Below, one piece after another: positions 1 to 64,000 of a stretch of 64,000 nucleotides of DNA (position 1 is the stretch's first letter; every line of letters starts with the position of its first letter). The position numbers and the translations under genes were made by a program. The stretch is from positions 17,586 through 81,585 of the forward strand of contig NZ_LGEN01000015.1 of NCBI RefSeq assembly GCF_001507855.1. The letters run 5' to 3'. Below the pieces are notes generated by a model. The model was not told where the DNA came from and made no database searches. It was given only the letters and a program-made list of their open reading frames with translations. This DNA comes from Halomonas sp. 54_146. Its GTDB lineage: Bacteria > Pseudomonadota > Gammaproteobacteria > Pseudomonadales > Halomonadaceae.

Positions 1-1118
1 ATCTTTAAGGCGTCCTCACTACCCAGGGATTCTTCCACGCTAATACCGGTACTGCAGGCTACGCCAATACTGGTGGTCACTGGGACAGGTTTGCCATCAT
101 GATTAAGCAGCGCAGCATTCTCTACTGCTAGGCGTATCCGCTCAGCGACACACGTTGCATCTTCTTCGCTTGCGCCTTGCAAGACGACGACAAACTCCTC
201 TCCTCCGAAGCGGGCAACAAAATCACCAGTACGCACTTGCTGGGCAATTAAGCGAGCAAACTCACGCAGCACTTTATCCCCTACCGAGTGACCGTGCGTA
301 TCATTAACGCGCTTAAAGTGATCAATATCCAACATCAACAACGCATAGGGTGCTGACTTACCGGTACGGGATTCCTCGCGCTCAATCTCCGCCAGACGCC
401 GCTCCAATGCGCCACGGTTCAGAAGCCCCGTCAAGGCATCATGGGTAGCCTGCCGGTAAAGCCGCAACAGCAAACTGAGCTGAAAGTGATTAGCGGTTAA
501 TGACACAACGAGCAATGTTGCCAATAGCCACTGCGCTTCAAGCCCTGCCGGAGACAGCCAACTACCGTTAACAAGCTGAGCAAAGGCCAGTAAGGCCAGC
601 AGCAGCAGCCCTGCCATGAATGACTCTAACAAGGTAAAGGGGAAGACACTCAGGACAGCCGCAAGCAGAAACGGGATAAACCCATATCCCACCAGCGCAT
701 GATTTGCCTCGCTCGGAAGCACGTACAACACCAGCGCATAAAATAGCGCTGGCAAAGAAAACAAGGCACCCGCACTAAAGCGGATACGGTTAATATTCTC
801 TTCACTGCGACGCGCCCACCAGTAGACAGCCGCAAAGCCGAACATCATTACAAAGCGCCCAGCCAAGGTGTAACGCTGCACGCTCTGGGGCAACATTATA
901 ATGTCGATCATCAACCAGAGGGGAGACAATATTAAGAAGATAAGCGCCACGGCCATTACACGGCTTCGCAGGTAATGGCCGTGGGCGTAAACAAAATCGC
1001 GGCTATGGTCACGGGCTGTTAGCGTATCATTAAAGGCGCTCAAGGTATTTCTCACCCAGGATGTCTCTGCCAGCTTTCCCGTACTCAGGGCTTTACGACG
1101 TTCTTCGAGGTCGGGCAT
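1..1118 (-). CDS. diguanylate cyclase, membrane-anchored GGDEF protein (3' end truncated by window edge)
   Basis: Own minus-strand translation from ATG at 1118 (MPDLEERRKALSTG...), hydrophobic N-terminal half, then DALTGLLNR, DIDHFKRVNDTHGH and FGGEEFV active-site motifs. Absent from the ORF track because the stop lies outside the window. Confidence 0.93.
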   Translation of the reverse strand, partial: MPDLEERRKALSTGKLAETSWVRNTLSAFNDTLTARDHSRDFVYAHGHYLRSRVMAVALIFLILSPLWLMIDIIMLPQSVQRYTLAGRFVMMFGFAAVYWWARRSEENINRIRFSAGALFSLPALFYALVLYVLPSEANHALVGYGFIPFLLAAVLSVFPFTLLESFMAGLLLLALLAFAQLVNGSWLSPAGLEAQWLLATLLVVSLTANHFQLSLLLRLYRQATHDALTGLLNRGALERRLAEIEREESRTGKSAPYALLMLDIDHFKRVNDTHGHSVGDKVLREFARLIAQQVRTGDFVARFGGEEFVVVLQGASEEDATCVAERIRLAVENAALLNHDGKPVPVTTSIGVACSTGISVEESLGSEDALK

Positions 1119-1331
1119 GGAGTGAACTCTTTTTTAATTTTAAGACAGGGGCACAATCAGGGCGAAACATTAACGTGCTTCACCCTGGCGCTCTATGATG
1201 TACATCAACGACCTTGTAATGTGATGGCGTGAAAATTAACCGATACTGGTCAACCGTATAATTAAGCTCGACACCATGTCTGTGATTTGAAACTTATCCA
1301 AATCCGTTTCCAGATAATGAATAATAAGGAC

Positions 1332-2027
1332 TTAGGGTGCCCAATAAATCGCCAATGGGCAGGACAAAAAAGCACGAATCGGCAGCTGACGTACATCGTC
1401 GCCGTTTAGTGCTTTGGCCAATACGGCGCGTTTCTCATCGCCGGTAATATGCAGAAAATGGCGGCGTGCTTGGTGTAAGCGATCTGCTGAAAAAGTAATT
1501 CGCGGCTGCGGCTGGCTTGGCGTCCTGACCGCCACTAACAGCTCATCAGTCGCTAGCGCCAGCGTTAGCTCCGGGCTATCGGGAAACAGCGACGCCGTGT
1601 GGCCATCGCCGCCCATGCCCAGAATTACCACGCTGGCGGGCCACGCCAGTGAAGCCATCTGCTTGGTCACTTCTTCCACGCCCTCTTCCGGCGTCTTTGC
1701 ACTACACGTTAACGGTATAAAATTAGCCGCCGCCGCTTCGCCTTGTAGCAGATGCTCACGCACTAATTTAGCGTTGCTATCGCTGCTCTGCTCATCTACC
1801 CAGCGCTCATCGGCTAGGGTGATATCCACCCGCGTCCATTCCAGGGGCTTTTGCGCCAGCGCCTTGAAAAACGGCACCGGCGTTGCGCCACCCGAAACTA
1901 CTAACAGAGCGCGCTCTTGATGATATAGATCGTCGTGCAGTGCCTGAAAAACGGCTTCGGCAAGCTGCTCGGCCAGCTGTTGGCGTGCTTGGCTCATGTT
2001 AATAATCCTCGTACCAGCTGCGGCCAT
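1332..2027 (-). CDS. pgl: 6-phosphogluconolactonase
   Basis: ORF 231 aa with [20 protein letters not shown] and [13 protein letters not shown] motifs; directly downstream of zwf. Start may be the internal Met (MSQARQQ). Confidence 0.95.
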
Positions 2028-3504
2028 CTTGGGTAATCATGGCGATAGAGGCGACCGGCCCCCAGGAACCAGCCGGATAACGGCGCGGCGGGGTGTCGCG
2101 CTGTTTCCAACCCTCAATGAGTTGATCGCACCAGCGCCACGCGTGCTCCACTTCATCGCGGCGAACAAACAGGTACTGCTGCCCTTTCATCACTTCCAGC
2201 AGCAAACGCTCGTAGGCATCGGGAATCCGCGATTTAGGGAAAGCGCTGTTGAAATCTAAATGCAGGGGGCCAGGACGCAGGCGCATGCCTTTATCCAGGC
2301 CGCTATCCTTGGTCAATACCTGCAGGGCGATACCCTCTTCTGGCTGTAGCCGAATAATCAGTTTATTCGAGGCAATATCGCGCTGATCCGGGTCGAAAAT
2401 GTAATGGGGCTGCTGGCGAAAGTGAATCACAATCTGCGAGAGTTTTTCCGGCATCCGCTTACCGGTACGCAGGTAAAACGGCACGCCTGCCCAACGCCAG
2501 TTAGCCACTTCGGTTTTCATGGCCACAAAGGTTTCGGTCTGGCTTTGGGTATTGGCATCGTCTTCTTCCAAATAGCCCGGCACTGGCTGGCCGTCGCTAG
2601 TGCCGGCAATATATTGGCCACGCACCACATCGCGCCCAAGCGCTTCGCCGACAAACGGTTTGAGCGCTTTGAGCACCTTAACCTTTTCATCGCGAATGGC
2701 ATCGGCATCCAGGTTAGAAGGCGGGTCCATAGCGATTAAGCACAGCAGCTGAAGCAAGTGGTTTTGCACCATATCGCGCAGTTGGCCTGCCTCATCGAAA
2801 TAGCCCCAGCGCCCTTCGATACCGACCTTTTCGGCCACGGTAATTTCCACATGGGAAATATGGTTCTGATTCCACTGGGTGCCAAATAACGGGTTAGCAA
2901 AGCGCAGTGCAATTAAGTTCTGCACCGTTTCTTTGCCCAAATAGTGGTCGATACGGTAAACCCGCGATTCAGGAAAAACGTCAGCAATCGCATCGTTTAT
3001 CGCCTGGGAAGACGCTAAGTTATAGCCAATGGGCTTTTCGACCACCACGCGAGAGCTATCATCAACACTGCCGCTGGCCTTAAGATAGCGGCAGATATCC
3101 CCGTAGATCCGCGCGGCAACGGACAGATAAACCACCATTGGCTGCGATGAACCTTCGCGCCACTGGCGAATAGCGTCAAAACCCTCCTCCGTTGAGAAGT
3201 CGAGCTGCCGATACTCCAGGCGATTAAGAAAGCGCTCAAGGCTCACTTCATCCTGCTCATCGTTTTTCAGGCGCTTTTGCAGCGCGGCGTTAACCAACTG
3301 GCGAAACGCACCCACGTCGTGCTCTTGCCGAGCCAGCCCCAGAATGCGCGTGCTTTCAGGCATCAAGCCTTCGCGGTCGAGATGATAAAGCGCAGGAAAC
3401 AGTTTGCGCGTGGCAAGATCACCCAGCGCCCCAAACAACGCCAGATCAATAGCGTGCTTAGGGTCACCCAGTGGACTAGCTTGCAAAGCATTGGGCTGGC
3501 TCAT
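1999..3504 (-). CDS. zwf: glucose-6-phosphate 1-dehydrogenase
   Basis: ORF 501 aa; [17 protein letters not shown] and RIDHYLGKE signatures. Confidence 0.98.
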
Positions 3505-3666
3505 CGCTGATCCTATTTTTAATGTTTATAGTGGTCGTCTTTATTGATCGCTAAACGCCACCATGTCGTTAGATAACCTAAAGCTACCTGAAAAAAAGCA
3601 GTATAAGAACTAGAGAGCCTCTGATTAACGTCAGATCGGAAAACGAATAGCAATAAAGGAAGCCAA

Positions 3667-3966
3667 ATGCCCGTGCTTAGCAAAACCAAATCGAGTTTTT
3701 ACCGCCGCTTATACGTCGCCCACTTAATAGAACAAGGTTTCGCCAGCGTGCCTGCGCTAATCGAGGCCACCGGGATGCCACGGCGCACCGCTCAGGATAC
3801 GATTGCTTCCTTAGCCGAGTTGGATATCGAGTGTGTCTTTACAAAAGATGACGGCGAGCGGCACAACATTGGTCGCTACCAAATACGCAATTGGGGGGCG
3901 ATTGATCCACGCTGGGTGGCAACCAATGCCGAACGGCTAAAGCAGGCGCTCGGCTATGCTATTTAG
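3667..3966 (+). CDS. small winged helix-turn-helix protein
   Basis: 99 aa ORF with a HTH-like segment (VPALIEATGMPRRTAQDTIASLAEL); divergent from zwf. Confidence 0.75.
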   Translation: MPVLSKTKSSFYRRLYVAHLIEQGFASVPALIEATGMPRRTAQDTIASLAELDIECVFTKDDGERHNIGRYQIRNWGAIDPRWVATNAERLKQALGYAI

Positions 3967-3980
3967 CGCTATTCATCCGG

Positions 3981-6176
3981 CTATGATTCTGGTTCTGCCC
4001 ACGCCAGCCGCGCCGCGTTAAGGGTAACCGTCAGCGAGCTTGCCGCCATGGCGAGTACCGCCACCAGCGGGGGTATTGCCATCAGTACCACCAACCCGAG
4101 CGCCAAGGTGTTGTAGAGCGCCGAAAAGAATAGATTTTGCACCATGATGCGCCGGGTGCGTTTAGCAATGCTGAGTAGTTTCACTACACCACCGATCCCT
4201 GGCGTCATTAGCTGCGCGGCGGCTCCTTCCCGGGCGGCTTCGCTGGCACTCAGCGGTGCAATTCCCACATCGGCCGCGGCCAAACTCAAGGTGTCGTTTA
4301 AGCCATCCCCCACGTAGAGCGTTGGCGATGGCAGCCCCTGCAACAGCCGCGCTTTGGCTTCCGGCGAACGCTGGGCATAGCAAGCTTCACGGGCAAGCCC
4401 TACCCGCTCACCTAGCCAGCTCACCGCGCCCTGCCGGTCGCCGCTGATCATCGCTACCACATACCCTGAAGCCAGCAGGCGCTTTACGCTCGGTTCGGCG
4501 TCGTCTACCGGTTGATCAGTGAGATAGAGCGTGGCGAGCCAACCCGCCTCATCGGCCACCATCACTTGAGAAGCAAAGGCCAGCGTCGCGTCCTCCGCCT
4601 GAGAAGGAAGCGCTATCTGCTGGCGAGCGAGCCAACTAGCGCTGCCCACCATGAGCCACTCACCGCTGCTGAACTGAACGCGGCGTCCTTCCCCTGGGGT
4701 GTCGATGACCTCCAAGCATTGTTCAGTGCGCTGGTCATACTGGCTGCCCGCCCAGCGCGCTAGCGCTTGTGCCAAGGGGTGTTCGCTTCCCACAACGGCA
4801 GCGCTGAGCTTGCGCTGCAAGGTGAGCTCATCAACGCCCTCCCTGGCCTGCCAGTGCAGCACCGTATGGCTGCCAGTGGTTAAGGTGCCGGTTTTATCCA
4901 GCGCGACTGAGCGAATGCGCGCCAAGGTTTCGAGCGCTGCCGGGTCGCGCAGCGCAATCCCTTGCTGCATGGCCAGGCCGCTACCCGCTAGGCTTGCCAG
5001 CGGCACCGCAAGCCCGACGGCACAGGGGCAAGCGACCACTAACACCGAAAGCGCGCGCACAAAGGCATCTTCCCAGCCCAGGCCAAATAACAGCGCAACG
5101 GGCAGTGTGAGTAATGCGAGTACCAGCGCCAGCGGGCTTAGCCAGGCGGCAAAACGGTCAGCGAGCTTCTGCAATTCGCCTTTTTTGGCCTGATAGCGGC
5201 GCATTTCATCGCGCAATCGATCTAACCGCCGCTTACCTACCCCGGCGCTCACCTGCATGACCAGCGGCGCTGCGCCAAGGTAGCGGCAGCCAGCGTAAAC
5301 CTTTTGCCCTGCTTGAAAGTGTCGCGGCAGGCTTTCCCCCGTCAGCGAGGCAGTATCGATCCAACCGGGTTCTTCGAGAGTGCCATCTAGCGCCACCAAC
5401 TCACCGGGCGCTAGCTCAATGCGCATTCCCGTAGCCACGTCAGCGACGGGCATCGATAGCCAGCGTTCAGCGTGCCACACCTTTATGTTCACGTCTGGCA
5501 GCGCCAGGGCATCCAACGCTTTTAACCCGCGGTGGCGGCAGAGTGTCTCCACCAACCGCCCAACCAGTAAAAGCACAATCAGCATCACCGCGGTGTCGAA
5601 GTAAACCTCGGCAGAGCCGCGCCATAGCAGCCATACCGACACCATCACCGCGCCGATAACACCAAGGCTCACCAGCACATCCATACCGGGGCGCTTGGCG
5701 AGCAGCGTGCGCCAACCTGCCTGATAAAACGGCAGGCCTGCGAACAGCACCACGGGAAGTGAAAACGCTCCTGATACCCAAGCTACCACTCGCTCAACCT
5801 GCTCGCTAGGCAGTGCGCCGGCGTAAATCAGAATCGAGGCCAGCATCGTCCACATGCCGAACAGCGAACCGACCATCAGCCTCAGCATCAGGTAGCGGCT
5901 CTCCGCTTCTAAACGCGCATGGGCGTCCGCCACCGGCTCAAGTTCCGTAAGCCGATAGCCCAGCCGCTTAACCTTTGGAGCGAGCGTTGAAAGCTGGATA
6001 GCAGCAGGCATACCACTAATGCAGAGCGCCGCGCTGGGGTAGTGAACGCTAACTTCACGCACGCCTTCAAGCCGCTTGAGGGAACCTTCCACGGCTAGCG
6101 CGCAGCTGGTGCACCACATACCGTGGAGGGTATAAAGCTGCTCGTCCTCGCTGCTAAGCGCATCGCTTACAGGCAA
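3981..6176 (-). CDS. heavy-metal (probably copper) translocating P1B-type ATPase
   Basis: 731 aa; N-terminal MWCTSCA metal-binding motif, TGES, ACPCAVGLA, DKTGTLTTG, GDGLNDT motifs; adjacent to the oxidase genes. Confidence 0.95.
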   Translation of the reverse strand: MPVSDALSSEDEQLYTLHGMWCTSCALAVEGSLKRLEGVREVSVHYPSAALCISGMPAAIQLSTLAPKVKRLGYRLTELEPVADAHARLEAESRYLMLRLMVGSLFGMWTMLASILIYAGALPSEQVERVVAWVSGAFSLPVVLFAGLPFYQAGWRTLLAKRPGMDVLVSLGVIGAVMVSVWLLWRGSAEVYFDTAVMLIVLLLVGRLVETLCRHRGLKALDALALPDVNIKVWHAERWLSMPVADVATGMRIELAPGELVALDGTLEEPGWIDTASLTGESLPRHFQAGQKVYAGCRYLGAAPLVMQVSAGVGKRRLDRLRDEMRRYQAKKGELQKLADRFAAWLSPLALVLALLTLPVALLFGLGWEDAFVRALSVLVVACPCAVGLAVPLASLAGSGLAMQQGIALRDPAALETLARIRSVALDKTGTLTTGSHTVLHWQAREGVDELTLQRKLSAAVVGSEHPLAQALARWAGSQYDQRTEQCLEVIDTPGEGRRVQFSSGEWLMVGSASWLARQQIALPSQAEDATLAFASQVMVADEAGWLATLYLTDQPVDDAEPSVKRLLASGYVVAMISGDRQGAVSWLGERVGLAREACYAQRSPEAKARLLQGLPSPTLYVGDGLNDTLSLAAADVGIAPLSASEAAREGAAAQLMTPGIGGVVKLLSIAKRTRRIMVQNLFFSALYNTLALGLVVLMAIPPLVAVLAMAASSLTVTLNAARLAWAEPES

Positions 6177-6523
6177 GGCGGGATGCCGAGAATCGGCATT
6201 GCAGCAAACACAACGCCTAAGGTCGAGAACAGATAGAGACCGGCAGAAACCCTCGCATTGAAGCGCCGCCGCCCTTGATGGTGCTTAGCCATTCGATAGC
6301 AGCCCAGCGTTAACGCCGCCAGTATCGCAATAGCCACTAGGCTTACCACCAGCAGCAGCGCGTTCACCAGCGTAAAAACGCCCTGTTCAGGAGCCGGTGG
6401 CACCACGGCACAGGCCACCGCATGGCCGCCATAAACCGTCACAAACCAGATACACCACAGCGTTAAGCCAATGACGAAATGCAAGGGGTGGGTAAGCTGT
6501 AAGCGCTGCATCGTGGTCGCCAT
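6167..6523 (-). CDS. small multi-TM membrane protein of unknown function in oxidase cluster
   Basis: 118 aa ORF with about three hydrophobic segments; overlaps the ATPase start by 10 nt and lies 4 nt after the oxidase subunit. Confidence 0.8.
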   Translation of the reverse strand: MATTMQRLQLTHPLHFVIGLTLWCIWFVTVYGGHAVACAVVPPAPEQGVFTLVNALLLVVSLVAIAILAALTLGCYRMAKHHQGRRRFNARVSAGLYLFSTLGVVFAAMPILGIPPCL

Positions 6524-6527
6524 CGGA

Positions 6528-9068
6528 TTAGCTCCCTATTACGCGGGGCAACACGGCAAGCGCACCCACCAGTATCCAGAACGTCACCACGTTATAGCGC
6601 CACCACTGGGCAACCACCGCGGGCTCGAAAGGCGCATGGGCACCCACATAGCCATACCCCACCCGCAGCCCCTGAAGAAGAGCAAGCACTGCACCTAAGC
6701 CGCCATGTAGCAGCGCATACATAAGCCCCACCAGAATGATCGCATCATGGGAGGTCTCGGTAACGGCGAGATTTGCACTCAGCAGCACCCACAGCGTTAT
6801 CGCCACCTGCACAACGCCTAAGGCACTGATGCAATACATGCCCACTGCCAGCCCCGCATCTTTCCGCTGGCGCAAGCCGCGCACCAATTTTTCCAGAATT
6901 GCCGCGCCAGCGGTTAACGCCACCCCGGCCAAGGTCAGCCCCACCAAAGAGAGCGGAGATGTCTCAGGCATCCGCCACTCAGGGGACACCGTCCATAGAT
7001 AGAACCAGCCAAATAGGTAAGAAAGGAAGAACGAACCATTGGCGAGCAGCGTGATCGACATGGCCCATAGGCCTGGGCCATCCATGGTGCGCGAGTGCAG
7101 CGGTGGGTCGCCGGGGGCAACCTCGGCATCCGGCGCTGCTTTTGGATGTGCGCCATTTTCCCACGACCAGCGCAGCAGAAAAAGCGCTGCCACAATCACG
7201 CCGATAAGGGCCAGAGGATAGAGCCGGGTCAGCAGGCTGATGCATACCACGGCCAGCGCCATGGCAGCGAACAGCGGCCACCAGGAGTTACCCGGCAGAT
7301 GAATAATTTCACGCACTTTGCCGGTTAATGGGTCGGTGCCCCACATTTCCCGCCGGCCATGGGTAGCTATCGCTAGGCTGTGTTGCCCTGCTGCCATGGT
7401 GCGCGGCAGGTCCGGATCATCCCAAAGGGGGTGGCGCGTCTCGATCGTTGGCAGGCTGACAAAGTTATAGGCGCTGGGCGGCATACTGTTGGCCCACTCC
7501 AGGGAATACGCATTCCACGGGTTATGCTTTGCGGGTTTGCCAAAACGAAAGTGCAGCGCAATATCCAGCAGCACCATGACAATACCGGCCGACATAATAA
7601 AGCTACTCATAGACGACAGCAGATTAAAAATATCCCAGCCCATGCCCGTTTCATAAGAGTAAACCCGGCGCGGCATACCCAGCAGGCCGGTCCAGTGCAT
7701 GATCAAGAAGGTGCCATTAAAGCCCAAAAAGGTCAGCCAAAAACCCCATTTACCCAGGCTTTCAGAAGGCATACGCCCGGAAAACAGCGGCAGCCAGTAA
7801 TACAACCCAGCAATCAGCGGAAAGAACATCCCACCCACCAACACATAGTGCATATGCGCCACTACAAAGTGGGTGTCGTGCACCTGCCAGTTAAACGGCA
7901 CCAGCGCCAGCATTACCCCAGTCAAACCACCACATACGAAGATAATTAAGAAGCCCATGACCCACAGCATCGGCAGCTTCATTTTGGGCTTACCTAGCCA
8001 TAGCGTGGCCAGCCACACAAACACCTGAATCGCCGTGGGCACCGCCACCAGCATACTGGCGGCAGAGAAAAACGCTTGGGCCAGCTGGGGGATGCCCACG
8101 GTAAACATGTGGTGAACCCAGAGCCCAAAGCTGATAAAGCTAGTAATGATAATCGCGGCCACTACCCAGCCGTAGCCAACAATCGGACGGCCCGCAAACA
8201 CCGGTATCAGCGTGGAGACGATACCCGCTGCGGGTAGGAAGATGATGTAAACCTCAGGATGGCCGAACAGCCAAAACAGGTGCTGCCAGAGAATCGGGTC
8301 ACCGCCACCGGCCACTTCAAAAAACGGCATACCTACTGCGCGCTCAAGCTCTAGCAAAATACTGCCCAGAATCAGCGGCGGGAAGCCGACCACGATCATC
8401 AGCGCCATGGCGAGAATATACCAGGCAAACAGCGGCATTTTGTGCAGCGCCATGCCCTGGGTGCGGGTGCGCAATATCGAAACCACCAGTTCAACCCCGG
8501 CTGAAAGCGCGGAGATCTCAACGAAGGTAATCCCCAGCAGCCAAAAATCCGAGCCCAACCCCGGTGAGTACTCGCTGCTGCTGAGCGGGGTGTACATAAA
8601 CCAGCCGCTGTCCGGCGCCATTTCCAACACCAAACTAAACGATAAAATGATGCCGCCAAATAGATAACACCAGTAGCCCAGCGACGTTAGCCGCGGGCAG
8701 ACCAGGTCGCGGGCACCAATCATCTTAGGAATCATATAAATCGCCAGCCCTTCCAGCATAGGAATGGCGAACAGAAACATCATCACCGTGCCATGCATGG
8801 TGGTGACCTGGTTATAGATATCCGGCGACATAAAGTCTTGATCGGGCAGCGCCAACTGCGTGCGCACCAGCATGGCGAGAATGCCACCCAACAAGAAAAA
8901 CACCATCCCGGTGACCATAAAACGCAGGCCGAGGGTGGTGTGGTTAACAATGGTGAGGGCTTTCAAGCCACGCGGGTTACCCCAGATCTCGTGCAAGTCG
9001 CTGTGCAGTTGATGTGGACCTTTGATGTTATCGCCTTCGGGGGTCGCTTCACGGTTGATAGTGGTCAT
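6528..9068 (-). CDS. ctaD: cytochrome c oxidase subunit I-subunit III fusion
   Basis: Heme-copper oxidase motifs (WLFGHPEVYIIFLPAAG, HHMFTVG, HDTHFVVAHMHYVLVGG) followed by a C-terminal subunit-III-like domain. Start Met (MTTINRE) overlaps the coxB stop as ATGA. Confidence 0.95.
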   Translation of the reverse strand: MTTINREATPEGDNIKGPHQLHSDLHEIWGNPRGLKALTIVNHTTLGLRFMVTGMVFFLLGGILAMLVRTQLALPDQDFMSPDIYNQVTTMHGTVMMFLFAIPMLEGLAIYMIPKMIGARDLVCPRLTSLGYWCYLFGGIILSFSLVLEMAPDSGWFMYTPLSSSEYSPGLGSDFWLLGITFVEISALSAGVELVVSILRTRTQGMALHKMPLFAWYILAMALMIVVGFPPLILGSILLELERAVGMPFFEVAGGGDPILWQHLFWLFGHPEVYIIFLPAAGIVSTLIPVFAGRPIVGYGWVVAAIIITSFISFGLWVHHMFTVGIPQLAQAFFSAASMLVAVPTAIQVFVWLATLWLGKPKMKLPMLWVMGFLIIFVCGGLTGVMLALVPFNWQVHDTHFVVAHMHYVLVGGMFFPLIAGLYYWLPLFSGRMPSESLGKWGFWLTFLGFNGTFLIMHWTGLLGMPRRVYSYETGMGWDIFNLLSSMSSFIMSAGIVMVLLDIALHFRFGKPAKHNPWNAYSLEWANSMPPSAYNFVSLPTIETRHPLWDDPDLPRTMAAGQHSLAIATHGRREMWGTDPLTGKVREIIHLPGNSWWPLFAAMALAVVCISLLTRLYPLALIGVIVAALFLLRWSWENGAHPKAAPDAEVAPGDPPLHSRTMDGPGLWAMSITLLANGSFFLSYLFGWFYLWTVSPEWRMPETSPLSLVGLTLAGVALTAGAAILEKLVRGLRQRKDAGLAVGMYCISALGVVQVAITLWVLLSANLAVTETSHDAIILVGLMYALLHGGLGAVLALLQGLRVGYGYVGAHAPFEPAVVAQWWRYNVVTFWILVGALAVLPRVIGS

Positions 9069-10066
9069 GGGGTGAGCGTCTCCAGCCAAGCACCCAGGCT
9101 CTCCAAGGTGGCCCTCTCAATATCATCGTGGGGCGGCATTTTATTGCCCGGTTTTAACGCTTGATGGTGCTGCAACCAATGGCTCACCGCGCCTTCCTCC
9201 ATGGCCATAACCCCTGCCCCTAGGCTGGTGCGGCTGCCAAGATCAGAAAGATCCGGCCCTACTTCAGCGGTTGATAGCCCTGAAGAAAGCCCTGGAGAAG
9301 AAAGCCCTGCTACTCGGTGGCAGCTTGCGCAATGAGTCATAAAGGCCTCCCTGGCAGGTTCATGCTGTTGGTCGTTTACCGCCAGCGACGTTAATTCATC
9401 CGTTTGGCGTGCCGCCAGCCACGCGTTGTACTCGTCGCGCTCGACGGCTTCTACATAGAGCTGCATTTGGGTGTGCTGGGCACCGCAAAACTCGGCGCAC
9501 TGAGCGCCAAACACCGCCGGTTCATCCGCTTCCAAGCGAATTATATTCACGCGCCCAGGCACCATATCGATTTTCCCGCCCAGGCGCGGCACCCAGAAGG
9601 CGTGAATAACGTCGGCGCCGGTAACGTGAAAATCAACCGGCTCACCGGCGGGCATGATGAGCTGATTAGAGGTGACGACTTCGCCTCCTTCCGCGCCCGG
9701 GTAGCGCACTTCCCACCACCACTGGTGGCCGATAACTTCAATCACCTCTGGCGGCTCGCCCAGGGGCAACGGCAAAAGCCGCTGCCCGGTGGGCACCCCG
9801 AAGGCCAATAGCGCAGTGATGCTGGCCACCGGTAATAGAATTCCCCCGCCGATAATCCAGCGGCGCGCAATACGGCGTTCCTCTGCAGGCGTTCGCGTCA
9901 CCTCCTTGCGCTTAAAGGTATAAAGCCATAGCGCCACCACGGCCATAAACACCACCGTGCCGAAACTCAGCATTACCCACCAGATTATCATCACATCTCG
10001 CGCCGCTTGGCCTGCTGGGTCTAGAATGGACTTATCGCCCGCACAACCGGCTAATAGCAGCCCCAT
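9065..10066 (-). CDS. coxB: cytochrome c oxidase subunit II with C-terminal cytochrome c domain (caa3-type)
   Basis: Lipobox LLAGC, CuA ligands CAEFCGAQHTQM, C-terminal heme-c motif CASCH. Provider ORF extends to 10654, but that extension overlaps a divergent gene; true start uncertain. Confidence 0.88.
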   Translation of the reverse strand: MGLLLAGCAGDKSILDPAGQAARDVMIIWWVMLSFGTVVFMAVVALWLYTFKRKEVTRTPAEERRIARRWIIGGGILLPVASITALLAFGVPTGQRLLPLPLGEPPEVIEVIGHQWWWEVRYPGAEGGEVVTSNQLIMPAGEPVDFHVTGADVIHAFWVPRLGGKIDMVPGRVNIIRLEADEPAVFGAQCAEFCGAQHTQMQLYVEAVERDEYNAWLAARQTDELTSLAVNDQQHEPAREAFMTHCASCHRVAGLSSPGLSSGLSTAEVGPDLSDLGSRTSLGAGVMAMEEGAVSHWLQHHQALKPGNKMPPHDDIERATLESLGAWLETLTP

Positions 10067-10171
10067 TAAAATGGCTAGCGGGGCGCTAAGCTGGCTGACC
10101 CTTGGCGAGTTTACGCGTTGAAAAACGCGCTTTATCCCTTGAATTGCTGTTTCTGCCCACAGGAAGTGACC

Positions 10172-10633
10172 ATGGCAACCCCCCGCCAGCGCACGATTAA
10201 AAGCCGCGCGTCCCTCGCCGGCCACCCGCTTCATCCCGTGATGATCCACTTTCCCGTTGCGGCGCTGATGGCGCTGGTGGCAAGCGATATCGGCTTCTTG
10301 CTGAGTGGCGACCCGTTTTGGGCACGCGCCGGTGTGTGGCTGGCGGGTGTGGGTGCTTTTGGCGGCTGGATTGCCAGTACCGCTGGCATTATCGACTTGG
10401 TGACAGTGGCTCGAATTCGCCGCCTGATTACCGGCTGGAGCCACGCTATCGTCGCCGTGGTGATGCTTTCGCTGGCATCGCTTAACTGGCTGCTGCGCGT
10501 TAACGACCCCAGTGCCATTCTGCCCTGGGGGCTTGGCATATCGCTGGTCACCGCCGCGCTGATAGCCCTGGTGGGCTGGCTGGGTGGGCAGTTGGTGTAT
10601 GAACACGCGGTGGGTGTCGAGGTTGAGGATTAA
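10172..10633 (+). CDS. DUF2231-like membrane protein
   Basis: ATG at 10172 preceded by AGGAAG; GHPLHPVMIHFPVA signature, four TM-like segments. Confidence 0.85.
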   Translation: MATPRQRTIKSRASLAGHPLHPVMIHFPVAALMALVASDIGFLLSGDPFWARAGVWLAGVGAFGGWIASTAGIIDLVTVARIRRLITGWSHAIVAVVMLSLASLNWLLRVNDPSAILPWGLGISLVTAALIALVGWLGGQLVYEHAVGVEVED

Positions 10634-10658
10634 CACTAATCGGTGAAAAGGCACGGCG

Positions 10659-11087
10659 TTAGCTCCAATCCAGTGGCTTAGCTAACACCAGCCCCAGCAC
10701 GCTTAGAATGCCCGCCAGTGCCACGCACAGCGCCGCCCAATTGGCGGGTTTAACCCAACGGTAGTGGCCCATTTCAAGGCGCAGGATTAACCAGCCAAAA
10801 CAGCCATGAGCTGCCACCATCGCCACCACGGCACCAAGTTTAAAGATTAGCCAGCCGCCCAGCAGGCCATGGATAAGAAACAGCAGCGTGCCCGAGGCGA
10901 TCGCCACTAAGGCGGCCGGGGTAGCGATTGAGTTATAGAAAAACCGCGGCATGGGCGGCGTGCCCTGGGCAAAGCCTGAATCTGTGCGCAATTGCAGCGC
11001 TTGGCTGAGCAAGGCAGGTAGATAAAGCAGCGAGCCGCACCAAATCACTAGCGCGGCAATGTGAAGCAGTTTAAGCCAGGGCATCAA
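10659..11087 (-). CDS. CopD/HemJ-like integral membrane protein
   Basis: 142 aa, LLHIAALVIWCGSLLYLPALL start and four TM-like segments. Confidence 0.75.
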   Translation of the reverse strand: MMPWLKLLHIAALVIWCGSLLYLPALLSQALQLRTDSGFAQGTPPMPRFFYNSIATPAALVAIASGTLLFLIHGLLGGWLIFKLGAVVAMVAAHGCFGWLILRLEMGHYRWVKPANWAALCVALAGILSVLGLVLAKPLDWS

Positions 11088-11162
11088 AGCTTCCTTGCAT
11101 TGCTAAGGCGGGAGTAAATCACTCCCTAACCTTAGTCAAAGCACCCACTTCTAGCTAGCGGC

Positions 11163-12053
11163 TTAACTCACTTGAACTTCATAACCAGTGAATTTACGGA
11201 GATTAATCACCCCGCTATCGAGGATCAAATACTGCCCTTTAACACCTTGCAGCACGCCTTCCACCAGCGGCTGCTTATCAAAGTTATGCGAGACCACTTT
11301 TTTCGGAAACACGCTGACGGGATAATGAAAATGTTGCACTGGTTGATCGAGCGAGCGAATCGCCTGCGCGCCGTGGGTCTCACGCAGTTGGTGCAAGCCA
11401 TCGGCTAGCAGGTTCAGCAACCGGTCACGCTCGGCGCTTAAATCCAGGGTTTCAACGTCACCTTTGAGCATCGCCCGCCAGTTGGTACGATCCGCCACCT
11501 GCTGTTTAAACAGCATTTCGACTAAACCAGACTGCTGGCGCGTATCGACCTCAAGAATCGGCAGCGCCTGTATCGCGCCTTGATCCAACCAGCGGGTAGG
11601 CATTTGGGTTTTGCGGGTAATGCCGACCTTGAGGCCAGACGAGTTGGCCAAATACACGATATGCGGCTGAAAACAGTGCCGCTCGCCCCACTCTGGCTCG
11701 CGGCAGGTGCCTTGGAAAAAGTGGCAGGTTTCCGGCTTCATGATGCAGGTATCACACTGCGCTAGCCGCTTAAAGCATGGGTAGCAGTGGCCTTGGGCAA
11801 AGCTCTTTTTAGTCGCCCGCCCGCAGTGGGTACAGGCGATGGCACCTGTCCAGCGTAGGCTGAGCGGCTCGCCAATACGCTCGTTTAGCGCAACCCGGTG
11901 CTCGCCTGCGCGCAAATGGTAGTCCACCGGTTCGTCTTGGCGGTTAGGTAGCGCTGCCGCCATTTTGCTTAAACAGCCCTGTACTGAAAAACCTGGCGCT
12001 GAAACACCTGGCACTGAAACACCTGGCACGGCGGCTTCAATCACGCGTGGCAT
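11163..12053 (-). CDS. DUF2797-like zinc-binding protein
   Basis: CxxC clusters (CTHCGRATKKSFAQGHCYPCFKRLAQCDTCIMKPETCHF), HIVYLANSSGLKVGITR; N-terminus is a PGVS-type repeat, so start may be internal. Confidence 0.85.
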   Translation of the reverse strand: MPRVIEAAVPGVSVPGVSAPGFSVQGCLSKMAAALPNRQDEPVDYHLRAGEHRVALNERIGEPLSLRWTGAIACTHCGRATKKSFAQGHCYPCFKRLAQCDTCIMKPETCHFFQGTCREPEWGERHCFQPHIVYLANSSGLKVGITRKTQMPTRWLDQGAIQALPILEVDTRQQSGLVEMLFKQQVADRTNWRAMLKGDVETLDLSAERDRLLNLLADGLHQLRETHGAQAIRSLDQPVQHFHYPVSVFPKKVVSHNFDKQPLVEGVLQGVKGQYLILDSGVINLRKFTGYEVQVS

Positions 12054-12321
12054 CCCGAGCCAAGCCCGCCATCTCTGGCGTTACGCCGGCGCCGCTCGCC
12101 GCCGCCCCGCAGGTACGCTGCTCTAAATAGCCCACGCGGTTCTCTTCCGGCACGTTGTTTTCAACCTCAAAACGCATCACGGTTTCTAAGCAGAGTTCGG
12201 TCTGTTCCGGCGTTAAGCGGCGGCCGTCAGGCCATTTGCGCAGCGATACCGCCTGTTTAAGGCTTTCATAAATCGCTGGGGTCATCTGGTTAATCATTTT
12301 TTCGAAGGTCATTTCGCTCAT
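12037..12321 (-). CDS. YeaC/DUF1315-like protein
   Basis: 94 aa; MTPAIYESLKQAVSLRKWPDGRRLTPEQTELCLETVMRFE. Confidence 0.85.
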   Translation of the reverse strand: MSEMTFEKMINQMTPAIYESLKQAVSLRKWPDGRRLTPEQTELCLETVMRFEVENNVPEENRVGYLEQRTCGAAASGAGVTPEMAGLARDATRD

Positions 12322-12331
12322 TGCAGGCCTC

Positions 12332-13183
12332 TTAACGATTTTTCAAACGGCGTGATGAATAATACCAGCCAGTGACAAGCCCCACGAGTAGCCCACCTAA
12401 ATGCGCCTCGTTGGCTACGTTGCCAAAACCAACGCTGCTGGCCATATCGGTCATGGTGAATACCATCCAGCCGAGCATAAATACCACCAGCATTTGCGGT
12501 ACAAAGAAACCGCTGTGCGGCACTCGGCGTGACATTAACCAAACGTGGGCAAGTAAGGCATAAACCACGCCGGACATGCCGCCAAACAGCACGGTGCCGG
12601 TCATATATTGAGCGATATTAGCACCAATGCCGGCCACAACCAGCAGCACTAGCATGGTTAAACTGCCCTGCAACGCTTCAATTTGGCGGCCGAAATACCA
12701 TACCCACATCAGGTTGAATATTAAATGCATCCAGCCAAAGTGCAGAAAGGCAGGCGATAGCAAGCGCCATATTTGACCTGAGGCAAGCGTTTGCGAAAGC
12801 GTGCCAAACACCAATTCGCCACCTGAAATGCCAATCGGCACGATGGTTAAAGCAACAATCAGCTGATCGCCAAACACGCCAATCAACGCAAACACGACTA
12901 GGCTAATGACAATCATGAGGGCTGTCACCGGCACCTGGCGAAGCGAGGCCAGTGATGAGGCCACATGCGGGGAACGCTTGGCTGAGTGTTGCAGCACCAT
13001 CGGCTCACCGCGCTCCCAGCGTTCAACCAATGCTTTAAGGTCATCGTGTTGGCGTGGGTCGGCCACCCATAGCAACTGCCCATCGGTTTCATCGGTAATG
13101 CGGTGACCAATACGGTGACGCCAAAGTGCTTTGCGCAGTTCGCTCGTATCCGCGTGATCGGGCAAAAGCATCACTGGATGCAT
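12332..13183 (-). CDS. rhomboid family intramembrane serine protease
   Basis: Rhomboid catalytic motif GGMSGVVYALLAH and C-terminal AHLGGLLVG; multi-TM. Confidence 0.93.
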   Translation of the reverse strand: MHPVMLLPDHADTSELRKALWRHRIGHRITDETDGQLLWVADPRQHDDLKALVERWERGEPMVLQHSAKRSPHVASSLASLRQVPVTALMIVISLVVFALIGVFGDQLIVALTIVPIGISGGELVFGTLSQTLASGQIWRLLSPAFLHFGWMHLIFNLMWVWYFGRQIEALQGSLTMLVLLVVAGIGANIAQYMTGTVLFGGMSGVVYALLAHVWLMSRRVPHSGFFVPQMLVVFMLGWMVFTMTDMASSVGFGNVANEAHLGGLLVGLVTGWYYSSRRLKNR

Positions 13184-13306
13184 ATCTTCCTCTCATCAAA
13201 GCGCTGGCGGCACGCTAGCCGCAGCGAGTGGGTAGTGAGTGCTCTTAATACAAACCGCTAATAATTAATACAAACCGCCAATAAAACAAACCGCCAAATA
13301 ACGCAC

Positions 13307-13334
13307 AAAAAAAACCGGCGGTGGGGACCGCCGG
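13307..13334 (-). terminator. Rho-independent terminator
   Basis: Perfect 8-bp stem (ccggcggt/accgccgg) with an 8-A tract on + strand, i.e. U-tract on minus transcript. Confidence 0.9.
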
Positions 13335-13415
13335 AGAATAAAAGCAAGGGATCATTCAAGGGAACACTTACTCAGATAGCCAGCAGCAGGGTTAGTTCAG
13401 ACGTTTTGAAAAAAA
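13307..13415 (-). ncRNA. putative sRNA A (paralogous to sRNA B at 17.7 kb); 5' end approximate
   Basis: 410-nt intergenic gap; minus strand contains TCTGAGTAAGT, TTCCCTTGAATGATCCCTTGCTT, then stem CCGGCGGT-CCCC-ACCGCCGG followed by eight U. Shares both motifs and terminator architecture with 17730-17857. Confidence 0.6.
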
Positions 13416-13477
13416 TATGTAATTTTATGTAAAATTAAAAGAAATTAATTTTTGAAGCCTTTTATTAACGTAATGAG

Positions 13478-13572
13478 CGAAGGCCAGACAAGGCGAAATT
13501 AGCTGAAAAAACGGAGTCTATGATTAATAAATGAGTATGTTGAGGCTAATTTCAACACAGTATGGGCAAGCG
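13478..13572. repeat. ERIC-like imperfect palindromic intergenic element
   Basis: Inverted arms including GAAATTAGC (13495-13503) and GCTAATTTC (13545-13553), with outer GCG..GGCC / GGGC..GCGC flanks. Confidence 0.5.
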
Positions 13573-13593
13573 CAATAGTTAATCAAAGGTTTC

Positions 13594-14586
13594 TTAGTCA
13601 AAGTCGATTTCCCAGGGCTTAGGCAGCGCCCGCTCTTCTTTCGGCACTTTAATCCACACAAAATGGTCGGCGTTTAATACCGCCTCACCACTCCACCGAT
13701 AAGCCACTAAGCGCCCATATTTCACCGCGCTGTAGTCAAGGCAGGCAATGTTACGGGTGGGCAGCGCAGGTATGCCTTCACACCAGTAATGACCAATAAA
13801 CAGCGGCGGCTGCTCTGGCCCGTAGTAGCTCAGTTTCTGGCATTCTTCATGGGTCAATGCGTGGGCTTCAAGATCACCCGGCAAGTTATCGGGCTGAAAC
13901 ACGACATCGCCCCACTGCTGGGGTGCCTCGGCCCAAAAATGGGCACGAAAGCTTTTGCGCGTAAAGCCGTCGCCGGAGTGTATCGCGATACCTTCAGGCA
14001 GCGAGATATGGGGGCCACGGGTTAAGCGATCTAAAATCCGAAACGCCTGGGTAGAGGGGTCTGTTGATTCCACCAGGAACTGTGTGTCCATGCAGCAATC
14101 AGGGCGGCGCTGCTTTAACTGTTCAATCAGCGTTGCGTCCCAGCAGGCATGCACTACACGAATGCCGTCTATCTCAAGGCATAGCGGAATCGTCTTAAAC
14201 CACGCCAGGGTATCTTCCCACTCGTTGGTGTAGTCGCGATACTGTTCCAAGGTGTCTTGAATAATACGGTTGTGGCGCGGCGTATGTTCACGCAGCCAGC
14301 GCTTGTGGCTGCCCGCAGGCGCGGGGTGGGTATACGCCAAGGCGTTATATTCGTGATTACCCATGACAATATACGCTTGGCCATGTTCGACCATTCGCCG
14401 GGCAATGGTCACCGCTAAGCGGATGCGTGGCCCACGATCTATCAAATCACCCAGGAAAATGACTTTTCGACGCGGGTGGCAATACACGCCTTTGCGCTGG
14501 TGATAACCGAGTTTTTCCAGCAGTGCCGCCAGCGTAGCGCCGCACCCATGGATATCACCAATCAGGTCGTACCCTTCCATGCTCAA
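13594..14586 (-). CDS. metallophosphoesterase (bis(5'-nucleosyl)-tetraphosphatase/PP2A-like)
   Basis: GDIHGC, GDLIDRGP, GNHEYN motifs. Confidence 0.92.
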   Translation of the reverse strand: MSMEGYDLIGDIHGCGATLAALLEKLGYHQRKGVYCHPRRKVIFLGDLIDRGPRIRLAVTIARRMVEHGQAYIVMGNHEYNALAYTHPAPAGSHKRWLREHTPRHNRIIQDTLEQYRDYTNEWEDTLAWFKTIPLCLEIDGIRVVHACWDATLIEQLKQRRPDCCMDTQFLVESTDPSTQAFRILDRLTRGPHISLPEGIAIHSGDGFTRKSFRAHFWAEAPQQWGDVVFQPDNLPGDLEAHALTHEECQKLSYYGPEQPPLFIGHYWCEGIPALPTRNIACLDYSAVKYGRLVAYRWSGEAVLNADHFVWIKVPKEERALPKPWEIDFD

Positions 14587-15515
14587 TCCCCCAACCGGTG
14601 GCTCCAGCCTAATTTGCTGCGTAGCACTTCATAGAAATTGTGGCCGATAGGATGCACCAGCTGGACACGTTCAGGCTTGCGGGTGATGACCAATACATCG
14701 TTAGGCTTGGCCACTGCGCGGGTTTGGCCATCGCAGCTAATATGCGGATATGTGTGGTTGGTTTCGCCAATATGAATGCGTATTTCACTGGCGGCATCAA
14801 TCACAATAGGCCGACTCGACAGCGTGTGGGGGAACATGGGCACCAAGGTCACAACATCTAGTTTGGGGTGCATAATGGGCCCGCCGCCAGAAAGCGCATA
14901 AGCGGTAGAGCCTGTTGGTGTGGCGATAATTAAGCCATCGCTGCGCTGGCTGTAGACAAACTGGCCGTCAATAAACAGCTCAAACTCAATCATGCGCACC
15001 GCTTTACCGGGGTGCAGCACCACTTCATTTAGCGCATCACCATTGCCTACCGCAACACCGTTACGATAAAGCACGGAATCCAGCAGAAAACGCTGTTCAA
15101 CCTCAAACTCCCCCGCCAGCACTTCACCCACGCGGGTTTCCAGTTCATCTGGCGAGATATCGGTGAGAAACCCCAAGCGTCCCCGGTTAACGCCTAAAAT
15201 CAGCGTGCCACTTCGGCATAGGGCACGTGCGGCACCCAGCAAGCTGCCATCTCCGCCTACCACAATGACCAGATCACAAAGCTCACCCAGCATGCGACGG
15301 CTCGCTTCCGGCTGGCCGTGGTGCGGCAAGGCGGTGGCAGTGCGGTCTTCCACCAACACCGCGTACTTATGTGCAACAAGATAGGTCACGAGCCGCTGAA
15401 GGGAGTCGATCACTTTATCGCTCCCCAGCCGACCAATCAGCCCAATGGTTTTAAAAGGCCTGTTTGATTGATCGCCGGAAGACGCCATCGGTAATGCTGG
15501 TAAGGTGTTACACAT
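14583..15515 (-). CDS. nadK: NAD kinase
   Basis: GGDGSLLGAARAL, NRGRLGFLTD, TPTGSTAYALSGGGPI. Confidence 0.97.
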   Translation of the reverse strand: MCNTLPALPMASSGDQSNRPFKTIGLIGRLGSDKVIDSLQRLVTYLVAHKYAVLVEDRTATALPHHGQPEASRRMLGELCDLVIVVGGDGSLLGAARALCRSGTLILGVNRGRLGFLTDISPDELETRVGEVLAGEFEVEQRFLLDSVLYRNGVAVGNGDALNEVVLHPGKAVRMIEFELFIDGQFVYSQRSDGLIIATPTGSTAYALSGGGPIMHPKLDVVTLVPMFPHTLSSRPIVIDAASEIRIHIGETNHTYPHISCDGQTRAVAKPNDVLVITRKPERVQLVHPIGHNFYEVLRSKLGWSHRLGD

Positions 15516-15579
15516 GAGCCGACTCTCGCTGACATAAGCTAGCTATTATGGAGACACCTCTGCTATCGGGCAAATAGAC

Positions 15580-16449
15580 TCAGCTAACGACAGCGTGACG
15601 ACGCTGGCACCACCAATGGTTTAGCCATAGCGAGGCCGCCATGATTAGCGCCCCCAACAGCAGGCGGGGAATATCCGCATCGCGGTTCCAAATCACCAAA
15701 TTGACCATTAACCCCGCTGGCACCAGGGCGTTGTTCATAATGGCCAGGGTGCCCGCATCCACTTTGGTGGCACCTTGATTCCAGGCGAAGTAGCCCACAC
15801 CAGATGCTACTAGCCCCAACCAGGCCAATACGCCCCACTGTAGTGATGTGGTCGGCAATGCCGCGCTGTTGCCGAATAATAAATACGCTGGCAAGGCCAC
15901 CACCATTGCGCCGATAAAGAACCAGCCAAACACGTTGTGCCACGCCAAGGTGGGGGGTAAATCAGCCGCTAAACGACGATAGCCTACCTGGCCAATGGCA
16001 AAGCAAAGATTAGCCCCTTGCACCACTAAAAAGCCTGCCCAAAAACCACTATCCACACCGTCGTAGCGAATAACCCCCGCCCCTACGACAGCGAGCAGTG
16101 CGGTCACTAGGTAGATTGGCGTAAAGCGGCCAAACAGCAGGTCATCCAGCAGCGCGATATAAATAGGCGTGAAGATGGTGAACAGCAGTACTTCAGGCAC
16201 CGACAGCAGCAAAAAGGATTGATAGAAGAAGGTGTACATCACCCCCAGCTGTATGGCGCCTAAGCCCATCAACGCTAGGCGCTGTTTACCTTGCAGCAGG
16301 CTGGGGCGTAAAAATGGCAAAAACACCAGTGTGGCAAGCGTTACCCGCAGCAGCACTGCAAAGTAGCTGTCGACTTGGCCCGCTAAATAAACCCCTATCA
16401 ACGAAAAGGAAAATGCCCACAGCGCGGTGACGCCAACCAAATACCCCAT
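15580..16449 (-). CDS. DMT/EamA family transporter
   Basis: Ten TM-like EamA architecture; start set at MGYLVG just downstream of a good promoter. Confidence 0.85.
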   Translation of the reverse strand: MGYLVGVTALWAFSFSLIGVYLAGQVDSYFAVLLRVTLATLVFLPFLRPSLLQGKQRLALMGLGAIQLGVMYTFFYQSFLLLSVPEVLLFTIFTPIYIALLDDLLFGRFTPIYLVTALLAVVGAGVIRYDGVDSGFWAGFLVVQGANLCFAIGQVGYRRLAADLPPTLAWHNVFGWFFIGAMVVALPAYLLFGNSAALPTTSLQWGVLAWLGLVASGVGYFAWNQGATKVDAGTLAIMNNALVPAGLMVNLVIWNRDADIPRLLLGALIMAASLWLNHWWCQRRHAVVS

Positions 16450-16482
16450 CGTAAACCTCATCTTATAAATTAGTTTACGAGA

Positions 16483-16510
16483 ATTATACGCATCTTGAAT
16501 AAGCTGCCAA
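16483..16510 (-). promoter_or_regulatory. sigma70-type promoter of the DMT transporter gene
   Basis: Minus strand TTGGCA-N16-TATAAT with extended TGCG upstream of the -10. Confidence 0.65.
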
Positions 16511-16537
16511 GCAGTAAACACTAATGACCGAATTTAG

Positions 16538-17047
16538 TTAACGCCGCTGCAACCACCACATCGCATACACAACGCCAGGCAGCCAACCCGCTAGCGTTAG
16601 CAGCACGGCTAACCCCACACGCTTGCTGCCTGCTTGGGTTAAGCCCACCGCCAGCGGCGGCAATAATAACGCCAGGGCATAATAAGCGAGCTTTAAGGCG
16701 TCTGGCTCTGGCACCGTTTGTTCGGCTTGCTGCGCGGGGGTCGCTTTGGGTGGCGGAGAAAAATACTCCACCGCGCTTGGCGTTGATGGGGCGGCAGCCT
16801 TGCCAGCATGCTCTTCGGCCTTTCGGTGGGCCTGCTTATCAATTTTCTGCTCTAGGGTTTCGGCCCCTTCAGCAAGGTCATCGTGATGACGCTCCCAATC
16901 TTCCCAATCGTGAGGCGTACCTGATTTTGGCCGCTGGTGCCCAGAACCCCGCGCCCGTTCCCAGGCTTTTTCTTCCAAGGTGTTCGGGCGATCAGGGTCT
17001 CGATCAAGCCCCACCCCTTTGCGGTTTAAGTACTCACGTGCATCCAT
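16538..17047 (-). CDS. protein with C-terminal Pmp3/YqaE-like two-TM domain
   Basis: Charged N-terminus; C-terminus ALLLPPLAVGLTQAGSKRVGLAVLLTLAGWLPGVVYAMWWL. Confidence 0.75.
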   Translation of the reverse strand: MDAREYLNRKGVGLDRDPDRPNTLEEKAWERARGSGHQRPKSGTPHDWEDWERHHDDLAEGAETLEQKIDKQAHRKAEEHAGKAAAPSTPSAVEYFSPPPKATPAQQAEQTVPEPDALKLAYYALALLLPPLAVGLTQAGSKRVGLAVLLTLAGWLPGVVYAMWWLQRR

Positions 17048-17143
17048 GGGCGGCTCCTTAATGCGTCAATTTACGGCCAGTTAAGTGGTTAGAAAATTAA
17101 CGGCTTAGAAAATTCAGTAAATACAGCGTTGAATAAACACAGC

Positions 17144-17182
17144 TTGCAGGCAAAGCGCTGCGGATTAAATCCGCCTACAGTA
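17144..17182. repeat. REP-like palindrome
   Basis: cttgcaggcaaagcgctGCGGATTAAATCCGCctacag, with a small internal palindrome. Confidence 0.35.
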
Positions 17183-17284
17183 AAAGAGTCGCTGCTACTT
17201 TAGCACCTAGAGACGACTGACCAGATCGCTTTGCTTGCGAGGCCTTTTTGCCATAGCGATGAATACGATGAGCAAGGAGTATCC

Positions 17285-17695
17285 ATGATGAATAGAGCAA
17301 CCCCAAGCACCGTCCGCGATATCATGTCCCGCGACTGCTACCGTGTCTCGCCCAATGCCTCGATTACCACCTTGGCTAAAGGGTTAGCACTGCACCGCCT
17401 ACCCGGTGCACCGGTGGTGGATGATGCTGATCATTTAATTGGCTTTATTTCAGAACAGGATGTCATGGGCCGCGTGTTGGATAGCATTTACCATGATGAC
17501 GAAGCGCCGCTGGTGAAAGAAATGATGCGCCAGGAAGTGCTCAGCGTCTCCCCCAATAAAAGCATTACCGACCTAGCCCAGGAGATGCTCGGCTCTAAAC
17601 CCAAGGTATACCCCGTAGTTGAGCAGCAGCGTTTGGTGGGGATCGTCACCCGACGTGATATTCTGATTGCGCTGCTTACCATACGCCGTCATTAA
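17285..17695 (+). CDS. CBS-domain protein
   Basis: Two CBS repeats (VRDIMSRDCYRVSPNASI... GFISEQDVMGRV; VKEMMRQEVLSVSPNKSI... GIVTRRDILIALL); SD AAGGAG upstream of ATG 17285. Confidence 0.93.
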   Translation: MMNRATPSTVRDIMSRDCYRVSPNASITTLAKGLALHRLPGAPVVDDADHLIGFISEQDVMGRVLDSIYHDDEAPLVKEMMRQEVLSVSPNKSITDLAQEMLGSKPKVYPVVEQQRLVGIVTRRDILIALLTIRRH

Positions 17696-17729
17696 CACGC
17701 CGCCATTAGTCAATACGTAATTTTAAGCC

Positions 17730-17757
17730 AAAAAAAACCGCTACTCGTGAGTAGCGG
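17730..17757 (-). terminator. Rho-independent terminator of putative sRNA B
   Basis: 8-bp perfect stem (ccgctact/agtagcgg), U8 on minus strand. Confidence 0.9.
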
Positions 17758-17857
17758 AAGCAAGGGATCAAAACAATAGAGCCAGAACAACAAGGTTAGC
17801 GACTGCTATCGCGATGTTGTCTGTACTTACTCAGACACGCTATGAAGGAAAAGTTCG
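17730..17857 (-). ncRNA. putative sRNA B (paralogous to sRNA A at 13.3 kb)
   Basis: Minus-strand terminator in a gap between two plus-strand genes; promoter TTGACG-N17-TTTACT; contains hairpin TGTCTG-AGTAAGTA-CAGACA, TGATCCCTTGCTT, terminator CCGCTACT-CACG-AGTAGCGG plus U8. Confidence 0.65.
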
Positions 17858-17863
17858 CAAAAA

Positions 17864-17892
17864 AGTAAAATTTTCGGCCCTAGCGGCGTCAA
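17864..17892 (-). promoter_or_regulatory. putative promoter for sRNA B
   Basis: Minus strand TTGACG (17892-17887), 17-nt spacer, TTTACT (17869-17864). Confidence 0.5.
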
Positions 17893-17944
17893 GCGTATAA
17901 TTAAGCAGCTTTTTTTAACTGATGACGCCTAGGAGCACTATAAA

Positions 17945-18304
17945 ATGGCTCTCTACCTTTTAGTGTTCGGTGTGTGTGTACTGGTGATAGGTGCGGTAAT
18001 ACTGGTGTTGATGACCTCAAGCACGCCGCGCTACCGCACAGAACCCAAAGACCTCATCGCCTTATTCGATAAAGCACTCAACAGCCAGGTGAGCGAAACC
18101 GAGTGGAACGCGTTGATTGGTTACCCTATCCGTCATAATGAGTATTTAGACGGTATCAGGCGGCGTGCCGCCCACTTAATGGAGCAACATGGCCGACGTT
18201 GGCTAGTTGCCCAGGGTAAGCCACTGCTCAATCAAGAAGGCCAAGCCGAACTGAAAGCCCTTCGCGACCACTTATCCGCTCACACCGCCCTGCGCCAGCA
18301 ATAG
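17945..18304 (+). CDS. small membrane-anchored protein of unknown function
   Basis: 119 aa, single N-terminal TM, preceded by TATAAT at 17896-17901 and aggag SD. Confidence 0.8.
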   Translation: MALYLLVFGVCVLVIGAVILVLMTSSTPRYRTEPKDLIALFDKALNSQVSETEWNALIGYPIRHNEYLDGIRRRAAHLMEQHGRRWLVAQGKPLLNQEGQAELKALRDHLSAHTALRQQ

Positions 18305-18310
18305 TTATTG

Positions 18311-18393
18311 CGGTTCAACAGAGCTTTCGCGGTTCAACAAAGCTTTCGCAGTTCAATAAAGCTTTCGCGGTTCAAGAACGTTATTGCGGTTTA
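18311..18393. repeat. 19-bp tandem repeat, about 4.3 copies
   Basis: cggttcaacagagctttcg / cggttcaacaaagctttcg / cagttcaataaagctttcg / cggttcaagaacgttattg / cggttta. Confidence 0.95.
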
Positions 18394-18404
18394 GGAGATT
18401 TGCT

Positions 18405-19238
18405 ATGCCCAGCATGATTCGTCAAATTCCCTTAGCAAGCGCCACGCAACACCATTCCCATGACTTTCACCAGATTGTGATTACGTTATGTGGCTCATCG
18501 GAATTTGAGATTGAAGGGCTAGGTGGGCGAGTCAATGCGTTTTCGGGCTGTATAGTGCCCGCCAACCACGAACACTACTACTCAGGTTACGGTCATAATC
18601 AGCAATTAATTTTCGACCTTCCAGAAGATGCCCCCGCGCTAACCGGTGAAAACCGCGAGCTGGTCGCCCTGTTTGATGCACCGCGCTTTTTTGGCTTAGA
18701 TAACGCCCTGCGCCACTATTTGGCGTTTATGCAGAGCGAGCTTGCCCAGGAATTTGACACTTCATCCAACTCATTCCAGCAAGAACGCTTAGCCGCCACG
18801 CTCTTAGGCTCATTAAAAGCGCGCTTAGGCGCAACGGCCAGCACCTCCCCGCGGCGTTTAGACTTAACGCGCATTGACCGCTTTATTCGTCACCATCTTG
18901 CTGATGAGCTTCGTGTCGCCGATTTAGCGCGGCTAGCCTGTTTAAGCGAAGCACATTTTTCCGACTGTTTTCGCGCCCAAACCGGGCTATCCCCCTGGCA
19001 ATACGTGAAGCGCCAGCGCCTGCATGCGGCGCGACAATTAATTTTACAAAGCCGCCTGCCTCTTACCGATATCGCTATTCAGACAGGTTTTGCCAACCAA
19101 AGCGCGCTTTCCCATGCTTTTCGCCGCAGCTACGGATTATCGCCGCGCAAATTACGCCAAGCTGATGCACCGCCAGCAGTCATTAACGCCACGAGCACTT
19201 CGATAGGGTCGCTAGCAGGCCAACAAAAACTCTACTAA
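18405..19238 (+). CDS. AraC-family transcriptional regulator (cupin + HTH)
   Basis: HDFHQIVI N-terminal domain, C-terminal AraC HTH (VADLARLACLSEAHFSDCFRAQTGLSPWQYVKRQRL); SD TTAGGAG; upstream of putA. Confidence 0.93.
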   Translation: MPSMIRQIPLASATQHHSHDFHQIVITLCGSSEFEIEGLGGRVNAFSGCIVPANHEHYYSGYGHNQQLIFDLPEDAPALTGENRELVALFDAPRFFGLDNALRHYLAFMQSELAQEFDTSSNSFQQERLAATLLGSLKARLGATASTSPRRLDLTRIDRFIRHHLADELRVADLARLACLSEAHFSDCFRAQTGLSPWQYVKRQRLHAARQLILQSRLPLTDIAIQTGFANQSALSHAFRRSYGLSPRKLRQADAPPAVINATSTSIGSLAGQQKLY

Positions 19239-19388
19239 AGTCGAAAGACGGCTGCGTTTGCCTTGGAATTGACATGTTTTGCCTTGAAAACAGCATACAC
19301 CTGATGCAGCCGCGCTCTACATTCGCTTACTAGCTTGGGCATAGCGCCCTGTTACTTATTCGTTCTGTTCAGACTTTCGGGGGCTTCA

Positions 19389-22300
19389 ATGCTAAATGCC
19401 AACAAAATGCGTGACCCTGCCATCTGGCAAACTGATCTTGACACGCTGATGACGCGGGTTAGCGACCACTATTTAGTGGATGAAAGTGCCTATGTCAGTG
19501 AGCTGATCAAGGTGCTGGATGCCGACCACGATGACTTTGCCCGCATTGAAGCTAACACGGCTGCGCTGGTGCAGGATGTGCGCAAAATGGATACGGCTGT
19601 CGATACTATCGACGAGCTGCTTCAGCAGTACAGTTTGGATACCCACGAAGGGTTGATGTTGATGTGCCTGGCAGAAGCCATGCTGCGCATCCCCGATAAA
19701 GCCACCGCTGATGCGCTGATTGAGGACAAGCTCGGCCCCGCCGATTGGCAGTCCCACGTGGGTAAAAGCGACTCATGGATGGTGAATGCGTCAACGTGGG
19801 GGCTGCTAATGACCGGCCGCGTGTTGAAGCTGGATCACCCCAAAGAGGGTCAGCCTGCCACCTTCATTAATCGCATGGTCAATCGCCTGGGCGAGCCGGT
19901 TATTCGTCGTGCGATGTATGAAGCGATGAAAATTATGGGCAAGCAGTTTGTGCTGGGTCGCGATATTAATGAAGCCCTCAAGCGCTCCAAGCCGCTGTTC
20001 AATAAAGGTTACACCTACTCCTACGATATGTTGGGTGAAGCCGCGCGCACCCGGGATGATGCCAAGCGTTATTTTGATGACTATGCCCGCGCCATTGAGC
20101 AAGTCGGCAAAACGTGCCAAACCTTAAGCGATAAAACTCCAGCGCCCTCGGTCTCCATCAAGCTCTCGGCACTCCACCCCCGCTATGAGTTTGGCCGCCG
20201 CGAGCAGGTACTGGCTGAGCTGGTCGACACCGTTATTAAATTGGTCACCCAAGCCCGCGCGTTAGAGGTAGCGGTGACCATTGACGCTGAAGAAGTGGAC
20301 CGGCTGGAGCTTTCTCTAGAAGTCTTCCGTGCGGTTTATGAAAGCGAGGCCGCCAAAGGTTGGGGGCACTTTGGTTTAGTGGTTCAGGCCTACTCAAAAC
20401 GCGCCCTACCGGTATTGCACTACATCAACCGCTTGGCCGATCAACAGGGTGACGAGATTCCACTGCGCTTGGTCAAAGGTGCCTACTGGGACACCGAAAT
20501 TAAAGAGTCCCAGCAGTTGGGGGTAGACGGCTACCCAGTGTTTACCCGCAAAGCAGGCACCGATGTAGCCTACCTTGCCTGCGCGCAATTTTTGCTTTCC
20601 AACGACACGCATGGCCGCATCTTCCCGCAGTTCGCCACTCACAACGCGCACACCGTGACGACGATCCTAGAGTTCGCCAACCGCGACAGCCGGCCGTTCG
20701 AGTTTCAACGCCTGCACGGCATGGGCGAAGCGCTTTACGACGCCGCGCTTGAGCGCGCACCGAAAGGCACCTACTGCCGCATTTACGCCCCGGTGGGCGC
20801 ACATAAAGATTTGCTGCCCTACCTGGTTCGCCGCCTGCTGGAAAACGGCGCTAACTCCTCGTTCGTGCATCAGTTGGTCGACCCTGACGTGCCCGTAGAG
20901 TCGCTGTGTCAGCACCCGATTGAGACCCTGCGCCAGCAGAAAAGCCTGACCAACACGAATATTCCGCTACCCACCGATATTTATGGCCCTAAGCGTCGTA
21001 ATTCCCGCGGGGTAAACCTGAACATTCGCAGCCACTACTACCCGCTGATGGAGAAGATGGCCGCATTTATGGATAAGCAATACCCCGCCAAGCCGCTGCT
21101 GGCCTTTGATGTCGCCGACGACGCCGCTAATACCCATAGCGTCACCAGCCCTTATGACCGCCGCCAAACCGTGGGTAGCGTGCAGTGGACCAGCAAAGAG
21201 CAAGCGGCCAAGGCGCTGGATGCCGCCTGGGCCGCGTTCCCCCGCTGGGATGCTACGCCGGTGGCCGAACGCGCCGCCATTGTGCGTCGCCTGGGCGATT
21301 TGATGGAAGAACATATGCCAGAGCTGATGGCACTCTGCTCACGTGAAGGCGGCAAGCTACTCACCGATGGCGTGGATGAGATCAAAGAAGCCGTCGACTT
21401 CTGCCGCTTCTACGCCATGCGCGCAGAAGAAGAGTTCAGCGAAGCGATAGTATTGCCCGGCCCCACCGGTGAATCCAACCGTTTGATGATGGGTGGCAAA
21501 GGCGTATTCGCGGCCATTAGTCCCTGGAACTTCCCGGTGGCAATCTTCTGCGGCCAGGTGGTGGCGGCGGCGGTGGCGGGTAATACCGTGCTGGCTAAAC
21601 CAGCGGAGCAAACCTCGATTGTCGCCCACCGCGTGATTGAGCTGCTGTATCAAGCGGGTATGCCCCGCGATGTGGTGCAGCTACTGCCTGGTGATGGCCC
21701 GACGGTGGGCAGCGTGTTGACCTCTGACCCGCGCATTACCGGGGTGGTATTTACCGGCGGCACCGATACCGCACAGATTATCAACCGCGCCCTGGCCGCC
21801 CGTGAAAACGCCCCGCTGCCCACGTTAATCGCTGAAACCGGCGGCATGAACGCCATGATTGTCGACTCCACCGCCCTGCCCGAGCAGGTCGTGGTGGATG
21901 TGGTTCAATCCGCCTTCCAGAGCGCTGGCCAGCGCTGTTCGGCGCTTCGTGTTCTGTATCTACAGGACGATGTCGCTGACCGGGTCATTGAGATCCTCAA
22001 GGGTGCCATGAATGAGCTACGCATTGGCGACCCACGTGAGTTAGGCACCGATGTAGGCCCGGTTATCGACGAAGATGCCCGCAAAGGCTTGTTGGAACAC
22101 ATCGAAAAACTCAAGGCTGAGAAACGCCTAGTAGCGGAAACACCGATGGCGGCTGAACACACTCAGGACGGCACCTTTGTCGCGCCTGTCGCCTTCACGA
22201 TCGACAGCATCAATGCCCTTTCCCGCGAGCAGTTCGGCCCCGTGCTACATATCGTGCGCTACAAAGCCAGCGAGCTTGATAAGGTCATCAACGATATCAA

Positions 22301-22580
22301 CGGTCGCAACTACGGCCTGACGTTTGGCGTGCATAGCCGGAATGAATCGTTTGCCGCTGAAATAGCGCAGAGAATGCGCGTCGGTAACGTGTACATCAAC
22401 CGCAATATTATTGGGGCAGTGGTTGGCGTACAGCCGTTTGGTGGTCAAGGCCTTTCAGGCACTGGCCCCAAAGCCGGTGGCCCTCACTACCTGCAGCGCT
22501 TTGTGACCGAGAAAACCATTACTAATAACACCGCTGCTCTAGGCGGGAACGCGTCGCTGTTGGCGCTTGGTGATGAGTGA
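19389..22580 (+). CDS. putA: bifunctional proline dehydrogenase / L-glutamate gamma-semialdehyde dehydrogenase
   Basis: PRODH domain (KLSALHPRYE, RLVKGAYWDTEIK) plus ALDH domain (ISPWNFPVAIF, AETGGMNAMIVDS, GQRCSALRVL). Confidence 0.98.
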   Translation: MLNANKMRDPAIWQTDLDTLMTRVSDHYLVDESAYVSELIKVLDADHDDFARIEANTAALVQDVRKMDTAVDTIDELLQQYSLDTHEGLMLMCLAEAMLRIPDKATADALIEDKLGPADWQSHVGKSDSWMVNASTWGLLMTGRVLKLDHPKEGQPATFINRMVNRLGEPVIRRAMYEAMKIMGKQFVLGRDINEALKRSKPLFNKGYTYSYDMLGEAARTRDDAKRYFDDYARAIEQVGKTCQTLSDKTPAPSVSIKLSALHPRYEFGRREQVLAELVDTVIKLVTQARALEVAVTIDAEEVDRLELSLEVFRAVYESEAAKGWGHFGLVVQAYSKRALPVLHYINRLADQQGDEIPLRLVKGAYWDTEIKESQQLGVDGYPVFTRKAGTDVAYLACAQFLLSNDTHGRIFPQFATHNAHTVTTILEFANRDSRPFEFQRLHGMGEALYDAALERAPKGTYCRIYAPVGAHKDLLPYLVRRLLENGANSSFVHQLVDPDVPVESLCQHPIETLRQQKSLTNTNIPLPTDIYGPKRRNSRGVNLNIRSHYYPLMEKMAAFMDKQYPAKPLLAFDVADDAANTHSVTSPYDRRQTVGSVQWTSKEQAAKALDAAWAAFPRWDATPVAERAAIVRRLGDLMEEHMPELMALCSREGGKLLTDGVDEIKEAVDFCRFYAMRAEEEFSEAIVLPGPTGESNRLMMGGKGVFAAISPWNFPVAIFCGQVVAAAVAGNTVLAKPAEQTSIVAHRVIELLYQAGMPRDVVQLLPGDGPTVGSVLTSDPRITGVVFTGGTDTAQIINRALAARENAPLPTLIAETGGMNAMIVDSTALPEQVVVDVVQSAFQSAGQRCSALRVLYLQDDVADRVIEILKGAMNELRIGDPRELGTDVGPVIDEDARKGLLEHIEKLKAEKRLVAETPMAAEHTQDGTFVAPVAFTIDSINALSREQFGPVLHIVRYKASELDKVINDINGRNYGLTFGVHSRNESFAAEIAQRMRVGNVYINRNIIGAVVGVQPFGGQGLSGTGPKAGGPHYLQRFVTEKTITNNTAALGGNASLLALGDE

Positions 22581-22629
22581 GACGCTCATCAACATCATTA
22601 ACCTGAACTCCTGAACAGGGAACCCTCTC

Positions 22630-22776
22630 ATGGTCGAAAACAATATAGGGATTGCCATTACATTTGCCGCGTACCTGCTGCTGACGCTTGGCATTGGGGT
22701 CGTTGCTTATCAACGCACTAACGCCTTGCCTGGCTATCGCTTAGGCGGCGCTTATGGCGTTTATAGAGGCCAGTAA
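22630..22776 (+). CDS. 48-aa ORF resembling N-terminal TM1 of sodium:solute symporters (remnant or standalone small membrane protein)
   Basis: Own translation MVENNIGIAITFAAYLLLTLGIGVVAYQRTNALPGYRLGGAYGVYRGQ*; aligns by eye with PutP start (I..FGYFALMIAIGVYAMR...DYMLGG). Below the ORF-track size cut-off. Confidence 0.6.
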   Translation: MVENNIGIAITFAAYLLLTLGIGVVAYQRTNALPGYRLGGAYGVYRGQ

Positions 22777-22865
22777 CATCAGTAAGAAAAGGGGCAAATA
22801 AATACAAGACAGCGACACTACCGGATTCTGCACGGTAAACCCGCTGAACCTTTCGGAGCTAGGGC

Positions 22866-22903
22866 GGTACGAAAAGTCGGCAATCGCAGGCATTTTTCGT
22901 ACC
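22866..22903. promoter_or_regulatory. inverted repeat upstream of putP
   Basis: Perfect 10-bp arms ggtacgaaaa (22866-22875) and ttttcgtacc (22894-22903), 18-nt spacer. Confidence 0.6.
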
Positions 22904-22939
22904 AAGCTTAGTCCCGTTCTAACGAACTGGAGAAATTTC

Positions 22940-24430
22940 ATGGCTACTGGTGTTTGGATTAGCTTATTTGGTTACTTTGCGCTGATGATCGCCATAGGCG
23001 TTTACGCCATGCGCAAATCCACGTCTTCATCTGAAGATTACATGTTGGGTGGCCGGACTCTCAGCCCGCAAGTGGCAGCCCTTTCGGCCGGCGCTTCGGA
23101 TATGAGTGGCTGGCTGCTGCTAGGTTTACCCGGGGCGATGTTCGTCTCAGGCCTGGGGTCAGCCTGGATTGGTATCGGCCTGCTGGTGGGTGCCCTGTTC
23201 AACTGGATTTTGGTCGCACCGCGCCTTCGTGAACAGACGATTCACTACGGCAATGCGATTACCATTCCGGCTTTCCTAGCCAACCGGTTCCCAACGCGGG
23301 CGCTGTCCCTGCGCACGGTATCCGCCATTGTTATCGTTATTTTCTTCGCCGTTTATACCGCCTCAGGCTTAGTGGCTGGCGGCAAGTTGTTTGAAAGCGC
23401 GTTTACCGGCGTTTACAACTTTGGTGATATGAGCAACTACGCTATGGGTGTCATGATCACACTCGGCGTGGTGCTTATTTACACCGTTGTTGGCGGTTTC
23501 CTGGCCGTAAGCATGACGGATTTCGTACAAGGCTGCATCATGATGCTCGCCCTGATCATCATGCCTGCGGTGGTATTGTTTGGCGAAGGTGGCGGCGGTT
23601 TCACCCAGGCGTCACAAACCCTCAATGAAGTCGATCCTACGCTGTTATCCTGGACGTCAGGGCTCACCTTTATAGGCTGGCTGTCTGCGGTTACCTGGGG
23701 GCTGGGCTATTTCGGGCAGCCGCATATTATTGTGCGCTTTATGGCGATCCGCTCACAGAAAGATGTGCCTACTGCCCGCAACATTGGCATGGCCTGGATG
23801 CTTATATCCCTGATTGGTGCCGTTTCTCTGGGTATATTTGGCCGGGCCTATGCCATTCGTAATGGTTTGGATGTTCAGGACCCGGAAACCATCTTTATTA
23901 TCCTAGCGAATCTGTTGTTCCATCCGCTGATCACTGGCTTCCTTTATGCGGCACTGCTGGCGGCCATCATGAGTACCATTTCTAGTCAGCTTCTAGTGTC
24001 GTCTTCATCACTGACGGAAGACTTCTATCGCCTGTTCTTGCACAAGAACGCAACCGAGCAACAGAGTGTGGCCGTAGGCCGTGTCTGCGTCGTGCTGGTA
24101 GGCGTTGTGGCTGCTTTTATTGCCTCTGATGAAAACTCTCAGGTGCTTGGCTTAGTCAGTAACGCCTGGGCCGGCTTCGGTGCAGCGTTTGGGCCGCTGA
24201 TCATTCTGTCGCTGATGTGGCCACGCACCAACGGCAATGGTGCTATCGCGGGCATGGTGGTGGGTGCTGCTACCGTTATGATCTGGATCTCAATGGGCTG
24301 GAACGGTGAATTCATGGGTGGTCCCGGTGTGTACGAGATTATTCCTGGCTTCATCGCGTCCTTCATTGCCATCATGGTGGTGAGCAGTGTGACTGCCGAT
24401 ACCGGTGAATATCAGCATATCGATCGCTAA
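22940..24430 (+). CDS. putP: sodium/proline symporter
   Basis: SSS family: DYMLGGRTLSPQVAALSAGASDMSGWLLLGLPGAMF; adjacent to putA. Confidence 0.97.
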   Translation: MATGVWISLFGYFALMIAIGVYAMRKSTSSSEDYMLGGRTLSPQVAALSAGASDMSGWLLLGLPGAMFVSGLGSAWIGIGLLVGALFNWILVAPRLREQTIHYGNAITIPAFLANRFPTRALSLRTVSAIVIVIFFAVYTASGLVAGGKLFESAFTGVYNFGDMSNYAMGVMITLGVVLIYTVVGGFLAVSMTDFVQGCIMMLALIIMPAVVLFGEGGGGFTQASQTLNEVDPTLLSWTSGLTFIGWLSAVTWGLGYFGQPHIIVRFMAIRSQKDVPTARNIGMAWMLISLIGAVSLGIFGRAYAIRNGLDVQDPETIFIILANLLFHPLITGFLYAALLAAIMSTISSQLLVSSSSLTEDFYRLFLHKNATEQQSVAVGRVCVVLVGVVAAFIASDENSQVLGLVSNAWAGFGAAFGPLIILSLMWPRTNGNGAIAGMVVGAATVMIWISMGWNGEFMGGPGVYEIIPGFIASFIAIMVVSSVTADTGEYQHIDR

Positions 24431-24481
24431 ACGATCACCGATCACGCCTTCAACGTCGCAATAAGTTGCTTAGGCAAGTTG

Positions 24482-24520
24482 CAAGGCCTTCCCATGTCAG
24501 TGGGAAGGCCTTGTACGTTT
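24482..24520 (+). terminator. putP terminator hairpin
   Basis: 13-bp perfect stem caaggccttccca/tgggaaggccttg, 6-nt loop, weak T-run. Confidence 0.75.
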
Positions 24521-24732
24521 AGCCCTTGTTTAGCCTTTGGGCGGCGCACTCGCTACCGAATAACGCTTGTCCAGTCCAATAACCCTTGTCTAATAACTCT
24601 TGCCCTGGATCAATATCCTATTACCTGAGCCTCGTTACACTCCTTTGTAACATTAAGCGGTGACTAAATGGCCGCCCAGCTGTGCCACCCTCTGTCTTAT
24701 TACTGTCCGTTTTGCTACCCAGGAGTGAACCC

Positions 24733-25359
24733 ATGCGTAAAGCCGTTCTGCCTACCTTACTTGTTTCCAGTATTGCCGCTGCGGCATTGATGACCAGCAG
24801 CCAGGCATTTGCCTATGGCGCTGGCGACTTCTTTACCCGCGTTGGTGTTGCGCAGGTCGAGCCGACAAGCGATAACGGTGAAATCCTAGGTGGAGCCGGT
24901 GTTGATGTGGATTCAGACACTAACTTCGCGTTCACTCTGGGTTATCGCTTCCACGACAAAATCGGCGTGGAATTACTGGCAGCACTGCCCTTCAAGCATG
25001 ACTTACAGGTTGACGGCGTTACCGGCGGCTCCACCGAACACTTACCGCCCACCCTAACGCTGCAGTACTACCCGCTGGGTGGCACTGAGTCGCGCGTACA
25101 GCCGTATGTAGGTGCAGGTGTGAACTACACCCGTTTCTCTGACGAGAAAACCGATATTGGCGCGTCATTGGAGCTTGATGATTCCTGGGGTGCCGCGGGT
25201 CAGGTGGGGATCGATCTGCTGATTGATGATAACTGGGCGCTTAACGCTGCCGCTTGGTACATCGATATCGACACCGATGCCAGGGTTAACGGTGATCCGG
25301 CGGGTACCGTAGAGATTGACCCCGTGGTTGTGATGGCGGGTCTGAGCTACCGCTTCTAA
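24733..25359 (+). CDS. ompW: OmpW family outer membrane protein
   Basis: Signal peptide (MRKAVLPTLLVSSIAAAALMTSSQAFA), beta-strand pattern, terminal YRF. Confidence 0.93.
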   Translation: MRKAVLPTLLVSSIAAAALMTSSQAFAYGAGDFFTRVGVAQVEPTSDNGEILGGAGVDVDSDTNFAFTLGYRFHDKIGVELLAALPFKHDLQVDGVTGGSTEHLPPTLTLQYYPLGGTESRVQPYVGAGVNYTRFSDEKTDIGASLELDDSWGAAGQVGIDLLIDDNWALNAAAWYIDIDTDARVNGDPAGTVEIDPVVVMAGLSYRF

Positions 25360-25408
25360 GCTATGCTTCGCTAGCTATGCTTCACCAGCTATGTTTCACC
25401 AACTATAG
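25345..25408. repeat. 14-bp tandem repeat beginning in ompW 3' codons
   Basis: agctaccgcttcta(a) / gctatgcttcgcta / gctatgcttcacca / gctatgtttcacca / actatag. Confidence 0.85.
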
Positions 25409-25416
25409 TGCTATCC

Positions 25417-25444
25417 ATAAAGCCTGCCTCGCGGCAGGCTTTAT
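25417..25444. terminator. bidirectional terminator hairpin
   Basis: 12-bp perfect stem ataaagcctgcc-tcgc-ggcaggctttat. Confidence 0.8.
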
Positions 25445-25511
25445 GTCGTTAATAGCGTTCGGTTTTTTTTATAATGTTCAGTTTTCAATAACCCTTCGTT
25501 TTGAATAACGC

Positions 25512-25844
25512 TCAGCTTTCAGTGACGAGTTGATCGACCTTCTCTACTGCACGGACGATAAGCAGCTGATGATGCGCGGGTGTTTTTTCCTGCTGCAAAT
25601 AGGCCGCTACGGCGGGGGCTATCTCGCACTTTGCAGGCATCGCGGCACGCGCCTCAATTAACGCGTTTAAGCGCGCAATAAACACAAAGCGCACCCACTG
25701 GGGAAGCGACATGGTGTCGATGCAAAACGGCTGCTGGCTGGCGAACGCCTCTGCATCTGGGGTTGGCATACGCCAAAGATCGGCGGCTTTCATCGACGCT
25801 TCCAGTTCAAGAAGCGCTGTTTGCAGCGGTTGATAAGTACTCAT
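25512..25844 (-). CDS. yqcC: YqcC-like (DUF446) protein
   Basis: 110 aa; ALLELEASMKAADLW, FCIDTMSLPQWVRFVFIARLNALIE. Confidence 0.88.
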   Translation of the reverse strand: MSTYQPLQTALLELEASMKAADLWRMPTPDAEAFASQQPFCIDTMSLPQWVRFVFIARLNALIEARAAMPAKCEIAPAVAAYLQQEKTPAHHQLLIVRAVEKVDQLVTES

Positions 25845-26159
25845 AAATAACGGTGCAACTACCTTGGGAAATGAAAAGAGTGTCTCTCCTGGCTATTATC
25901 CTCACTCAGCGCCCTTCTTGCTACTTATCCACGCGTGATAGTCGCTATCCATACACCCACAGAAAACCTGCACGAGCCTGTGGATAAACTATGGAAAGGT
26001 TGCGCAGCGGCTACTCTCATGCGGCTTTCAGCCATTTGTTTAATTTTTAACCGCATTGTCATCAACGTCATCTACTGAAAACACGCTTTTATCAACCATG
26101 GCGGCTGACAGTGTCACATCAGCAAGGTAGAGTGCAGGCTTGCAACGCGGAAGGATGTT

Positions 26160-27251
26160 ATGCAACCAATTCAAACTCTTGATGAATTTTTCACCCGCAG
26201 TGGTGCAGAGGTTTCCCTTTACCATATGGGGCGGCATGTCGTTGCCTGCCCGCGGGAATCGCTGGCCGCCTTTGAACGTGGCGAAATGGCCTGGCCTGAA
26301 CCGTGGCAAGGCCAAGCGCGCCTGGCGATTGTGTTTCGCCTGGGCGATATGCCCGAGCCAGCCATTTGGTTTTTAGCCTTGCCGCTGGATGAACAAGGCC
26401 TGCTGGTGCCCGCCCAGCGTGATGCGTTTTTAAATCGACTGCTTGAGACATTAGGGCGCAACGTTTCCCAGCTAGGGCGTGCAGAACCGCTAGGCCGTGA
26501 AGAACCACTAGAGCATAAAGAACCGCTAGGCCGTGAAGAAACAGCGGACGTGGATCATTTAATGAAGGATAATCCCCTGGCCTTCACCCCCAACGTCACC
26601 TTCCAAGCGATGCTAAATGCGCGCGCCACGCATAGCAGGGGGCTGCCTGCTAGTCAGCATTTAGAGCCGGTAGAAGCGTATTTTAGCGGCCAACAGAACA
26701 TTGACTGGCAAGCACTGGGGCTGCAGGGGATTGCCGATTACGTGGTGCGCCTGGAAGCGAGTGAAGCCGAATCGCTAGCGCTGCGACTTGAATCACTGCC
26801 TACCGCCGTTATTCACTCTGTATGCTACTGTTTAGAGCATCAGCCATTGCCAGCGGCGCTGGTTTCCGCCCTGCAGCGTCGCGGTGAAGCTGCCGCTCAA
26901 ACGGGTGATGTAGAAACCCTGTGCGCCTGTATACGCGCGGTTGGCAACGCCAACGTTCCAGAAGCGGGTGAGTGGTATAGCGGTTTATTAAGCGACACAG
27001 CCGCCTGCGGGCCTGATGTGCTGGCAGCCATTGCTGGCCGAGGCTGGCAGTATCTTGAAGATGGCCAGCGACTCCCCCTTTTCCTGCAGCGCTTGTCAGA
27101 AGATGAGCGCACTGATTTTGCCGCGGTGGTAAGAGATATCGCCCTGCAGCCCAGGCTCCGTTTACCGGTCATGATGGCGCTGCGCGATGCCCCTGAAGGC
27201 TCTTCTATCCAACGCCGCTTAGCCATGATGATGCAACAAAGGAACGTTTAA
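26160..27251 (+). CDS. DUF3549-like protein
   Basis: 363 aa; LDEFFTRSGAEVSLYHMGRHV..., contains an 18-bp (6-aa) tandem repeat. Confidence 0.8.
   Translation: MQPIQTLDEFFTRSGAEVSLYHMGRHVVACPRESLAAFERGEMAWPEPWQGQARLAIVFRLGDMPEPAIWFLALPLDEQGLLVPAQRDAFLNRLLETLGRNVSQLGRAEPLGREEPLEHKEPLGREETADVDHLMKDNPLAFTPNVTFQAMLNARATHSRGLPASQHLEPVEAYFSGQQNIDWQALGLQGIADYVVRLEASEAESLALRLESLPTAVIHSVCYCLEHQPLPAALVSALQRRGEAAAQTGDVETLCACIRAVGNANVPEAGEWYSGLLSDTAACGPDVLAAIAGRGWQYLEDGQRLPLFLQRLSEDERTDFAAVVRDIALQPRLRLPVMMALRDAPEGSSIQRRLAMMMQQRNV
26478..26545. repeat. in-frame 18-bp tandem repeat, 3.8 copies, within DUF3549-like CDS
   Basis: cgtgcagaaccgctaggc / cgtgaagaaccactagag / cataaagaaccgctaggc / cgtgaagaaacagc. 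Confidence 0.95.
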
Positions 27252-27285
27252 TCTTGTTGTCACTTTTATTTGTAAGGAGTCAGCC

Positions 27286-27726
27286 GTGAAGGAATTACCC
27301 TATCAGGCTAAGGCGGTGATTGGCCGCCGTGAAATGGTGACGTTACCTGAGCTGAGGCTTCACCTATGCTGTAAAGCGGACACTGGCGCGCGTACATCTG
27401 CCCTGCATGCAGAAGAGATAGAGACACACGAAGATGAAGATGGTCAATTGTGGGTAAGCTTCATCACTCACAGTGCGGGGCCAACAACACCGGCTCACCG
27501 CTACAGTTTACATTTGCATGATCGTCGTCGAGTCACCAGCTCTAACGGACACAGCGAGTGGCGTTATGTTATCCGCACCCCCATGCAAATGGGCGATTTG
27601 AATTTTCCTGTTGAACTGACCCTGACTGACCGCAGCAATATGCGCCACCCGATGCTGCTAGGACGCCGCGCCATGCGCCGCTTACTGGTGGCACCCGGTG
27701 CCGCTTTTTTACACGGTGAGCCTTAA
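27286..27726 (+). CDS. retropepsin-like ATP-dependent zinc protease family protein
   Basis: 146 aa; KADTGARTSALHAEEI motif; directly upstream of rimK. Confidence 0.88.
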   Translation: MKELPYQAKAVIGRREMVTLPELRLHLCCKADTGARTSALHAEEIETHEDEDGQLWVSFITHSAGPTTPAHRYSLHLHDRRRVTSSNGHSEWRYVIRTPMQMGDLNFPVELTLTDRSNMRHPMLLGRRAMRRLLVAPGAAFLHGEP

Positions 27727-27767
27727 CCCTTTATTAGTCGCCTTTCTTTAGGCTCGGAGTCTTCTGC

Positions 27768-28676
27768 ATGCATATCGCCCTGCTTTCGCGCAATCGCAAT
27801 TTATACTCTACCCGCCGCCTGGTTGAAGCCGCGGAACAGCGCGGGCATACCGCTCGTGTGGTGGACACACTGCGCTGCTATATGAGCATCACTTCCCACA
27901 ACCCTTCGATCCACTATAAAGGCGAAGAGATTGAGCATTTTGATGCGGTTATCCCCCGCATTGGTGCATCGGTCACCTTTTACGGTTGCGCACTGCTGCG
28001 TCAGTTCGAAATGATGGGCACCTACGTTATTAATGATAACGTCTCGATTACCCGCTCACGGGATAAGCTGCGCTCACTGCAGCTATTGTCACGCAAAGGG
28101 TTGGGGCTGCCGATTACCGGCTTTGCCCACTCACCGGACGATATTCCCGATTTGATCACCATGGTCAAAGGCGCACCGCTGGTGATTAAGCTGCTTGAAG
28201 GCACCCAGGGTATTGGCGTAGTGCTAGCGGAAACCAACCAGGCGGCTGAATCAGTCATTCAGGCGTTTATGGGCATGAAAGCCAATATCATGGTTCAGGA
28301 GTATATTAAGGAAGCCCGCGGCGCCGACATTCGTTGCTTAGTCATTGGCGATAAAGTAGTAGCGTCAATGAAGCGTCAAGCAGCGGATGGTGAATTCCGC
28401 TCGAATCTCCACCGCGGCGGCACCGCTAGCGTGATTCGGATTACCCCGGAAGAGCGCTCAACCGCTATTCGCGCGGCCAAGGCCATGGGCCTGCGCGTGG
28501 CGGGGGTCGACTTACTGCGCTCCAATCATGGCCCGGTGATTATGGAAGTTAACTCTTCACCCGGCTTGCAGGGCATAGAGAGCGCCACCGGTAAAGATAT
28601 TGCAGGCATGATCATTGAGCATATTGAAAAAAACGCCACGCCGGCACGTAAAGCGCCACCCAAGCCTAAAGGCTAA
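27768..28676 (+). CDS. rimK: ribosomal protein S6--L-glutamate ligase
   Basis: ATP-grasp: [57 protein letters not shown]. Confidence 0.96.
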
Positions 28677-28763
28677 GGCAAAATATTAAAATAATCCGAT
28701 TTGAGGGTGGCAAATCGCCGCTGTCACCCCCACAATCTGCGTCACCAAAGGAGGTAGACGCTC

Positions 28764-29210
28764 ATGTTTCTCGATAATCGCCAAGTGGCGATGGACAGCG
28801 TATTGGAAGCGTTGGCCGATAGCATAGATTATTTCCAAGACAATATTGAACGCCTGCGCCCCTCACTGCGCGATGCCTTGAAGCCGCACTATACTGCTCG
28901 GCTAAAGCAGATGCGTGAGCTGCAAGACCTTGCCCGTGCGCATTTAAAAATGCTGCCCCGGGATGCAGACGTTGAACGAGATGATTTTTTGTGGCTATGG
29001 AGCCGCCTAAAAAGCTTTGTCGGCAACGATAGCCAAGTATTAATTAATGAGCTATTGGAGCAAGAGCGCGTATTGATGCAGGCGCTTTCCTCGCTGTATA
29101 CCCACCCCTTACCTGATCCGATTGAACCGGTAATAGAAGAGTCCATGCAGGGGTGCCGTAAACTTATCCGTGAGCTATATGCGCTGCAAAAGCGCAAAAC
29201 TCACCGATAA
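28764..29210 (+). CDS. helical protein of unknown function
   Basis: 148 aa ORF, predicted all-helical; SD AAAGGAGG upstream. Confidence 0.75.
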   Translation: MFLDNRQVAMDSVLEALADSIDYFQDNIERLRPSLRDALKPHYTARLKQMRELQDLARAHLKMLPRDADVERDDFLWLWSRLKSFVGNDSQVLINELLEQERVLMQALSSLYTHPLPDPIEPVIEESMQGCRKLIRELYALQKRKTHR

Positions 29211-29217
29211 CGCTCTA

Positions 29218-29937
29218 CTAAGGACTAAAGCGCTCGTTTAGCGACGGCAGAATAAGGTCGATGGGCGCACGTCTTGGTATTTCTATTGGTTCCGGTGCTC
29301 CCAGAAAATAGGGTTCTCTTCCCCATATATACAGATCGCCCAGGGTGGCAACGCGTGCCGCCCATTCGCGAAGCTTTAAGCGCCAATCTACGTCTATCGT
29401 TTGATCATCAGCAACACAGCCAGTGACATCCATCCCCAGCGCCCGGCCAATATAGACAGCGCGAGGCAAGTGCCAGCTTTGGGTAATTAACAACGCCCTA
29501 TCAAGCTGAAACACATCCCGCGCACGGGCCAGTGTGTCGTAAGTGCTAAAGCCAGCGAAATCCATGGTCAGCTGCTCTGCTGCCACGCCACGTCGATACA
29601 ACTCGCGCCACATCGCCCGCGGTTCGTTATATGCCTGGGTACGGTTGTCCCCTGACAGCAGTAAATGGTCGACCTGTGCTTGGTTAATCAGTTGAGTGGC
29701 CGTGTACATGCGGGCGTGAAAATGCGGATTACGCACGCCACTGCGCGTCCAGTGCGAGGTACCGAAAACAATCCCCACTTTGGCAGGGCGGCACTGCTGA
29801 GGCTGCTGCTCGATATAGGCCGCCGTGGTGGCCAACACCCAAAAATTACCCGCTATAAATAGCAATGTCGCCAGCAGCGAGAGTGCTCCTAGCGACATTA
29901 ATAAACGCTTTAGCCATTTCAACAAAAGGTTATGCAT
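29218..29937 (-). CDS. SanA/ElyC-like DUF218 membrane protein
   Basis: N-terminal TM; KVGIVFGTSH, LLLSGDNRTQAYNEPRAM, LITQSWHLPRAVYIGRALGMDVTG. Confidence 0.9.
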   Translation of the reverse strand: MHNLLLKWLKRLLMSLGALSLLATLLFIAGNFWVLATTAAYIEQQPQQCRPAKVGIVFGTSHWTRSGVRNPHFHARMYTATQLINQAQVDHLLLSGDNRTQAYNEPRAMWRELYRRGVAAEQLTMDFAGFSTYDTLARARDVFQLDRALLITQSWHLPRAVYIGRALGMDVTGCVADDQTIDVDWRLKLREWAARVATLGDLYIWGREPYFLGAPEPIEIPRRAPIDLILPSLNERFSP

Positions 29938-29963
29938 CCAGCTCCCCAGCCGGGACTAAACAC

Positions 29964-30533
29964 CTAGAACATACCAAGCTCAAGCTTGGCCTCGTCGCTC
30001 ATCATGTCACGGCTCCAGGGTGGGCTAAAGACAATTTCAGTATGCACTTTACTGATCTGCGGTGCGCCGAGAATCTTATTGCGCGCATCCGCTGCGATCA
30101 CATCGCCCATACCGCAGCCGGGAGCGGTGAGCGTCATACGAATAGTGGCAATACGCTCGCCGCTGATAAGGCGCTCAATGCGACAGCCGTAGACCAGCCC
30201 CAAATCAACGATATTAACAGGGATCTCTGGGTCAAAGCAGGTGCGTAGTTGATCCCACACAAACTGCTCTATCTCCTCCTCGCTAGCCGTTTCTGGAAGC
30301 GTGGGACGCGGCAAGGCTTCTAGCCCCAAGGCATCCAAGTTACTCCCCTCTATTAAGAAGAGACGCCCCTCAAAACCAACGCTCACCGAGCTGCCTTTCG
30401 CTTGCATCACGCTGACAACGCTATCTTCCGCCAGCACTTGGGTGCTACCAAACGGTATAGCAATGGCGTCCACATCGCGCTGGAGCGGTAACTGCTGGCC
30501 TCGTTCGAGACTGGCGACTTGCTCAAGATCCAT
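29964..30533 (-). CDS. sufT: putative Fe-S cluster assembly protein SufT (DUF59)
   Basis: CFDPEIPVNIVDLGLVYGC and TLTAPGCGMGDVI motifs; last gene of suf operon. ATG at 30533. Confidence 0.92.
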   Translation of the reverse strand: MDLEQVASLERGQQLPLQRDVDAIAIPFGSTQVLAEDSVVSVMQAKGSSVSVGFEGRLFLIEGSNLDALGLEALPRPTLPETASEEEIEQFVWDQLRTCFDPEIPVNIVDLGLVYGCRIERLISGERIATIRMTLTAPGCGMGDVIAADARNKILGAPQISKVHTEIVFSPPWSRDMMSDEAKLELGMF

Positions 30534-30542
30534 GATTGTCCT

Positions 30543-30660
30543 TAAATAACTGCCCTTAAATATCGGCCTTAACGCACTTTCAATAACGGCCTTAACGCAC
30601 CTGCCAATCACACGCAATAACGGCCTTAACGCACCATGCCAATCACACGCTGAAGCGCTT
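30543..30660. repeat. tandem duplications of the sufS 3' end in the sufS-sufT spacer
   Basis: Three copies of cggccttaacgcac; two larger copies aataacggccttaacgcacc(a)tgccaatcacacgc, the outermost being the sufS coding end. Confidence 0.95.
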
Positions 30661-31891
30661 CAATAAAGCTATCCACTTCTTCAAGCGTATTATACGCCGC
30701 AAATGAAGCACGGCACGTGGCGTCTACCCCAAAATGAGCAAGCAACGGTTGCGCGCAGTGGTGGCCAGTACGAATAGCAACGCCGAGTTGATCGATCAGC
30801 AGGCCGATATCCTGAGCGTGCGCCCCATCGACCACAAAGGAAAGCACGCCGGCTTTTTGCGGCGCGGTGCCTAAAATGCGCAGCCCATCAATGCGTCCAA
30901 CCGCCTGGGTCGCGTGATCAAGCAGTTGCCCTTCCCACGCTCCAATGGCAGTAATACCGATGCTTTCAATCCACTCCAGCGCGCGACCAAGGGCGATCAC
31001 TTCGGCAATCGCAGGCGTTCCCGCTTCAAATTTATGCGGAATAGCGGCAAAGGTGGTGCCCGCATCAAACGAGACCGTTTTGATCATCTCTCCGCCACCC
31101 TGCCACGGCGGCATCGCTTCAAGCAAAGCCTGCTTGCCATACAGCACCCCAACGCCGGTGGGGCCATACACTTTGTGGCCGGAGAAGGCATAGAAATCGG
31201 CATCAATCGCCTGCACATCGACCACTTGATGGGGCGCGGCCTGGGCACCATCAACCAGAATCAGCGCGCCCTGCTGGTGGGCAAGCGTCGCCATCTCTTG
31301 CACCGGGTTTACGGTGCCAAACGCATTAGAGACATGGTTCACCGCCACCAGCTTGGTGCGCCCACTGAGCAGCCCGCGGTAAGCGGCCATATCCAGCGCG
31401 CCGTTGGCCTCAACGGGAATCACCTTGATAGTAAAACCGATTTCAGCGGCCAGCAGCTGCCAGGGCACAATATTGGAGTGATGCTCCAACATGGAAATCA
31501 ACACCTCATCGCCAGGGGCAAGGTTTGCGCGCCCCCAGCTGTTAGCGATTAAGTTAATCGCTTCCGTGGTGCCACGGGTGAAGATGATCTGACGCGCATC
31601 TTCCGCGTTGAGAAACGCCCGAACCTTCTGGCGAGTGCCTTCAAACGCCGCCGTTGCCTCATCGGCGAGGGTATGCAGACCACGGTGAATATTGGCGTTA
31701 TAGCGCGAGTAGTAATCGCTAAATACGTCAATTACCTGTTGGGGCGTCTGGCTGGTTGCCGCGTTATCCAGGTAAATCAGCGGCTTGCCATGCACTTCAC
31801 GGGCCAGAATTGGAAAGTCTTGACGCAGCCGCGCGACATCAAAGGGTGCTTGCACTGGCGCGGGTGTCGGCTCAATAACGGAATGTGGCAT
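30626..31891 (-). CDS. sufS: cysteine desulfurase
   Basis: YLDNAATSQTP, SGHKVYGPTGVGVLYG, RTGHHCAQPLL. Confidence 0.97.
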   Translation of the reverse strand: MPHSVIEPTPAPVQAPFDVARLRQDFPILAREVHGKPLIYLDNAATSQTPQQVIDVFSDYYSRYNANIHRGLHTLADEATAAFEGTRQKVRAFLNAEDARQIIFTRGTTEAINLIANSWGRANLAPGDEVLISMLEHHSNIVPWQLLAAEIGFTIKVIPVEANGALDMAAYRGLLSGRTKLVAVNHVSNAFGTVNPVQEMATLAHQQGALILVDGAQAAPHQVVDVQAIDADFYAFSGHKVYGPTGVGVLYGKQALLEAMPPWQGGGEMIKTVSFDAGTTFAAIPHKFEAGTPAIAEVIALGRALEWIESIGITAIGAWEGQLLDHATQAVGRIDGLRILGTAPQKAGVLSFVVDGAHAQDIGLLIDQLGVAIRTGHHCAQPLLAHFGVDATCRASFAAYNTLEEVDSFIEALQRVIGMVR

Positions 31892-31903
31892 CGAACTCTC
31901 CTT

Positions 31904-33244
31904 TTAGTCGTTGAGCGCGACGGCCGCTTCAACAAGCCCAGCAAGATTAAAGCGCTCAGGCAGCTTGCCCGCGACCGCTAGCTCAACGCGCTCGGCAATC
32001 GCATCTAGCGTGACTTTATCCAGCACTTCACCGGCAAAGGCGAGCGTTAGCAGGCCACGAGCGGTGGCTTCATCAATCCCGCGGGTACGCAGCGCGTAAA
32101 TCGCCTCTTCGTCTAGCTGGCCTGTCGTGGTGCCGTGTGAGCACTTCACGTCATCGGCATAGATTTCAAGCTCAGGCTTGGCATCAATGTGGGCACGGTC
32201 CGACAGCAGCAGGTTTTGGTTGCTTTGGAAGCCTTCAATTTTCTGGCTATCGCGCTTCACATACACCTTGCCGTTAAACACACCGTGGGCACGGTCATCC
32301 AAAATGCCTTTGTAGTTCTCGTTGGAGAACGTCAGCGGCGCATTGTGGTTGACCTTGGTGTGGTTATCGACGTGCTGGCGACCCTGACCAAAGAACAGGC
32401 CATAAAAGTTGGTTTCTGCGCCTTGACCATTCAAATCGCTGATCAAGTCGTTACGCACTAAAGCGCCGCCCAAGCTCAGGTTGTAAGAGGTATAGCGCGT
32501 GTCACGGCCCTGCTCCACGTGAATGCTTGCCACGTGCATGTCACCCAGCGGCGCTTCTTGCAGCTTGTAGTGGGTGAGGATTGCACCACGGTCGAGCATT
32601 AACTCGGCTACTACGTTGGTAAAGTTAGCGGCTTCGCTTTCACCGGCGTAGTGCTCAATCAGCGTGGCTTCGCTGCGCCCGCCTGCTTCCACCAAAACGC
32701 GTGGATGGCTCATTACCGGCTTACCGGCACGGGATAAAAACTGCAGCAAAATAGGCTTTTCGACTACCGTGCTCGGGGCGATGCGCACCACGGCGCCCTC
32801 TTCCATAAACGCGGTATTGAGCGCTGAGAACGGCGAAAAATCGACGCCGGTTAAACGACCCAGCGGCCCACCCACGGCTTCGTGGTTGTCTGCCAGCGCC
32901 TTGGAAAGCGGCAGCACCTGAACGCTTGACGGCAGTGCGTCAAGGTCAGAAAGCGCCGATGAGAACACGCCATCGACGAAGGTCAGGCGGTAAGCATCAA
33001 TCGGCAGCGTTAGCGCGGCAGCGCTGGCCGGGGAAAACTCAGCGTTGTCGGCGAGCGCAAAATTGCCCTGAGCAATCGAGCGCACGTCGGTGTACTTCCA
33101 CTCTTCATCGCGGCGCGTAGGAAAACCCAGCGCTTCAAAGCGAGCAGCGCCCGCCTGACGACGAGCAGCAACCCACGTAGGTTCAGCCTTGTACCGCTGG
33201 CTGCGCGCCTTCAATGTGTCTAAAAAGGTTTGCGTATCGCTCAT
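31904..33244 (-). CDS. sufD: Fe-S cluster assembly protein SufD
   Basis: RRDEEWKYTDV..., DVKCSHGTTTGQLDEEAIYALRTRGI. Confidence 0.96.
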   Translation of the reverse strand: MSDTQTFLDTLKARSQRYKAEPTWVAARRQAGAARFEALGFPTRRDEEWKYTDVRSIAQGNFALADNAEFSPASAAALTLPIDAYRLTFVDGVFSSALSDLDALPSSVQVLPLSKALADNHEAVGGPLGRLTGVDFSPFSALNTAFMEEGAVVRIAPSTVVEKPILLQFLSRAGKPVMSHPRVLVEAGGRSEATLIEHYAGESEAANFTNVVAELMLDRGAILTHYKLQEAPLGDMHVASIHVEQGRDTRYTSYNLSLGGALVRNDLISDLNGQGAETNFYGLFFGQGRQHVDNHTKVNHNAPLTFSNENYKGILDDRAHGVFNGKVYVKRDSQKIEGFQSNQNLLLSDRAHIDAKPELEIYADDVKCSHGTTTGQLDEEAIYALRTRGIDEATARGLLTLAFAGEVLDKVTLDAIAERVELAVAGKLPERFNLAGLVEAAVALND

Positions 33245-33990
33245 GCCACAGACTCCTCGATACCTTCGTACCCATTGGCTTCCAGCTGTTTGGCCAGCTC
33301 AGCGTCGCCGGTTTTGACAATACGGCCATCAACCAGCACGTGAACCTTGTCCGGCACGATGTAATCCAGCAGACGCTGGTAGTGAGTGACCAGCAAAATA
33401 GCGCGGTCTTCAGCGCGCAGGCTGTTTACGCCATCGGCGACCACTTTCATGGCGTCAATATCCAGGCCGGAATCGATCTCATCCAGCATGGCGAGTTTGG
33501 GCTGCAGCACCAGCATTTGCAGAATCTCGTTGCGCTTTTTCTCGCCGCCGGAGAACCCTTCATTAACCGCGCGCTGCAGGAAGCTGGCGTCCATTTTCAT
33601 AAAGCCGAGCTTCTCTTTCACCAGCTTCATAAACTCAGGCGCAGGCATTTCGCCTTCACCGCGTGCCACGCGCTGGGCATTAAGAGCTGCTTTCAGCAGG
33701 TAGACGTTTTTTACCCCTGGAATTTCCACCGGGTACTGGAACCCCAACAGCAAACCAGCCTGGGCGCGTTCTTCAATTTCCATTTCAAGCACGTCTTTAC
33801 CTTCAAAGGTAACCGTGCCCTGAGTGACTTCGTAGCCATCCTTACCGGCGATCACCGCCGATAGCGTCGATTTACCCGCGCCGTTCGGCCCCATAATGGC
33901 GTGCACTTCACCTGCGTTAATCGTTAGGGTGAGGCCTTTAAGAATTTCATTGCCTTCGACGGTGACGTGTAAATCATTTACTTGCAACAT
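33241..33990 (-). CDS. sufC: Fe-S cluster assembly ATPase SufC
   Basis: Walker A GPNGAGKST, signature FSGGEKKRNEILQ; ATGA overlap with sufD. Confidence 0.97.
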   Translation of the reverse strand: MLQVNDLHVTVEGNEILKGLTLTINAGEVHAIMGPNGAGKSTLSAVIAGKDGYEVTQGTVTFEGKDVLEMEIEERAQAGLLLGFQYPVEIPGVKNVYLLKAALNAQRVARGEGEMPAPEFMKLVKEKLGFMKMDASFLQRAVNEGFSGGEKKRNEILQMLVLQPKLAMLDEIDSGLDIDAMKVVADGVNSLRAEDRAILLVTHYQRLLDYIVPDKVHVLVDGRIVKTGDAELAKQLEANGYEGIEESVA

Positions 33991-34062
33991 ATTGATTACC
34001 TTCTGATTCTGACGAGCCGCCACGGCGACACTGTTAAATTAAATAAACTAAACGGCTAACGA

Positions 34063-35505
34063 TTAACCCACCGCGCCTTCCAGGGTCACGTTGAGCAGCG
34101 CTTCGGCTTCCACAGCGAACTCCATCGGCAGCTCTTGGAAAACGTCTTTACAGAAACCGTTGACGATCATGCTGACCGCGTCTTCTTCAGAAATACCGCG
34201 GCTCTGGCAGTAGAACAGCTGGTCTTCACCGATTTTTGACGTGGTCGCTTCGTGTTCGATGGTCGCTGTGCTATTGCCAATTTCCTGATAGGGGAAGGTG
34301 TGCGCACCGCACTTGTCGCCGATCAGCAGCGAATCGCACTGGGTAAAGTTACGCGCCCCTTTGGCACGCGGGCCGATTTTCACCAGGCCGCGATAGGACT
34401 GGTTACTTCTACCGGCCGAAATGCCTTTGGCGACGATATAAGAGCGTGTGCCTTCGCCAATATGAATCATCTTGGTGCCGGTATCGGCCTGCTGGCGGCC
34501 GTTGGTGACGGCGACAGAGTAGAACTCGCCGATACTGTCTTTGCCGCGCAGTATGCAGGAAGGATACTTCCAGGTAATCGCCGAGCCGGTTTCCACTTGG
34601 GTCCAGCTGATACGCGAGCGCTCACCACGGCAGTCGCCGCGCTTGGTCACGAAGTTATAGATACCGCCAACGCCGTTCTCATCACCGGGGTACCAGTTCT
34701 GCACGGTGGAGTATTTGATATAGGCGTCATCTAGTGCGACAAGCTCGACCACCGCAGCGTGAAGCTGGTTTTCATCGCGCATGGGGGCGGTACAGCCTTC
34801 CAGGTAGGAAACCTGGGCACGGCTTTCGCAAATAATCAGCGTGCGCTCAAACTGGCCGGTGTTGGCCGCGTTAATGCGGAAGTAAGTGGACAGCTCCATC
34901 GGGCAAGTCACGCCTTCCGGCACGAATACAAAGGAGCCGTCGGTAAATACCGCTGAGTTCAGCGCGGCAAAGTAGTTATCCGCCACGGGAACCACGGTGC
35001 CCAAATACTGTTTGATCAGCTCTGGGTAATCGCGAATCGCTTCAGAGATAGAGCAGAAAATAACGCCCGCTTCACCCAGCTGCTTTTTAAACGTGGTGGC
35101 AACAGAAACGGAGTCAAACACCGCATCGACCGCAACGCCTGCCAATGCAGCGCGTTCATGCAACGGGATGCCCAGCTTTTCATAGGTTTCCAGCAGCTTG
35201 GGGTCAACTTCGTCCAGGCTCTGCGGGCGGTCTTCCGGGCGTTTTGGCGCACTGAAATAGGAGATTGACTGGTAATCAATCGGCGGATAGTCAAGATGCG
35301 CCCAGGAAGGCGCTTCCATCTTCAGCCACTGGCGGTAGGCATCCAAGCGCCACTCCAGCATCCATTCCGGCTCGCCTTTCTTATTGGAAATAAAGGCGAT
35401 GGTGTTTTCATCCAGGCCAGGTGGCAGGGTGTCGCTTTCAATATCGGTTACAAAGCCATCTTTGTATTCGCGACGAACCAACTGTTCCATTTCTTCGCTT
35501 GCCAT
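34063..35505 (-). CDS. sufB: Fe-S cluster assembly protein SufB
   Basis: Start [52 protein letters not shown]. Confidence 0.97.
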
Positions 35506-35583
35506 GGTGATACCCTCCGGGCAGTTGGGTGGCGATCTCATCGCCTTTAATAAGAAATAAGGCCTGCTGTACTTGCGCCGCCG

Positions 35584-36048
35584 TTAGGCCCACGCCGCCG
35601 ACAGGCTGATCGTTTGAATGGGCAATTGCACCGGCAGCTTAATCGGCGCTGTATCAGCTAAGTGCGCTAACGTCACGCTTTCTAGCAGCGTGCGCATTGC
35701 CAGTGAGACCCGCTGCCAGTTGTCCGCCACACCGCAGGTAGCGGCGAGCTCACAATCGCCCTCCGCTTGGCTGCACTCGGTCATGGCAACGGGCCCTTCA
35801 ATGGCCGCGATAATATCGGCGGCAGTAATTTGTGAGGCCGGCCGCGCCAGGCGATAACCGCCTTGAGCACCGCGCTGGGAGACCAACAGCCCCGCTCGCG
35901 CCAGCATCTTTAGCGTTTTACTTACCGTGGGGTGTGGCAACTGCACGGCTTCCGCCAGCTCAGCCGCTGCATGCGATGCCTGAGCATGACGGGCAATTTG
36001 CGCCATCACCACAGCGGCATAGTCTGTCAGCCGAGAAAGCTTGAGCAT
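35584..36048 (-). CDS. sufR: Rrf2-family SUF operon regulator
   Basis: MLKLSRLTDYAAVVMAQIA, HPTVSKTLKMLARAGLLVSQRGAQGGYRLAR and three Cys (CSQAEGDC...C). Confidence 0.92.
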   Translation of the reverse strand: MLKLSRLTDYAAVVMAQIARHAQASHAAAELAEAVQLPHPTVSKTLKMLARAGLLVSQRGAQGGYRLARPASQITAADIIAAIEGPVAMTECSQAEGDCELAATCGVADNWQRVSLAMRTLLESVTLAHLADTAPIKLPVQLPIQTISLSAAWA

Positions 36049-36130
36049 GGTGACTCCCCTTTATGTATGCAGTACGCAGCTAATCACCTAGCAGCCAGCC
36101 ACATAGTTGCTGCTAGCTTGCTGCGTTAAT

Positions 36131-36153
36131 TGAGTACCATTTTAGTCCTGTAT
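36131..36153 (-). promoter_or_regulatory. putative Rrf2/IscR-type operator in sufR promoter
   Basis: Minus strand ATACAGGACTAAAATGGTACTCA resembles the IscR type-1 half-site pattern; sits at a plausible -10 (TTTATACA). Confidence 0.45.
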
Positions 36154-36235
36154 AAATTTGATGTGAAGCCCTAGATTAAAATGGTTAACAATTTATGCAA
36201 AATAACGGCATGTTCGCTGCCGTTAGCATCAAAAA

Positions 36236-36253
36236 CAACAATCATTATCATTT
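36236..36253. promoter_or_regulatory. putative Fur box upstream of sufR
   Basis: acaacaatcattatcatt; reverse AATGATAATGATTGTTGT closely matches the GATAATGATAATCATTATC consensus half. Confidence 0.55.
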
Positions 36254-36406
36254 AAAAAAGCTATTGCACGCGCATAACGCTCGCCGAGCGCTTTACACCC
36301 GTTGGCGGCATCTGGTAGCTTCGATTTAAAAGTGATTTCGACTTAGAATTAGATGCTATCGTTATGAGTCGTTATGAATAGCGGTACGTTATGCGAGGAT
36401 GACACG

Positions 36407-36610
36407 ATGGATTCTGCAGTAAATAACATGGTAGGCGCATCAATGGCGCTGCAGCAGGCTCAAGTAAGCCAGCAGGCGCAACTGAGCGTTTTTAAACAGG
36501 CATTAGATGGCAATGCATCACAAATTGCCGCGCTGATGGAAAGCGTTTCACTGGAACCACAGCTGGCCACAAGCGGAAGCATCGGTACGCAGATTAATAC
36601 GACTGCCTAG
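36407..36610 (+). CDS. YjfB-like putative motility protein
   Basis: Short protein MDSAVNNMVGASMALQQAQVSQQAQLSVFKQALD... Confidence 0.75.
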   Translation: MDSAVNNMVGASMALQQAQVSQQAQLSVFKQALDGNASQIAALMESVSLEPQLATSGSIGTQINTTA

Positions 36611-36676
36611 CACTTAATATGCGCCGTACTTAGCATACGTCATACTTAACATACGTAGCTGCGCCGGCAGATAAGC

Positions 36677-36714
36677 AAATAGCCCCCTGACTAACGCCAG
36701 GGGGCTATTTTTTT
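36677..36714 (+). terminator. Rho-independent terminator
   Basis: Stem aaatagccccctg/cagggggctattt followed by T-run. Confidence 0.92.
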
Positions 36715-36739
36715 GACTCACTGTTGCTGACTAGCAGAC

Positions 36740-36795
36740 CTAACACTAGGCCTTCTTAACGCTAACTTTTATTAACACTATACCTTCTTAACAAA
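36740..36795. repeat. duplicated yjdM 3' end including stop codon
   Basis: Minus strand GTTAAGAAGGTATAGTGTTA (CDS end, TAG stop) and GTTAAGAAGGCCTAGTGTTA 32 nt downstream. Confidence 0.85.
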
Positions 36796-37119
36796 TTCGG
36801 ATTTAAGCTTCATCGGGCCGATACCGTCAATTTTGCAGTCAATATCGTGGTCGCCATCTACCAAGCGGATGCTTTTTACTTTGGTGCCTACTTTAACCAC
36901 CAGGGAACTGCCCTTCACCTTTAAATCTTTGATCACCGTGACGCTATCGCCGTCGGCCAACATATTGCCGTTGGCATCGCGTACGCCTGATGCGTCATCA
37001 GCGCCCGCGTCTTCTGCCACCTTTGACCATTCATGGCCACATTCTGGGCATACATATTGAAGCCCATCGTCATAAGTAAATTCAGAGGCACAGGTAGGAC
37101 AGTTAGGTAAATCGCTCAT
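36778..37119 (-). CDS. yjdM: PhnA/YjdM-like zinc-ribbon protein
   Basis: [64 protein letters not shown]. Confidence 0.95.
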
Positions 37120-37208
37120 TAGAAGGCTCCATCACTTGGCTTAGATAAAGGGCTAATATAAAGGCTAAGAAAGCGATGGAGCCTACACGGGTTACGCAGA
37201 ATGTCCAG

Positions 37209-37685
37209 TTAGCCGCGCTGATACGTACCGACTAAGCGATTCATACCGAGCAGATGCGGCTCTACCTCTTGAAGCAGCTCCGCCAGCGTAAGGCCTTCAG
37301 GCAGCGAGGTTTGGTGATCCAGCGCAAGCACCCAGAAGTAGTAAAGGTGAGTGCCATGCCCTTCAGGCGGCATCGGCCCACCGTAGCTATTATTGCCAAA
37401 ATCATTCATCCCAGCGGTACCCGTCGCCGTTTTTTCAGTTAACTCCTGCAGGTCGCCGGGTAAGTTATAAAGCACCCAGTGGACAAAACCATAGCTGCCT
37501 TCTTTAACCAAAGGCGCGTCAGGGTCGTGGCATATTACCGCAAACCCTTTGGTTCCCGCGGGCGCATCTTGCCAAGCAAGTGCCGGCGAAACATCTTCAC
37601 CTTCACCGGTATGTTTGGCTGGAATAGCCTGATGATTCGCAAACGCTGGGCTGGTAACGCTCATTGATGACAGTGCAAAGGCCAT
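37209..37685 (-). CDS. YbhB/YbcL (PEBP/Raf kinase inhibitor-like) protein
   Basis: DVSPALAWQDAPAGTKGFAVICHDPDAP, GFVHWVLYNLP. Confidence 0.94.
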   Translation of the reverse strand: MAFALSSMSVTSPAFANHQAIPAKHTGEGEDVSPALAWQDAPAGTKGFAVICHDPDAPLVKEGSYGFVHWVLYNLPGDLQELTEKTATGTAGMNDFGNNSYGGPMPPEGHGTHLYYFWVLALDHQTSLPEGLTLAELLQEVEPHLLGMNRLVGTYQRG

Positions 37686-37846
37686 GCTTTTCTCCTTAAT
37701 TGATGAACGGCTCGTTTATGAATAACCTGTCTATGAATGACGACGACACTCAATGCTTCTGCAGCAGTGTGGCATTTTGAACGCCTGGTGCAACCTTGCA
37801 AATAGTGCAACCCTGCCAATATTCACTGCTCATTTAGGCCACCGCT

Positions 37847-38323
37847 ATGACATCTGAGTTCAAAAAACAGCTGCTGATTATTGCTCACGCCCCTTCAGAA
37901 AATACCCGCCTACTGCGTGATGCGGCATTCAGTGGCGCTAGTCACCCTGATCTTGAGCAGGTCAACTACGTGGTAAAAGCGCCCTTGGAAGCAGGCCCAG
38001 AAGATGTGCTTGCCTGCGACGCCATTCTGCTCGGCACCACGGAAAACCTGGGGTACATGAGCGGGGCTCTCAAGGACTTTTTCGACCGCTCGTACTACCC
38101 TGTTCTAGAAAAAAAGCAAGGGTTGCCCTGCGCGCTCTATATTCGTGCGGGCCACGATGGCACCGGCACCCAACGCGCGGTAGAAAGCATCGTGACGGGT
38201 TTACGCTGGCGATGGGTACAGCCGCCGCTCATTCTGCGCGGCGAGTGGCAACCCTCATTTGTGGATCAAGTAGAAGAACTCAGCATGACTTTAGCGTTCA
38301 GTGTGGAAAGTGGCATAGCTTGA
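37847..38323 (+). CDS. flavodoxin-like NAD(P)H oxidoreductase family protein
   Basis: DAILLGTTENLGYMSGALKDFFDRSYYPV. Confidence 0.85.
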   Translation: MTSEFKKQLLIIAHAPSENTRLLRDAAFSGASHPDLEQVNYVVKAPLEAGPEDVLACDAILLGTTENLGYMSGALKDFFDRSYYPVLEKKQGLPCALYIRAGHDGTGTQRAVESIVTGLRWRWVQPPLILRGEWQPSFVDQVEELSMTLAFSVESGIA

Positions 38324-38387
38324 AAGCGACATAGCTTGAAAGCGACATAGCTTGAAAGTGACATAGCTTGAAAGTGATATTGTATAA
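38308..38387. repeat. 16-bp tandem repeat of the flavodoxin gene 3' end incl. stop codon, about 5 copies
   Basis: aagtggcatagcttga / aagcgacatagcttga (x2) / aagtgacatagcttga / aagtgatattgtataa. Confidence 0.97.
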
Positions 38388-38506
38388 CCTCGCCTAGACT
38401 GCCTTACTGTAGATAAGCATTTCGTGCCAATTGTGCGATTGGAAGACTGCAGCGCCTTGCTTGCATTTACTGCTGTTCCTCAACGCACGTACATTAGGTA
38501 GCCATT

Positions 38507-39595
38507 ATGCATAAAGTCATTGCTTTCTATGATGATCGCGTGCTCGCTCACGAGCCCAACATTGATGCCGACTTTTTACCCCAGCGGATCGATAAGCGCA
38601 TTCGCCACCTGCTCGCAGGGCTCCCCGTGCCGTGGAAATATCCTGAGCATCCAGGCCGCTTGGAAGCCATTAAGCAATTGCTTGAGCAAGCGCCGATTGA
38701 GGGTCTGCACATTGAAGGCGGCAAAGCGGCCACGCATGAGCAATTAGCACGGGTGCATACCACCTCTTATCTAAGCGATATTTTTAGCCTACGCGGGAAA
38801 AATGCCTGGCTGGATGTAGATACCACAGCCGTCTCGCCAGGTAGCGTAGATGCCGCGGAAGTCGCCGCTGGAACGGCCATTGCCGCAGTAGAAGCGGTGA
38901 TGGAAAAGCGTGCTAAGAGCGCCTTCGCGCTTGTACGACCGCCGGGACACCACGCAGAACCCGTTCGCGCCCGCGGCTTCTGCTTATTCAATAATGTCGC
39001 AGTCGCAGCGGCCCATGCGCGTAGCGCGTTGGGTTGTGAAAGAGTATTGATCGTTGATTGGGACGCCCATCACGGCAACGGTACCCAGGATATTTTCTGG
39101 GCAGAACCCGACGTGATGTTTTTCGATATTCACCGCGCCGCGCCCTTCTACCCGGGTTCTGGCCACCTTGAAGAAGTCGGCGCGGGCTTGGCTGAAGGCA
39201 CCACCATTAATGTGCCGTTACCTGCCGGTGCCGGCGATGAGGCTTACCTCAAGGCGTTTCGCGACATTCTCGCCCCGGCGGCGGCGTGGTTTAAGCCTGA
39301 TATTATTTTAGTCTCAGCGGGCTTTGACCCACACTGGCACGATTTAGCCCTCAACGTATCCTATGAAGGATTTGGCGCGCTAACAGGGTTCTTACAGCAA
39401 CTGGCCGAACAGCATTGCGACAGCCGTTTGGTGTTTGTATTAGAAGGCGGCTACAACTTGGAATCACTGGCCAACGGCACCAGAGCCGTGCTTGCCGTAT
39501 TAGCAGGCAACACCGTGCCAGTACCCGACACCTGCGGCATTGCAGAAGTCCAAGCCGCTGCAGATTTCCACCGCACGGCTTTTCAATCTGAATAG
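38507..39595 (+). CDS. histone deacetylase-family / acetylpolyamine amidohydrolase-like protein
   Basis: RPPGHHAEP, DWDAHHGNGTQDIF, SAGFDPHWHD, LEGGYNLESL. Confidence 0.94.
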   Translation: MHKVIAFYDDRVLAHEPNIDADFLPQRIDKRIRHLLAGLPVPWKYPEHPGRLEAIKQLLEQAPIEGLHIEGGKAATHEQLARVHTTSYLSDIFSLRGKNAWLDVDTTAVSPGSVDAAEVAAGTAIAAVEAVMEKRAKSAFALVRPPGHHAEPVRARGFCLFNNVAVAAAHARSALGCERVLIVDWDAHHGNGTQDIFWAEPDVMFFDIHRAAPFYPGSGHLEEVGAGLAEGTTINVPLPAGAGDEAYLKAFRDILAPAAAWFKPDIILVSAGFDPHWHDLALNVSYEGFGALTGFLQQLAEQHCDSRLVFVLEGGYNLESLANGTRAVLAVLAGNTVPVPDTCGIAEVQAAADFHRTAFQSE

Positions 39596-39610
39596 TTGTT
39601 TTGCAAATAA

Positions 39611-39636
39611 AAACGGCACCTCGCAAGGTGCCGTTT
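39611..39636. terminator. terminator hairpin between convergent genes
   Basis: aaacggcacc-tcgcaa-ggtgccgttt. Confidence 0.8.
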
Positions 39637-39677
39637 CAGATTAATGCAAACTCTTTAACACTAACTGGGATAAGGCT

Positions 39678-40859
<1,182 letters not shown>

Positions 40860-40879
40860 TTATCTCCTATGAGTGGTGG

Positions 40880-43105
40880 TTAGGCCTGGGCGGCAGCGCT
40901 GTTGTCGTTGGAATCGTCGCTGGAACTGTCTTTGAAATTGGCGTTGGAATAGAAGCACTCGTTGTTCTGAGCCATCTGACGCAACTTATCGGTAGGTGCG
41001 TAAAGTGCGCCCAGCTCTTCAGCCAGCCCTTCCGCCAGTTTGACAAACTCGGCCACGCCCATGGCGTCGATGTAACGCAGTGCGCCACCGCGAAACGGCG
41101 GGAAGCCGATGCCATAGATGAGTGCCATGTCAGCTTCAGCCGGCGTTGCCACAATGCCATCTTCCAAGCAGCGAACGGTCTCCAGGCACAGCGGCACCAT
41201 CATGCGAGCAATAATGTCTTCGTCAGAAAACGCTTTATGCTCTTTCACCACGTCTTTAACTAACGCGTAAGCGGCCTCATCGGTGACTTTCTTTGGCTTA
41301 CCCTTCTTGTCTTCTTCGTAGGCGTAAAAGCCCTTAGCGTTCTTCTGGCCTAAACGGTCGTTGTCGTACATGACCTGAATGGCGGTTTTACCCTCGCGCG
41401 CCATGCGATCAGGGAAGCCTTCGGCCATTACGTCATTGGCGTGAACGGCGGTATCCAGACCGACCACGTCCAGCAAGTAGGCCGGGCCCATGGGCCAGCC
41501 AAATTTCTCCATCACTTTATCAACGTGCTGGAAATCAGCGCCCTGCTCAACCAAGAAACTAAAGCCACCGAAATAGGGGAACAGCACGCGGTTGACCAAG
41601 AAGCCTGGGCAGTCGTTAACCACAATAGGCGTTTTTCCCATGGCGCGGGCATAGGCCACGGTGGCGGCAACGGCGGCATCCGAGGTTTTCTCGCCACGAA
41701 TAACTTCCACCAGCGGCATACGGTGCACGGGGTTGAAGAAGTGCATACCGCAGAAGTTTTCAGGCCGCTTTAGGTTTTTCGCCAGGCGGTTGATGGAAAT
41801 CGTCGAAGTGTTAGAGGTAAGAATGGTGTTTTCGCCCACCATGCCTTCCACTTCGGTGAGCACGGCGTCTTTAACGTTAGGGTTTTCAACCACGGCTTCG
41901 ACGACCAGATCAACGTTGCCAAAATCACCGTAAGAGAGCGTCGGACGAATATTGGTCAGCTTCTCCGCCATTTGCTCGGTGGAAAGCTTTTTGCGCTCCA
42001 CCTGTTTGGCAAATAGCTTACGGGCTTCTTTCAAGCCCAGCTCGATGGCGTCGTCTTTAATATCCTTCATCAGAATCGGCGTGCCTTTAGAGGCACTCTG
42101 ATAAGCAATACCGCCGCCCATAATGCCCGCACCCAACACGGCGGTTTGTTTCACCGGCTGCGCCTGTTTCTCATACTTGCTGGCTTTTTTCTTGACCACT
42201 TGGTCGTTAAGGAACAGGCCAACTAAGTTGAACGCTACGCTGCTTAGTGCCAGCTTGGCGAAGGCTTTGGCTTCAATGGCCTGAGCGCGGCTGCGCGTTT
42301 CGCCCGCCCCTTTCTGAATCACTTTGATCGATTCAACCGGCGCGGGATAGTGAGGACCCGCTTTGCCGGCAACAAAGCCTTTGGCGGTTTCAAAGGCCAT
42401 CATTTGCTCAATCGGGTTGAGCTTCAGCGGGCTGGTCTTTTCAGCGCGGCGGGCTTGGTAATCCAACTCACCGGCGTTGGCACGGTCAAGAATATCCAGC
42501 GCGGCTTCTTCTAACTGCTCGGCTGTCACCACCGCATCGACAGCGCCCACTTTCAGCGCGGCATCGGCGCGGTTCTCAGTGCCACCGGCAATCCACTCGA
42601 TGGCATTATCAGCACCGATAATGCGCGGCAGGCGCACACAGCCACCCCAACCGGGCAGAATGCCGAGCTTGGTTTCTGGCAGGCCGATCTTGGCTTTTTC
42701 AGCCATCACGCGAAAATCGGTGGTCAGCAATACCTCGCAGCCGCCCCCCAGCGCCAAACCATTGATCGCCGTTACCGTGGGGAACGGCAGGTCTTCAATG
42801 GCGTTGAAAATATCGTGTACCTTGAGGTTCATCTCAACCAGATACGCTTCGCCTTTATCGAAGAGGCTGTGAAACTCGGTGATATCGGCACCCACGATAA
42901 ACACATCTTTGCCGCTGGCGATGACTAAGCCTTTTAAACCGTTTTCGGCTTGAATAGCGTCGACTGCTTCGCCCAGCTCTGCAACCACGGCGCTTGAGAG
43001 CTTGTTAACGGACTCGCCTTTCAAATCGAAAGTGAGCATTGCGATGTCATTGCCATTCGGGGTGTCACGACGTGCCACCGTGATAGCGTTGCCTTGGTAG
43101 ATCAT
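40880..43105 (-). CDS. fadB: fatty acid oxidation complex subunit alpha FadB
   Basis: Enoyl-CoA hydratase ([16 protein letters not shown]) plus HACDH ([14 protein letters not shown]) domains; start [10 protein letters not shown] with upstream GGAG. Provider ORF is 51 aa longer. Confidence 0.96.
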
Positions 43106-43363
43106 CCGCGCTTTCTCCACTTTTCGGGCTGGCTCTGAAAAGAGAACCCGCCACGTTTTCCATTCGGCCTTCACACGACTTTCATACGGTCGTTTGATTG
43201 CGTAAGCTTGGTTGAGTTGCTTGAGTACGTCAAGCCCTGACTTTCGGCTAATCTGCAAAACGAATGTTCAAAACAAATGTTCAAAACAAATCTGACCTGT
43301 ACTCCCTTATCTCCGTTCATACTGCTAGGATCACTTCCCGTTAATTTTGCAGGTTACCTTGTT

Positions 43364-44518
43364 ATGGGCGCACTGCTTACGCCATCGCGTATCGCCTCGG
43401 TTCAGCGTTTTATCGAAAGCATTGTGGTACGCCTTAAACCCTGGAGCTGGCTATGGCCACCCATGGCGTTTGCTGCTGGCCTGGGCAGCTTTTTCCTGGT
43501 TGATCGGCAGCAGTGGTTAGGCGCTGCCTTGGCGCTAGGGCTGCTATTCGCTTGGGCGCTACTGCTATCAGAAAGCTTAATCAGCCGCTGGTTATCTCGG
43601 CGTGGTCACCCCACGCCTACGCGGGGCGTGACCACGTTTATCGCGCAGATGATTCATCAGGAAACGCTTTTCTTCACGCTGCCGTTTATTTTAGTCACTA
43701 CCGTGTGGAATAGCGGACAAACGCTGTTCGCACTGCTAGTGGGCGGCATGGCGCTACTATCAATTATTGATCCGCTGTACTTCAAAGTCGCAGAGCGTTG
43801 GCGCAGTGTTTACTTTGTATTTCATGCTCAATGTGCCTTTTTGGTGCTGCTAGTCACGCTGCCCATTATGCTGCACCTCACTACCGGGCAGAGTTTGCTG
43901 CTGGCGTTAGGTATCACCATTTTGTTGGCACTGCCCAGTTTTTGGCACCTGCTGAAAGAAGGCTCGTTAAAACGCTGGGGCATTTTTCTTGGTATAACGC
44001 TACTGCTTGCCTACGGCGCTTGGGTTGGGCGTATTTGGGTGCCGCCTGCCAGCATGTGGATGACCAGCAGCGCGCTTTCGCCGGCGTTTGATACCGCCCA
44101 GCGGGCACCACAAGGCTCCATGACGTTAACGCCGCATGCCCTTAGCGAAAATGGCCTATTTGTGTTTACCGCTATACGCGCGCCACGGGGGTTAAGTGAA
44201 ACCGTTACGCATGCTTGGCATCATAACGGTGAGCCAATCGATATCGTGGAACTTGCTATTAACGGCGGGCGCGAACAGGGGTACCGCGCCTGGAGTCATA
44301 AACAAAATTTCCCCACCGACCCTGCTGGCGATTGGCGCGTTGATATTATGACCAGCAGTGGCCAACGCTTGGGGCTAATACGTTTCAAGGTGTCTGACAA
44401 TGAGCAAGTAGCCACCCAGGCCGATGGAATAATACGCGCCAGCGGTCTAAGTGGATTGAACTTACGCCGTTTTGTACCTAGCCGCGCCAGTAATGAAGAA
44501 GCTCAGCCGGAAGGCTGA
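43364..44518 (+). CDS. membrane protein with C-terminal DUF2914-like domain
   Basis: Multi-TM N-terminus; C-terminal FVFTAIRAPRGLSETVTHAWHHNGEPIDIVELAING...DWRVDIMTSSGQRLGLIRFKV. Provider ORF starts at 43277 inside a 13-bp repeat. Confidence 0.8.
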   Translation: MGALLTPSRIASVQRFIESIVVRLKPWSWLWPPMAFAAGLGSFFLVDRQQWLGAALALGLLFAWALLLSESLISRWLSRRGHPTPTRGVTTFIAQMIHQETLFFTLPFILVTTVWNSGQTLFALLVGGMALLSIIDPLYFKVAERWRSVYFVFHAQCAFLVLLVTLPIMLHLTTGQSLLLALGITILLALPSFWHLLKEGSLKRWGIFLGITLLLAYGAWVGRIWVPPASMWMTSSALSPAFDTAQRAPQGSMTLTPHALSENGLFVFTAIRAPRGLSETVTHAWHHNGEPIDIVELAINGGREQGYRAWSHKQNFPTDPAGDWRVDIMTSSGQRLGLIRFKVSDNEQVATQADGIIRASGLSGLNLRRFVPSRASNEEAQPEG

Positions 44519-44588
44519 ATGATTAATCGCCTTGCATTCAGTAGCGCAGCTTATGACAATCCCTATACTCACATTTTTTGGTAGCTAG

Positions 44589-45047
44589 TTGCCTATGGCT
44601 TCAACAATTGGTTTTCGCATTGCACGCTTACCCCATTTATGGCGCTCCATTCTGGATCGCCGTCTTGCACCGCTGGGGTTAACGCAAACACGTTGGGTAA
44701 CGCTGTATCACCTGTGGCGCCTGGGTGAGGGCCAGCCCCAGTGCGAACTCGCCCGCGCCATCGGCGTGGAGGCTCCTTCTTTGGTACGCACCCTTGGGCA
44801 GCTTGAAGAACAGGGATTAATCGAGCGGCGTGCCTGTGAAAATGACCGCCGCAGCAAGCGGATTTATTTAACACCCGCGGCTATTCCACTGCTGGAACAA
44901 ATCGACAGCGTGGCCAAGGAAGCACGCAAAGAGATATTGGCAGGTTTAACGGAAGAAAATCTTCACCAGCTTGATGAATGGCTGACCTTGATTGAATCGA
45001 ATGGCTTGGCGATTCAAACGCGTGATCAAGACGCCCCCGTTTCCTGA
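44589..45047 (+). CDS. slyA: MarR-family regulator SlyA
   Basis: LGLTQTRWVTLYHLWRLGEGQPQCELARAIGVEAPSLVRTLGQLEEQGLIERR. Confidence 0.93.
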   Translation: MPMASTIGFRIARLPHLWRSILDRRLAPLGLTQTRWVTLYHLWRLGEGQPQCELARAIGVEAPSLVRTLGQLEEQGLIERRACENDRRSKRIYLTPAAIPLLEQIDSVAKEARKEILAGLTEENLHQLDEWLTLIESNGLAIQTRDQDAPVS

Positions 45048-45595
45048 TCATTAGGTGGTTGGCGGCCAGGCTGCGCGTTGACACCAAGCGGCTTGGTAAT
45101 TGGCCGGTCGGCATAACCACGCAACGCATCCCGCAATTGCTGGAACGCTGGCAAGTACGTCGCAAAACGTTCAGCGGTTTGCGACTCCCACCACCATAGC
45201 GTTAGCGCGTAAGGGGTCGACTGCACAACCAGTGCGTCCTGGGGCAAGCGTTCCAGCAGTGCCTTTAAAGCGTCTGTCGCGGTTTCGGGTAGCGGCCGTA
45301 AAGGGGCAATTCGCCAGCGCCAGCCGGCATAATAAGGCGCTAAGGCTTCACTCGCATTGCTGTCTCTTACCAGCAGAAAATCCGGGCCTGGCGCTTCCTG
45401 AGGGTAATGCCACCGATAGGCGGGCATGGTGCCTCTGAAGTGATGAAGCGGCGGCTTTTCCATTTTTATGGTGACGCCTTGCTTGGTAATATGAGAACGC
45501 AGCGCCACTTGGCGCTTTTGACGCGGGCTAGGCTTCAACCACATCACAGGTGCAATGACAAACATCAGAATAACGACAATAATTAACCAATCCAT
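45026..45595 (-). CDS. membrane-anchored protein of unknown function
   Basis: N-terminal TM (MDWLIIVVILMFVIAPVMWL); 22-nt convergent overlap with slyA. Confidence 0.75.
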   Translation of the reverse strand: MDWLIIVVILMFVIAPVMWLKPSPRQKRQVALRSHITKQGVTIKMEKPPLHHFRGTMPAYRWHYPQEAPGPDFLLVRDSNASEALAPYYAGWRWRIAPLRPLPETATDALKALLERLPQDALVVQSTPYALTLWWWESQTAERFATYLPAFQQLRDALRGYADRPITKPLGVNAQPGRQPPNDQETGAS

Positions 45596-45791
45596 CTCTA
45601 CATTTCCCCCCACATAAGCCACACTGTATAAACTATTCTAAAAACCATGACTCAGGTTGCTGTTTTGACTCAAGTCATTGTTAAAACGGTTGCTATTGTT
45701 AAAACAAGGCACGCCATCTAAAGTAACGGTCATTGAGCAAAGAACCTCTTTGTTACCTACTCTTTGTTACCTACTGCCAAGGAGATACGCC

Positions 45792-46244
45792 ATGAGCTAT
45801 CACCACATTTTAGTAGCCGTTGACTTAACCAAAGACTCGCACAAAATTCTTGAGCGTGCTGTTGCGATCGCTGAGCGCAACGACCAAGCCAAAATCTCCA
45901 TCATGCATACCCTGGAACCGCTTGGGTTTGCCTACGGTGGCGATATTCCAATGGATTTAACCAGCATCCAAGACCAACTGGATGAGCACGCCAAAAAACG
46001 CCTGGCCGACATTGCTGCCCCGCACATTGCCGAGGCTGACCAGCACGTTGTTGTCGGTATGCCCGACACCGAGATCCACCGCTTTGCTGAAGAGCACGAC
46101 GTGGACTTGATCGTGGTGGGTTCCCACGGCCGACACGGCTTCGCCCTTTTGCTTGGCTCAACCTCTACCGGCGTGCTGCACGGTGCCCAGTGCGATGTGC
46201 TAGCGGTACGCGTAGGCAAGAAAGGCGAAAAAAGCGACGAGTAA
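45792..46244 (+). CDS. universal stress protein
   Basis: YHHILVAVDLTKDSHKILERAVAIA, DLIVVGSHGRHGFALLLGSTSTGVLH; SD AAGGAG. Confidence 0.96.
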   Translation: MSYHHILVAVDLTKDSHKILERAVAIAERNDQAKISIMHTLEPLGFAYGGDIPMDLTSIQDQLDEHAKKRLADIAAPHIAEADQHVVVGMPDTEIHRFAEEHDVDLIVVGSHGRHGFALLLGSTSTGVLHGAQCDVLAVRVGKKGEKSDE

Positions 46245-46266
46245 GCCCTTCACGAGTAAACCCTTC
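46237..46266. repeat. 15-bp tandem duplication spanning usp stop codon
   Basis: acgagtaagcccttc / acgagtaaacccttc. Confidence 0.9.
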
Positions 46267-46283
46267 GTTTGATATCGCTAACC

Positions 46284-46314
46284 AAAAAGGCGCCAACGCG
46301 GCGCCTTTTTTTTG
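46284..46314 (+). terminator. Rho-independent terminator
   Basis: aaaaaggcgcc-aacgc-ggcgccttttt followed by ttt. Confidence 0.93.
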
Positions 46315-46323
46315 TAGTGGCTA

Positions 46324-48240
46324 TTACTCGCCAGCGGCCATCGCCTCAAGCTCCATCCAACGCTCCATCGCGACTTCTAGCGATTTCTGAACCTTCTCAA
46401 GCGTTTGTAGCTTAGCCGCGACGGCGTCCGCCTCCTGCTGATAAAACGCGGGGTCACCTATCTCACTTTCTAGCGCCTCGACTTCACTTTCCAGATGCTC
46501 AATCTCGGCGGGCAACGCATCTAACTCACGCTGCAAATTGTAGGAAAGCTTGACGCTTTTCTTAGCCGGTGCGGCAGGTGTTTCAGCCACTTTCTTGGGC
46601 GCTTCTGAAGTAGGCTCAGTACGCTGACGCGCCGCCCCTTCCCAAGGCGCTGGCGGCAGTTTGCCACCCTGGCGAATCCAATCGGTGTAGCCACCCACGT
46701 ACTCACGCACAACGCCATCGCCTTCAAAGGCCAACATGCTGGTGACCACGTTATCCATAAAGGTTCGGTCGTGGGAAACCAGCAGCAGCGTGCCATCGAA
46801 ATCAAGCAGCAGCTCTTCAAGCAGCTCCAGGGTTTCCATGTCAAGGTCGTTGGTTGGCTCATCGAGCACCAGTACGTTGGCTGGCTGAGTGAACAGCTTG
46901 GCTAACAGCAAGCGGTTGGACTCACCGCCGGAGAGCGCTTTCACCGGCTGGCGTACCCGCTCGGGCGTAAACAGAAAGTCCTGCAGATAGCTCATCACAT
47001 GGCGGTCTTTACCGCCCACGCTGACGCGATCACTGCCCTGGGCAACGTTGTCGTAGACCGTTTTTTCCAGCTCAAGCCCGGCGCGCAGCTGGTCAAAATA
47101 GGCCACTTTCAAGTTGGTGCCCATTTGCACTTTGCCTTCGCTGGGTTCTAGCTCGCCCAGCAAGATTTTCAGCAGGGTTGTCTTGCCCGCACCGTTGCGC
47201 CCCAGGAAGCCAATACGATCACCGCGCAGTACTTCAAGGTTAATATCGCGCAGTATCACGTCATCGCCAAACCGCTGGGTAACGCCCTGCAGTTCCACAA
47301 CGCGCTTGCCGGTACGCTCACCGCGATCCACCGTCAGGTTGGCATTGCCCTGGCGCTCGCGGCGCTGGCTCCGCTCGTTGCGCATCGCTTCCAGCGCGCG
47401 CACCCGGCCCTCGTTACGGGTACGCCGGGCTTTAACGCCCTGACGAATCCAGGCTTCTTCCTGGGCAAGTTTTTTATCGAACTCGGCGTTCTCCCGGGCT
47501 TCCACTTCAAGCTCATGCTGCTTGCGGGCCTGGTACTCTTCGTACTTGCCGGGATAGCGACCTAGCTGGCCACGGTCTAGCTCCAAAATATTGGTCGCCA
47601 GCTTGGAAAGAAACGCCCTATCGTGGGTAATCAGCAGCACCGCGCCATTAAACGCCAGCAGTTGCTCTTCCAACCAGGCGATGGTGTCTAAGTCCAAATG
47701 GTTAGTCGGCTCATCGAGCAGCAGTAAATCAGGCTCGGCGACCAGGGCACGCGCCAACGCCACCCGGCGCCGCCAGCCACCGGAGAGCGAGCTCATCTCA
47801 GCCGCTGGGGGCAGGCCCAAGCGGGTCAGCACGGTATCGATACGCTGGTGGAAAGACCAGCCATCAATGGCTTCCAGGCGCGTTTGCAGGGTCGCCATGC
47901 GATCCATATCCGGCTCGGGGTCATTGATAAGGTGGTCGTACTCGGAAAGCAATTCACCCGCTTCCGGTAGGCCTTGAGCCACCATATCAAAAATGGTCAG
48001 GCCAGATGACTCAGGTAGCTCCTGAGCCAGCACGCCTATTTTAAGGCCAGGTGCGCGCCAGATAGAGCCATCGTCAGGCAGAATTTCCCCTGCCACCAGT
48101 TTCAGCAGGGTGGACTTGCCGGTGCCGTTGCGCCCGACCAGCGCCAGCCGCTCGCCTTTTTCAACCGTCAGGTCGGCGCGATTGAGTAGTACATGGGTGC
48201 CGTAGGCGAGTTGCAGCTGTTCGAGTCGTAACAGGGTCAC
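46324..48240 (-). CDS. ABC-F ATPase, Uup-like
   Basis: Two ABC domains (GRNGTGKSTLLKL; GRNGAGKTTLLKIL), linker and C-terminal coiled coil. Confidence 0.94.
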   Translation of the reverse strand: MTLLRLEQLQLAYGTHVLLNRADLTVEKGERLALVGRNGTGKSTLLKLVAGEILPDDGSIWRAPGLKIGVLAQELPESSGLTIFDMVAQGLPEAGELLSEYDHLINDPEPDMDRMATLQTRLEAIDGWSFHQRIDTVLTRLGLPPAAEMSSLSGGWRRRVALARALVAEPDLLLLDEPTNHLDLDTIAWLEEQLLAFNGAVLLITHDRAFLSKLATNILELDRGQLGRYPGKYEEYQARKQHELEVEARENAEFDKKLAQEEAWIRQGVKARRTRNEGRVRALEAMRNERSQRRERQGNANLTVDRGERTGKRVVELQGVTQRFGDDVILRDINLEVLRGDRIGFLGRNGAGKTTLLKILLGELEPSEGKVQMGTNLKVAYFDQLRAGLELEKTVYDNVAQGSDRVSVGGKDRHVMSYLQDFLFTPERVRQPVKALSGGESNRLLLAKLFTQPANVLVLDEPTNDLDMETLELLEELLLDFDGTLLLVSHDRTFMDNVVTSMLAFEGDGVVREYVGGYTDWIRQGGKLPPAPWEGAARQRTEPTSEAPKKVAETPAAPAKKSVKLSYNLQRELDALPAEIEHLESEVEALESEIGDPAFYQQEADAVAAKLQTLEKVQKSLEVAMERWMELEAMAAGE

Positions 48241-48449
48241 GCGGTGTCCTCCTTAATCGTGAGGCGCACAGTGTAACGCATGAGCGCACCGGGAGGGGGA
48301 ACGTTATATATCGGGAATAGCAGAGAGGTATAGCAGAGCGGAAGCGTAGAGCAGAAACCGCCAGCGTGATACCGTTTTGCCAGCAACTACCCTATCTCAA
48401 CCAGCAAACGACGTTTAAAGGCGGGCTGACAGTGACGGTGACCGTCTCC

Positions 48450-49445
48450 ATGCATTTTGTAAACGAGCTGTTTAAAGGCTTACCGAACAGTGAAATACCG
48501 CCCTCCCGCTACCTGGAACGGGCGGGTATTTCGCCCTTTTTACTTTCGGCTCCCCATGGCCGGGTCACGGTTGAGCAGTTTGCCGAACTGTACCGCGGGC
48601 TAGTGAACGAACTGGACGACGAAACGCCCGGCTTTTTTTCACGCCCGCTGCGGGGTGGCACCTTAAAGCTGCTGTGTTTAAGCATGCTGGATGCGCCTAA
48701 TTTGCAGGTGGCATTGCACCGCTATACGCAGTTTTTTCGTATTCTGCTCGATGACTTTGGCTATGCGTTTACCCTTGAAGGAAACCTTGCCCGTATGGCG
48801 CTGGTGGAACATGCGCCCTTGGTGGGCAGCCGCACTCTGATTCATGAGCTGATGCTCAAGCTGTTTCACGGCATCGCGTCGTGGATGATCGCGCGTAAAA
48901 TACCGCCGATCTTGATGGAGTGCGCTTACCCCCAGCCGCCCCACAGCGCTGATTATCTCTATTTTTACCCCGGCACGGTGCGCTTTGAGCAGCCGCAAAC
49001 CGCCATTTATATTGATCGCGATTTTCTTGATCATCCTATTCGACAAACCAAAAAACACCTAGGTGCCTTTTTAAAGCGCGCCCCGGCAGATTGGTTCTAT
49101 GTGTCGTTTGCTGATCGCCTGCTGACTCACCGAGTACGTGAACATCTTTCCCGCCATTTGACCACGTCTGGCACCGTGCATAGCGTAGCCGATGCGCTGC
49201 ATATGTCTGCACGCACGCTGGCACGGCATCTAAAAAGGGAGGGCACCCACTTTCAAGCGGTGAAAGATGAGTACCGCCGCGATGTCGCTATTCAAGCGCT
49301 CACCTGCAGTGAGAAGCCGCTTGTCAGCATCGCAGAGGCGTTGAGCTTTGAAGACCTAGCCTGCTTTAGCCGTGCTTTCAAAACCTGGACAGGCAACTCG
49401 CCCGCCGCGTATCGCAAAGCGCACACGGCGGGCAACGTTGGCTAA
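48450..49445 (+). CDS. AraC-family regulator with arabinose-binding-like N-domain
   Basis: C-terminal HTH SVADALHMSARTLARHLKREGTHFQAVKDEYRRDVAIQAL...EDLACFSRAFKTWTGNSPAAYR; N-terminal start uncertain (track start 48366). Confidence 0.9.
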   Translation: MHFVNELFKGLPNSEIPPSRYLERAGISPFLLSAPHGRVTVEQFAELYRGLVNELDDETPGFFSRPLRGGTLKLLCLSMLDAPNLQVALHRYTQFFRILLDDFGYAFTLEGNLARMALVEHAPLVGSRTLIHELMLKLFHGIASWMIARKIPPILMECAYPQPPHSADYLYFYPGTVRFEQPQTAIYIDRDFLDHPIRQTKKHLGAFLKRAPADWFYVSFADRLLTHRVREHLSRHLTTSGTVHSVADALHMSARTLARHLKREGTHFQAVKDEYRRDVAIQALTCSEKPLVSIAEALSFEDLACFSRAFKTWTGNSPAAYRKAHTAGNVG

Positions 49446-49462
49446 TCGACCTAGGGAATAAC

Positions 49463-51121
49463 CTAAATTTCGGTGCGAATACGTTTCTTATCCAGCTTAC
49501 CCACGCTGGTTTTAGGTATCTCATCAACAAAACGAATCATGCTGGGAATTGCCCAGCGGTTGAGTTTTCCCTGGGCGACAAACTGCTCTAAAAACGCCTG
49601 CACGGATTCCGTCGTGGGTGGGTTGTTCAGGTCAACAGGCACCGCTAACGCGGCCGGGCGCTCCCCCCATTTATCGTCCGCCACGCCGATTACCGCCACT
49701 TCGGCAATACCTGGGCACTGGCTGATATAGCTCTCTAGCTCCAACGACGAAAGCCACTCACCGCCGGTTTTAATCACATCCTTGATGCGGTCTCTAATGG
49801 TCAGAAAACCCCGCTCATCAAGTGAGCCTACGTCGCCGGTATGCAGCCAGCCATTTCGCCACAGCTCTGCACTGCGTTTCTCTTCCTTGTAGTAGGCCTG
49901 AGTCAACCAGGGTGCTTGAACGCGCACTTCGCCAACGCTTTTACCATCATTGGGTAGCGGCTCGCCGTCCGCATCGACCACTTGAAGCTTAACCAATGGA
50001 ATCGGCAGGCCCGCTTTACAGCGCCAGGGTAGCTGCGTTTCAAAATCAGCGTCGGCAATATCCCGCGGTAGAAGATCGGCGGTGAGTAGCGGACAGGTTT
50101 CCGACATGCCATAAGCGCTGCGGGTATCAATGCCCAATGCCCATGCCTTGCTTGCCAGCGATTGGGTTAACGCACTGCCGCCGACCAACACTTTCCAGCC
50201 GGTGAGATCGACCTGTTTAGAGGCAATCGCCTCGGCGCTGACTACCATATTGAGCAGGGTCGGCACGCAGTGGGAGAAGTCGACCTTCTCGCTCACCAGC
50301 AGCTTGACCAGCATTTCCGGCTCGTAGCGGCCTGGGTATACCTGGGTAGCCCCCAGCAGCGTGGCGGTATACGGCACTCCCCAGGCATGAACATGAAACA
50401 TGGGGGTAATCGGCATATACACTTTGTCGCGGTTGAGCAGCTCAAAGCCCGGTGCCTGGAAAGCGCTGGCCTCGGTCAAGGTGTGCAGCACCAGCTGGCG
50501 GTGGGTGAAGAAAACCCCTTTGGGGTTACCCGTCGTACCGGTGGTGTAGAACAGCGTAGCGACGGCGTTTTCATCAAAGGTGGGAAAATCGTAGTGGGTA
50601 GGCTGCTGGCTTAACAGCGCTTCAAACTCGCCCACCAGCGGCAGTGCGGTATCGACGGTTTGCGGAGTCTCCTGACACAGCAGGTAGCCACGCACTTGGG
50701 GTAGCTTAGCGGCCAGCGGCTCAAGCAGCGGCACAAACTCTTCGTGCACGATGACGAAAGCGTCTTCGGCGTGCTCCATAGTGTAGAGGATTTGCTCTGG
50801 GGCTAGGCGCACGTTCACCGTGTGGAGTACCGCACCGATCATCGGAATGGCAAAGAAGCACTCCAGGTAGCGGTGGCTATCCCAATCTAATACCGCGACT
50901 ACATCGCCCGCCTGCACGCCTTGGGATGTCAGCGTGTGGGCCAGTTGATGCACCCGCTCGCGAAAGCGCTCATAGCCGTGGCGGCGTTGGTCACGGTAGA
51001 CAATCTGGTTGTCGCCCGCCATGCGCACGCCTGCCTCTAGCAGGTCGCCAATCATCAGGGCAGGGTTGGTCGCAGAGGCCGCGGCAGGTAAAATTTTTGG
51101 CGTCACTGAAGGCATAAACAC
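49463..51121 (-). CDS. AlkK/DmdB-like fatty acid--CoA ligase
   Basis: AMP-binding motif LFYTTGTTGNPKGVFFTHRQ; RIKDVIKTGGEWLSSLELE. Confidence 0.93.
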   Translation of the reverse strand: MFMPSVTPKILPAAASATNPALMIGDLLEAGVRMAGDNQIVYRDQRRHGYERFRERVHQLAHTLTSQGVQAGDVVAVLDWDSHRYLECFFAIPMIGAVLHTVNVRLAPEQILYTMEHAEDAFVIVHEEFVPLLEPLAAKLPQVRGYLLCQETPQTVDTALPLVGEFEALLSQQPTHYDFPTFDENAVATLFYTTGTTGNPKGVFFTHRQLVLHTLTEASAFQAPGFELLNRDKVYMPITPMFHVHAWGVPYTATLLGATQVYPGRYEPEMLVKLLVSEKVDFSHCVPTLLNMVVSAEAIASKQVDLTGWKVLVGGSALTQSLASKAWALGIDTRSAYGMSETCPLLTADLLPRDIADADFETQLPWRCKAGLPIPLVKLQVVDADGEPLPNDGKSVGEVRVQAPWLTQAYYKEEKRSAELWRNGWLHTGDVGSLDERGFLTIRDRIKDVIKTGGEWLSSLELESYISQCPGIAEVAVIGVADDKWGERPAALAVPVDLNNPPTTESVQAFLEQFVAQGKLNRWAIPSMIRFVDEIPKTSVGKLDKKRIRTEI

Positions 51122-51155
51122 TCCTATAAACTTGTTTTATGGCAATCAAGTCGGA

Positions 51156-52343
51156 TCAGCCGCGCTCGATCAGCAGGGCGATACCCTGCCCGCCACCAAT
51201 ACACAGCGTAATCAATCCGTAGCGCCCGTTAATACGCTCTAATTCGTGCAGCGCCTTGAGAATCAGAATAGCCCCCGTGGCACCCACCGGATGCCCTAAG
51301 GCAACCGCGCCGCCGTTGGGGTTTAGCTTCTCTAACGGGAAGCCCAGCGTCTCAGCCACGGCCATGGCTTGGGCGGCAAAGGCTTCGTTGGACTCAATCA
51401 CATCAATATCGTTGATGCTAAGCCCCGCCTGCTGCAGGCAGCGTTTCACCGCAGGAATCGGCCCTAGCCCCATCAGCGTTGGCTCAACGCCTGCTGTCGT
51501 GGCAACACGAAGATGCGCTCTGGGCGCTAGGCCGCGCTGTGTGGCTTCGTCGGCATGGGCAAGCACCAACGTGGCTGCGCCGTCGTTTATTCCCGACGCA
51601 TTGCCTGCGGTCACCACGCCGTCTTTCTGGAAGGCGGGCTTGAGCCGCGCTAAATCGCTGAGTTGAACGCCATCGCGCACGTGCTCATCGCGGGAAAACT
51701 GAATCGTTTGCTTACCTTGGCTGACCTCTACCGCAACGATTTGCTCGTCAAAGCGCCCCTCAGCAATCGCGCGCGCCGCCTTTTGATGGCTCTCAAGGGC
51801 AAACTGATCCAGCTGCTCGCGGCTTAGGCCATACTGTTTAGCGATGTTCTCGGCGGTGCAGCCCATGTGGCCGCTGCCAAAGGGGTCGCTCAAGATACCG
51901 AGGGTTAAATCCTGAATGTTCATAGCCCCCATGCGCACGCCATTGCGCGCCTGGGGAGGCAGCAGATAAGCCCCCCGCGACATCGACTCTGCACCCCCTG
52001 CCAGCGCCAAACGGCTATCGCCCATGGCAATTTGCTGGGCGGCAGACACCACCGCTTGAACGCCTGAACCACACAGCCGATTGACGTTGAAGGCGCCTGC
52101 CTCTTTCGGCACGCCCGCTTCCAGCGCAATATGGCGCGCCAGATAGGCATCCTGAGGGCCGGTAGTAATGATATGGCCGTATACCGAGTGATCAATATCG
52201 CCACCCTCAACGCCTGCCCGCCGCAACGCCTCTTGGGCGGTTATCGCCCCCAGCTCAAACGGTGCCTTGGTTGAGAGCGCCCCGCCAAAACTACCAATAG
52301 CGGTACGTGCGCCGCCTAAAATCACTACATCATCCAGCCGCAT
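51156..52343 (-). CDS. acetyl-CoA C-acyltransferase (thiolase)
   Basis: Start MRLDDVVILGGARTAIG; NRLCGSGVQAVVSAAQQIA, GGAVALGHPVGATGA, CIGGGQG. Provider ORF has a spurious 66-aa extension. Confidence 0.95.
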   Translation of the reverse strand: MRLDDVVILGGARTAIGSFGGALSTKAPFELGAITAQEALRRAGVEGGDIDHSVYGHIITTGPQDAYLARHIALEAGVPKEAGAFNVNRLCGSGVQAVVSAAQQIAMGDSRLALAGGAESMSRGAYLLPPQARNGVRMGAMNIQDLTLGILSDPFGSGHMGCTAENIAKQYGLSREQLDQFALESHQKAARAIAEGRFDEQIVAVEVSQGKQTIQFSRDEHVRDGVQLSDLARLKPAFQKDGVVTAGNASGINDGAATLVLAHADEATQRGLAPRAHLRVATTAGVEPTLMGLGPIPAVKRCLQQAGLSINDIDVIESNEAFAAQAMAVAETLGFPLEKLNPNGGAVALGHPVGATGAILILKALHELERINGRYGLITLCIGGGQGIALLIERG

Positions 52344-52372
52344 GGTTTTCTCCTGTGTTCTTATCCGACCCG

Positions 52373-53521
52373 CTAAGCCACTTTGCCCAGCAGCGAGCGA
52401 GCGACGACTTCTTTCATGATTTCTGAGCTGCCGGCATAAATGGTCTGCACTCGGGCATCCAGATAAAAGCGTGAAATGGGGTATTCGTGGGTGTAGCCGT
52501 AACCGCCAAACAGCTGCAGGCAGCGGTCCACCGCTTGGCACTGCAGCTCGCTTAGCTGCAGTTTTAGAATCGCTGCATCCGTGCTGCTCATGGTGCCCTG
52601 GCGGTACTTTTCGACGCAGTGCTCAAAATAAGCACGGGCGACGTCTAGCTGGGCTTTGATCTCTGCCAGGGTAAAGCGGGTATTTTGAAAATCTGCCACC
52701 CGCTGCCCAAACGCTTGACGCTGCTGCACGTAATCCAACGTCAGCGCCAGCGCGCCCTCTACAGCGCCTAACGCCTGCGCCCCTACGCCCAGGCGTTCGC
52801 GGGGCAGTTCCTGCATTAAGTAGCGAAACCCAGCGCCTTCCTCACCCAGCAGCGCCTCATGGGGTAACTGCATTTGATCAAAGGCAAGCTCGGCGGTGTC
52901 ACTGGCGTGCTGGCCGATCTTTTTAATCGGCTTACCCCGCGAAAAGCCGGGTAAGTGGGTGTCGACCAGAAACAGCGAAACGCCTTTGGCACCGGCAGAA
53001 GGGTCGGTTTTTGCACACACGATCACCAGATCGGCAAACTGGCCGTTGGTGATAAAAATTTTGCTACCGCTTAGCTCCCAGCCGTCATTAGTGCGCTTTG
53101 CCCGGGTTTTCATTGACGCCAGATCACTACCCGCATGGGGTTCAGTCATCGCGATGGCACCAAGCGCTTCGCCACGGGCCATGGCAGGTAACCAGCGCTG
53201 TTGCTGGGCAGCGGTGCCCAAATTTTGCAAGTAGGGCATCACGATATTGGCGTGAATATTATAGGCACTGGCTAGGCCACCAAACCCTTGGCGGGAGAGC
53301 TCCTCCAGCGCCAGCTGGGTAATGGCAATATCGGCCCCTGAACCGCCGCGCTGTTCGTCAAGGTCAATGCCGAGCAGGCCAGCTGCGCCTAATGCCTGCC
53401 ACAGTGAGCGCGGTATTTCACCTGCCGCCTCCCAGTCATCGTAGAACGGGGCGACCTCTTGGCTTAAGCAGCGCTTGATCATGGCGTGAAACAGTTCGGT
53501 CGTTTGCTCGTCCATGTTCAC
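52373..53521 (-). CDS. acyl-CoA dehydrogenase
   Basis: AIAMTEPHAGSDLASMKTRA, QLFGGYGYTHEYPISRFYLDARVQTIYAGSSEIMKEVVAR. Confidence 0.95.
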   Translation of the reverse strand: MNMDEQTTELFHAMIKRCLSQEVAPFYDDWEAAGEIPRSLWQALGAAGLLGIDLDEQRGGSGADIAITQLALEELSRQGFGGLASAYNIHANIVMPYLQNLGTAAQQQRWLPAMARGEALGAIAMTEPHAGSDLASMKTRAKRTNDGWELSGSKIFITNGQFADLVIVCAKTDPSAGAKGVSLFLVDTHLPGFSRGKPIKKIGQHASDTAELAFDQMQLPHEALLGEEGAGFRYLMQELPRERLGVGAQALGAVEGALALTLDYVQQRQAFGQRVADFQNTRFTLAEIKAQLDVARAYFEHCVEKYRQGTMSSTDAAILKLQLSELQCQAVDRCLQLFGGYGYTHEYPISRFYLDARVQTIYAGSSEIMKEVVARSLLGKVA

Positions 53522-55089
53522 CCCTTAAGTTCTTGACGCAGATGGCGCTTGAGGATTTTGCCGGCGGTACTTTTGGGCAGAGCATCGGCAAACAGAATGC
53601 GTTTAGGCACTTTATAAGCGGCCATTAGCGTTTTGGCGTGATGGATCAGCTCTTCCTCGCTGACTTCATGGCCCTCTTTTAATACCACCACCGCCGTGAT
53701 GGCTTCGATCCACTTCTCGTCTGGCTGGCCGATCACCGCCACTTCGGAGACCGCCGGATGCTTAAACAGCCCCTCTTCCACTTCACGGCTAGCCACCAGC
53801 ACACCGCCGGTATTGATCACATCCTTAATACGATCAACAACGTACAAATAGCCTGCTTCATCGAAATAACCCACGTCCCCCGAGTGGAACCAACCGCCCT
53901 GGAAGGCTTCTTCGCTCATCGCTGGTTTATCCCAGTACCCTTTCATGAGCTGCGGTGAGCGGTGGACGATTTCTCCATGTTCGCCGGGAGGCACGTCGTT
54001 CATATCAAGATCGACGATGCGTGTTTCCACCGTCAATATCGGCCGCCCGGCGGACGCTGGGCGTTCGGCGTGCTCTTCAGGGCGCAGCACGGTCGCTAAA
54101 GGCGCTATTTCGCTCTGCCCATAGCAGTTATAGAGCCCTACGCCCGGTATGCGCTGCTGCAGTTCTTCCAGTACCGGCACCGGCATAATCGAAGCACCGT
54201 AATAGGCTTTGCTGAGGGCGCTTAAATCAAAGCGCTCAAAATCAGCTTGGCGCAGCAGGCTGATCCAGACCGTGGGTGGGGCAAAAAATGACGCGATCTG
54301 GTGCTCGGCAATAGCGCTTAAGCACAGTTCAGGAAGCGGCGCCTCTAGCAAATACACGGGTGCCCCTAACAACAGTGCCGGCATTAGAAAGACATGCATT
54401 TGCGCTGAATGATAGAGCGGCAGCGCGGCGAGCATGGCGTCGCTGCCTTTGATATCCAGCTCAACCATGCAGGCCATGTACTCAGCCATCAGCGCCTGAT
54501 GGGTCATCATCGCGGCTTTCGGCGCGGCGGTGGTGCCTGAGGTATAGAGCAGCTGAGCTAGGCTTGCGCCGTCGACGGTTACATTCGGTTCTTCGTTATT
54601 ATTGAGCTCTTCACTATTGGATCTTGACGTGGCGTGAGCGAGGACATCAAAGCTTTCTGCATCCCGCGTCTGATCGGCGTGCAGGGTTCCCACCAGGGCT
54701 AGCTCCAAGCCTTGGGTCGCGGCAGTCACTTTGTCGGCGAGACTGACATCGCTGAGCAAGCCAGCAGCCCCCGACTGCTCAAGAATGTAGCGCAGCTCGT
54801 CGCTGCTTAAGGCGAAATTGATCGGCACATGCACCAAACCCGCCTTCGTAGCAGCCAGCCAAGCGATGACGTAGGCATCGGAGTTTTTGCCATACACCGC
54901 CAGCCGATCACCCGGCGCTAGCCCTGCGGCCAATAAACCATTGGCAACGCGATTAGCTGCCTGGTTGAGTGCTTGATAGCGCCATTGGCGTTCGCCAAAC
55001 ACCAGCGCCAGCTGGTGTGCATATTTTCGAGCGCTGCGGTTTAAAGCAGCCCCGATGGTATTTCGTTGAACAACAGACGTTGCAGACAT
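53518..55089 (-). CDS. acyl-CoA synthetase (AMP-forming)
   Basis: LLYTSGTTAAPKAAMMTHQAL; YGQSEIAP; RIKDVINTGGVLVASREVEE; 4-nt ATGA overlap with acyl-CoA dehydrogenase. Confidence 0.93.
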   Translation of the reverse strand: MSATSVVQRNTIGAALNRSARKYAHQLALVFGERQWRYQALNQAANRVANGLLAAGLAPGDRLAVYGKNSDAYVIAWLAATKAGLVHVPINFALSSDELRYILEQSGAAGLLSDVSLADKVTAATQGLELALVGTLHADQTRDAESFDVLAHATSRSNSEELNNNEEPNVTVDGASLAQLLYTSGTTAAPKAAMMTHQALMAEYMACMVELDIKGSDAMLAALPLYHSAQMHVFLMPALLLGAPVYLLEAPLPELCLSAIAEHQIASFFAPPTVWISLLRQADFERFDLSALSKAYYGASIMPVPVLEELQQRIPGVGLYNCYGQSEIAPLATVLRPEEHAERPASAGRPILTVETRIVDLDMNDVPPGEHGEIVHRSPQLMKGYWDKPAMSEEAFQGGWFHSGDVGYFDEAGYLYVVDRIKDVINTGGVLVASREVEEGLFKHPAVSEVAVIGQPDEKWIEAITAVVVLKEGHEVSEEELIHHAKTLMAAYKVPKRILFADALPKSTAGKILKRHLRQELKG

Positions 55090-55128
55090 GCCAAATCCTT
55101 TAAATTGTTATAGTGAACTGGCAGCGAC

Positions 55129-56394
55129 TTAACTGTTTACGAGCGGGCATACGCTCTCTGAAAGTGGGCGGAAAGCCTCTTCTGCAGGAATAGTGCGAAT
55201 AATGTGAAAGAGGTCATCCTCATCTTCGGCTTCTTCGGGCGTTTTCACTTCCACTAAATACATATCGTGCACCATGCGGCCATCTTCACGAATGTAGCCA
55301 CCGGTGGCGAAAATGTCGTTGATGGGGGTGTCGGCCATTTGCTGACGAACGGTTTGGGTGTCATCGGTGCCGGCGGCTTCAATCGCTTCAAGGTAGTGGC
55401 GGGTGCTGGAGTAAAGACCCGCGTGCACCATGGTGGGCATGCTGCCGGTACGCTCACGGAAGCGCTCCGCCCATGCGCGCGTTTCATCGTTTAAATCGTA
55501 GTACCACGCTTTGGTGAACTGCAGCCCCTGGGCGTTCTCTAAACCGATACTGCGCACATCCGTACTAAACAGCACCATGCCCGCCAGAATCTGCCCCGCT
55601 TGGGTAATGCCGAACTCCCCTGCAGTCTGCACCGCATTAATCGTATCGCCGCCAGCGTTATTCAGCGCAATGACATCGGCACCCGAGGCTTGCGCCTGGA
55701 GCATAAATGAGGAGAAGTCACTGCTGGGGAAAGGGTGACGGGCACTGCCCACGATGGTGCCGCCATTTTCAGTCACTACTCGGGTGACATCGGCTTCCAG
55801 TGCATGGCCAAAGGAATAATCGGCGCTTAATAGATACCAATTTTTGTGGCCTTCATCGGTAATCGCTTTTGCGGTTCCGTTGGACATTGCCCAGGTGTCG
55901 TACACCCAGTGGATATGATTAGGCGAGCAGTGCTCGTTGGTAATGGACGACGACACGGCACCATTGACCAAACCGAGCTTATCCGCCTCTTCCAGCAAGC
56001 CCACCGCCGCCAAGGTGACAGAAGATGCCACTAACCCGGTGACCATATCGACGTTCCGCTCGTCGATCCACTCCCGCACAACGCTTGAGCCAACATCCGG
56101 GCTATTACGGTCATCAGCACTGAACAACACGATATTGGCTCCGTTAACGCTGCCGCCCATGTCTTCAATCGCCATGTTGATGGCGTCTTCACCCAACGGG
56201 CCGATGGGGTCGCGGTAAACACCAGACATATCGGCTAAATAGCCAATGCGGATTTCGTTATCAGAAATGCCTTCAGCCGCAACGGCAATAGGCGCATAGC
56301 TCGCCGCCAGGATGGCTGCGGCAAGGGTAGAAGTAGCAAAGCGGTGAGATGAGCGGTGAGATGAACGATAAGGTGAACGATAAGATAATTGCAT
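55129..56394 (-). CDS. branched-chain-amino-acid-type periplasmic substrate-binding protein (orphan)
   Basis: Signal peptide; IRIGYLADMSGVYRDPIGPLGEDAINMAIEDMGGSVNG; no ABC permease/ATPase genes nearby. Confidence 0.9.
   Translation of the reverse strand: MQLSYRSPYRSSHRSSHRFATSTLAAAILAASYAPIAVAAEGISDNEIRIGYLADMSGVYRDPIGPLGEDAINMAIEDMGGSVNGANIVLFSADDRNSPDVGSSVVREWIDERNVDMVTGLVASSVTLAAVGLLEEADKLGLVNGAVSSSITNEHCSPNHIHWVYDTWAMSNGTAKAITDEGHKNWYLLSADYSFGHALEADVTRVVTENGGTIVGSARHPFPSSDFSSFMLQAQASGADVIALNNAGGDTINAVQTAGEFGITQAGQILAGMVLFSTDVRSIGLENAQGLQFTKAWYYDLNDETRAWAERFRERTGSMPTMVHAGLYSSTRHYLEAIEAAGTDDTQTVRQQMADTPINDIFATGGYIREDGRMVHDMYLVEVKTPEEAEDEDDLFHIIRTIPAEEAFRPLSESVCPLVNS
56341..56386. repeat. 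in-frame 12-bp tandem repeat in signal peptide of the binding protein
   Basis: Encodes YRSP-YRSS-HRSS-HR. Confidence 0.9.
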
Positions 56395-56652
56395 TGTTAT
56401 GTGGCTCTCTTTTGTTGTTATTAAAGGTTGTTATTAAATGTGTAACTGCATCAATCGTAGTAACCAAGCAGGAAGCTAGATTTTATCTTAGGCGGTAATA
56501 AGCCTTGGCTGTTTACCTATCAAGCCAGTTTTTTTGCAATTCGTGCCATTCGCTTGCCCTGTGTATTAACTCGCGCGCTGACAACACTCCATTAGTCGAT
56601 ACCCGCGCATAACGTTACAATGATGTTTTTATCATTCGATGGAGAGTGACGT

Positions 56653-57495
56653 TTGGCTACTGCTTACGCTGATGATTTCTTACCCGAAGCACTCCAGTTC
56701 CGCCCTACTGCCCCTTTGGTTGATATTGGCGCTAACTTAACCCACGAAAGCTTCGGGCGTGATCTTGAGGCGGTCATCCAGCGTGCCCGGGCGGCGCAGG
56801 TAACGACCATGATTGTTACCGGCACCGACCTTGCCCATGCCGAGCAGGCCGTTGCGTTAGCCAAGCAGTATCCTGGCCTTTACGCCACGGCGGGCGTGCA
56901 CCCCCATGATGCCAGTCACTGGGATGCAAATCTTGAGCGCGCCATGGCAGCGCTGCATGCCATGCCTGAAGTCGTCGCCGTGGGCGAGTGCGGTTTGGAT
57001 TTCAATCGCAACTTCTCGACGCCCCAGGAGCAGGAACGTGCGTTTGAAGCACAGCTAGGGCTCGCAGTAGAAAGCGGATTGCCGCTGTTTTTGCATGAGC
57101 GAGATGCTGGTAAGCGAATGCGGGAAATACTGCATGCGTGGCGAGACGATATCAGTCACGCCGTGGTGCACTGTTTTACCGCTGACCGCGATACGCTGTT
57201 TGGTTATCTCGACCTAGACTTGCATATAGGCCTGACCGGTTGGATTTGCGATGAGCGGCGCGGTCATCATTTGCGCCCTCTGGTTAGCGAGATACCCCTT
57301 GAGCGTTTGATGGTGGAAACCGACTGCCCTTATCTGCTGCCCCGCAACCTACCGGCGAAGTTAAAGGGCCGCCGACATGAACCGGCGTTGCTGCCGTGGA
57401 TTGTCCGCGAGATAGCCCAGTGGCACGGTATTAGCGAAGCTGAGCTAGGCGCGGCAACCACACAGACCGCCCAGCGTTTTTTCCGTCTTCCTTAG
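56653..57495 (+). CDS. tatD: TatD-family hydrolase (TTG start)
   Basis: VDIGANLTHESFGRDLEAVI, TAGVHPHDA, VAVGECGLDFNRN, METDCPYLLP analog VETDCPYLLPRN; SD GGAGAG upstream. Confidence 0.94.
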   Translation: MATAYADDFLPEALQFRPTAPLVDIGANLTHESFGRDLEAVIQRARAAQVTTMIVTGTDLAHAEQAVALAKQYPGLYATAGVHPHDASHWDANLERAMAALHAMPEVVAVGECGLDFNRNFSTPQEQERAFEAQLGLAVESGLPLFLHERDAGKRMREILHAWRDDISHAVVHCFTADRDTLFGYLDLDLHIGLTGWICDERRGHHLRPLVSEIPLERLMVETDCPYLLPRNLPAKLKGRRHEPALLPWIVREIAQWHGISEAELGAATTQTAQRFFRLP

Positions 57496-57519
57496 GTAGT
57501 TTAAAATCAGAGCATTTTA

Positions 57520-57557
57520 AAACCACAGCACCTTACAACCACAGCACCTTAGAAGGA
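57520..57557. repeat. 17-bp tandem repeat
   Basis: aaccacagcaccttac / aaccacagcaccttag after tatD and just before the next SD. Confidence 0.85.
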
Positions 57558-57565
57558 GTAGTAGC

Positions 57566-58045
57566 GTGGCCGATTACCCAGGGTTTATAGCCATTGAGAC
57601 AGGCGAAGACGATGGCCTACCGTTAGCCATTGCCTGGTCGCTGCCCGATGGCCGTGTGAAGCAGACATTGATTCAGCCAGACGATAGCTGGATCAAAGAA
57701 GATACCAATGCGCTGGGTGCCTACAGTATCGAGGAGCTAGAGAGCCTTGGGGTAAGCCCGCTGGAGGTGATTCGTGAGCTTGAGAACGATCACTTTTCTG
57801 CCACACTGTATACCAGTGACAACAGCGACGACGAAGCGGCGCTGGCGCGGCTGTTTGACACCTACGGGCTAGACCCTTTTGTTGAGCTAGCCCCGGCTTC
57901 TGTGCTTTACCCCGCTATTGACGCTAGCGAATGGCACCGCCAGCGGCGCGAAACGTTTAGCGAGTTAGGGCTAGAGCCGATGCGCCCAGAGCATGAACTG
58001 GAAGTGATGTTATCAATGCATCAGCGCCTAACCGAAGAAGATTAA
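57566..58045 (+). CDS. protein of unknown function
   Basis: 159 aa ORF, SD AGAAGGAG; convergent with epmC-like gene. Confidence 0.8.
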   Translation: MADYPGFIAIETGEDDGLPLAIAWSLPDGRVKQTLIQPDDSWIKEDTNALGAYSIEELESLGVSPLEVIRELENDHFSATLYTSDNSDDEAALARLFDTYGLDPFVELAPASVLYPAIDASEWHRQRRETFSELGLEPMRPEHELEVMLSMHQRLTEED

Positions 58046-58053
58046 GAAGCGTA

Positions 58054-58644
58054 TTAAACAGTAACCGCTGAACCCGCTTGGTCTGCTTCTAACGTGGCAT
58101 GCGCTTGAGCCACGGCCTCCGCTAGCGTTTCCTGGTGCTGGTAGAAGCGTTCTAGCGCCACCTGGAAGGCGCGGGCACGCTTTGGCAAGCCCTCTTCCAA
58201 GTAACGTTGGGCGCGGGCTTCTACTCGCGCCGCAAAGGCCTCAAAATCTGCCTCTATATCGCCGCCTAAATTGTCCACGCTGACATGAAACTCGCGGCCA
58301 CAGGCACGGGCGAAGAGAGACTCCAATGCCTGTGGGGCAATTTCGGCCTGCTCAAATGCCTTCTGCTGTTCAGCATTGCGGCCATCGGGGCAGTACCAGT
58401 AGCCGTAATCCTCTAGCTGGCGCCGCGCTTCCCCTGCGATACACCAATGGCTAATTTCGTGCAGCGCACTGGCATAATAGCCCCTGGCAAAAATAACCTG
58501 GTGGTAGGGAGTTTCGCTGTTAGCGGGTCGATAGAGGGGTTCATCGCCCCCGCGAATCAAACGCGTTTGGTAAGCGTTACCAAAAATACCGTCAAAAAGC
58601 GCGGTAATATCTTCAAGCGTCCAGCGATCTTGCGTATCACTCAC
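58054..58644 (-). CDS. epmC: elongation factor P hydroxylase
   Basis: HQVIFARGYYASALHEISHWCIAGEARRQLEDYGYWYCPDGRN. Confidence 0.93.
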   Translation of the reverse strand: MSDTQDRWTLEDITALFDGIFGNAYQTRLIRGGDEPLYRPANSETPYHQVIFARGYYASALHEISHWCIAGEARRQLEDYGYWYCPDGRNAEQQKAFEQAEIAPQALESLFARACGREFHVSVDNLGGDIEADFEAFAARVEARAQRYLEEGLPKRARAFQVALERFYQHQETLAEAVAQAHATLEADQAGSAVTV

Positions 58645-58694
58645 ATTGACCTCAATGCGTCATTGGTTTTGGGGCATTATACCTGCCTCGCTCA

Positions 58695-58736
58695 AGCAGG
58701 CTAACGACGAACCACCAGAACATAGCTTAGCCTGCT
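58695..58736. promoter_or_regulatory. inverted repeat in epmC/MATE divergent region
   Basis: Perfect 10-bp arms agcaggctaa and ttagcctgct, 22-nt spacer. Confidence 0.5.
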
Positions 58737-58783
58737 AACATAGCTGCTTTTCTTAACACACTTTATCCCTTAGGAGCCAACAA

Positions 58784-60202
58784 TTGGGCGGCTTTACTCA
58801 ACACGTTAAATCGATTTATTGGCCTGAAACACGCACGTTAATGTACTTAGCGCTACCCATTTGCGGTGCACAGTTAGCTCAAACAGGCATGAGTGTTGTC
58901 GATGTAATGATGACAGGCCGACATAACGCCACATCTCTCGCTGCCGTTTCGGTGGGTTCAAGCCTGTGGATGCCGCTCATGCTGTTTATGACGGGCACGC
59001 TGATGGGGCTTACGCCTATTGTTGCGCATTTGCTGGGCGGACAGCGCCAGGCCGCTATTCGCCCAGCAGTTCATCAGGCGCTATGGGTCGCCTTGGCGCT
59101 TGGTGTGCTTGCGGCGCTGCTGCTGTGGTCAGTCGTGATGCCGATCTTTGAACTCATGAGCGTGCCCCCTGCAGTTGCAAGAGAATCCGCGGCTTATCTG
59201 TCTACCGTGGCGTTTGGTATGCCAGGGATTGCTCTTTTTCAAGCGCTTAGGGCATTTTCTGATGGCATGAATCATACCCGCCCAGCGCTTTGGATCAGCC
59301 TGGTCGGTTTATCGGTGAATATTCCTGCTAACTACGTGTTGATTTACGGCGGCGATGGGTTAGTCGAGCTATTAGGCTCCTGGATTCCTAGCAGCCTGCA
59401 GCAATTACCCGCTTTAGGGGCCTTTGGCTGCGGTATTGCAACCGCGCTTTCAATGTGGACGATGGCACTGGCAATGGCCTACTACACGCGCAGAGGGCGC
59501 ACTTACCAAAGTGTCGCTATCTGGCAACGGCTGACGCCCCCCCAATGGGTCGGGATTCGCGAGCTAATCGTGGTGGGTGTTCCGATTGGCGTGGCTATTT
59601 TTGTTGAAGTGACTCTTTTCACGATCATTGCCCTGTTTATCGCCAGTTTTGGTGAAGTCACTGTGGGCGCCCACCAAATTGCGCTAAGTTTCACTACAAT
59701 TTTGTTTATGCTGCCTATGTCGCTGAGCATGGCGCTGACAGTACGCGTTGGCAATACGCTAGGTCAGCAGCGCCTGGCACATGCCCGGAAAGTCGCCTGG
59801 AACGGCATTGTCATTAGCGTCATCGTCGCCGCTATTAACAGCACCCTTTTGTGGGTTACCGCGGTGCCAGTGATTTCACTTTACACCTCGAATGCCGAGA
59901 TACAGGCGCTGGCGCTTTCAATCATCTCCTTAGCGGTGATATTTCAGCTTTCTGACTCACTTCAGGTAAATTTAGCGGGCGCACTGCGCGGCTATAAAGA
60001 CACCCGCATCGTGATGATTATCACGGTACTCTCCTACTGGATTGTTGGTTTGGGCGGTGGCCATTGGTTAGGCTCGCAAGGCGTGGGCAACCTTATTGAT
60101 CCGCTAGGTGTACATGGCTATTGGATAGGCTTGATTGCCGGCCTAAGTACCGCTGCACTGCTACTCGCCTGGCGTTTACAGCGGATTAGTGTTCAGGAGT
60201 AA
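58784..60202 (+). CDS. MATE family efflux transporter (TTG start)
   Basis: 12-TM MATE pattern; QTGMSVVDVMMTGRHNATSLAAVSVGSSLW; SD TAGGAG before TTG. Confidence 0.94.
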   Translation: MGGFTQHVKSIYWPETRTLMYLALPICGAQLAQTGMSVVDVMMTGRHNATSLAAVSVGSSLWMPLMLFMTGTLMGLTPIVAHLLGGQRQAAIRPAVHQALWVALALGVLAALLLWSVVMPIFELMSVPPAVARESAAYLSTVAFGMPGIALFQALRAFSDGMNHTRPALWISLVGLSVNIPANYVLIYGGDGLVELLGSWIPSSLQQLPALGAFGCGIATALSMWTMALAMAYYTRRGRTYQSVAIWQRLTPPQWVGIRELIVVGVPIGVAIFVEVTLFTIIALFIASFGEVTVGAHQIALSFTTILFMLPMSLSMALTVRVGNTLGQQRLAHARKVAWNGIVISVIVAAINSTLLWVTAVPVISLYTSNAEIQALALSIISLAVIFQLSDSLQVNLAGALRGYKDTRIVMIITVLSYWIVGLGGGHWLGSQGVGNLIDPLGVHGYWIGLIAGLSTAALLLAWRLQRISVQE

Positions 60203-60206
60203 GCAT

Positions 60207-61196
60207 ATGCCTCAATGGGGTAACTTTTCTCTCGCCCTAACCCTGTGCGTATTACTGGTTGGCTGTGGCGATAATCACGCTGATCAGTGGTGGCAAGCCT
60301 ACCATCAGCAGCTCGCCAATGACCTATCATCAGACGATATTGAGCGCGCCGCCCCGGGTAACATTGGCGCGTTTCCTGAGCGCCAAGCCAGGCTCATCGA
60401 CATACCGGAAACACGCGATAGCCTGCTAAATGTGTACGCTCTGCGTGAATGCCAAATCACCTCATTGGTCGCGGCACGCAATAACCAGCTGGGTCGCGTA
60501 GCACCACCTAGCCAGCAGTGGTTATATGAGCGCACGCTATGGCAACGCTTGAGCACCTGCTGGAACAGCACGACGCCTGATCAGCTAAGCGATGAACATA
60601 AAGCGCGCTTATACCAGCTGACAATGACGAAAACCGCACAGTTACCTGCCGTCAGTTGGAACGCAATTTTTGATTCAAGTGAGTGGGAACACAGCTTTTC
60701 CCGTGCGAGTCAGCCATTAACTATTGCAGACGCAGCTGATGTTGCTCGCCATCTTGAAGCCATTGATTACCTTCAGCAAATGACCCATCACCAATTTGAT
60801 ACCGGCTGGCAGCAGGACTCTTCCACCCTTGAAAATCATTTAAAAACCCTGCAAGAGCGGCCATTGACCGCCGAAGTGCTGCGCGCCCTGCTACTCGCCA
60901 CTCAGCGCTTAGCAGAAGCGAATGCTTTACTAACTCAGCACAGCGGTAGCAGCCGGTGCTTAAGCCGCTGGGAGCCACAGCCAGTTGAGCGCTTGGCCAA
61001 TATAGCCGAGCGGTGGCTAACGGCCATTAATGGCTTGATTGAGGCGCAGCAGGTAGATAAACCAATGGCCATACAACGCTATCAGGCACGCTGGCTGTCG
61101 CAAAAAAATGACCAAGCACCCTGGGGTCAGTTTCAACAAGTACGCCTTGACCATGAAAGACTAAGAGCAAGCTTTTCAGCGTGTACAGATAATTAA
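60207..61196 (+). CDS. DUF3080-like lipoprotein
   Basis: Lipobox LLVGC after MPQWGNFSLALTLCV; ALRECQITSLVAARNNQLGRVAPPSQQWLYE. Confidence 0.85.
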   Translation: MPQWGNFSLALTLCVLLVGCGDNHADQWWQAYHQQLANDLSSDDIERAAPGNIGAFPERQARLIDIPETRDSLLNVYALRECQITSLVAARNNQLGRVAPPSQQWLYERTLWQRLSTCWNSTTPDQLSDEHKARLYQLTMTKTAQLPAVSWNAIFDSSEWEHSFSRASQPLTIADAADVARHLEAIDYLQQMTHHQFDTGWQQDSSTLENHLKTLQERPLTAEVLRALLLATQRLAEANALLTQHSGSSRCLSRWEPQPVERLANIAERWLTAINGLIEAQQVDKPMAIQRYQARWLSQKNDQAPWGQFQQVRLDHERLRASFSACTDN

Positions 61197-61319
61197 AAGC
61201 GCAGAACCCTTAACCTTATGAGCAACTTGTGCTATTGGTGAATAGGAACGGTGAGCAATGCGGTAAGCCATGAATCTGCTTCGCCAATGTCATGACCACG
61301 CAGCACAAGGAGGGACACA

Positions 61320-62015
61320 ATGGGCGCATCCCTGTCACCCCGCTCTGCCCAGGTCATTGACCTGGAAACTGTGCGCCAGCGGCAGTTGGCGCAAAAGTGC
61401 TTAATCCGTCTAGCACCTGAGCTAGATGGCTTGGAGATGGTATACCAACTCGCTGCAAGTCCAGACACTTACTACGGCATGCCGATTTTAGCCTGGGGAT
61501 TAAGGGAGGATGGCAACGTTATTGGTTTGGTGCCATGGATGGAAACACTGGCCGCATGTCACGACCTGAACAGCCAGGAGAATGGTTATTTCGTGGGGTA
61601 CCGTGACCCGGAAACGGAAGAAATTTTCGATGCACCGCCTGATCACAAGTACCATGAGCTAATCGCGGCGGCTGAGTACTTTGATTATGAAGCGTCCGGC
61701 GATGTTACTCTCATTCAGCAAATTCCCGACCCCCTGGGTACTCACGCGCTGTGCATGAATCACCCTAATGCGCCTTGGCACATGAAGCCCGTTTATGGCT
61801 GGCGTCTCTTTAGCGATGGCAGCGTTGACGCCCTGCTTGCCGATGAACAGAAGGCAACAATGACGCCGATTCTACTAGGCGATAAATGCCTCTATAGCGC
61901 CCGCGCCCGCCATCAAACCGTGTACTTTTTCCAACGCCATATCGCCAACCGTATACTTGAAGAGGATCCTGCTACGCTGGATGCTTTGGCTATGATGGTT
62001 GTGGGAAGCAAGTAA
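61320..62015 (+). CDS. protein of unknown function
   Basis: 231 aa ORF with strong SD AAGGAGGG. Confidence 0.8.
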   Translation: MGASLSPRSAQVIDLETVRQRQLAQKCLIRLAPELDGLEMVYQLAASPDTYYGMPILAWGLREDGNVIGLVPWMETLAACHDLNSQENGYFVGYRDPETEEIFDAPPDHKYHELIAAAEYFDYEASGDVTLIQQIPDPLGTHALCMNHPNAPWHMKPVYGWRLFSDGSVDALLADEQKATMTPILLGDKCLYSARARHQTVYFFQRHIANRILEEDPATLDALAMMVVGSK

Positions 62016-62047
62016 GGCTGCTTCTCCTTTTATGATGCTATACGGCG

Positions 62048-62082
62048 TTACACAAGGCCGGCGGGGGGTCGGCCTTGTGTAA
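62048..62082. terminator. terminator-like hairpin
   Basis: 13-bp perfect stem ttacacaaggccg/cggccttgtgtaa, 9-nt G-rich loop. Confidence 0.75.
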
Positions 62083-62117
62083 CAAAGGCTATAGTCTCAA
62101 AAGGCTATTTAATCGGA

Positions 62118-62372
62118 TTAAGCTAAGCGGATAAAATACAGGTAGTTATCAGCCGCTACGGTGTCCTGTTGTAGCAGTTCGTGGCCTAGGAATTGGCAGA
62201 ACTTTGGTACATCTCGCGTAGTGGCTGGGTCGGTAGCAATCACTTTGAGCACTTGGCCTGACGCCATGTCGCGAACTTTGTTATGCATTAACATAATCGG
62301 CTCTGGGCAGTAGAGCCCCGTGGTATCCAGTACCGCATCAAAGTTGGGTAACGTACCCGTATTATCAGCCAT
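62118..62372 (-). CDS. tusA: sulfurtransferase TusA family protein
   Basis: [53 protein letters not shown]. Confidence 0.95.
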
Positions 62373-62401
62373 TAAAATCCTCGATGTAGGAAGCAAAGCG
62401 T

Positions 62402-62689
62402 ATGATTAAAGTTATCATCGAACGGCGAATTATGCCCGGCCTTGAAGAAGAGTTTGAGCAAGCAGCGCGGGAGGCAATGCGTGTCTCTCTGGGCGTAAGA
62501 GGCTTCGTTGGCGGCGAAACACTAGTAGAGCTTGGCCATACTGACCGCCGACTGATGATTACCAAATGGCGCGACATGCGCGCCTGGAAAGAGTGGCACT
62601 CCAGCGAAGCCCGTACCATGGCAATGCAGCGTATTTTACCGCTGTTAACCGAAGACGAAACCATCCGCATCTACGAACCTGGTTATTAA
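62402..62689 (+). CDS. ABM-domain (antibiotic biosynthesis monooxygenase-like) protein
   Basis: 95 aa ferredoxin-like ABM pattern [26 protein letters not shown]...WKEWHSSEA. Confidence 0.85.
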
Positions 62690-62724
62690 TCCTGAAGCTC
62701 CATAAACCTGAAGCGCCACATGGG

Positions 62725-63795
62725 TTAATTTCTCAGCTTTACGTGTACCGTTACCTCTTCACGATCATGATAGAGGTGGCGGCACGTTATATTAGCATGC
62801 ACCCCGGCTTTCTCCAGCGACTCTTCCAGTGCGCTCAAGCAGCGTGTCACCTCATCCCAACGCTTTTTCATGGGCAGTTTGAGGTTAAAAATAGCCTCTC
62901 TGCACCACTTTTTGATTAGCCATCGTTCAACCATGGCCAATACGCGCACGGGCTTATCGACAATATCGCAAACCAGCCAATCCAAACGTTGCGGAGGCTC
63001 CCAGGTAAACCCATCCTCTTTCAGGTGGTCTATTTGCCCCGTCTTCATCAACTGGCTATCCATTGGGCCGTTATCAATGGCATATACGTACATGCCCCGC
63101 TGAACCAGCTGCCATGTCCAGCCACCTGGGGCCGCTCCTAAATCAGCTGCCTGCATATGCGGTGCAAGGCGCATATCCCACTCATCCCTAGGAATAAACT
63201 CGTGCCACGCCTCTTCTAACTTCAGCGTTGAGCGACTAGGTGCACGAGAGGGGAAACGCAGCCGACGAATACCATTAATTAAATCGCTACGATTGCCTGG
63301 AAAGCTCATCGCCAACTGCACTTTATCGCCATCAGTCCAGAAAATATGTAAGCGCCTTGCGCCCGCACTGCGCCTTAGCGCACCACGTTTTTTAAGCATG
63401 CTTTCCAACGGCTTAGTAAGGGCCTTAATCAGCCCTGCCAGCGCTTTGCCATCATTGGTATCCGGCGTTTCGTGCCAGACTTCTTCAAAGTTCCAGCGGC
63501 TATCTTTCACCTGGTCCAATATAGCGGTCAGGCGGTCGTCACGTGACAAGGTAAGTGCAGGTAGGGCTGCTAAGCTCTGGCGCGCGAAAATCAGCTTTTT
63601 AAACGCTGCTTGGCGGTGTAAATCATTCACCGCTTCGCCATCGATACGCGTTAGGCTTGCCCACCCCTCGCCATGAGATGACTCACACGCTATGCCCTGT
63701 AATGCTGCGTGATACTGCAGTTCTGCCAACGCATCATTCTCAAACCCAGGACGGCAGTAAACTAACCATGACGTAGGTACCGTTTCACTCACCAC
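62725..63795 (-). CDS. rlmM: 23S rRNA (cytidine-2'-O)-methyltransferase RlmM
   Basis: ADLGAAPGGWTWQLVQRGMYVYAIDNGPMD, WLVCDIVDKPVRVLAMVERWL. Confidence 0.96.
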   Translation of the reverse strand: MVSETVPTSWLVYCRPGFENDALAELQYHAALQGIACESSHGEGWASLTRIDGEAVNDLHRQAAFKKLIFARQSLAALPALTLSRDDRLTAILDQVKDSRWNFEEVWHETPDTNDGKALAGLIKALTKPLESMLKKRGALRRSAGARRLHIFWTDGDKVQLAMSFPGNRSDLINGIRRLRFPSRAPSRSTLKLEEAWHEFIPRDEWDMRLAPHMQAADLGAAPGGWTWQLVQRGMYVYAIDNGPMDSQLMKTGQIDHLKEDGFTWEPPQRLDWLVCDIVDKPVRVLAMVERWLIKKWCREAIFNLKLPMKKRWDEVTRCLSALEESLEKAGVHANITCRHLYHDREEVTVHVKLRN

Positions 63796-63908
63796 TTCAC
63801 CTCGATTCTGCCCATCACAAACGGCGACGGTTGCCTAATTAATTGGGGCGCATCATAGCATTTATCCAGCACTATTTATTTTCTTGTTATTTTCTTCCAC
63901 GCAAACAA

Positions 63909-63934
63909 AAAACCCAGCCGGTTGGCTGGGTTTT
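63909..63934 (-). terminator. terminator downstream of rRNA operon
   Basis: aaaacccagcc-ggtt-ggctgggtttt; T-run on minus strand, immediately after 5S. Confidence 0.9.
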
Positions 63935-63946
63935 CTGCGGTATAAG

Positions 63947-64000
63947 TGCCTGACGATGACCTACTCTCGCATGGGGAGACCCCACACTACCATCGGCGCT
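63947..64000 (-). rRNA. rrf: 5S ribosomal RNA (3' part, truncated by window edge)
   Basis: Reverse complement AGCGCCGATGGTAGTGTGGGGTCTCCCCATGCGAGAGTAGGTCATCGTCAGGCA matches the 5S 3' half. Confidence 0.97.

Follow-up and report, generated by a model that had tools for sequence, protein, structure and literature searches.

A conserved small RNA gene of the Halomonadaceae with a sigma-E-type promoter and predicted pairing to outer-membrane receptor mRNAs

The stretch of 64,000 nucleotides from Halomonas sp. 54_146 that we analysed (the window) almost certainly carries the gene of a small RNA (sRNA) at 13307..13367 on the minus strand. Our reading as a whole, which we consider probable, is that this gene encodes a trans-acting sRNA of about 61 nt that would be transcribed by sigma-E, assisted by Hfq, and would block the Shine-Dalgarno (SD) regions of outer-membrane receptor genes. 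Promoter, RNA and terminator are conserved as one unit across the genomes of the genus and the family. Halomonadaceae, which are salt-loving bacteria, are used as industrial hosts, and a conserved sRNA whose promoter and both seeds are readable provides the family with an envelope-stress circuit open to direct test.

Anatomy and conservation of the locus

The gene lies in a gap of 410 nt that separates the end of a phosphoesterase ORF (13594) from the start of a rhomboid ORF (13183). An earlier note on this DNA, made from its letters, had pointed to this gap, to elements on its minus strand, to C-rich motifs and to a perfect stem followed by T8, and all of these were found as claimed. The features of the locus are as follows.

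13307..13367, minus strand: sRNA of about 61 nt, placed by conservation, by the alignment and promoter profile and by the fold; its 5' end (+/-2 nt) is inferred from where the -10 box lies and where conservation begins
13357..13367, minus strand: seed 1, GUGUUCCCUUG (complement CAAGGGAACAC), at the 5' end of the sRNA
13344..13353, minus strand: seed 2, GAUCCCUUGC (complement GCAAGGGATC), conserved as seed 1 is
13307..13334, minus strand: intrinsic terminator with an 8-bp stem (CCGGCGGT/ACCGCCGG), loop CCCC and T8
13334-13315, minus strand: stem-loop of this terminator, CCGGCGGT-CCCC-ACCGCCGG, that is CCGGCGGUCCCCACCGCCGG, with a perfect 8-bp stem; T8 at 13314-13307
13372..13376, minus strand: -10 box TCTGA, sigma-E/AlgU type
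13393..13398, minus strand: -35 box GAACTA, separated from the -10 box by 16 nt
13409..13444, minus strand: AT-rich, T-tract stretch upstream of the -35 box, UP-element-like (with an information peak at -51 to -47, counted from the 21-mer)
13594..14586, minus strand: upstream neighbour, calcineurin-like phosphoesterase (Metallophos)
12332..13183, minus strand: downstream neighbour, rhomboid-family intramembrane protease

Read along the minus strand, the order is GAACTA, 16 nt, TCTGA, GTAA, GUGUUCCCUUGAAUGAUCCCUUGC (13367-13344), UUUUAUUCU, the terminator and U8. The double C-rich motif GUGUUCCCUUGAAUGAUCCCUUGC occupies the extreme 5' end of the predicted RNA, where the C-rich 21-mer TTCCCTTGAATGATCCCTTGC is found at 13364-13344 on the minus strand, and it gives the RNA two seed copies, UUCCCUUG and AUCCCUUG, which are followed by a U-rich linker and the terminator. 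The conserved block starts at about 13444-13422 and takes in the promoter. We place the start of transcription near 13367 because the conserved promoter boxes fit the AlgU consensus, the genome encodes an RpoE and an element of the same type stands upstream of rpoH (see below); the predicted RNA is therefore about 61 nt long and not about 100 nt, as had been proposed. On the same evidence TCTGAG is read as promoter and falls outside the RNA, and the segment TCTGAGTAAGT (13376-13366), which had been assigned to the transcript, carries in TCTGA the -10 box.

The 61-nt RNA has a predicted folding energy of -18.1 kcal/mol (z = -4.1), due chiefly to its terminator, and a 102-nt version gave a z of -1.9. 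Seed 1 has a mean unpaired probability of 0.67-0.89 over six variants, and UCCCUUGC of seed 2 is unpaired at 0.97-0.99 in five of the six. Relatives do not retain the 5' hairpin that the RNA of the window forms (GAAUGA/UUAUUC), and for this reason we claim no structured 5' domain. The predicted RNA thus combines a conserved, largely unpaired 5' seed with a rho-independent terminator and its U tail, as the class of sigma-E sRNAs does.

The earlier note had named conservation among relatives as a check, and by blastn the region is present in every one of the 82 genomes of its genus, Vreelandella, and in 234 of 250 Halomonadaceae genomes, covering 20 of 24 genera. Of the 95 loci obtained by a blastn search with the whole region, or requested at its matches, 93 have the 21-mer unchanged and the other two differ by one substitution each. 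An exact 22-mer pattern occurs in at least 119 contigs from named genomes; among the matches listed, almost all are Halomonadaceae and one is labelled only 'Gammaproteobacteria bacterium'. Allowing at most one mismatch, the seed pattern was found in 12/12 genomes of the family and in 0/281 genomes of other families in the order. A covariance model run on 369 genomes of the class and 115 of the order gave, beyond the family, matches with E of 1e-3 to 1e-2, which we inspected and judged to be chance, and this model and the seed pattern scan revealed no convincing homologue outside Halomonadaceae. When relatives are aligned, the 24-nt seed block is essentially invariant and the linker and the terminator loop are variable; the terminator stem and T-run are retained, and the strong terminator first proposed is borne out. 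The length of the linker modulo 3 varies among relatives, so that no conserved ORF fits, and the earlier statement to this effect stands. The rhomboid gene lies downstream in the same place and orientation at 203 of 214 sRNA loci and the phosphoesterase lies upstream, likewise, at 210; we therefore regard these loci as orthologues.

Some minor observations concern the surroundings and copy number of the gene. Directly 3' of the terminator (window 13245-13300) a 20-nt unit, TTAATACAAACCGC(C/T)AATAA, occurs three times in tandem. The approximately 100 bp just upstream of the sRNA promoter (window 13475-13574) are a dispersed intergenic repeat, of which 2.4 Mb of a congener contain three more copies at 72-74% identity. 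This congener (G071) has two copies of the sRNA (L036, L037), and the second may be silent, as its -35 box and most of its promoter are lost.

The promoter and its probable sigma factor

The sequence directly upstream of the sRNA in the window, GAACTA-N16-TCTGA, has the form expected for the promoter of a sigma-E sRNA, and the published AlgU consensus is GAACTT-N16/17-TCtgA (PMC10651043; PMC3819740). Among 154 distinct upstream regions, GAACT is at the -35 position in 132, TC[ATC][GA]A is at the -10 position in 145, and both boxes are at their fixed positions in 130, as compared with 1 of 30,800 shuffles. The profile of 167 distinct upstream regions, numbered relative to the 21-mer, has islands at GAACT (-34 to -30) and TCAGA/TCTGA (-12 to -8) and a T-tract at -51 to -47, and conservation is full from GTG onward. 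The window's genome encodes an RpoE that is clear from its match to NCBIfam equivalog TIGR02939 (305.9 bits against a cut-off of 236), and an ORF resembling an anti-sigma factor follows its gene. In the congener a GGAACTT-N16-TCTAT element stands upstream of rpoH, which in E. coli belongs to the classical targets of sigma-E. A strict consensus search of 2.4 Mb of the congener gave six candidates, rpoH and a META-domain lipoprotein among them. In the same 2.4 Mb, a sigma-E matrix trained on the sRNA promoters, which is too specific, did not recover the known sigma-E genes, and the region upstream of the congener's algU contains no clear motif. Taken together, the boxes and the sigma factor make it very probable that the sRNA is under sigma-E control.

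Two other explanations of the locus turn on this promoter. One is that the gene is a genuine sRNA gene served by another sigma factor or expressed constitutively, with GAACT/TCTGA as the site of a regulator or a look-alike. ECF sigma factors other than sigma-E use AAC-type -35 boxes too, and the failure of the trained matrix to recover a sigma-E regulon speaks for this explanation as well; we give it only a small probability, because boxes and spacing fit the AlgU consensus exactly (PMC10651043) and are retained together in most of the distinct upstream regions, the same type of element occurs at rpoH, sibling genes of the sRNA use the classical TCAAA variant with GGAACT, and the sole housekeeping-type promoter found nearby is on the opposite strand. 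The other explanation takes the RNA for a 3'-UTR-derived or read-through product of the phosphoesterase gene, with a terminator conserved by chance. The near-constant presence of that gene upstream in the same orientation would suit it; however, a conserved promoter with an AT-rich upstream stretch lies between the phosphoesterase and the RNA, the strongest conservation begins just past the -10 box and not at the end of the ORF, and siblings with the same seed adjoin other genes, which together leave it a very slight probability. The conserved promoter and terminator of its own thus favour an independent sRNA gene, which is what the earlier note had supposed.

Candidate targets and proposed action

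In the mechanism that we propose, envelope stress would lead sigma-E (AlgU/RpoE) to transcribe the approximately 61-nt RNA, which would most likely work with Hfq and pair through one of its two 5' seeds to SD regions that contain CAAGGGA. Such pairing would block ribosome binding and lower the synthesis of outer-membrane proteins, in the first place that of a BtuB-like TonB-dependent receptor.

Candidate targets were scanned in one congener, G071, for which 2.4 of 3.1 Mb and 2,222 ORFs were scored, and whose Hfq has 89% identity to that of E. coli. Among the best perfect complements in the start regions were one of 11 nt at the SD of the flagellar gene flgG (CAAGGGAACAC at -13), GCAAGGGATC at -14 of a BtuB-like TonB receptor gene, and GCAAGGGAT at -15 of a siderophore-type TonB receptor gene. 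Over all genes of this congener the enrichment is weak, with 16 genes having at least 9 nt of complementarity against a shuffle mean of 7.6, a number reached by 5 of 100 shuffles, and enrichment of the outer-membrane class, as defined by simple signal-peptide rules, was not significant. The btuB candidate was chosen by inspecting the ranked list of complements.

Conservation of the sites was then judged by the presence of the pattern CAAGGGAWC-N2-6-ATG in 31 genomes of the genus, its positions being compared with btuB and flgG. The pattern is at the btuB start in 11 of the 31 genomes (G001, G003, G008, G025, G026, G028, G029, G054, G059, G068 and G071). A relaxed pattern, CAAGGGA-N4-9-ATG, applied to six genomes, added btuB in at least four more, the window's genome included, and was absent from btuB in G041. 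Overall, CAAGGGA is found at the btuB start in at least 15 of the 31 genomes, which makes SD sequestration a plausible mode of action, and the complementarity of the CCCUUG segments to an SD-like CAAGGG, noted earlier, has in btuB a recurrent site at a start codon. This site alternates between GGGATC and GGGAAC, the complements of seed 2 and seed 1, and its spacer to the ATG is not conserved. In the congener the predicted pairing of sRNA and btuB amounts to -25.1 kcal/mol, a value reached by 4 of 500 shuffled seeds.

A shifting site with a variable spacer is what targeting by the sRNA would predict, and SD conservation is a partial alternative. CAAGGGA can itself serve as an SD, and CAAGGGAWC-N-ATG is in general commoner than its reversed control (128 vs 35), so that part of the btuB result could be due to SD conservation alone; with the relaxed pattern, CAAGGGA also recurs at the starts of other genes in the six genomes. 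It is therefore conceivable, and in our judgement somewhat unlikely, that the RNA acts mainly as a sponge or on non-receptor targets such as flgG or the leader of the sigma-E operon, the btuB site being ordinary SD conservation. The perfect complement at flgG argues for this, with CAAGGGAAC at the flgG start in 5 of 31 genomes, as does CAAGGGAC(G/A)CTATG in the algU leader uORF of the window's genome and the congener, of which identical strings occur in four more genomes. Against it, the btuB site is the most recurrent, its flanks are not conserved and it matches the complement of either seed, whereas the leader site pairs over only 7 bp, and feedback of the sRNA on sigma-E through the SD of the algU leader is accordingly only a lead. 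The BtuB-like TonB receptor is thus the best-supported candidate target, and we hold the chances to be evenly balanced that the sRNA does repress it. As to the leader, a short ORF (MLLAVNAHWLGLIGMELGARRTSLRSV in the window's genome) lies about 70-150 bp upstream of algU on the minus strand (L238), with the SD CAAGGGACGCT and a TGA stop directly before the algU ATG; it is reminiscent of E. coli rseD.

Known systems, sibling genes and a phage copy

The enterobacterial sRNAs RybB and MicA have sigma-E promoters and repress outer-membrane proteins (PMC8595263). The present sRNA resembles them in its sigma-E-type promoter, its shortness, its conserved 5' seed, its rho-independent terminator and the predicted repression of outer-membrane proteins at the ribosome binding site; it differs in showing no sequence similarity to them by Rfam, in having two repeated C-rich seeds and not one, in its predicted TonB receptor targets and in its restriction to Halomonadaceae. 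A further likeness is to ErsA of Pseudomonas aeruginosa, an envelope-stress sRNA from a related order with outer-membrane targets and a link to AlgU. ErsA has a different gene neighbourhood, and the covariance model and the seed pattern scan found no homologue of the present RNA outside the family. SabS of Acinetobacter is an sRNA that belongs directly to the regulon of an ECF sigma factor, under another sigma factor and another promoter (-35 GTCAAC, -10 CGTT) (PMC12153292).

The Rfam scan proposed earlier brought no family up to its gathering score at any position of the window. The best sub-threshold matches, suhB/mmgR (RF00519; 21.5 bits vs a gathering score of 41) and ncS16 (RF02866; 19.3 bits vs 48), share with the present RNA a C-rich segment before a GC-rich terminator, a weak likeness in which the match is mainly to a generic terminator, and we rejected both. 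The RybB, MicA and Spot 42 families are absent among matches to E 10, and the 61-nt RNA has neither an Rfam match of the CsrB/RsmY type nor a GGA motif, of which RNAs of that type carry several in stem loops; the earlier note had recognised it as neither CsrB/RsmY nor Spot 42. The sequence was not found in the literature searched, which contained no paper on a native Halomonadaceae sRNA of such a kind. The RNA would belong to a known kind, the sigma-E-dependent trans-acting sRNAs, of which RybB, MicA and MicL are members, and its sequence family appears to be new to Rfam and to the literature searched; it extends a pattern in which the non-coding arm of sigma-E is run by sRNAs of lineage-specific sequence and the same layout. 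Its unusual points are the double seed, the set of siblings and the phage copy.

To call the transcript an orphan, as the earlier note does, is right only in part: other genera have sibling genes that share its seed. Further loci bearing the seed, or a sequence close to it, were found in Kushneria (L229), Salinicola (L245), Halotalea (L246) and a further genus (L242, L247, L250). Their seeds read GUUCCCUUG and then AUGAUCCCU or AUGAUUCUU, each locus has its own terminator, and several have GGAACT...TCAAA/TCTGA/TCTCA promoters with similar spacing. The bodies of the siblings differ and most keep the seed and the sigma-E-like promoter, which suggests that selection holds those two parts.

A Salinicola phage or prophage contig (42,735 bp) also carries the seed, with a different body and a terminator of its own (L382 533-551 / L249 ~1501-1552), between an integrase gene and the genes of endolysin, spanin and terminase, and without the sigma-E promoter boxes. 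This copy may be the phage's own mimic of the host sRNA, and it offers a testable case of a phage borrowing the targeting part of a host sRNA. The other six of seven pattern matches on viral contigs have no terminator after the seed and look like chance. A wider reading, which we think rather unlikely to hold in full, would join these points: a family-wide envelope-stress sRNA with two interchangeable SD-blocking seeds and with siblings of differing bodies, targets that drift between the complements of the seeds, feedback on sigma-E through the rseD-like leader, and uptake of the seed by a temperate Salinicola phage, whose copy would, if this were true, act on the host's receptor mRNAs in the course of infection or in lysogeny. 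At two of the sibling loci, in Halotalea (L246) and in the further genus (L250), the seed stands behind a 5' hairpin, GGGAAG..CAAUCUU(U)CCC, and sigma-E-like boxes lie upstream.

Follow-up and report, generated by a model that had tools for sequence, protein, structure and literature searches.

Porin-repressing small RNAs in described systems and a putative one at the present locus

The closest described counterparts of the locus analysed here are small RNAs that act on porin mRNAs, among them the envelope-stress sRNAs RybB, MicA and VrrA. RybB and MicA are transcribed from sigma-E-type promoters (PMC1804206), and both are short intergenic RNAs that end in a terminator. RybB is described as pairing within a porin coding sequence, its site on ompD lying within a five-codon window, and MicC also pairs within the coding sequence of ompD (PMC4911921). 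In Vibrio cholerae, VrrA and MicV are two sigma-E-activated sRNAs with a common seed (PMC7602753), while ErsA of Pseudomonas aeruginosa is driven by AlgU (sigma-22), represses the porin mRNA oprD and also regulates algC and amrZ (PMC5819304). RybB and MicA represent two RNAs in one genome that target the mRNAs of outer-membrane proteins. The seed of RybB lies at its 5' end, and the site of MicC on ompD is found deeper in the coding sequence, at codons 23-26.

The window, that is, the whole stretch of 64,000 nucleotides that was analysed, contains two predicted minus-strand sRNAs, here called A and B. B resembles RybB and MicA in its promoter type and in being a short intergenic RNA with a terminator, and the occurrence of A and B in one genome matches the two RNAs of that pair, the outer-membrane target of B being a prediction. 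The predicted site of B also falls within a porin coding sequence, as do those of RybB and MicC; it covers codons 6-11 and thus lies at or past the five-codon window for initiation block. Unlike RybB and MicA, B would carry its seed inside a 5' stem rather than at a bare 5' end, and it possesses an additional segment predicted to pair with the porin leader. A and B share a sequence block, which recalls the common seed of VrrA and MicV; in contrast to that seed, the block is not the part predicted to pair with the porin coding sequence, it is missing from B outside the genus, and the two RNAs have no Rfam match. The likeness to ErsA, drawn from its description, concerns AlgU-type control and a porin target, which in B is predicted to be a porin of the Porin_4 family.

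The traits of sigma-E-dependent, porin-repressing sRNAs that are present in B and its genome comprise the promoter type, a gene for the sigma factor, porin complementarity and a terminator with a U tail. The best reading of these features is that B forms a family of its own within a known type of sRNA, a predicted envelope-stress sRNA that represses a porin, as do RybB, MicA and VrrA. Rfam 15 gave no matches in the window, neither A nor B being represented; the best match near B under lax settings scored 17.2 bits, where the threshold is 57, and belonged to an unrelated microRNA family. At the level of titles and the opening parts of abstracts, the open-licence papers listed yielded no report of RNA B and no Halomonas sRNA with a target.

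Location and distribution of RNA B and RNA A

A minus-strand sRNA gene is predicted at about 17730-17826, and the prediction is well supported. The transcript and its terminator are as follows.

17730..17826, minus strand: transcript of sRNA B, with a start predicted 5-7 nt past the -10 element (about 17824-17826) and an end predicted in the T run
17730..17757, minus strand: intrinsic terminator of B, with its stem at 17738-17757

With these ends, the RNA would be about 96 nt long. The initial annotation had described a minus-directed terminator between two plus-strand genes, and this arrangement was confirmed: the stem, read from 17757 to 17738, is followed by eight T, and the flanking reading frames (17231-17695 and 17945-18304) are both on the plus strand. 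The frame at 17231-17695 encodes a CBS-domain protein (PF00571), whose 3' end is faced by the terminator of B at a distance of about 35 nt. The proposed sRNA gene itself also stood, because B is kept in 59 of 61 genomes of the same genus, 7 of 9 terminator pairs have changed on both sides, and the promoter is fixed.

Searches of 97 relatives identified B in 59, all within the 61 same-genus genomes (its own included); the two genomes of the genus with no match, G018 and G042, are 88% and 66% complete. RNA A was found in 39 of 60 relatives, corresponding to all 39 same-genus genomes searched. A search of the Halomonadaceae with covariance models, as suggested in the initial annotation, detected A (model R1) in 184 of 201 genomes and 19 of 24 genera, and B (model R2) in 116 of 201 genomes and 8 of 24 genera. 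Across the order, R1 matched 14 of 293 genomes, 12 inside the family and two weak ones outside it. An exact 20-mer of A was present at no fewer than 119 loci. Going by their names, the 80 loci listed belong to Halomonas, Vreelandella, Billgrantia, Salinicola, Chromohalobacter, Kushneria, Cobetia and other Halomonadaceae, except for one placed no deeper than Gammaproteobacteria; these names are a sample of the species that carry A. Model R2 was run on 80 of the 119 loci. R1 also gave two matches per genome in G015, G029 and the genera g40 and g51, among others, and three in some genomes of g40; these extra matches may be additional copies or relatives of RNA A.

Promoter type and predicted start of RNA B

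Upstream of B, the following promoter elements were observed.

17851..17856, minus strand: -35 element GAACTT of a sigma-E/AlgU-type promoter
17831..17835, minus strand: -10 element TCTGA, separated from the -35 element by a 15-nt spacer

GAACTT is retained in 58 of the 59 same-genus copies, the exception being L012, with GAACTA; it is also invariant in the 54 rows of alignment A2, which were extracted on GAACTT. For the promoter count, 56 of the 59 copies were used, and TCTGA or TCAGA occupies a fixed position in 52 of these 56 rows. The AlgU consensus is given as GAACTT-N16/17-TCtgA (PMC10651043), so the spacer of B is one nucleotide shorter, and the sigma-E motifs at rybB and micA are given as GGAACTTTT and GTCAAA (PMC1804206). 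Judged by its elements, GAACTT-N15-TC(T/A)GA is a promoter of the sigma-E/AlgU type. The genome encodes an RpoE equivalog (TIGR02939, 305 bits against a cut-off of 236). GAACTT-N14-16-TCWGA is not enriched, the genome having 4 such sites and the control reading 6, and inspection by eye of the region upstream of rpoE revealed a partial match alone, GAACTA-N17-TCAGC.

The sigma-70 promoter initially assigned to B, TTGACG-N17-TTTACT, was rejected. Of 56 relatives, 7 have TTGAC within 45 bases upstream of GAACTT, on which their rows were aligned, 6 have TTGAC-N-TTTACT, and a consensus scan listed no sigma-70-like site upstream of B. Since GAACTT-N15-TC(T/A)GA is conserved in relatives, the start of B is expected near 17825 and not near 17857, the position proposed earlier, which adjoins the -35 element.

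Terminator and folding of RNA B

The folding of B was assessed in alignment A2, which contains 54 of the 59 rows; three rows failed the extraction pattern and two were omitted for long inserts. Over the whole structure 98.3% of cells are paired, and the covariation exceeds that of 500 of 500 shuffles, mostly owing to the terminator. Ahead of the terminator, a second stem was identified.

17782..17824, minus strand: 5' stem of B, ACAGACAACA with UGUUGUUCUG (A2 columns 37-42/91-96), which holds the porin-complementary seed 1

In this stem 96.5% of cells are paired, with GU, GC and AU variants, and the window's own copy of B folds in the same way; within A2, no cell of the stem has changed on both sides relative to the commonest pair, GU. 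A hairpin of TGTCTG with CAGACA, proposed in the initial annotation, was discarded because it pairs no better than shuffled columns: 74 of 500 column shuffles reach its covariation, and at one pair position 13 of 52 cells fail to pair. The left arm of this hairpin also runs across the -10 element of the sigma-E/AlgU-type promoter. In L053-L056 and L060, copies of B carry about 20-40 added bases between the arms of the 5' stem, the arms being kept, as if the loop had grown.

RNA A and its relationship to RNA B

RNA A and the block that it shares with B comprise the following features.

13309..13367, minus strand: transcript of sRNA A, from its predicted start
13393..13398, minus strand: -35 element GAACTA of A
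13372..13376, minus strand: -10 element TCTGA of A, after a 16-nt spacer
13342..13353, minus strand: GATCCCTTGCTT block of A
17758..17769, minus strand: GATCCCTTGCTT block of B

Among the 119 matches listed, GAAC is present in 111 and TCAGA, TCTGA or TCAAA in 112, with the two elements at one spacing in 112. These elements give A, like B, a promoter of the AlgU consensus type, similar to the sigma-E motifs found at rybB and micA. A would be about 58 nt long between its predicted ends, with no conserved structure shown ahead of its terminator, and contains two copies of CCCUUG just past the predicted start. The segment GTGTTCCCTTGAATGATCCCTTGC is nearly invariant in the 119 matches listed, whose loci were selected by 20 bases of this very segment; across 30 same-genus rows it varies in its first bases only, this alignment covering 30 of 39 same-genus matches and leaving out the nine that had no loci. 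Compared with porin starts, A showed no convincing conserved site.

The initial annotation had presented B as the second member of a family with A. The motifs TGATCCCTTGCTT and TCTGAGTAAGT are indeed present in both RNAs, and the 3.56-Mb genome has just one further copy of the GATCCCTTGCTT of A, the one in B, with none in the control reading; the block is therefore not a generic repeat. Model R1, built from A without B, ranks B second in the window (E 0.0018), with only the promoter, the block and the terminator aligning. The common promoter class, the 12-nt block, the terminator placement and the R1 match lend the proposal partial support, while the distribution of the block speaks against common membership. 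We compared 37 sequences of B, 17 from A-bearing loci and 20 from further genomes, 19 of the latter belonging to other genera. By eye, GATCCCTTGCTT is present in 0 of these 19, GCAGTCGC in 18, GAT(A/G)GCAGTCGC in 14 and TCGATC in 16. The porin-complementary segments thus appear to form the old core of B, the A-shared block being a feature of the window's genus. Since B outside the genus retains this core but lacks the block, the two RNAs are not regarded as one duplicated family; they look like two different sRNAs of one regulon. As for the comparison with PrrF1/2, a pair marked by Fur control and iron-protein mRNA targets, no observation here relates to iron, and the promoter is of a different type.

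Complementarity of RNA B to porin mRNA

Two segments of B are complementary to the 5' region of the main porin mRNA.

17796..17811, minus strand: seed 1, CGAUAGCAGUCGCUAA, with its complement at porin codons 6-11
17766..17778, minus strand: seed 2, UAUUGUUUUGAUC, with its complement at -35 to -23 in the porin 5' leader

The porin comparisons cover eight hand-chosen genomes, all of one genus, in which 20 Porin_4 genes were matched and 17 tested, L335, L336 and L338 being dropped as below the family cut-off. Seed 1 shows 12-17 nt of perfect complementarity to the main porin in 8/8 genomes, at a constant position (+15 or +16), including a perfect 16-nt match to the porin of its own genome, L321. 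Dinucleotide-shuffled B gave a mean of 6.6-8.0 nt and a maximum of 14 (200 shuffles per genome), and B matches the window's 168 candidate start regions over 10 nt at best. In each of the eight genomes, one porin begins with ATGAAAAA(A/G)ACACTTTTAGCGACTGC. The paralogous porins of the same genomes have 6-11 nt of complementarity; they include L324, which encodes a nearly identical MKKTLLATA start, yet by other codons. In the sRNA itself, seed 1 lies partly within a predicted small hairpin.

Sequence differences at this site were also compared between the two partners. G041 combines GATGGC in the sRNA with GCC in the porin, whereas most others have GATAGC with GCT, a synonymous change in the porin; the change is matched on both sides but represents a single event. 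The porin of G038 differs by one base, which leaves 12 nt plus an apparent G-U pair, and that of G023 differs by one edge base, which leaves 14 nt.

Seed 2 forms 13 contiguous pairs, 11 of them Watson-Crick, with GAUCGAAACAGUA in the leader of its own porin, a match equalled in 0 of 300 shuffles. Across the eight genomes, the leader site was matched by 0, 6, 14, 2 and 0 of 300 shuffles in five and was unremarkable in the other three (56, 50 and 40 of 300). G037 and G038 carry a matched variant, with GATCAAAA in the leader and TTTTGATC in the sRNA in place of GATCGAAA elsewhere. The two sites of B follow each other in the order of an antiparallel duplex, with the Shine-Dalgarno region and the start codon of the porin between them. 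As a separate observation, an 11-nt complement of B, UUUUUCGAUCC with GGATCGAAAAA, was found immediately upstream of the start codon of L333, a porin paralogue in G026, whose leader is a possible second porin target of the linker segment.

Targets were also sought for the block shared with A. A single long target was rejected: AGCAAGGGATCA, allowing at most one mismatch, matched 10 places besides A and B, of which none stands clearly ahead of a start codon and two (L098 and L104) resemble 5S rRNA by eye. In five genomes, CAAGGGAW-N3-9-ATG gave 83 matches against 36 in the control reading; since AAGGGA resembles a Shine-Dalgarno sequence, this excess was not counted as evidence. Starts that recurred in at least two genomes belonged to btuB, asmA, a chemoreceptor gene and serS. 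The block of B and A has a 10-nt complement in the Shine-Dalgarno region of btuB (-15) in two genomes, a candidate preselected by that same pattern. The receptor is BtuB-like, its best NCBIfam match being TIGR01779 at a score below the whole-protein cut-off, with the protein cut by the locus end. We regard btuB as a weak candidate target of the shared block.

Proposed mechanism and alternative explanations

We consider it likely that B is an RpoE/AlgU-driven, trans-acting sRNA of about 96 nt that pairs with and silences the main porin mRNA. Its conservation, promoter type, terminator and porin complementarity were computed directly. We infer that B is transcribed, depends on sigma-E, uses Hfq and acts on the porin by repression. 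Envelope stress would free RpoE, which would transcribe A and B, with B ending at its intrinsic terminator. CGAUAGCAGUCGCUAA, held in the 5' stem, would pair with porin codons 6-11, and UAUUGUUUUGAUC in the linker with the 5' leader about 23-35 nt upstream of the start codon. Pairing on both flanks of the ribosome-binding site would block the start of translation and/or expose the porin mRNA to decay, and porin synthesis would halt as misfolded outer-membrane protein accumulates. The A-shared block may in addition direct both RNAs to further outer-membrane mRNAs, such as btuB.

Two other explanations centre on that block. A and B could be paralogous copies with house-keeping (sigma-70) promoters, acting through GATCCCTTGCTT only, as might be expected from a 12-nt block unique to the two RNAs and from a model of A that finds B with an E value of 0.0018. 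This appears quite unlikely, given that TTGAC-N-TTTACT occurs in 6 of 56 relatives, that B outside the genus has the block in 0 of 19 sequences and the porin-pairing core in 18 of 19, and that A and B differ in length and structure. B could also depend on sigma-E and still act mainly on other mRNAs through its CCCUUG block, such as those of TonB-dependent receptors like btuB, with the porin as a secondary target. The 10-nt complement at btuB Shine-Dalgarno regions in two genomes points in this direction, as does the position of the block in the part of A most conserved across the family; btuB, however, was found by that very pattern, the Shine-Dalgarno-like AAGGGA biases the test, and B of other genera loses the block, which leaves a main action on such mRNAs unlikely.

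The porin match itself might be a relic, B having arisen from the porin 5' end as an inverted copy and persisting for a different reason, or it might be a chance effect of conserved sequence. Two segments of B do have counterparts in the 5' region of the porin, and in antisense order, but the matched changes in G041 and in G037/G038 point to pairing that has been kept, and shuffled B averages only 6.6-8.0 nt; we therefore consider this explanation highly improbable. Still less probable is a locus with no trans-acting RNA, where the terminator would serve read-through transcription or antisense control of the CBS-domain gene. The terminator does face the 3' end of that gene, some 35 nt away, whereas a conserved promoter stands about 75 nt ahead of the terminator stem, the transcript is expected to stop short of the CBS reading frame, and the conserved core matches the porin.

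With B as a sigma-E-dependent repressor of the main porin, a broader picture may be put forward tentatively, at slightly less than even confidence: the Halomonadaceae would own an envelope-stress sRNA pair, with no sequence match to the pairs of enterobacteria and vibrios, in which B grips the porin mRNA at the leader and at codons 6-11, on either side of the ribosome-binding site, and sRNA and porin would co-evolve, constraining synonymous codons of the signal peptide. If true, this would give these salt-tolerant bacteria, some of which serve bioplastic production, a stress regulon for which regulator, promoter, target and base pairs are all predicted. It would also be a further case, after enterobacteria, vibrios and Pseudomonas, of envelope stress silencing outer-membrane proteins by sRNA.

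Sequence surroundings of the two loci

The stretch 13245-13297, just downstream of the terminator of A, contains a pair of short tandem repeats that overlap each other and carry ACAAACCGCC. Next to B, the 119-aa reading frame at 17945-18304 had no Pfam match. Between this frame and a gene for an AraC-family regulator, a 19-bp unit (GCGGTTCAACAAAGCTTTC) is repeated 3.5 times at 18310-18375. The region 18384-24430 beside B encodes this AraC-family regulator, a PutA-like proline dehydrogenase/aldehyde dehydrogenase and a sodium:solute symporter, and is likely a cluster for proline use.
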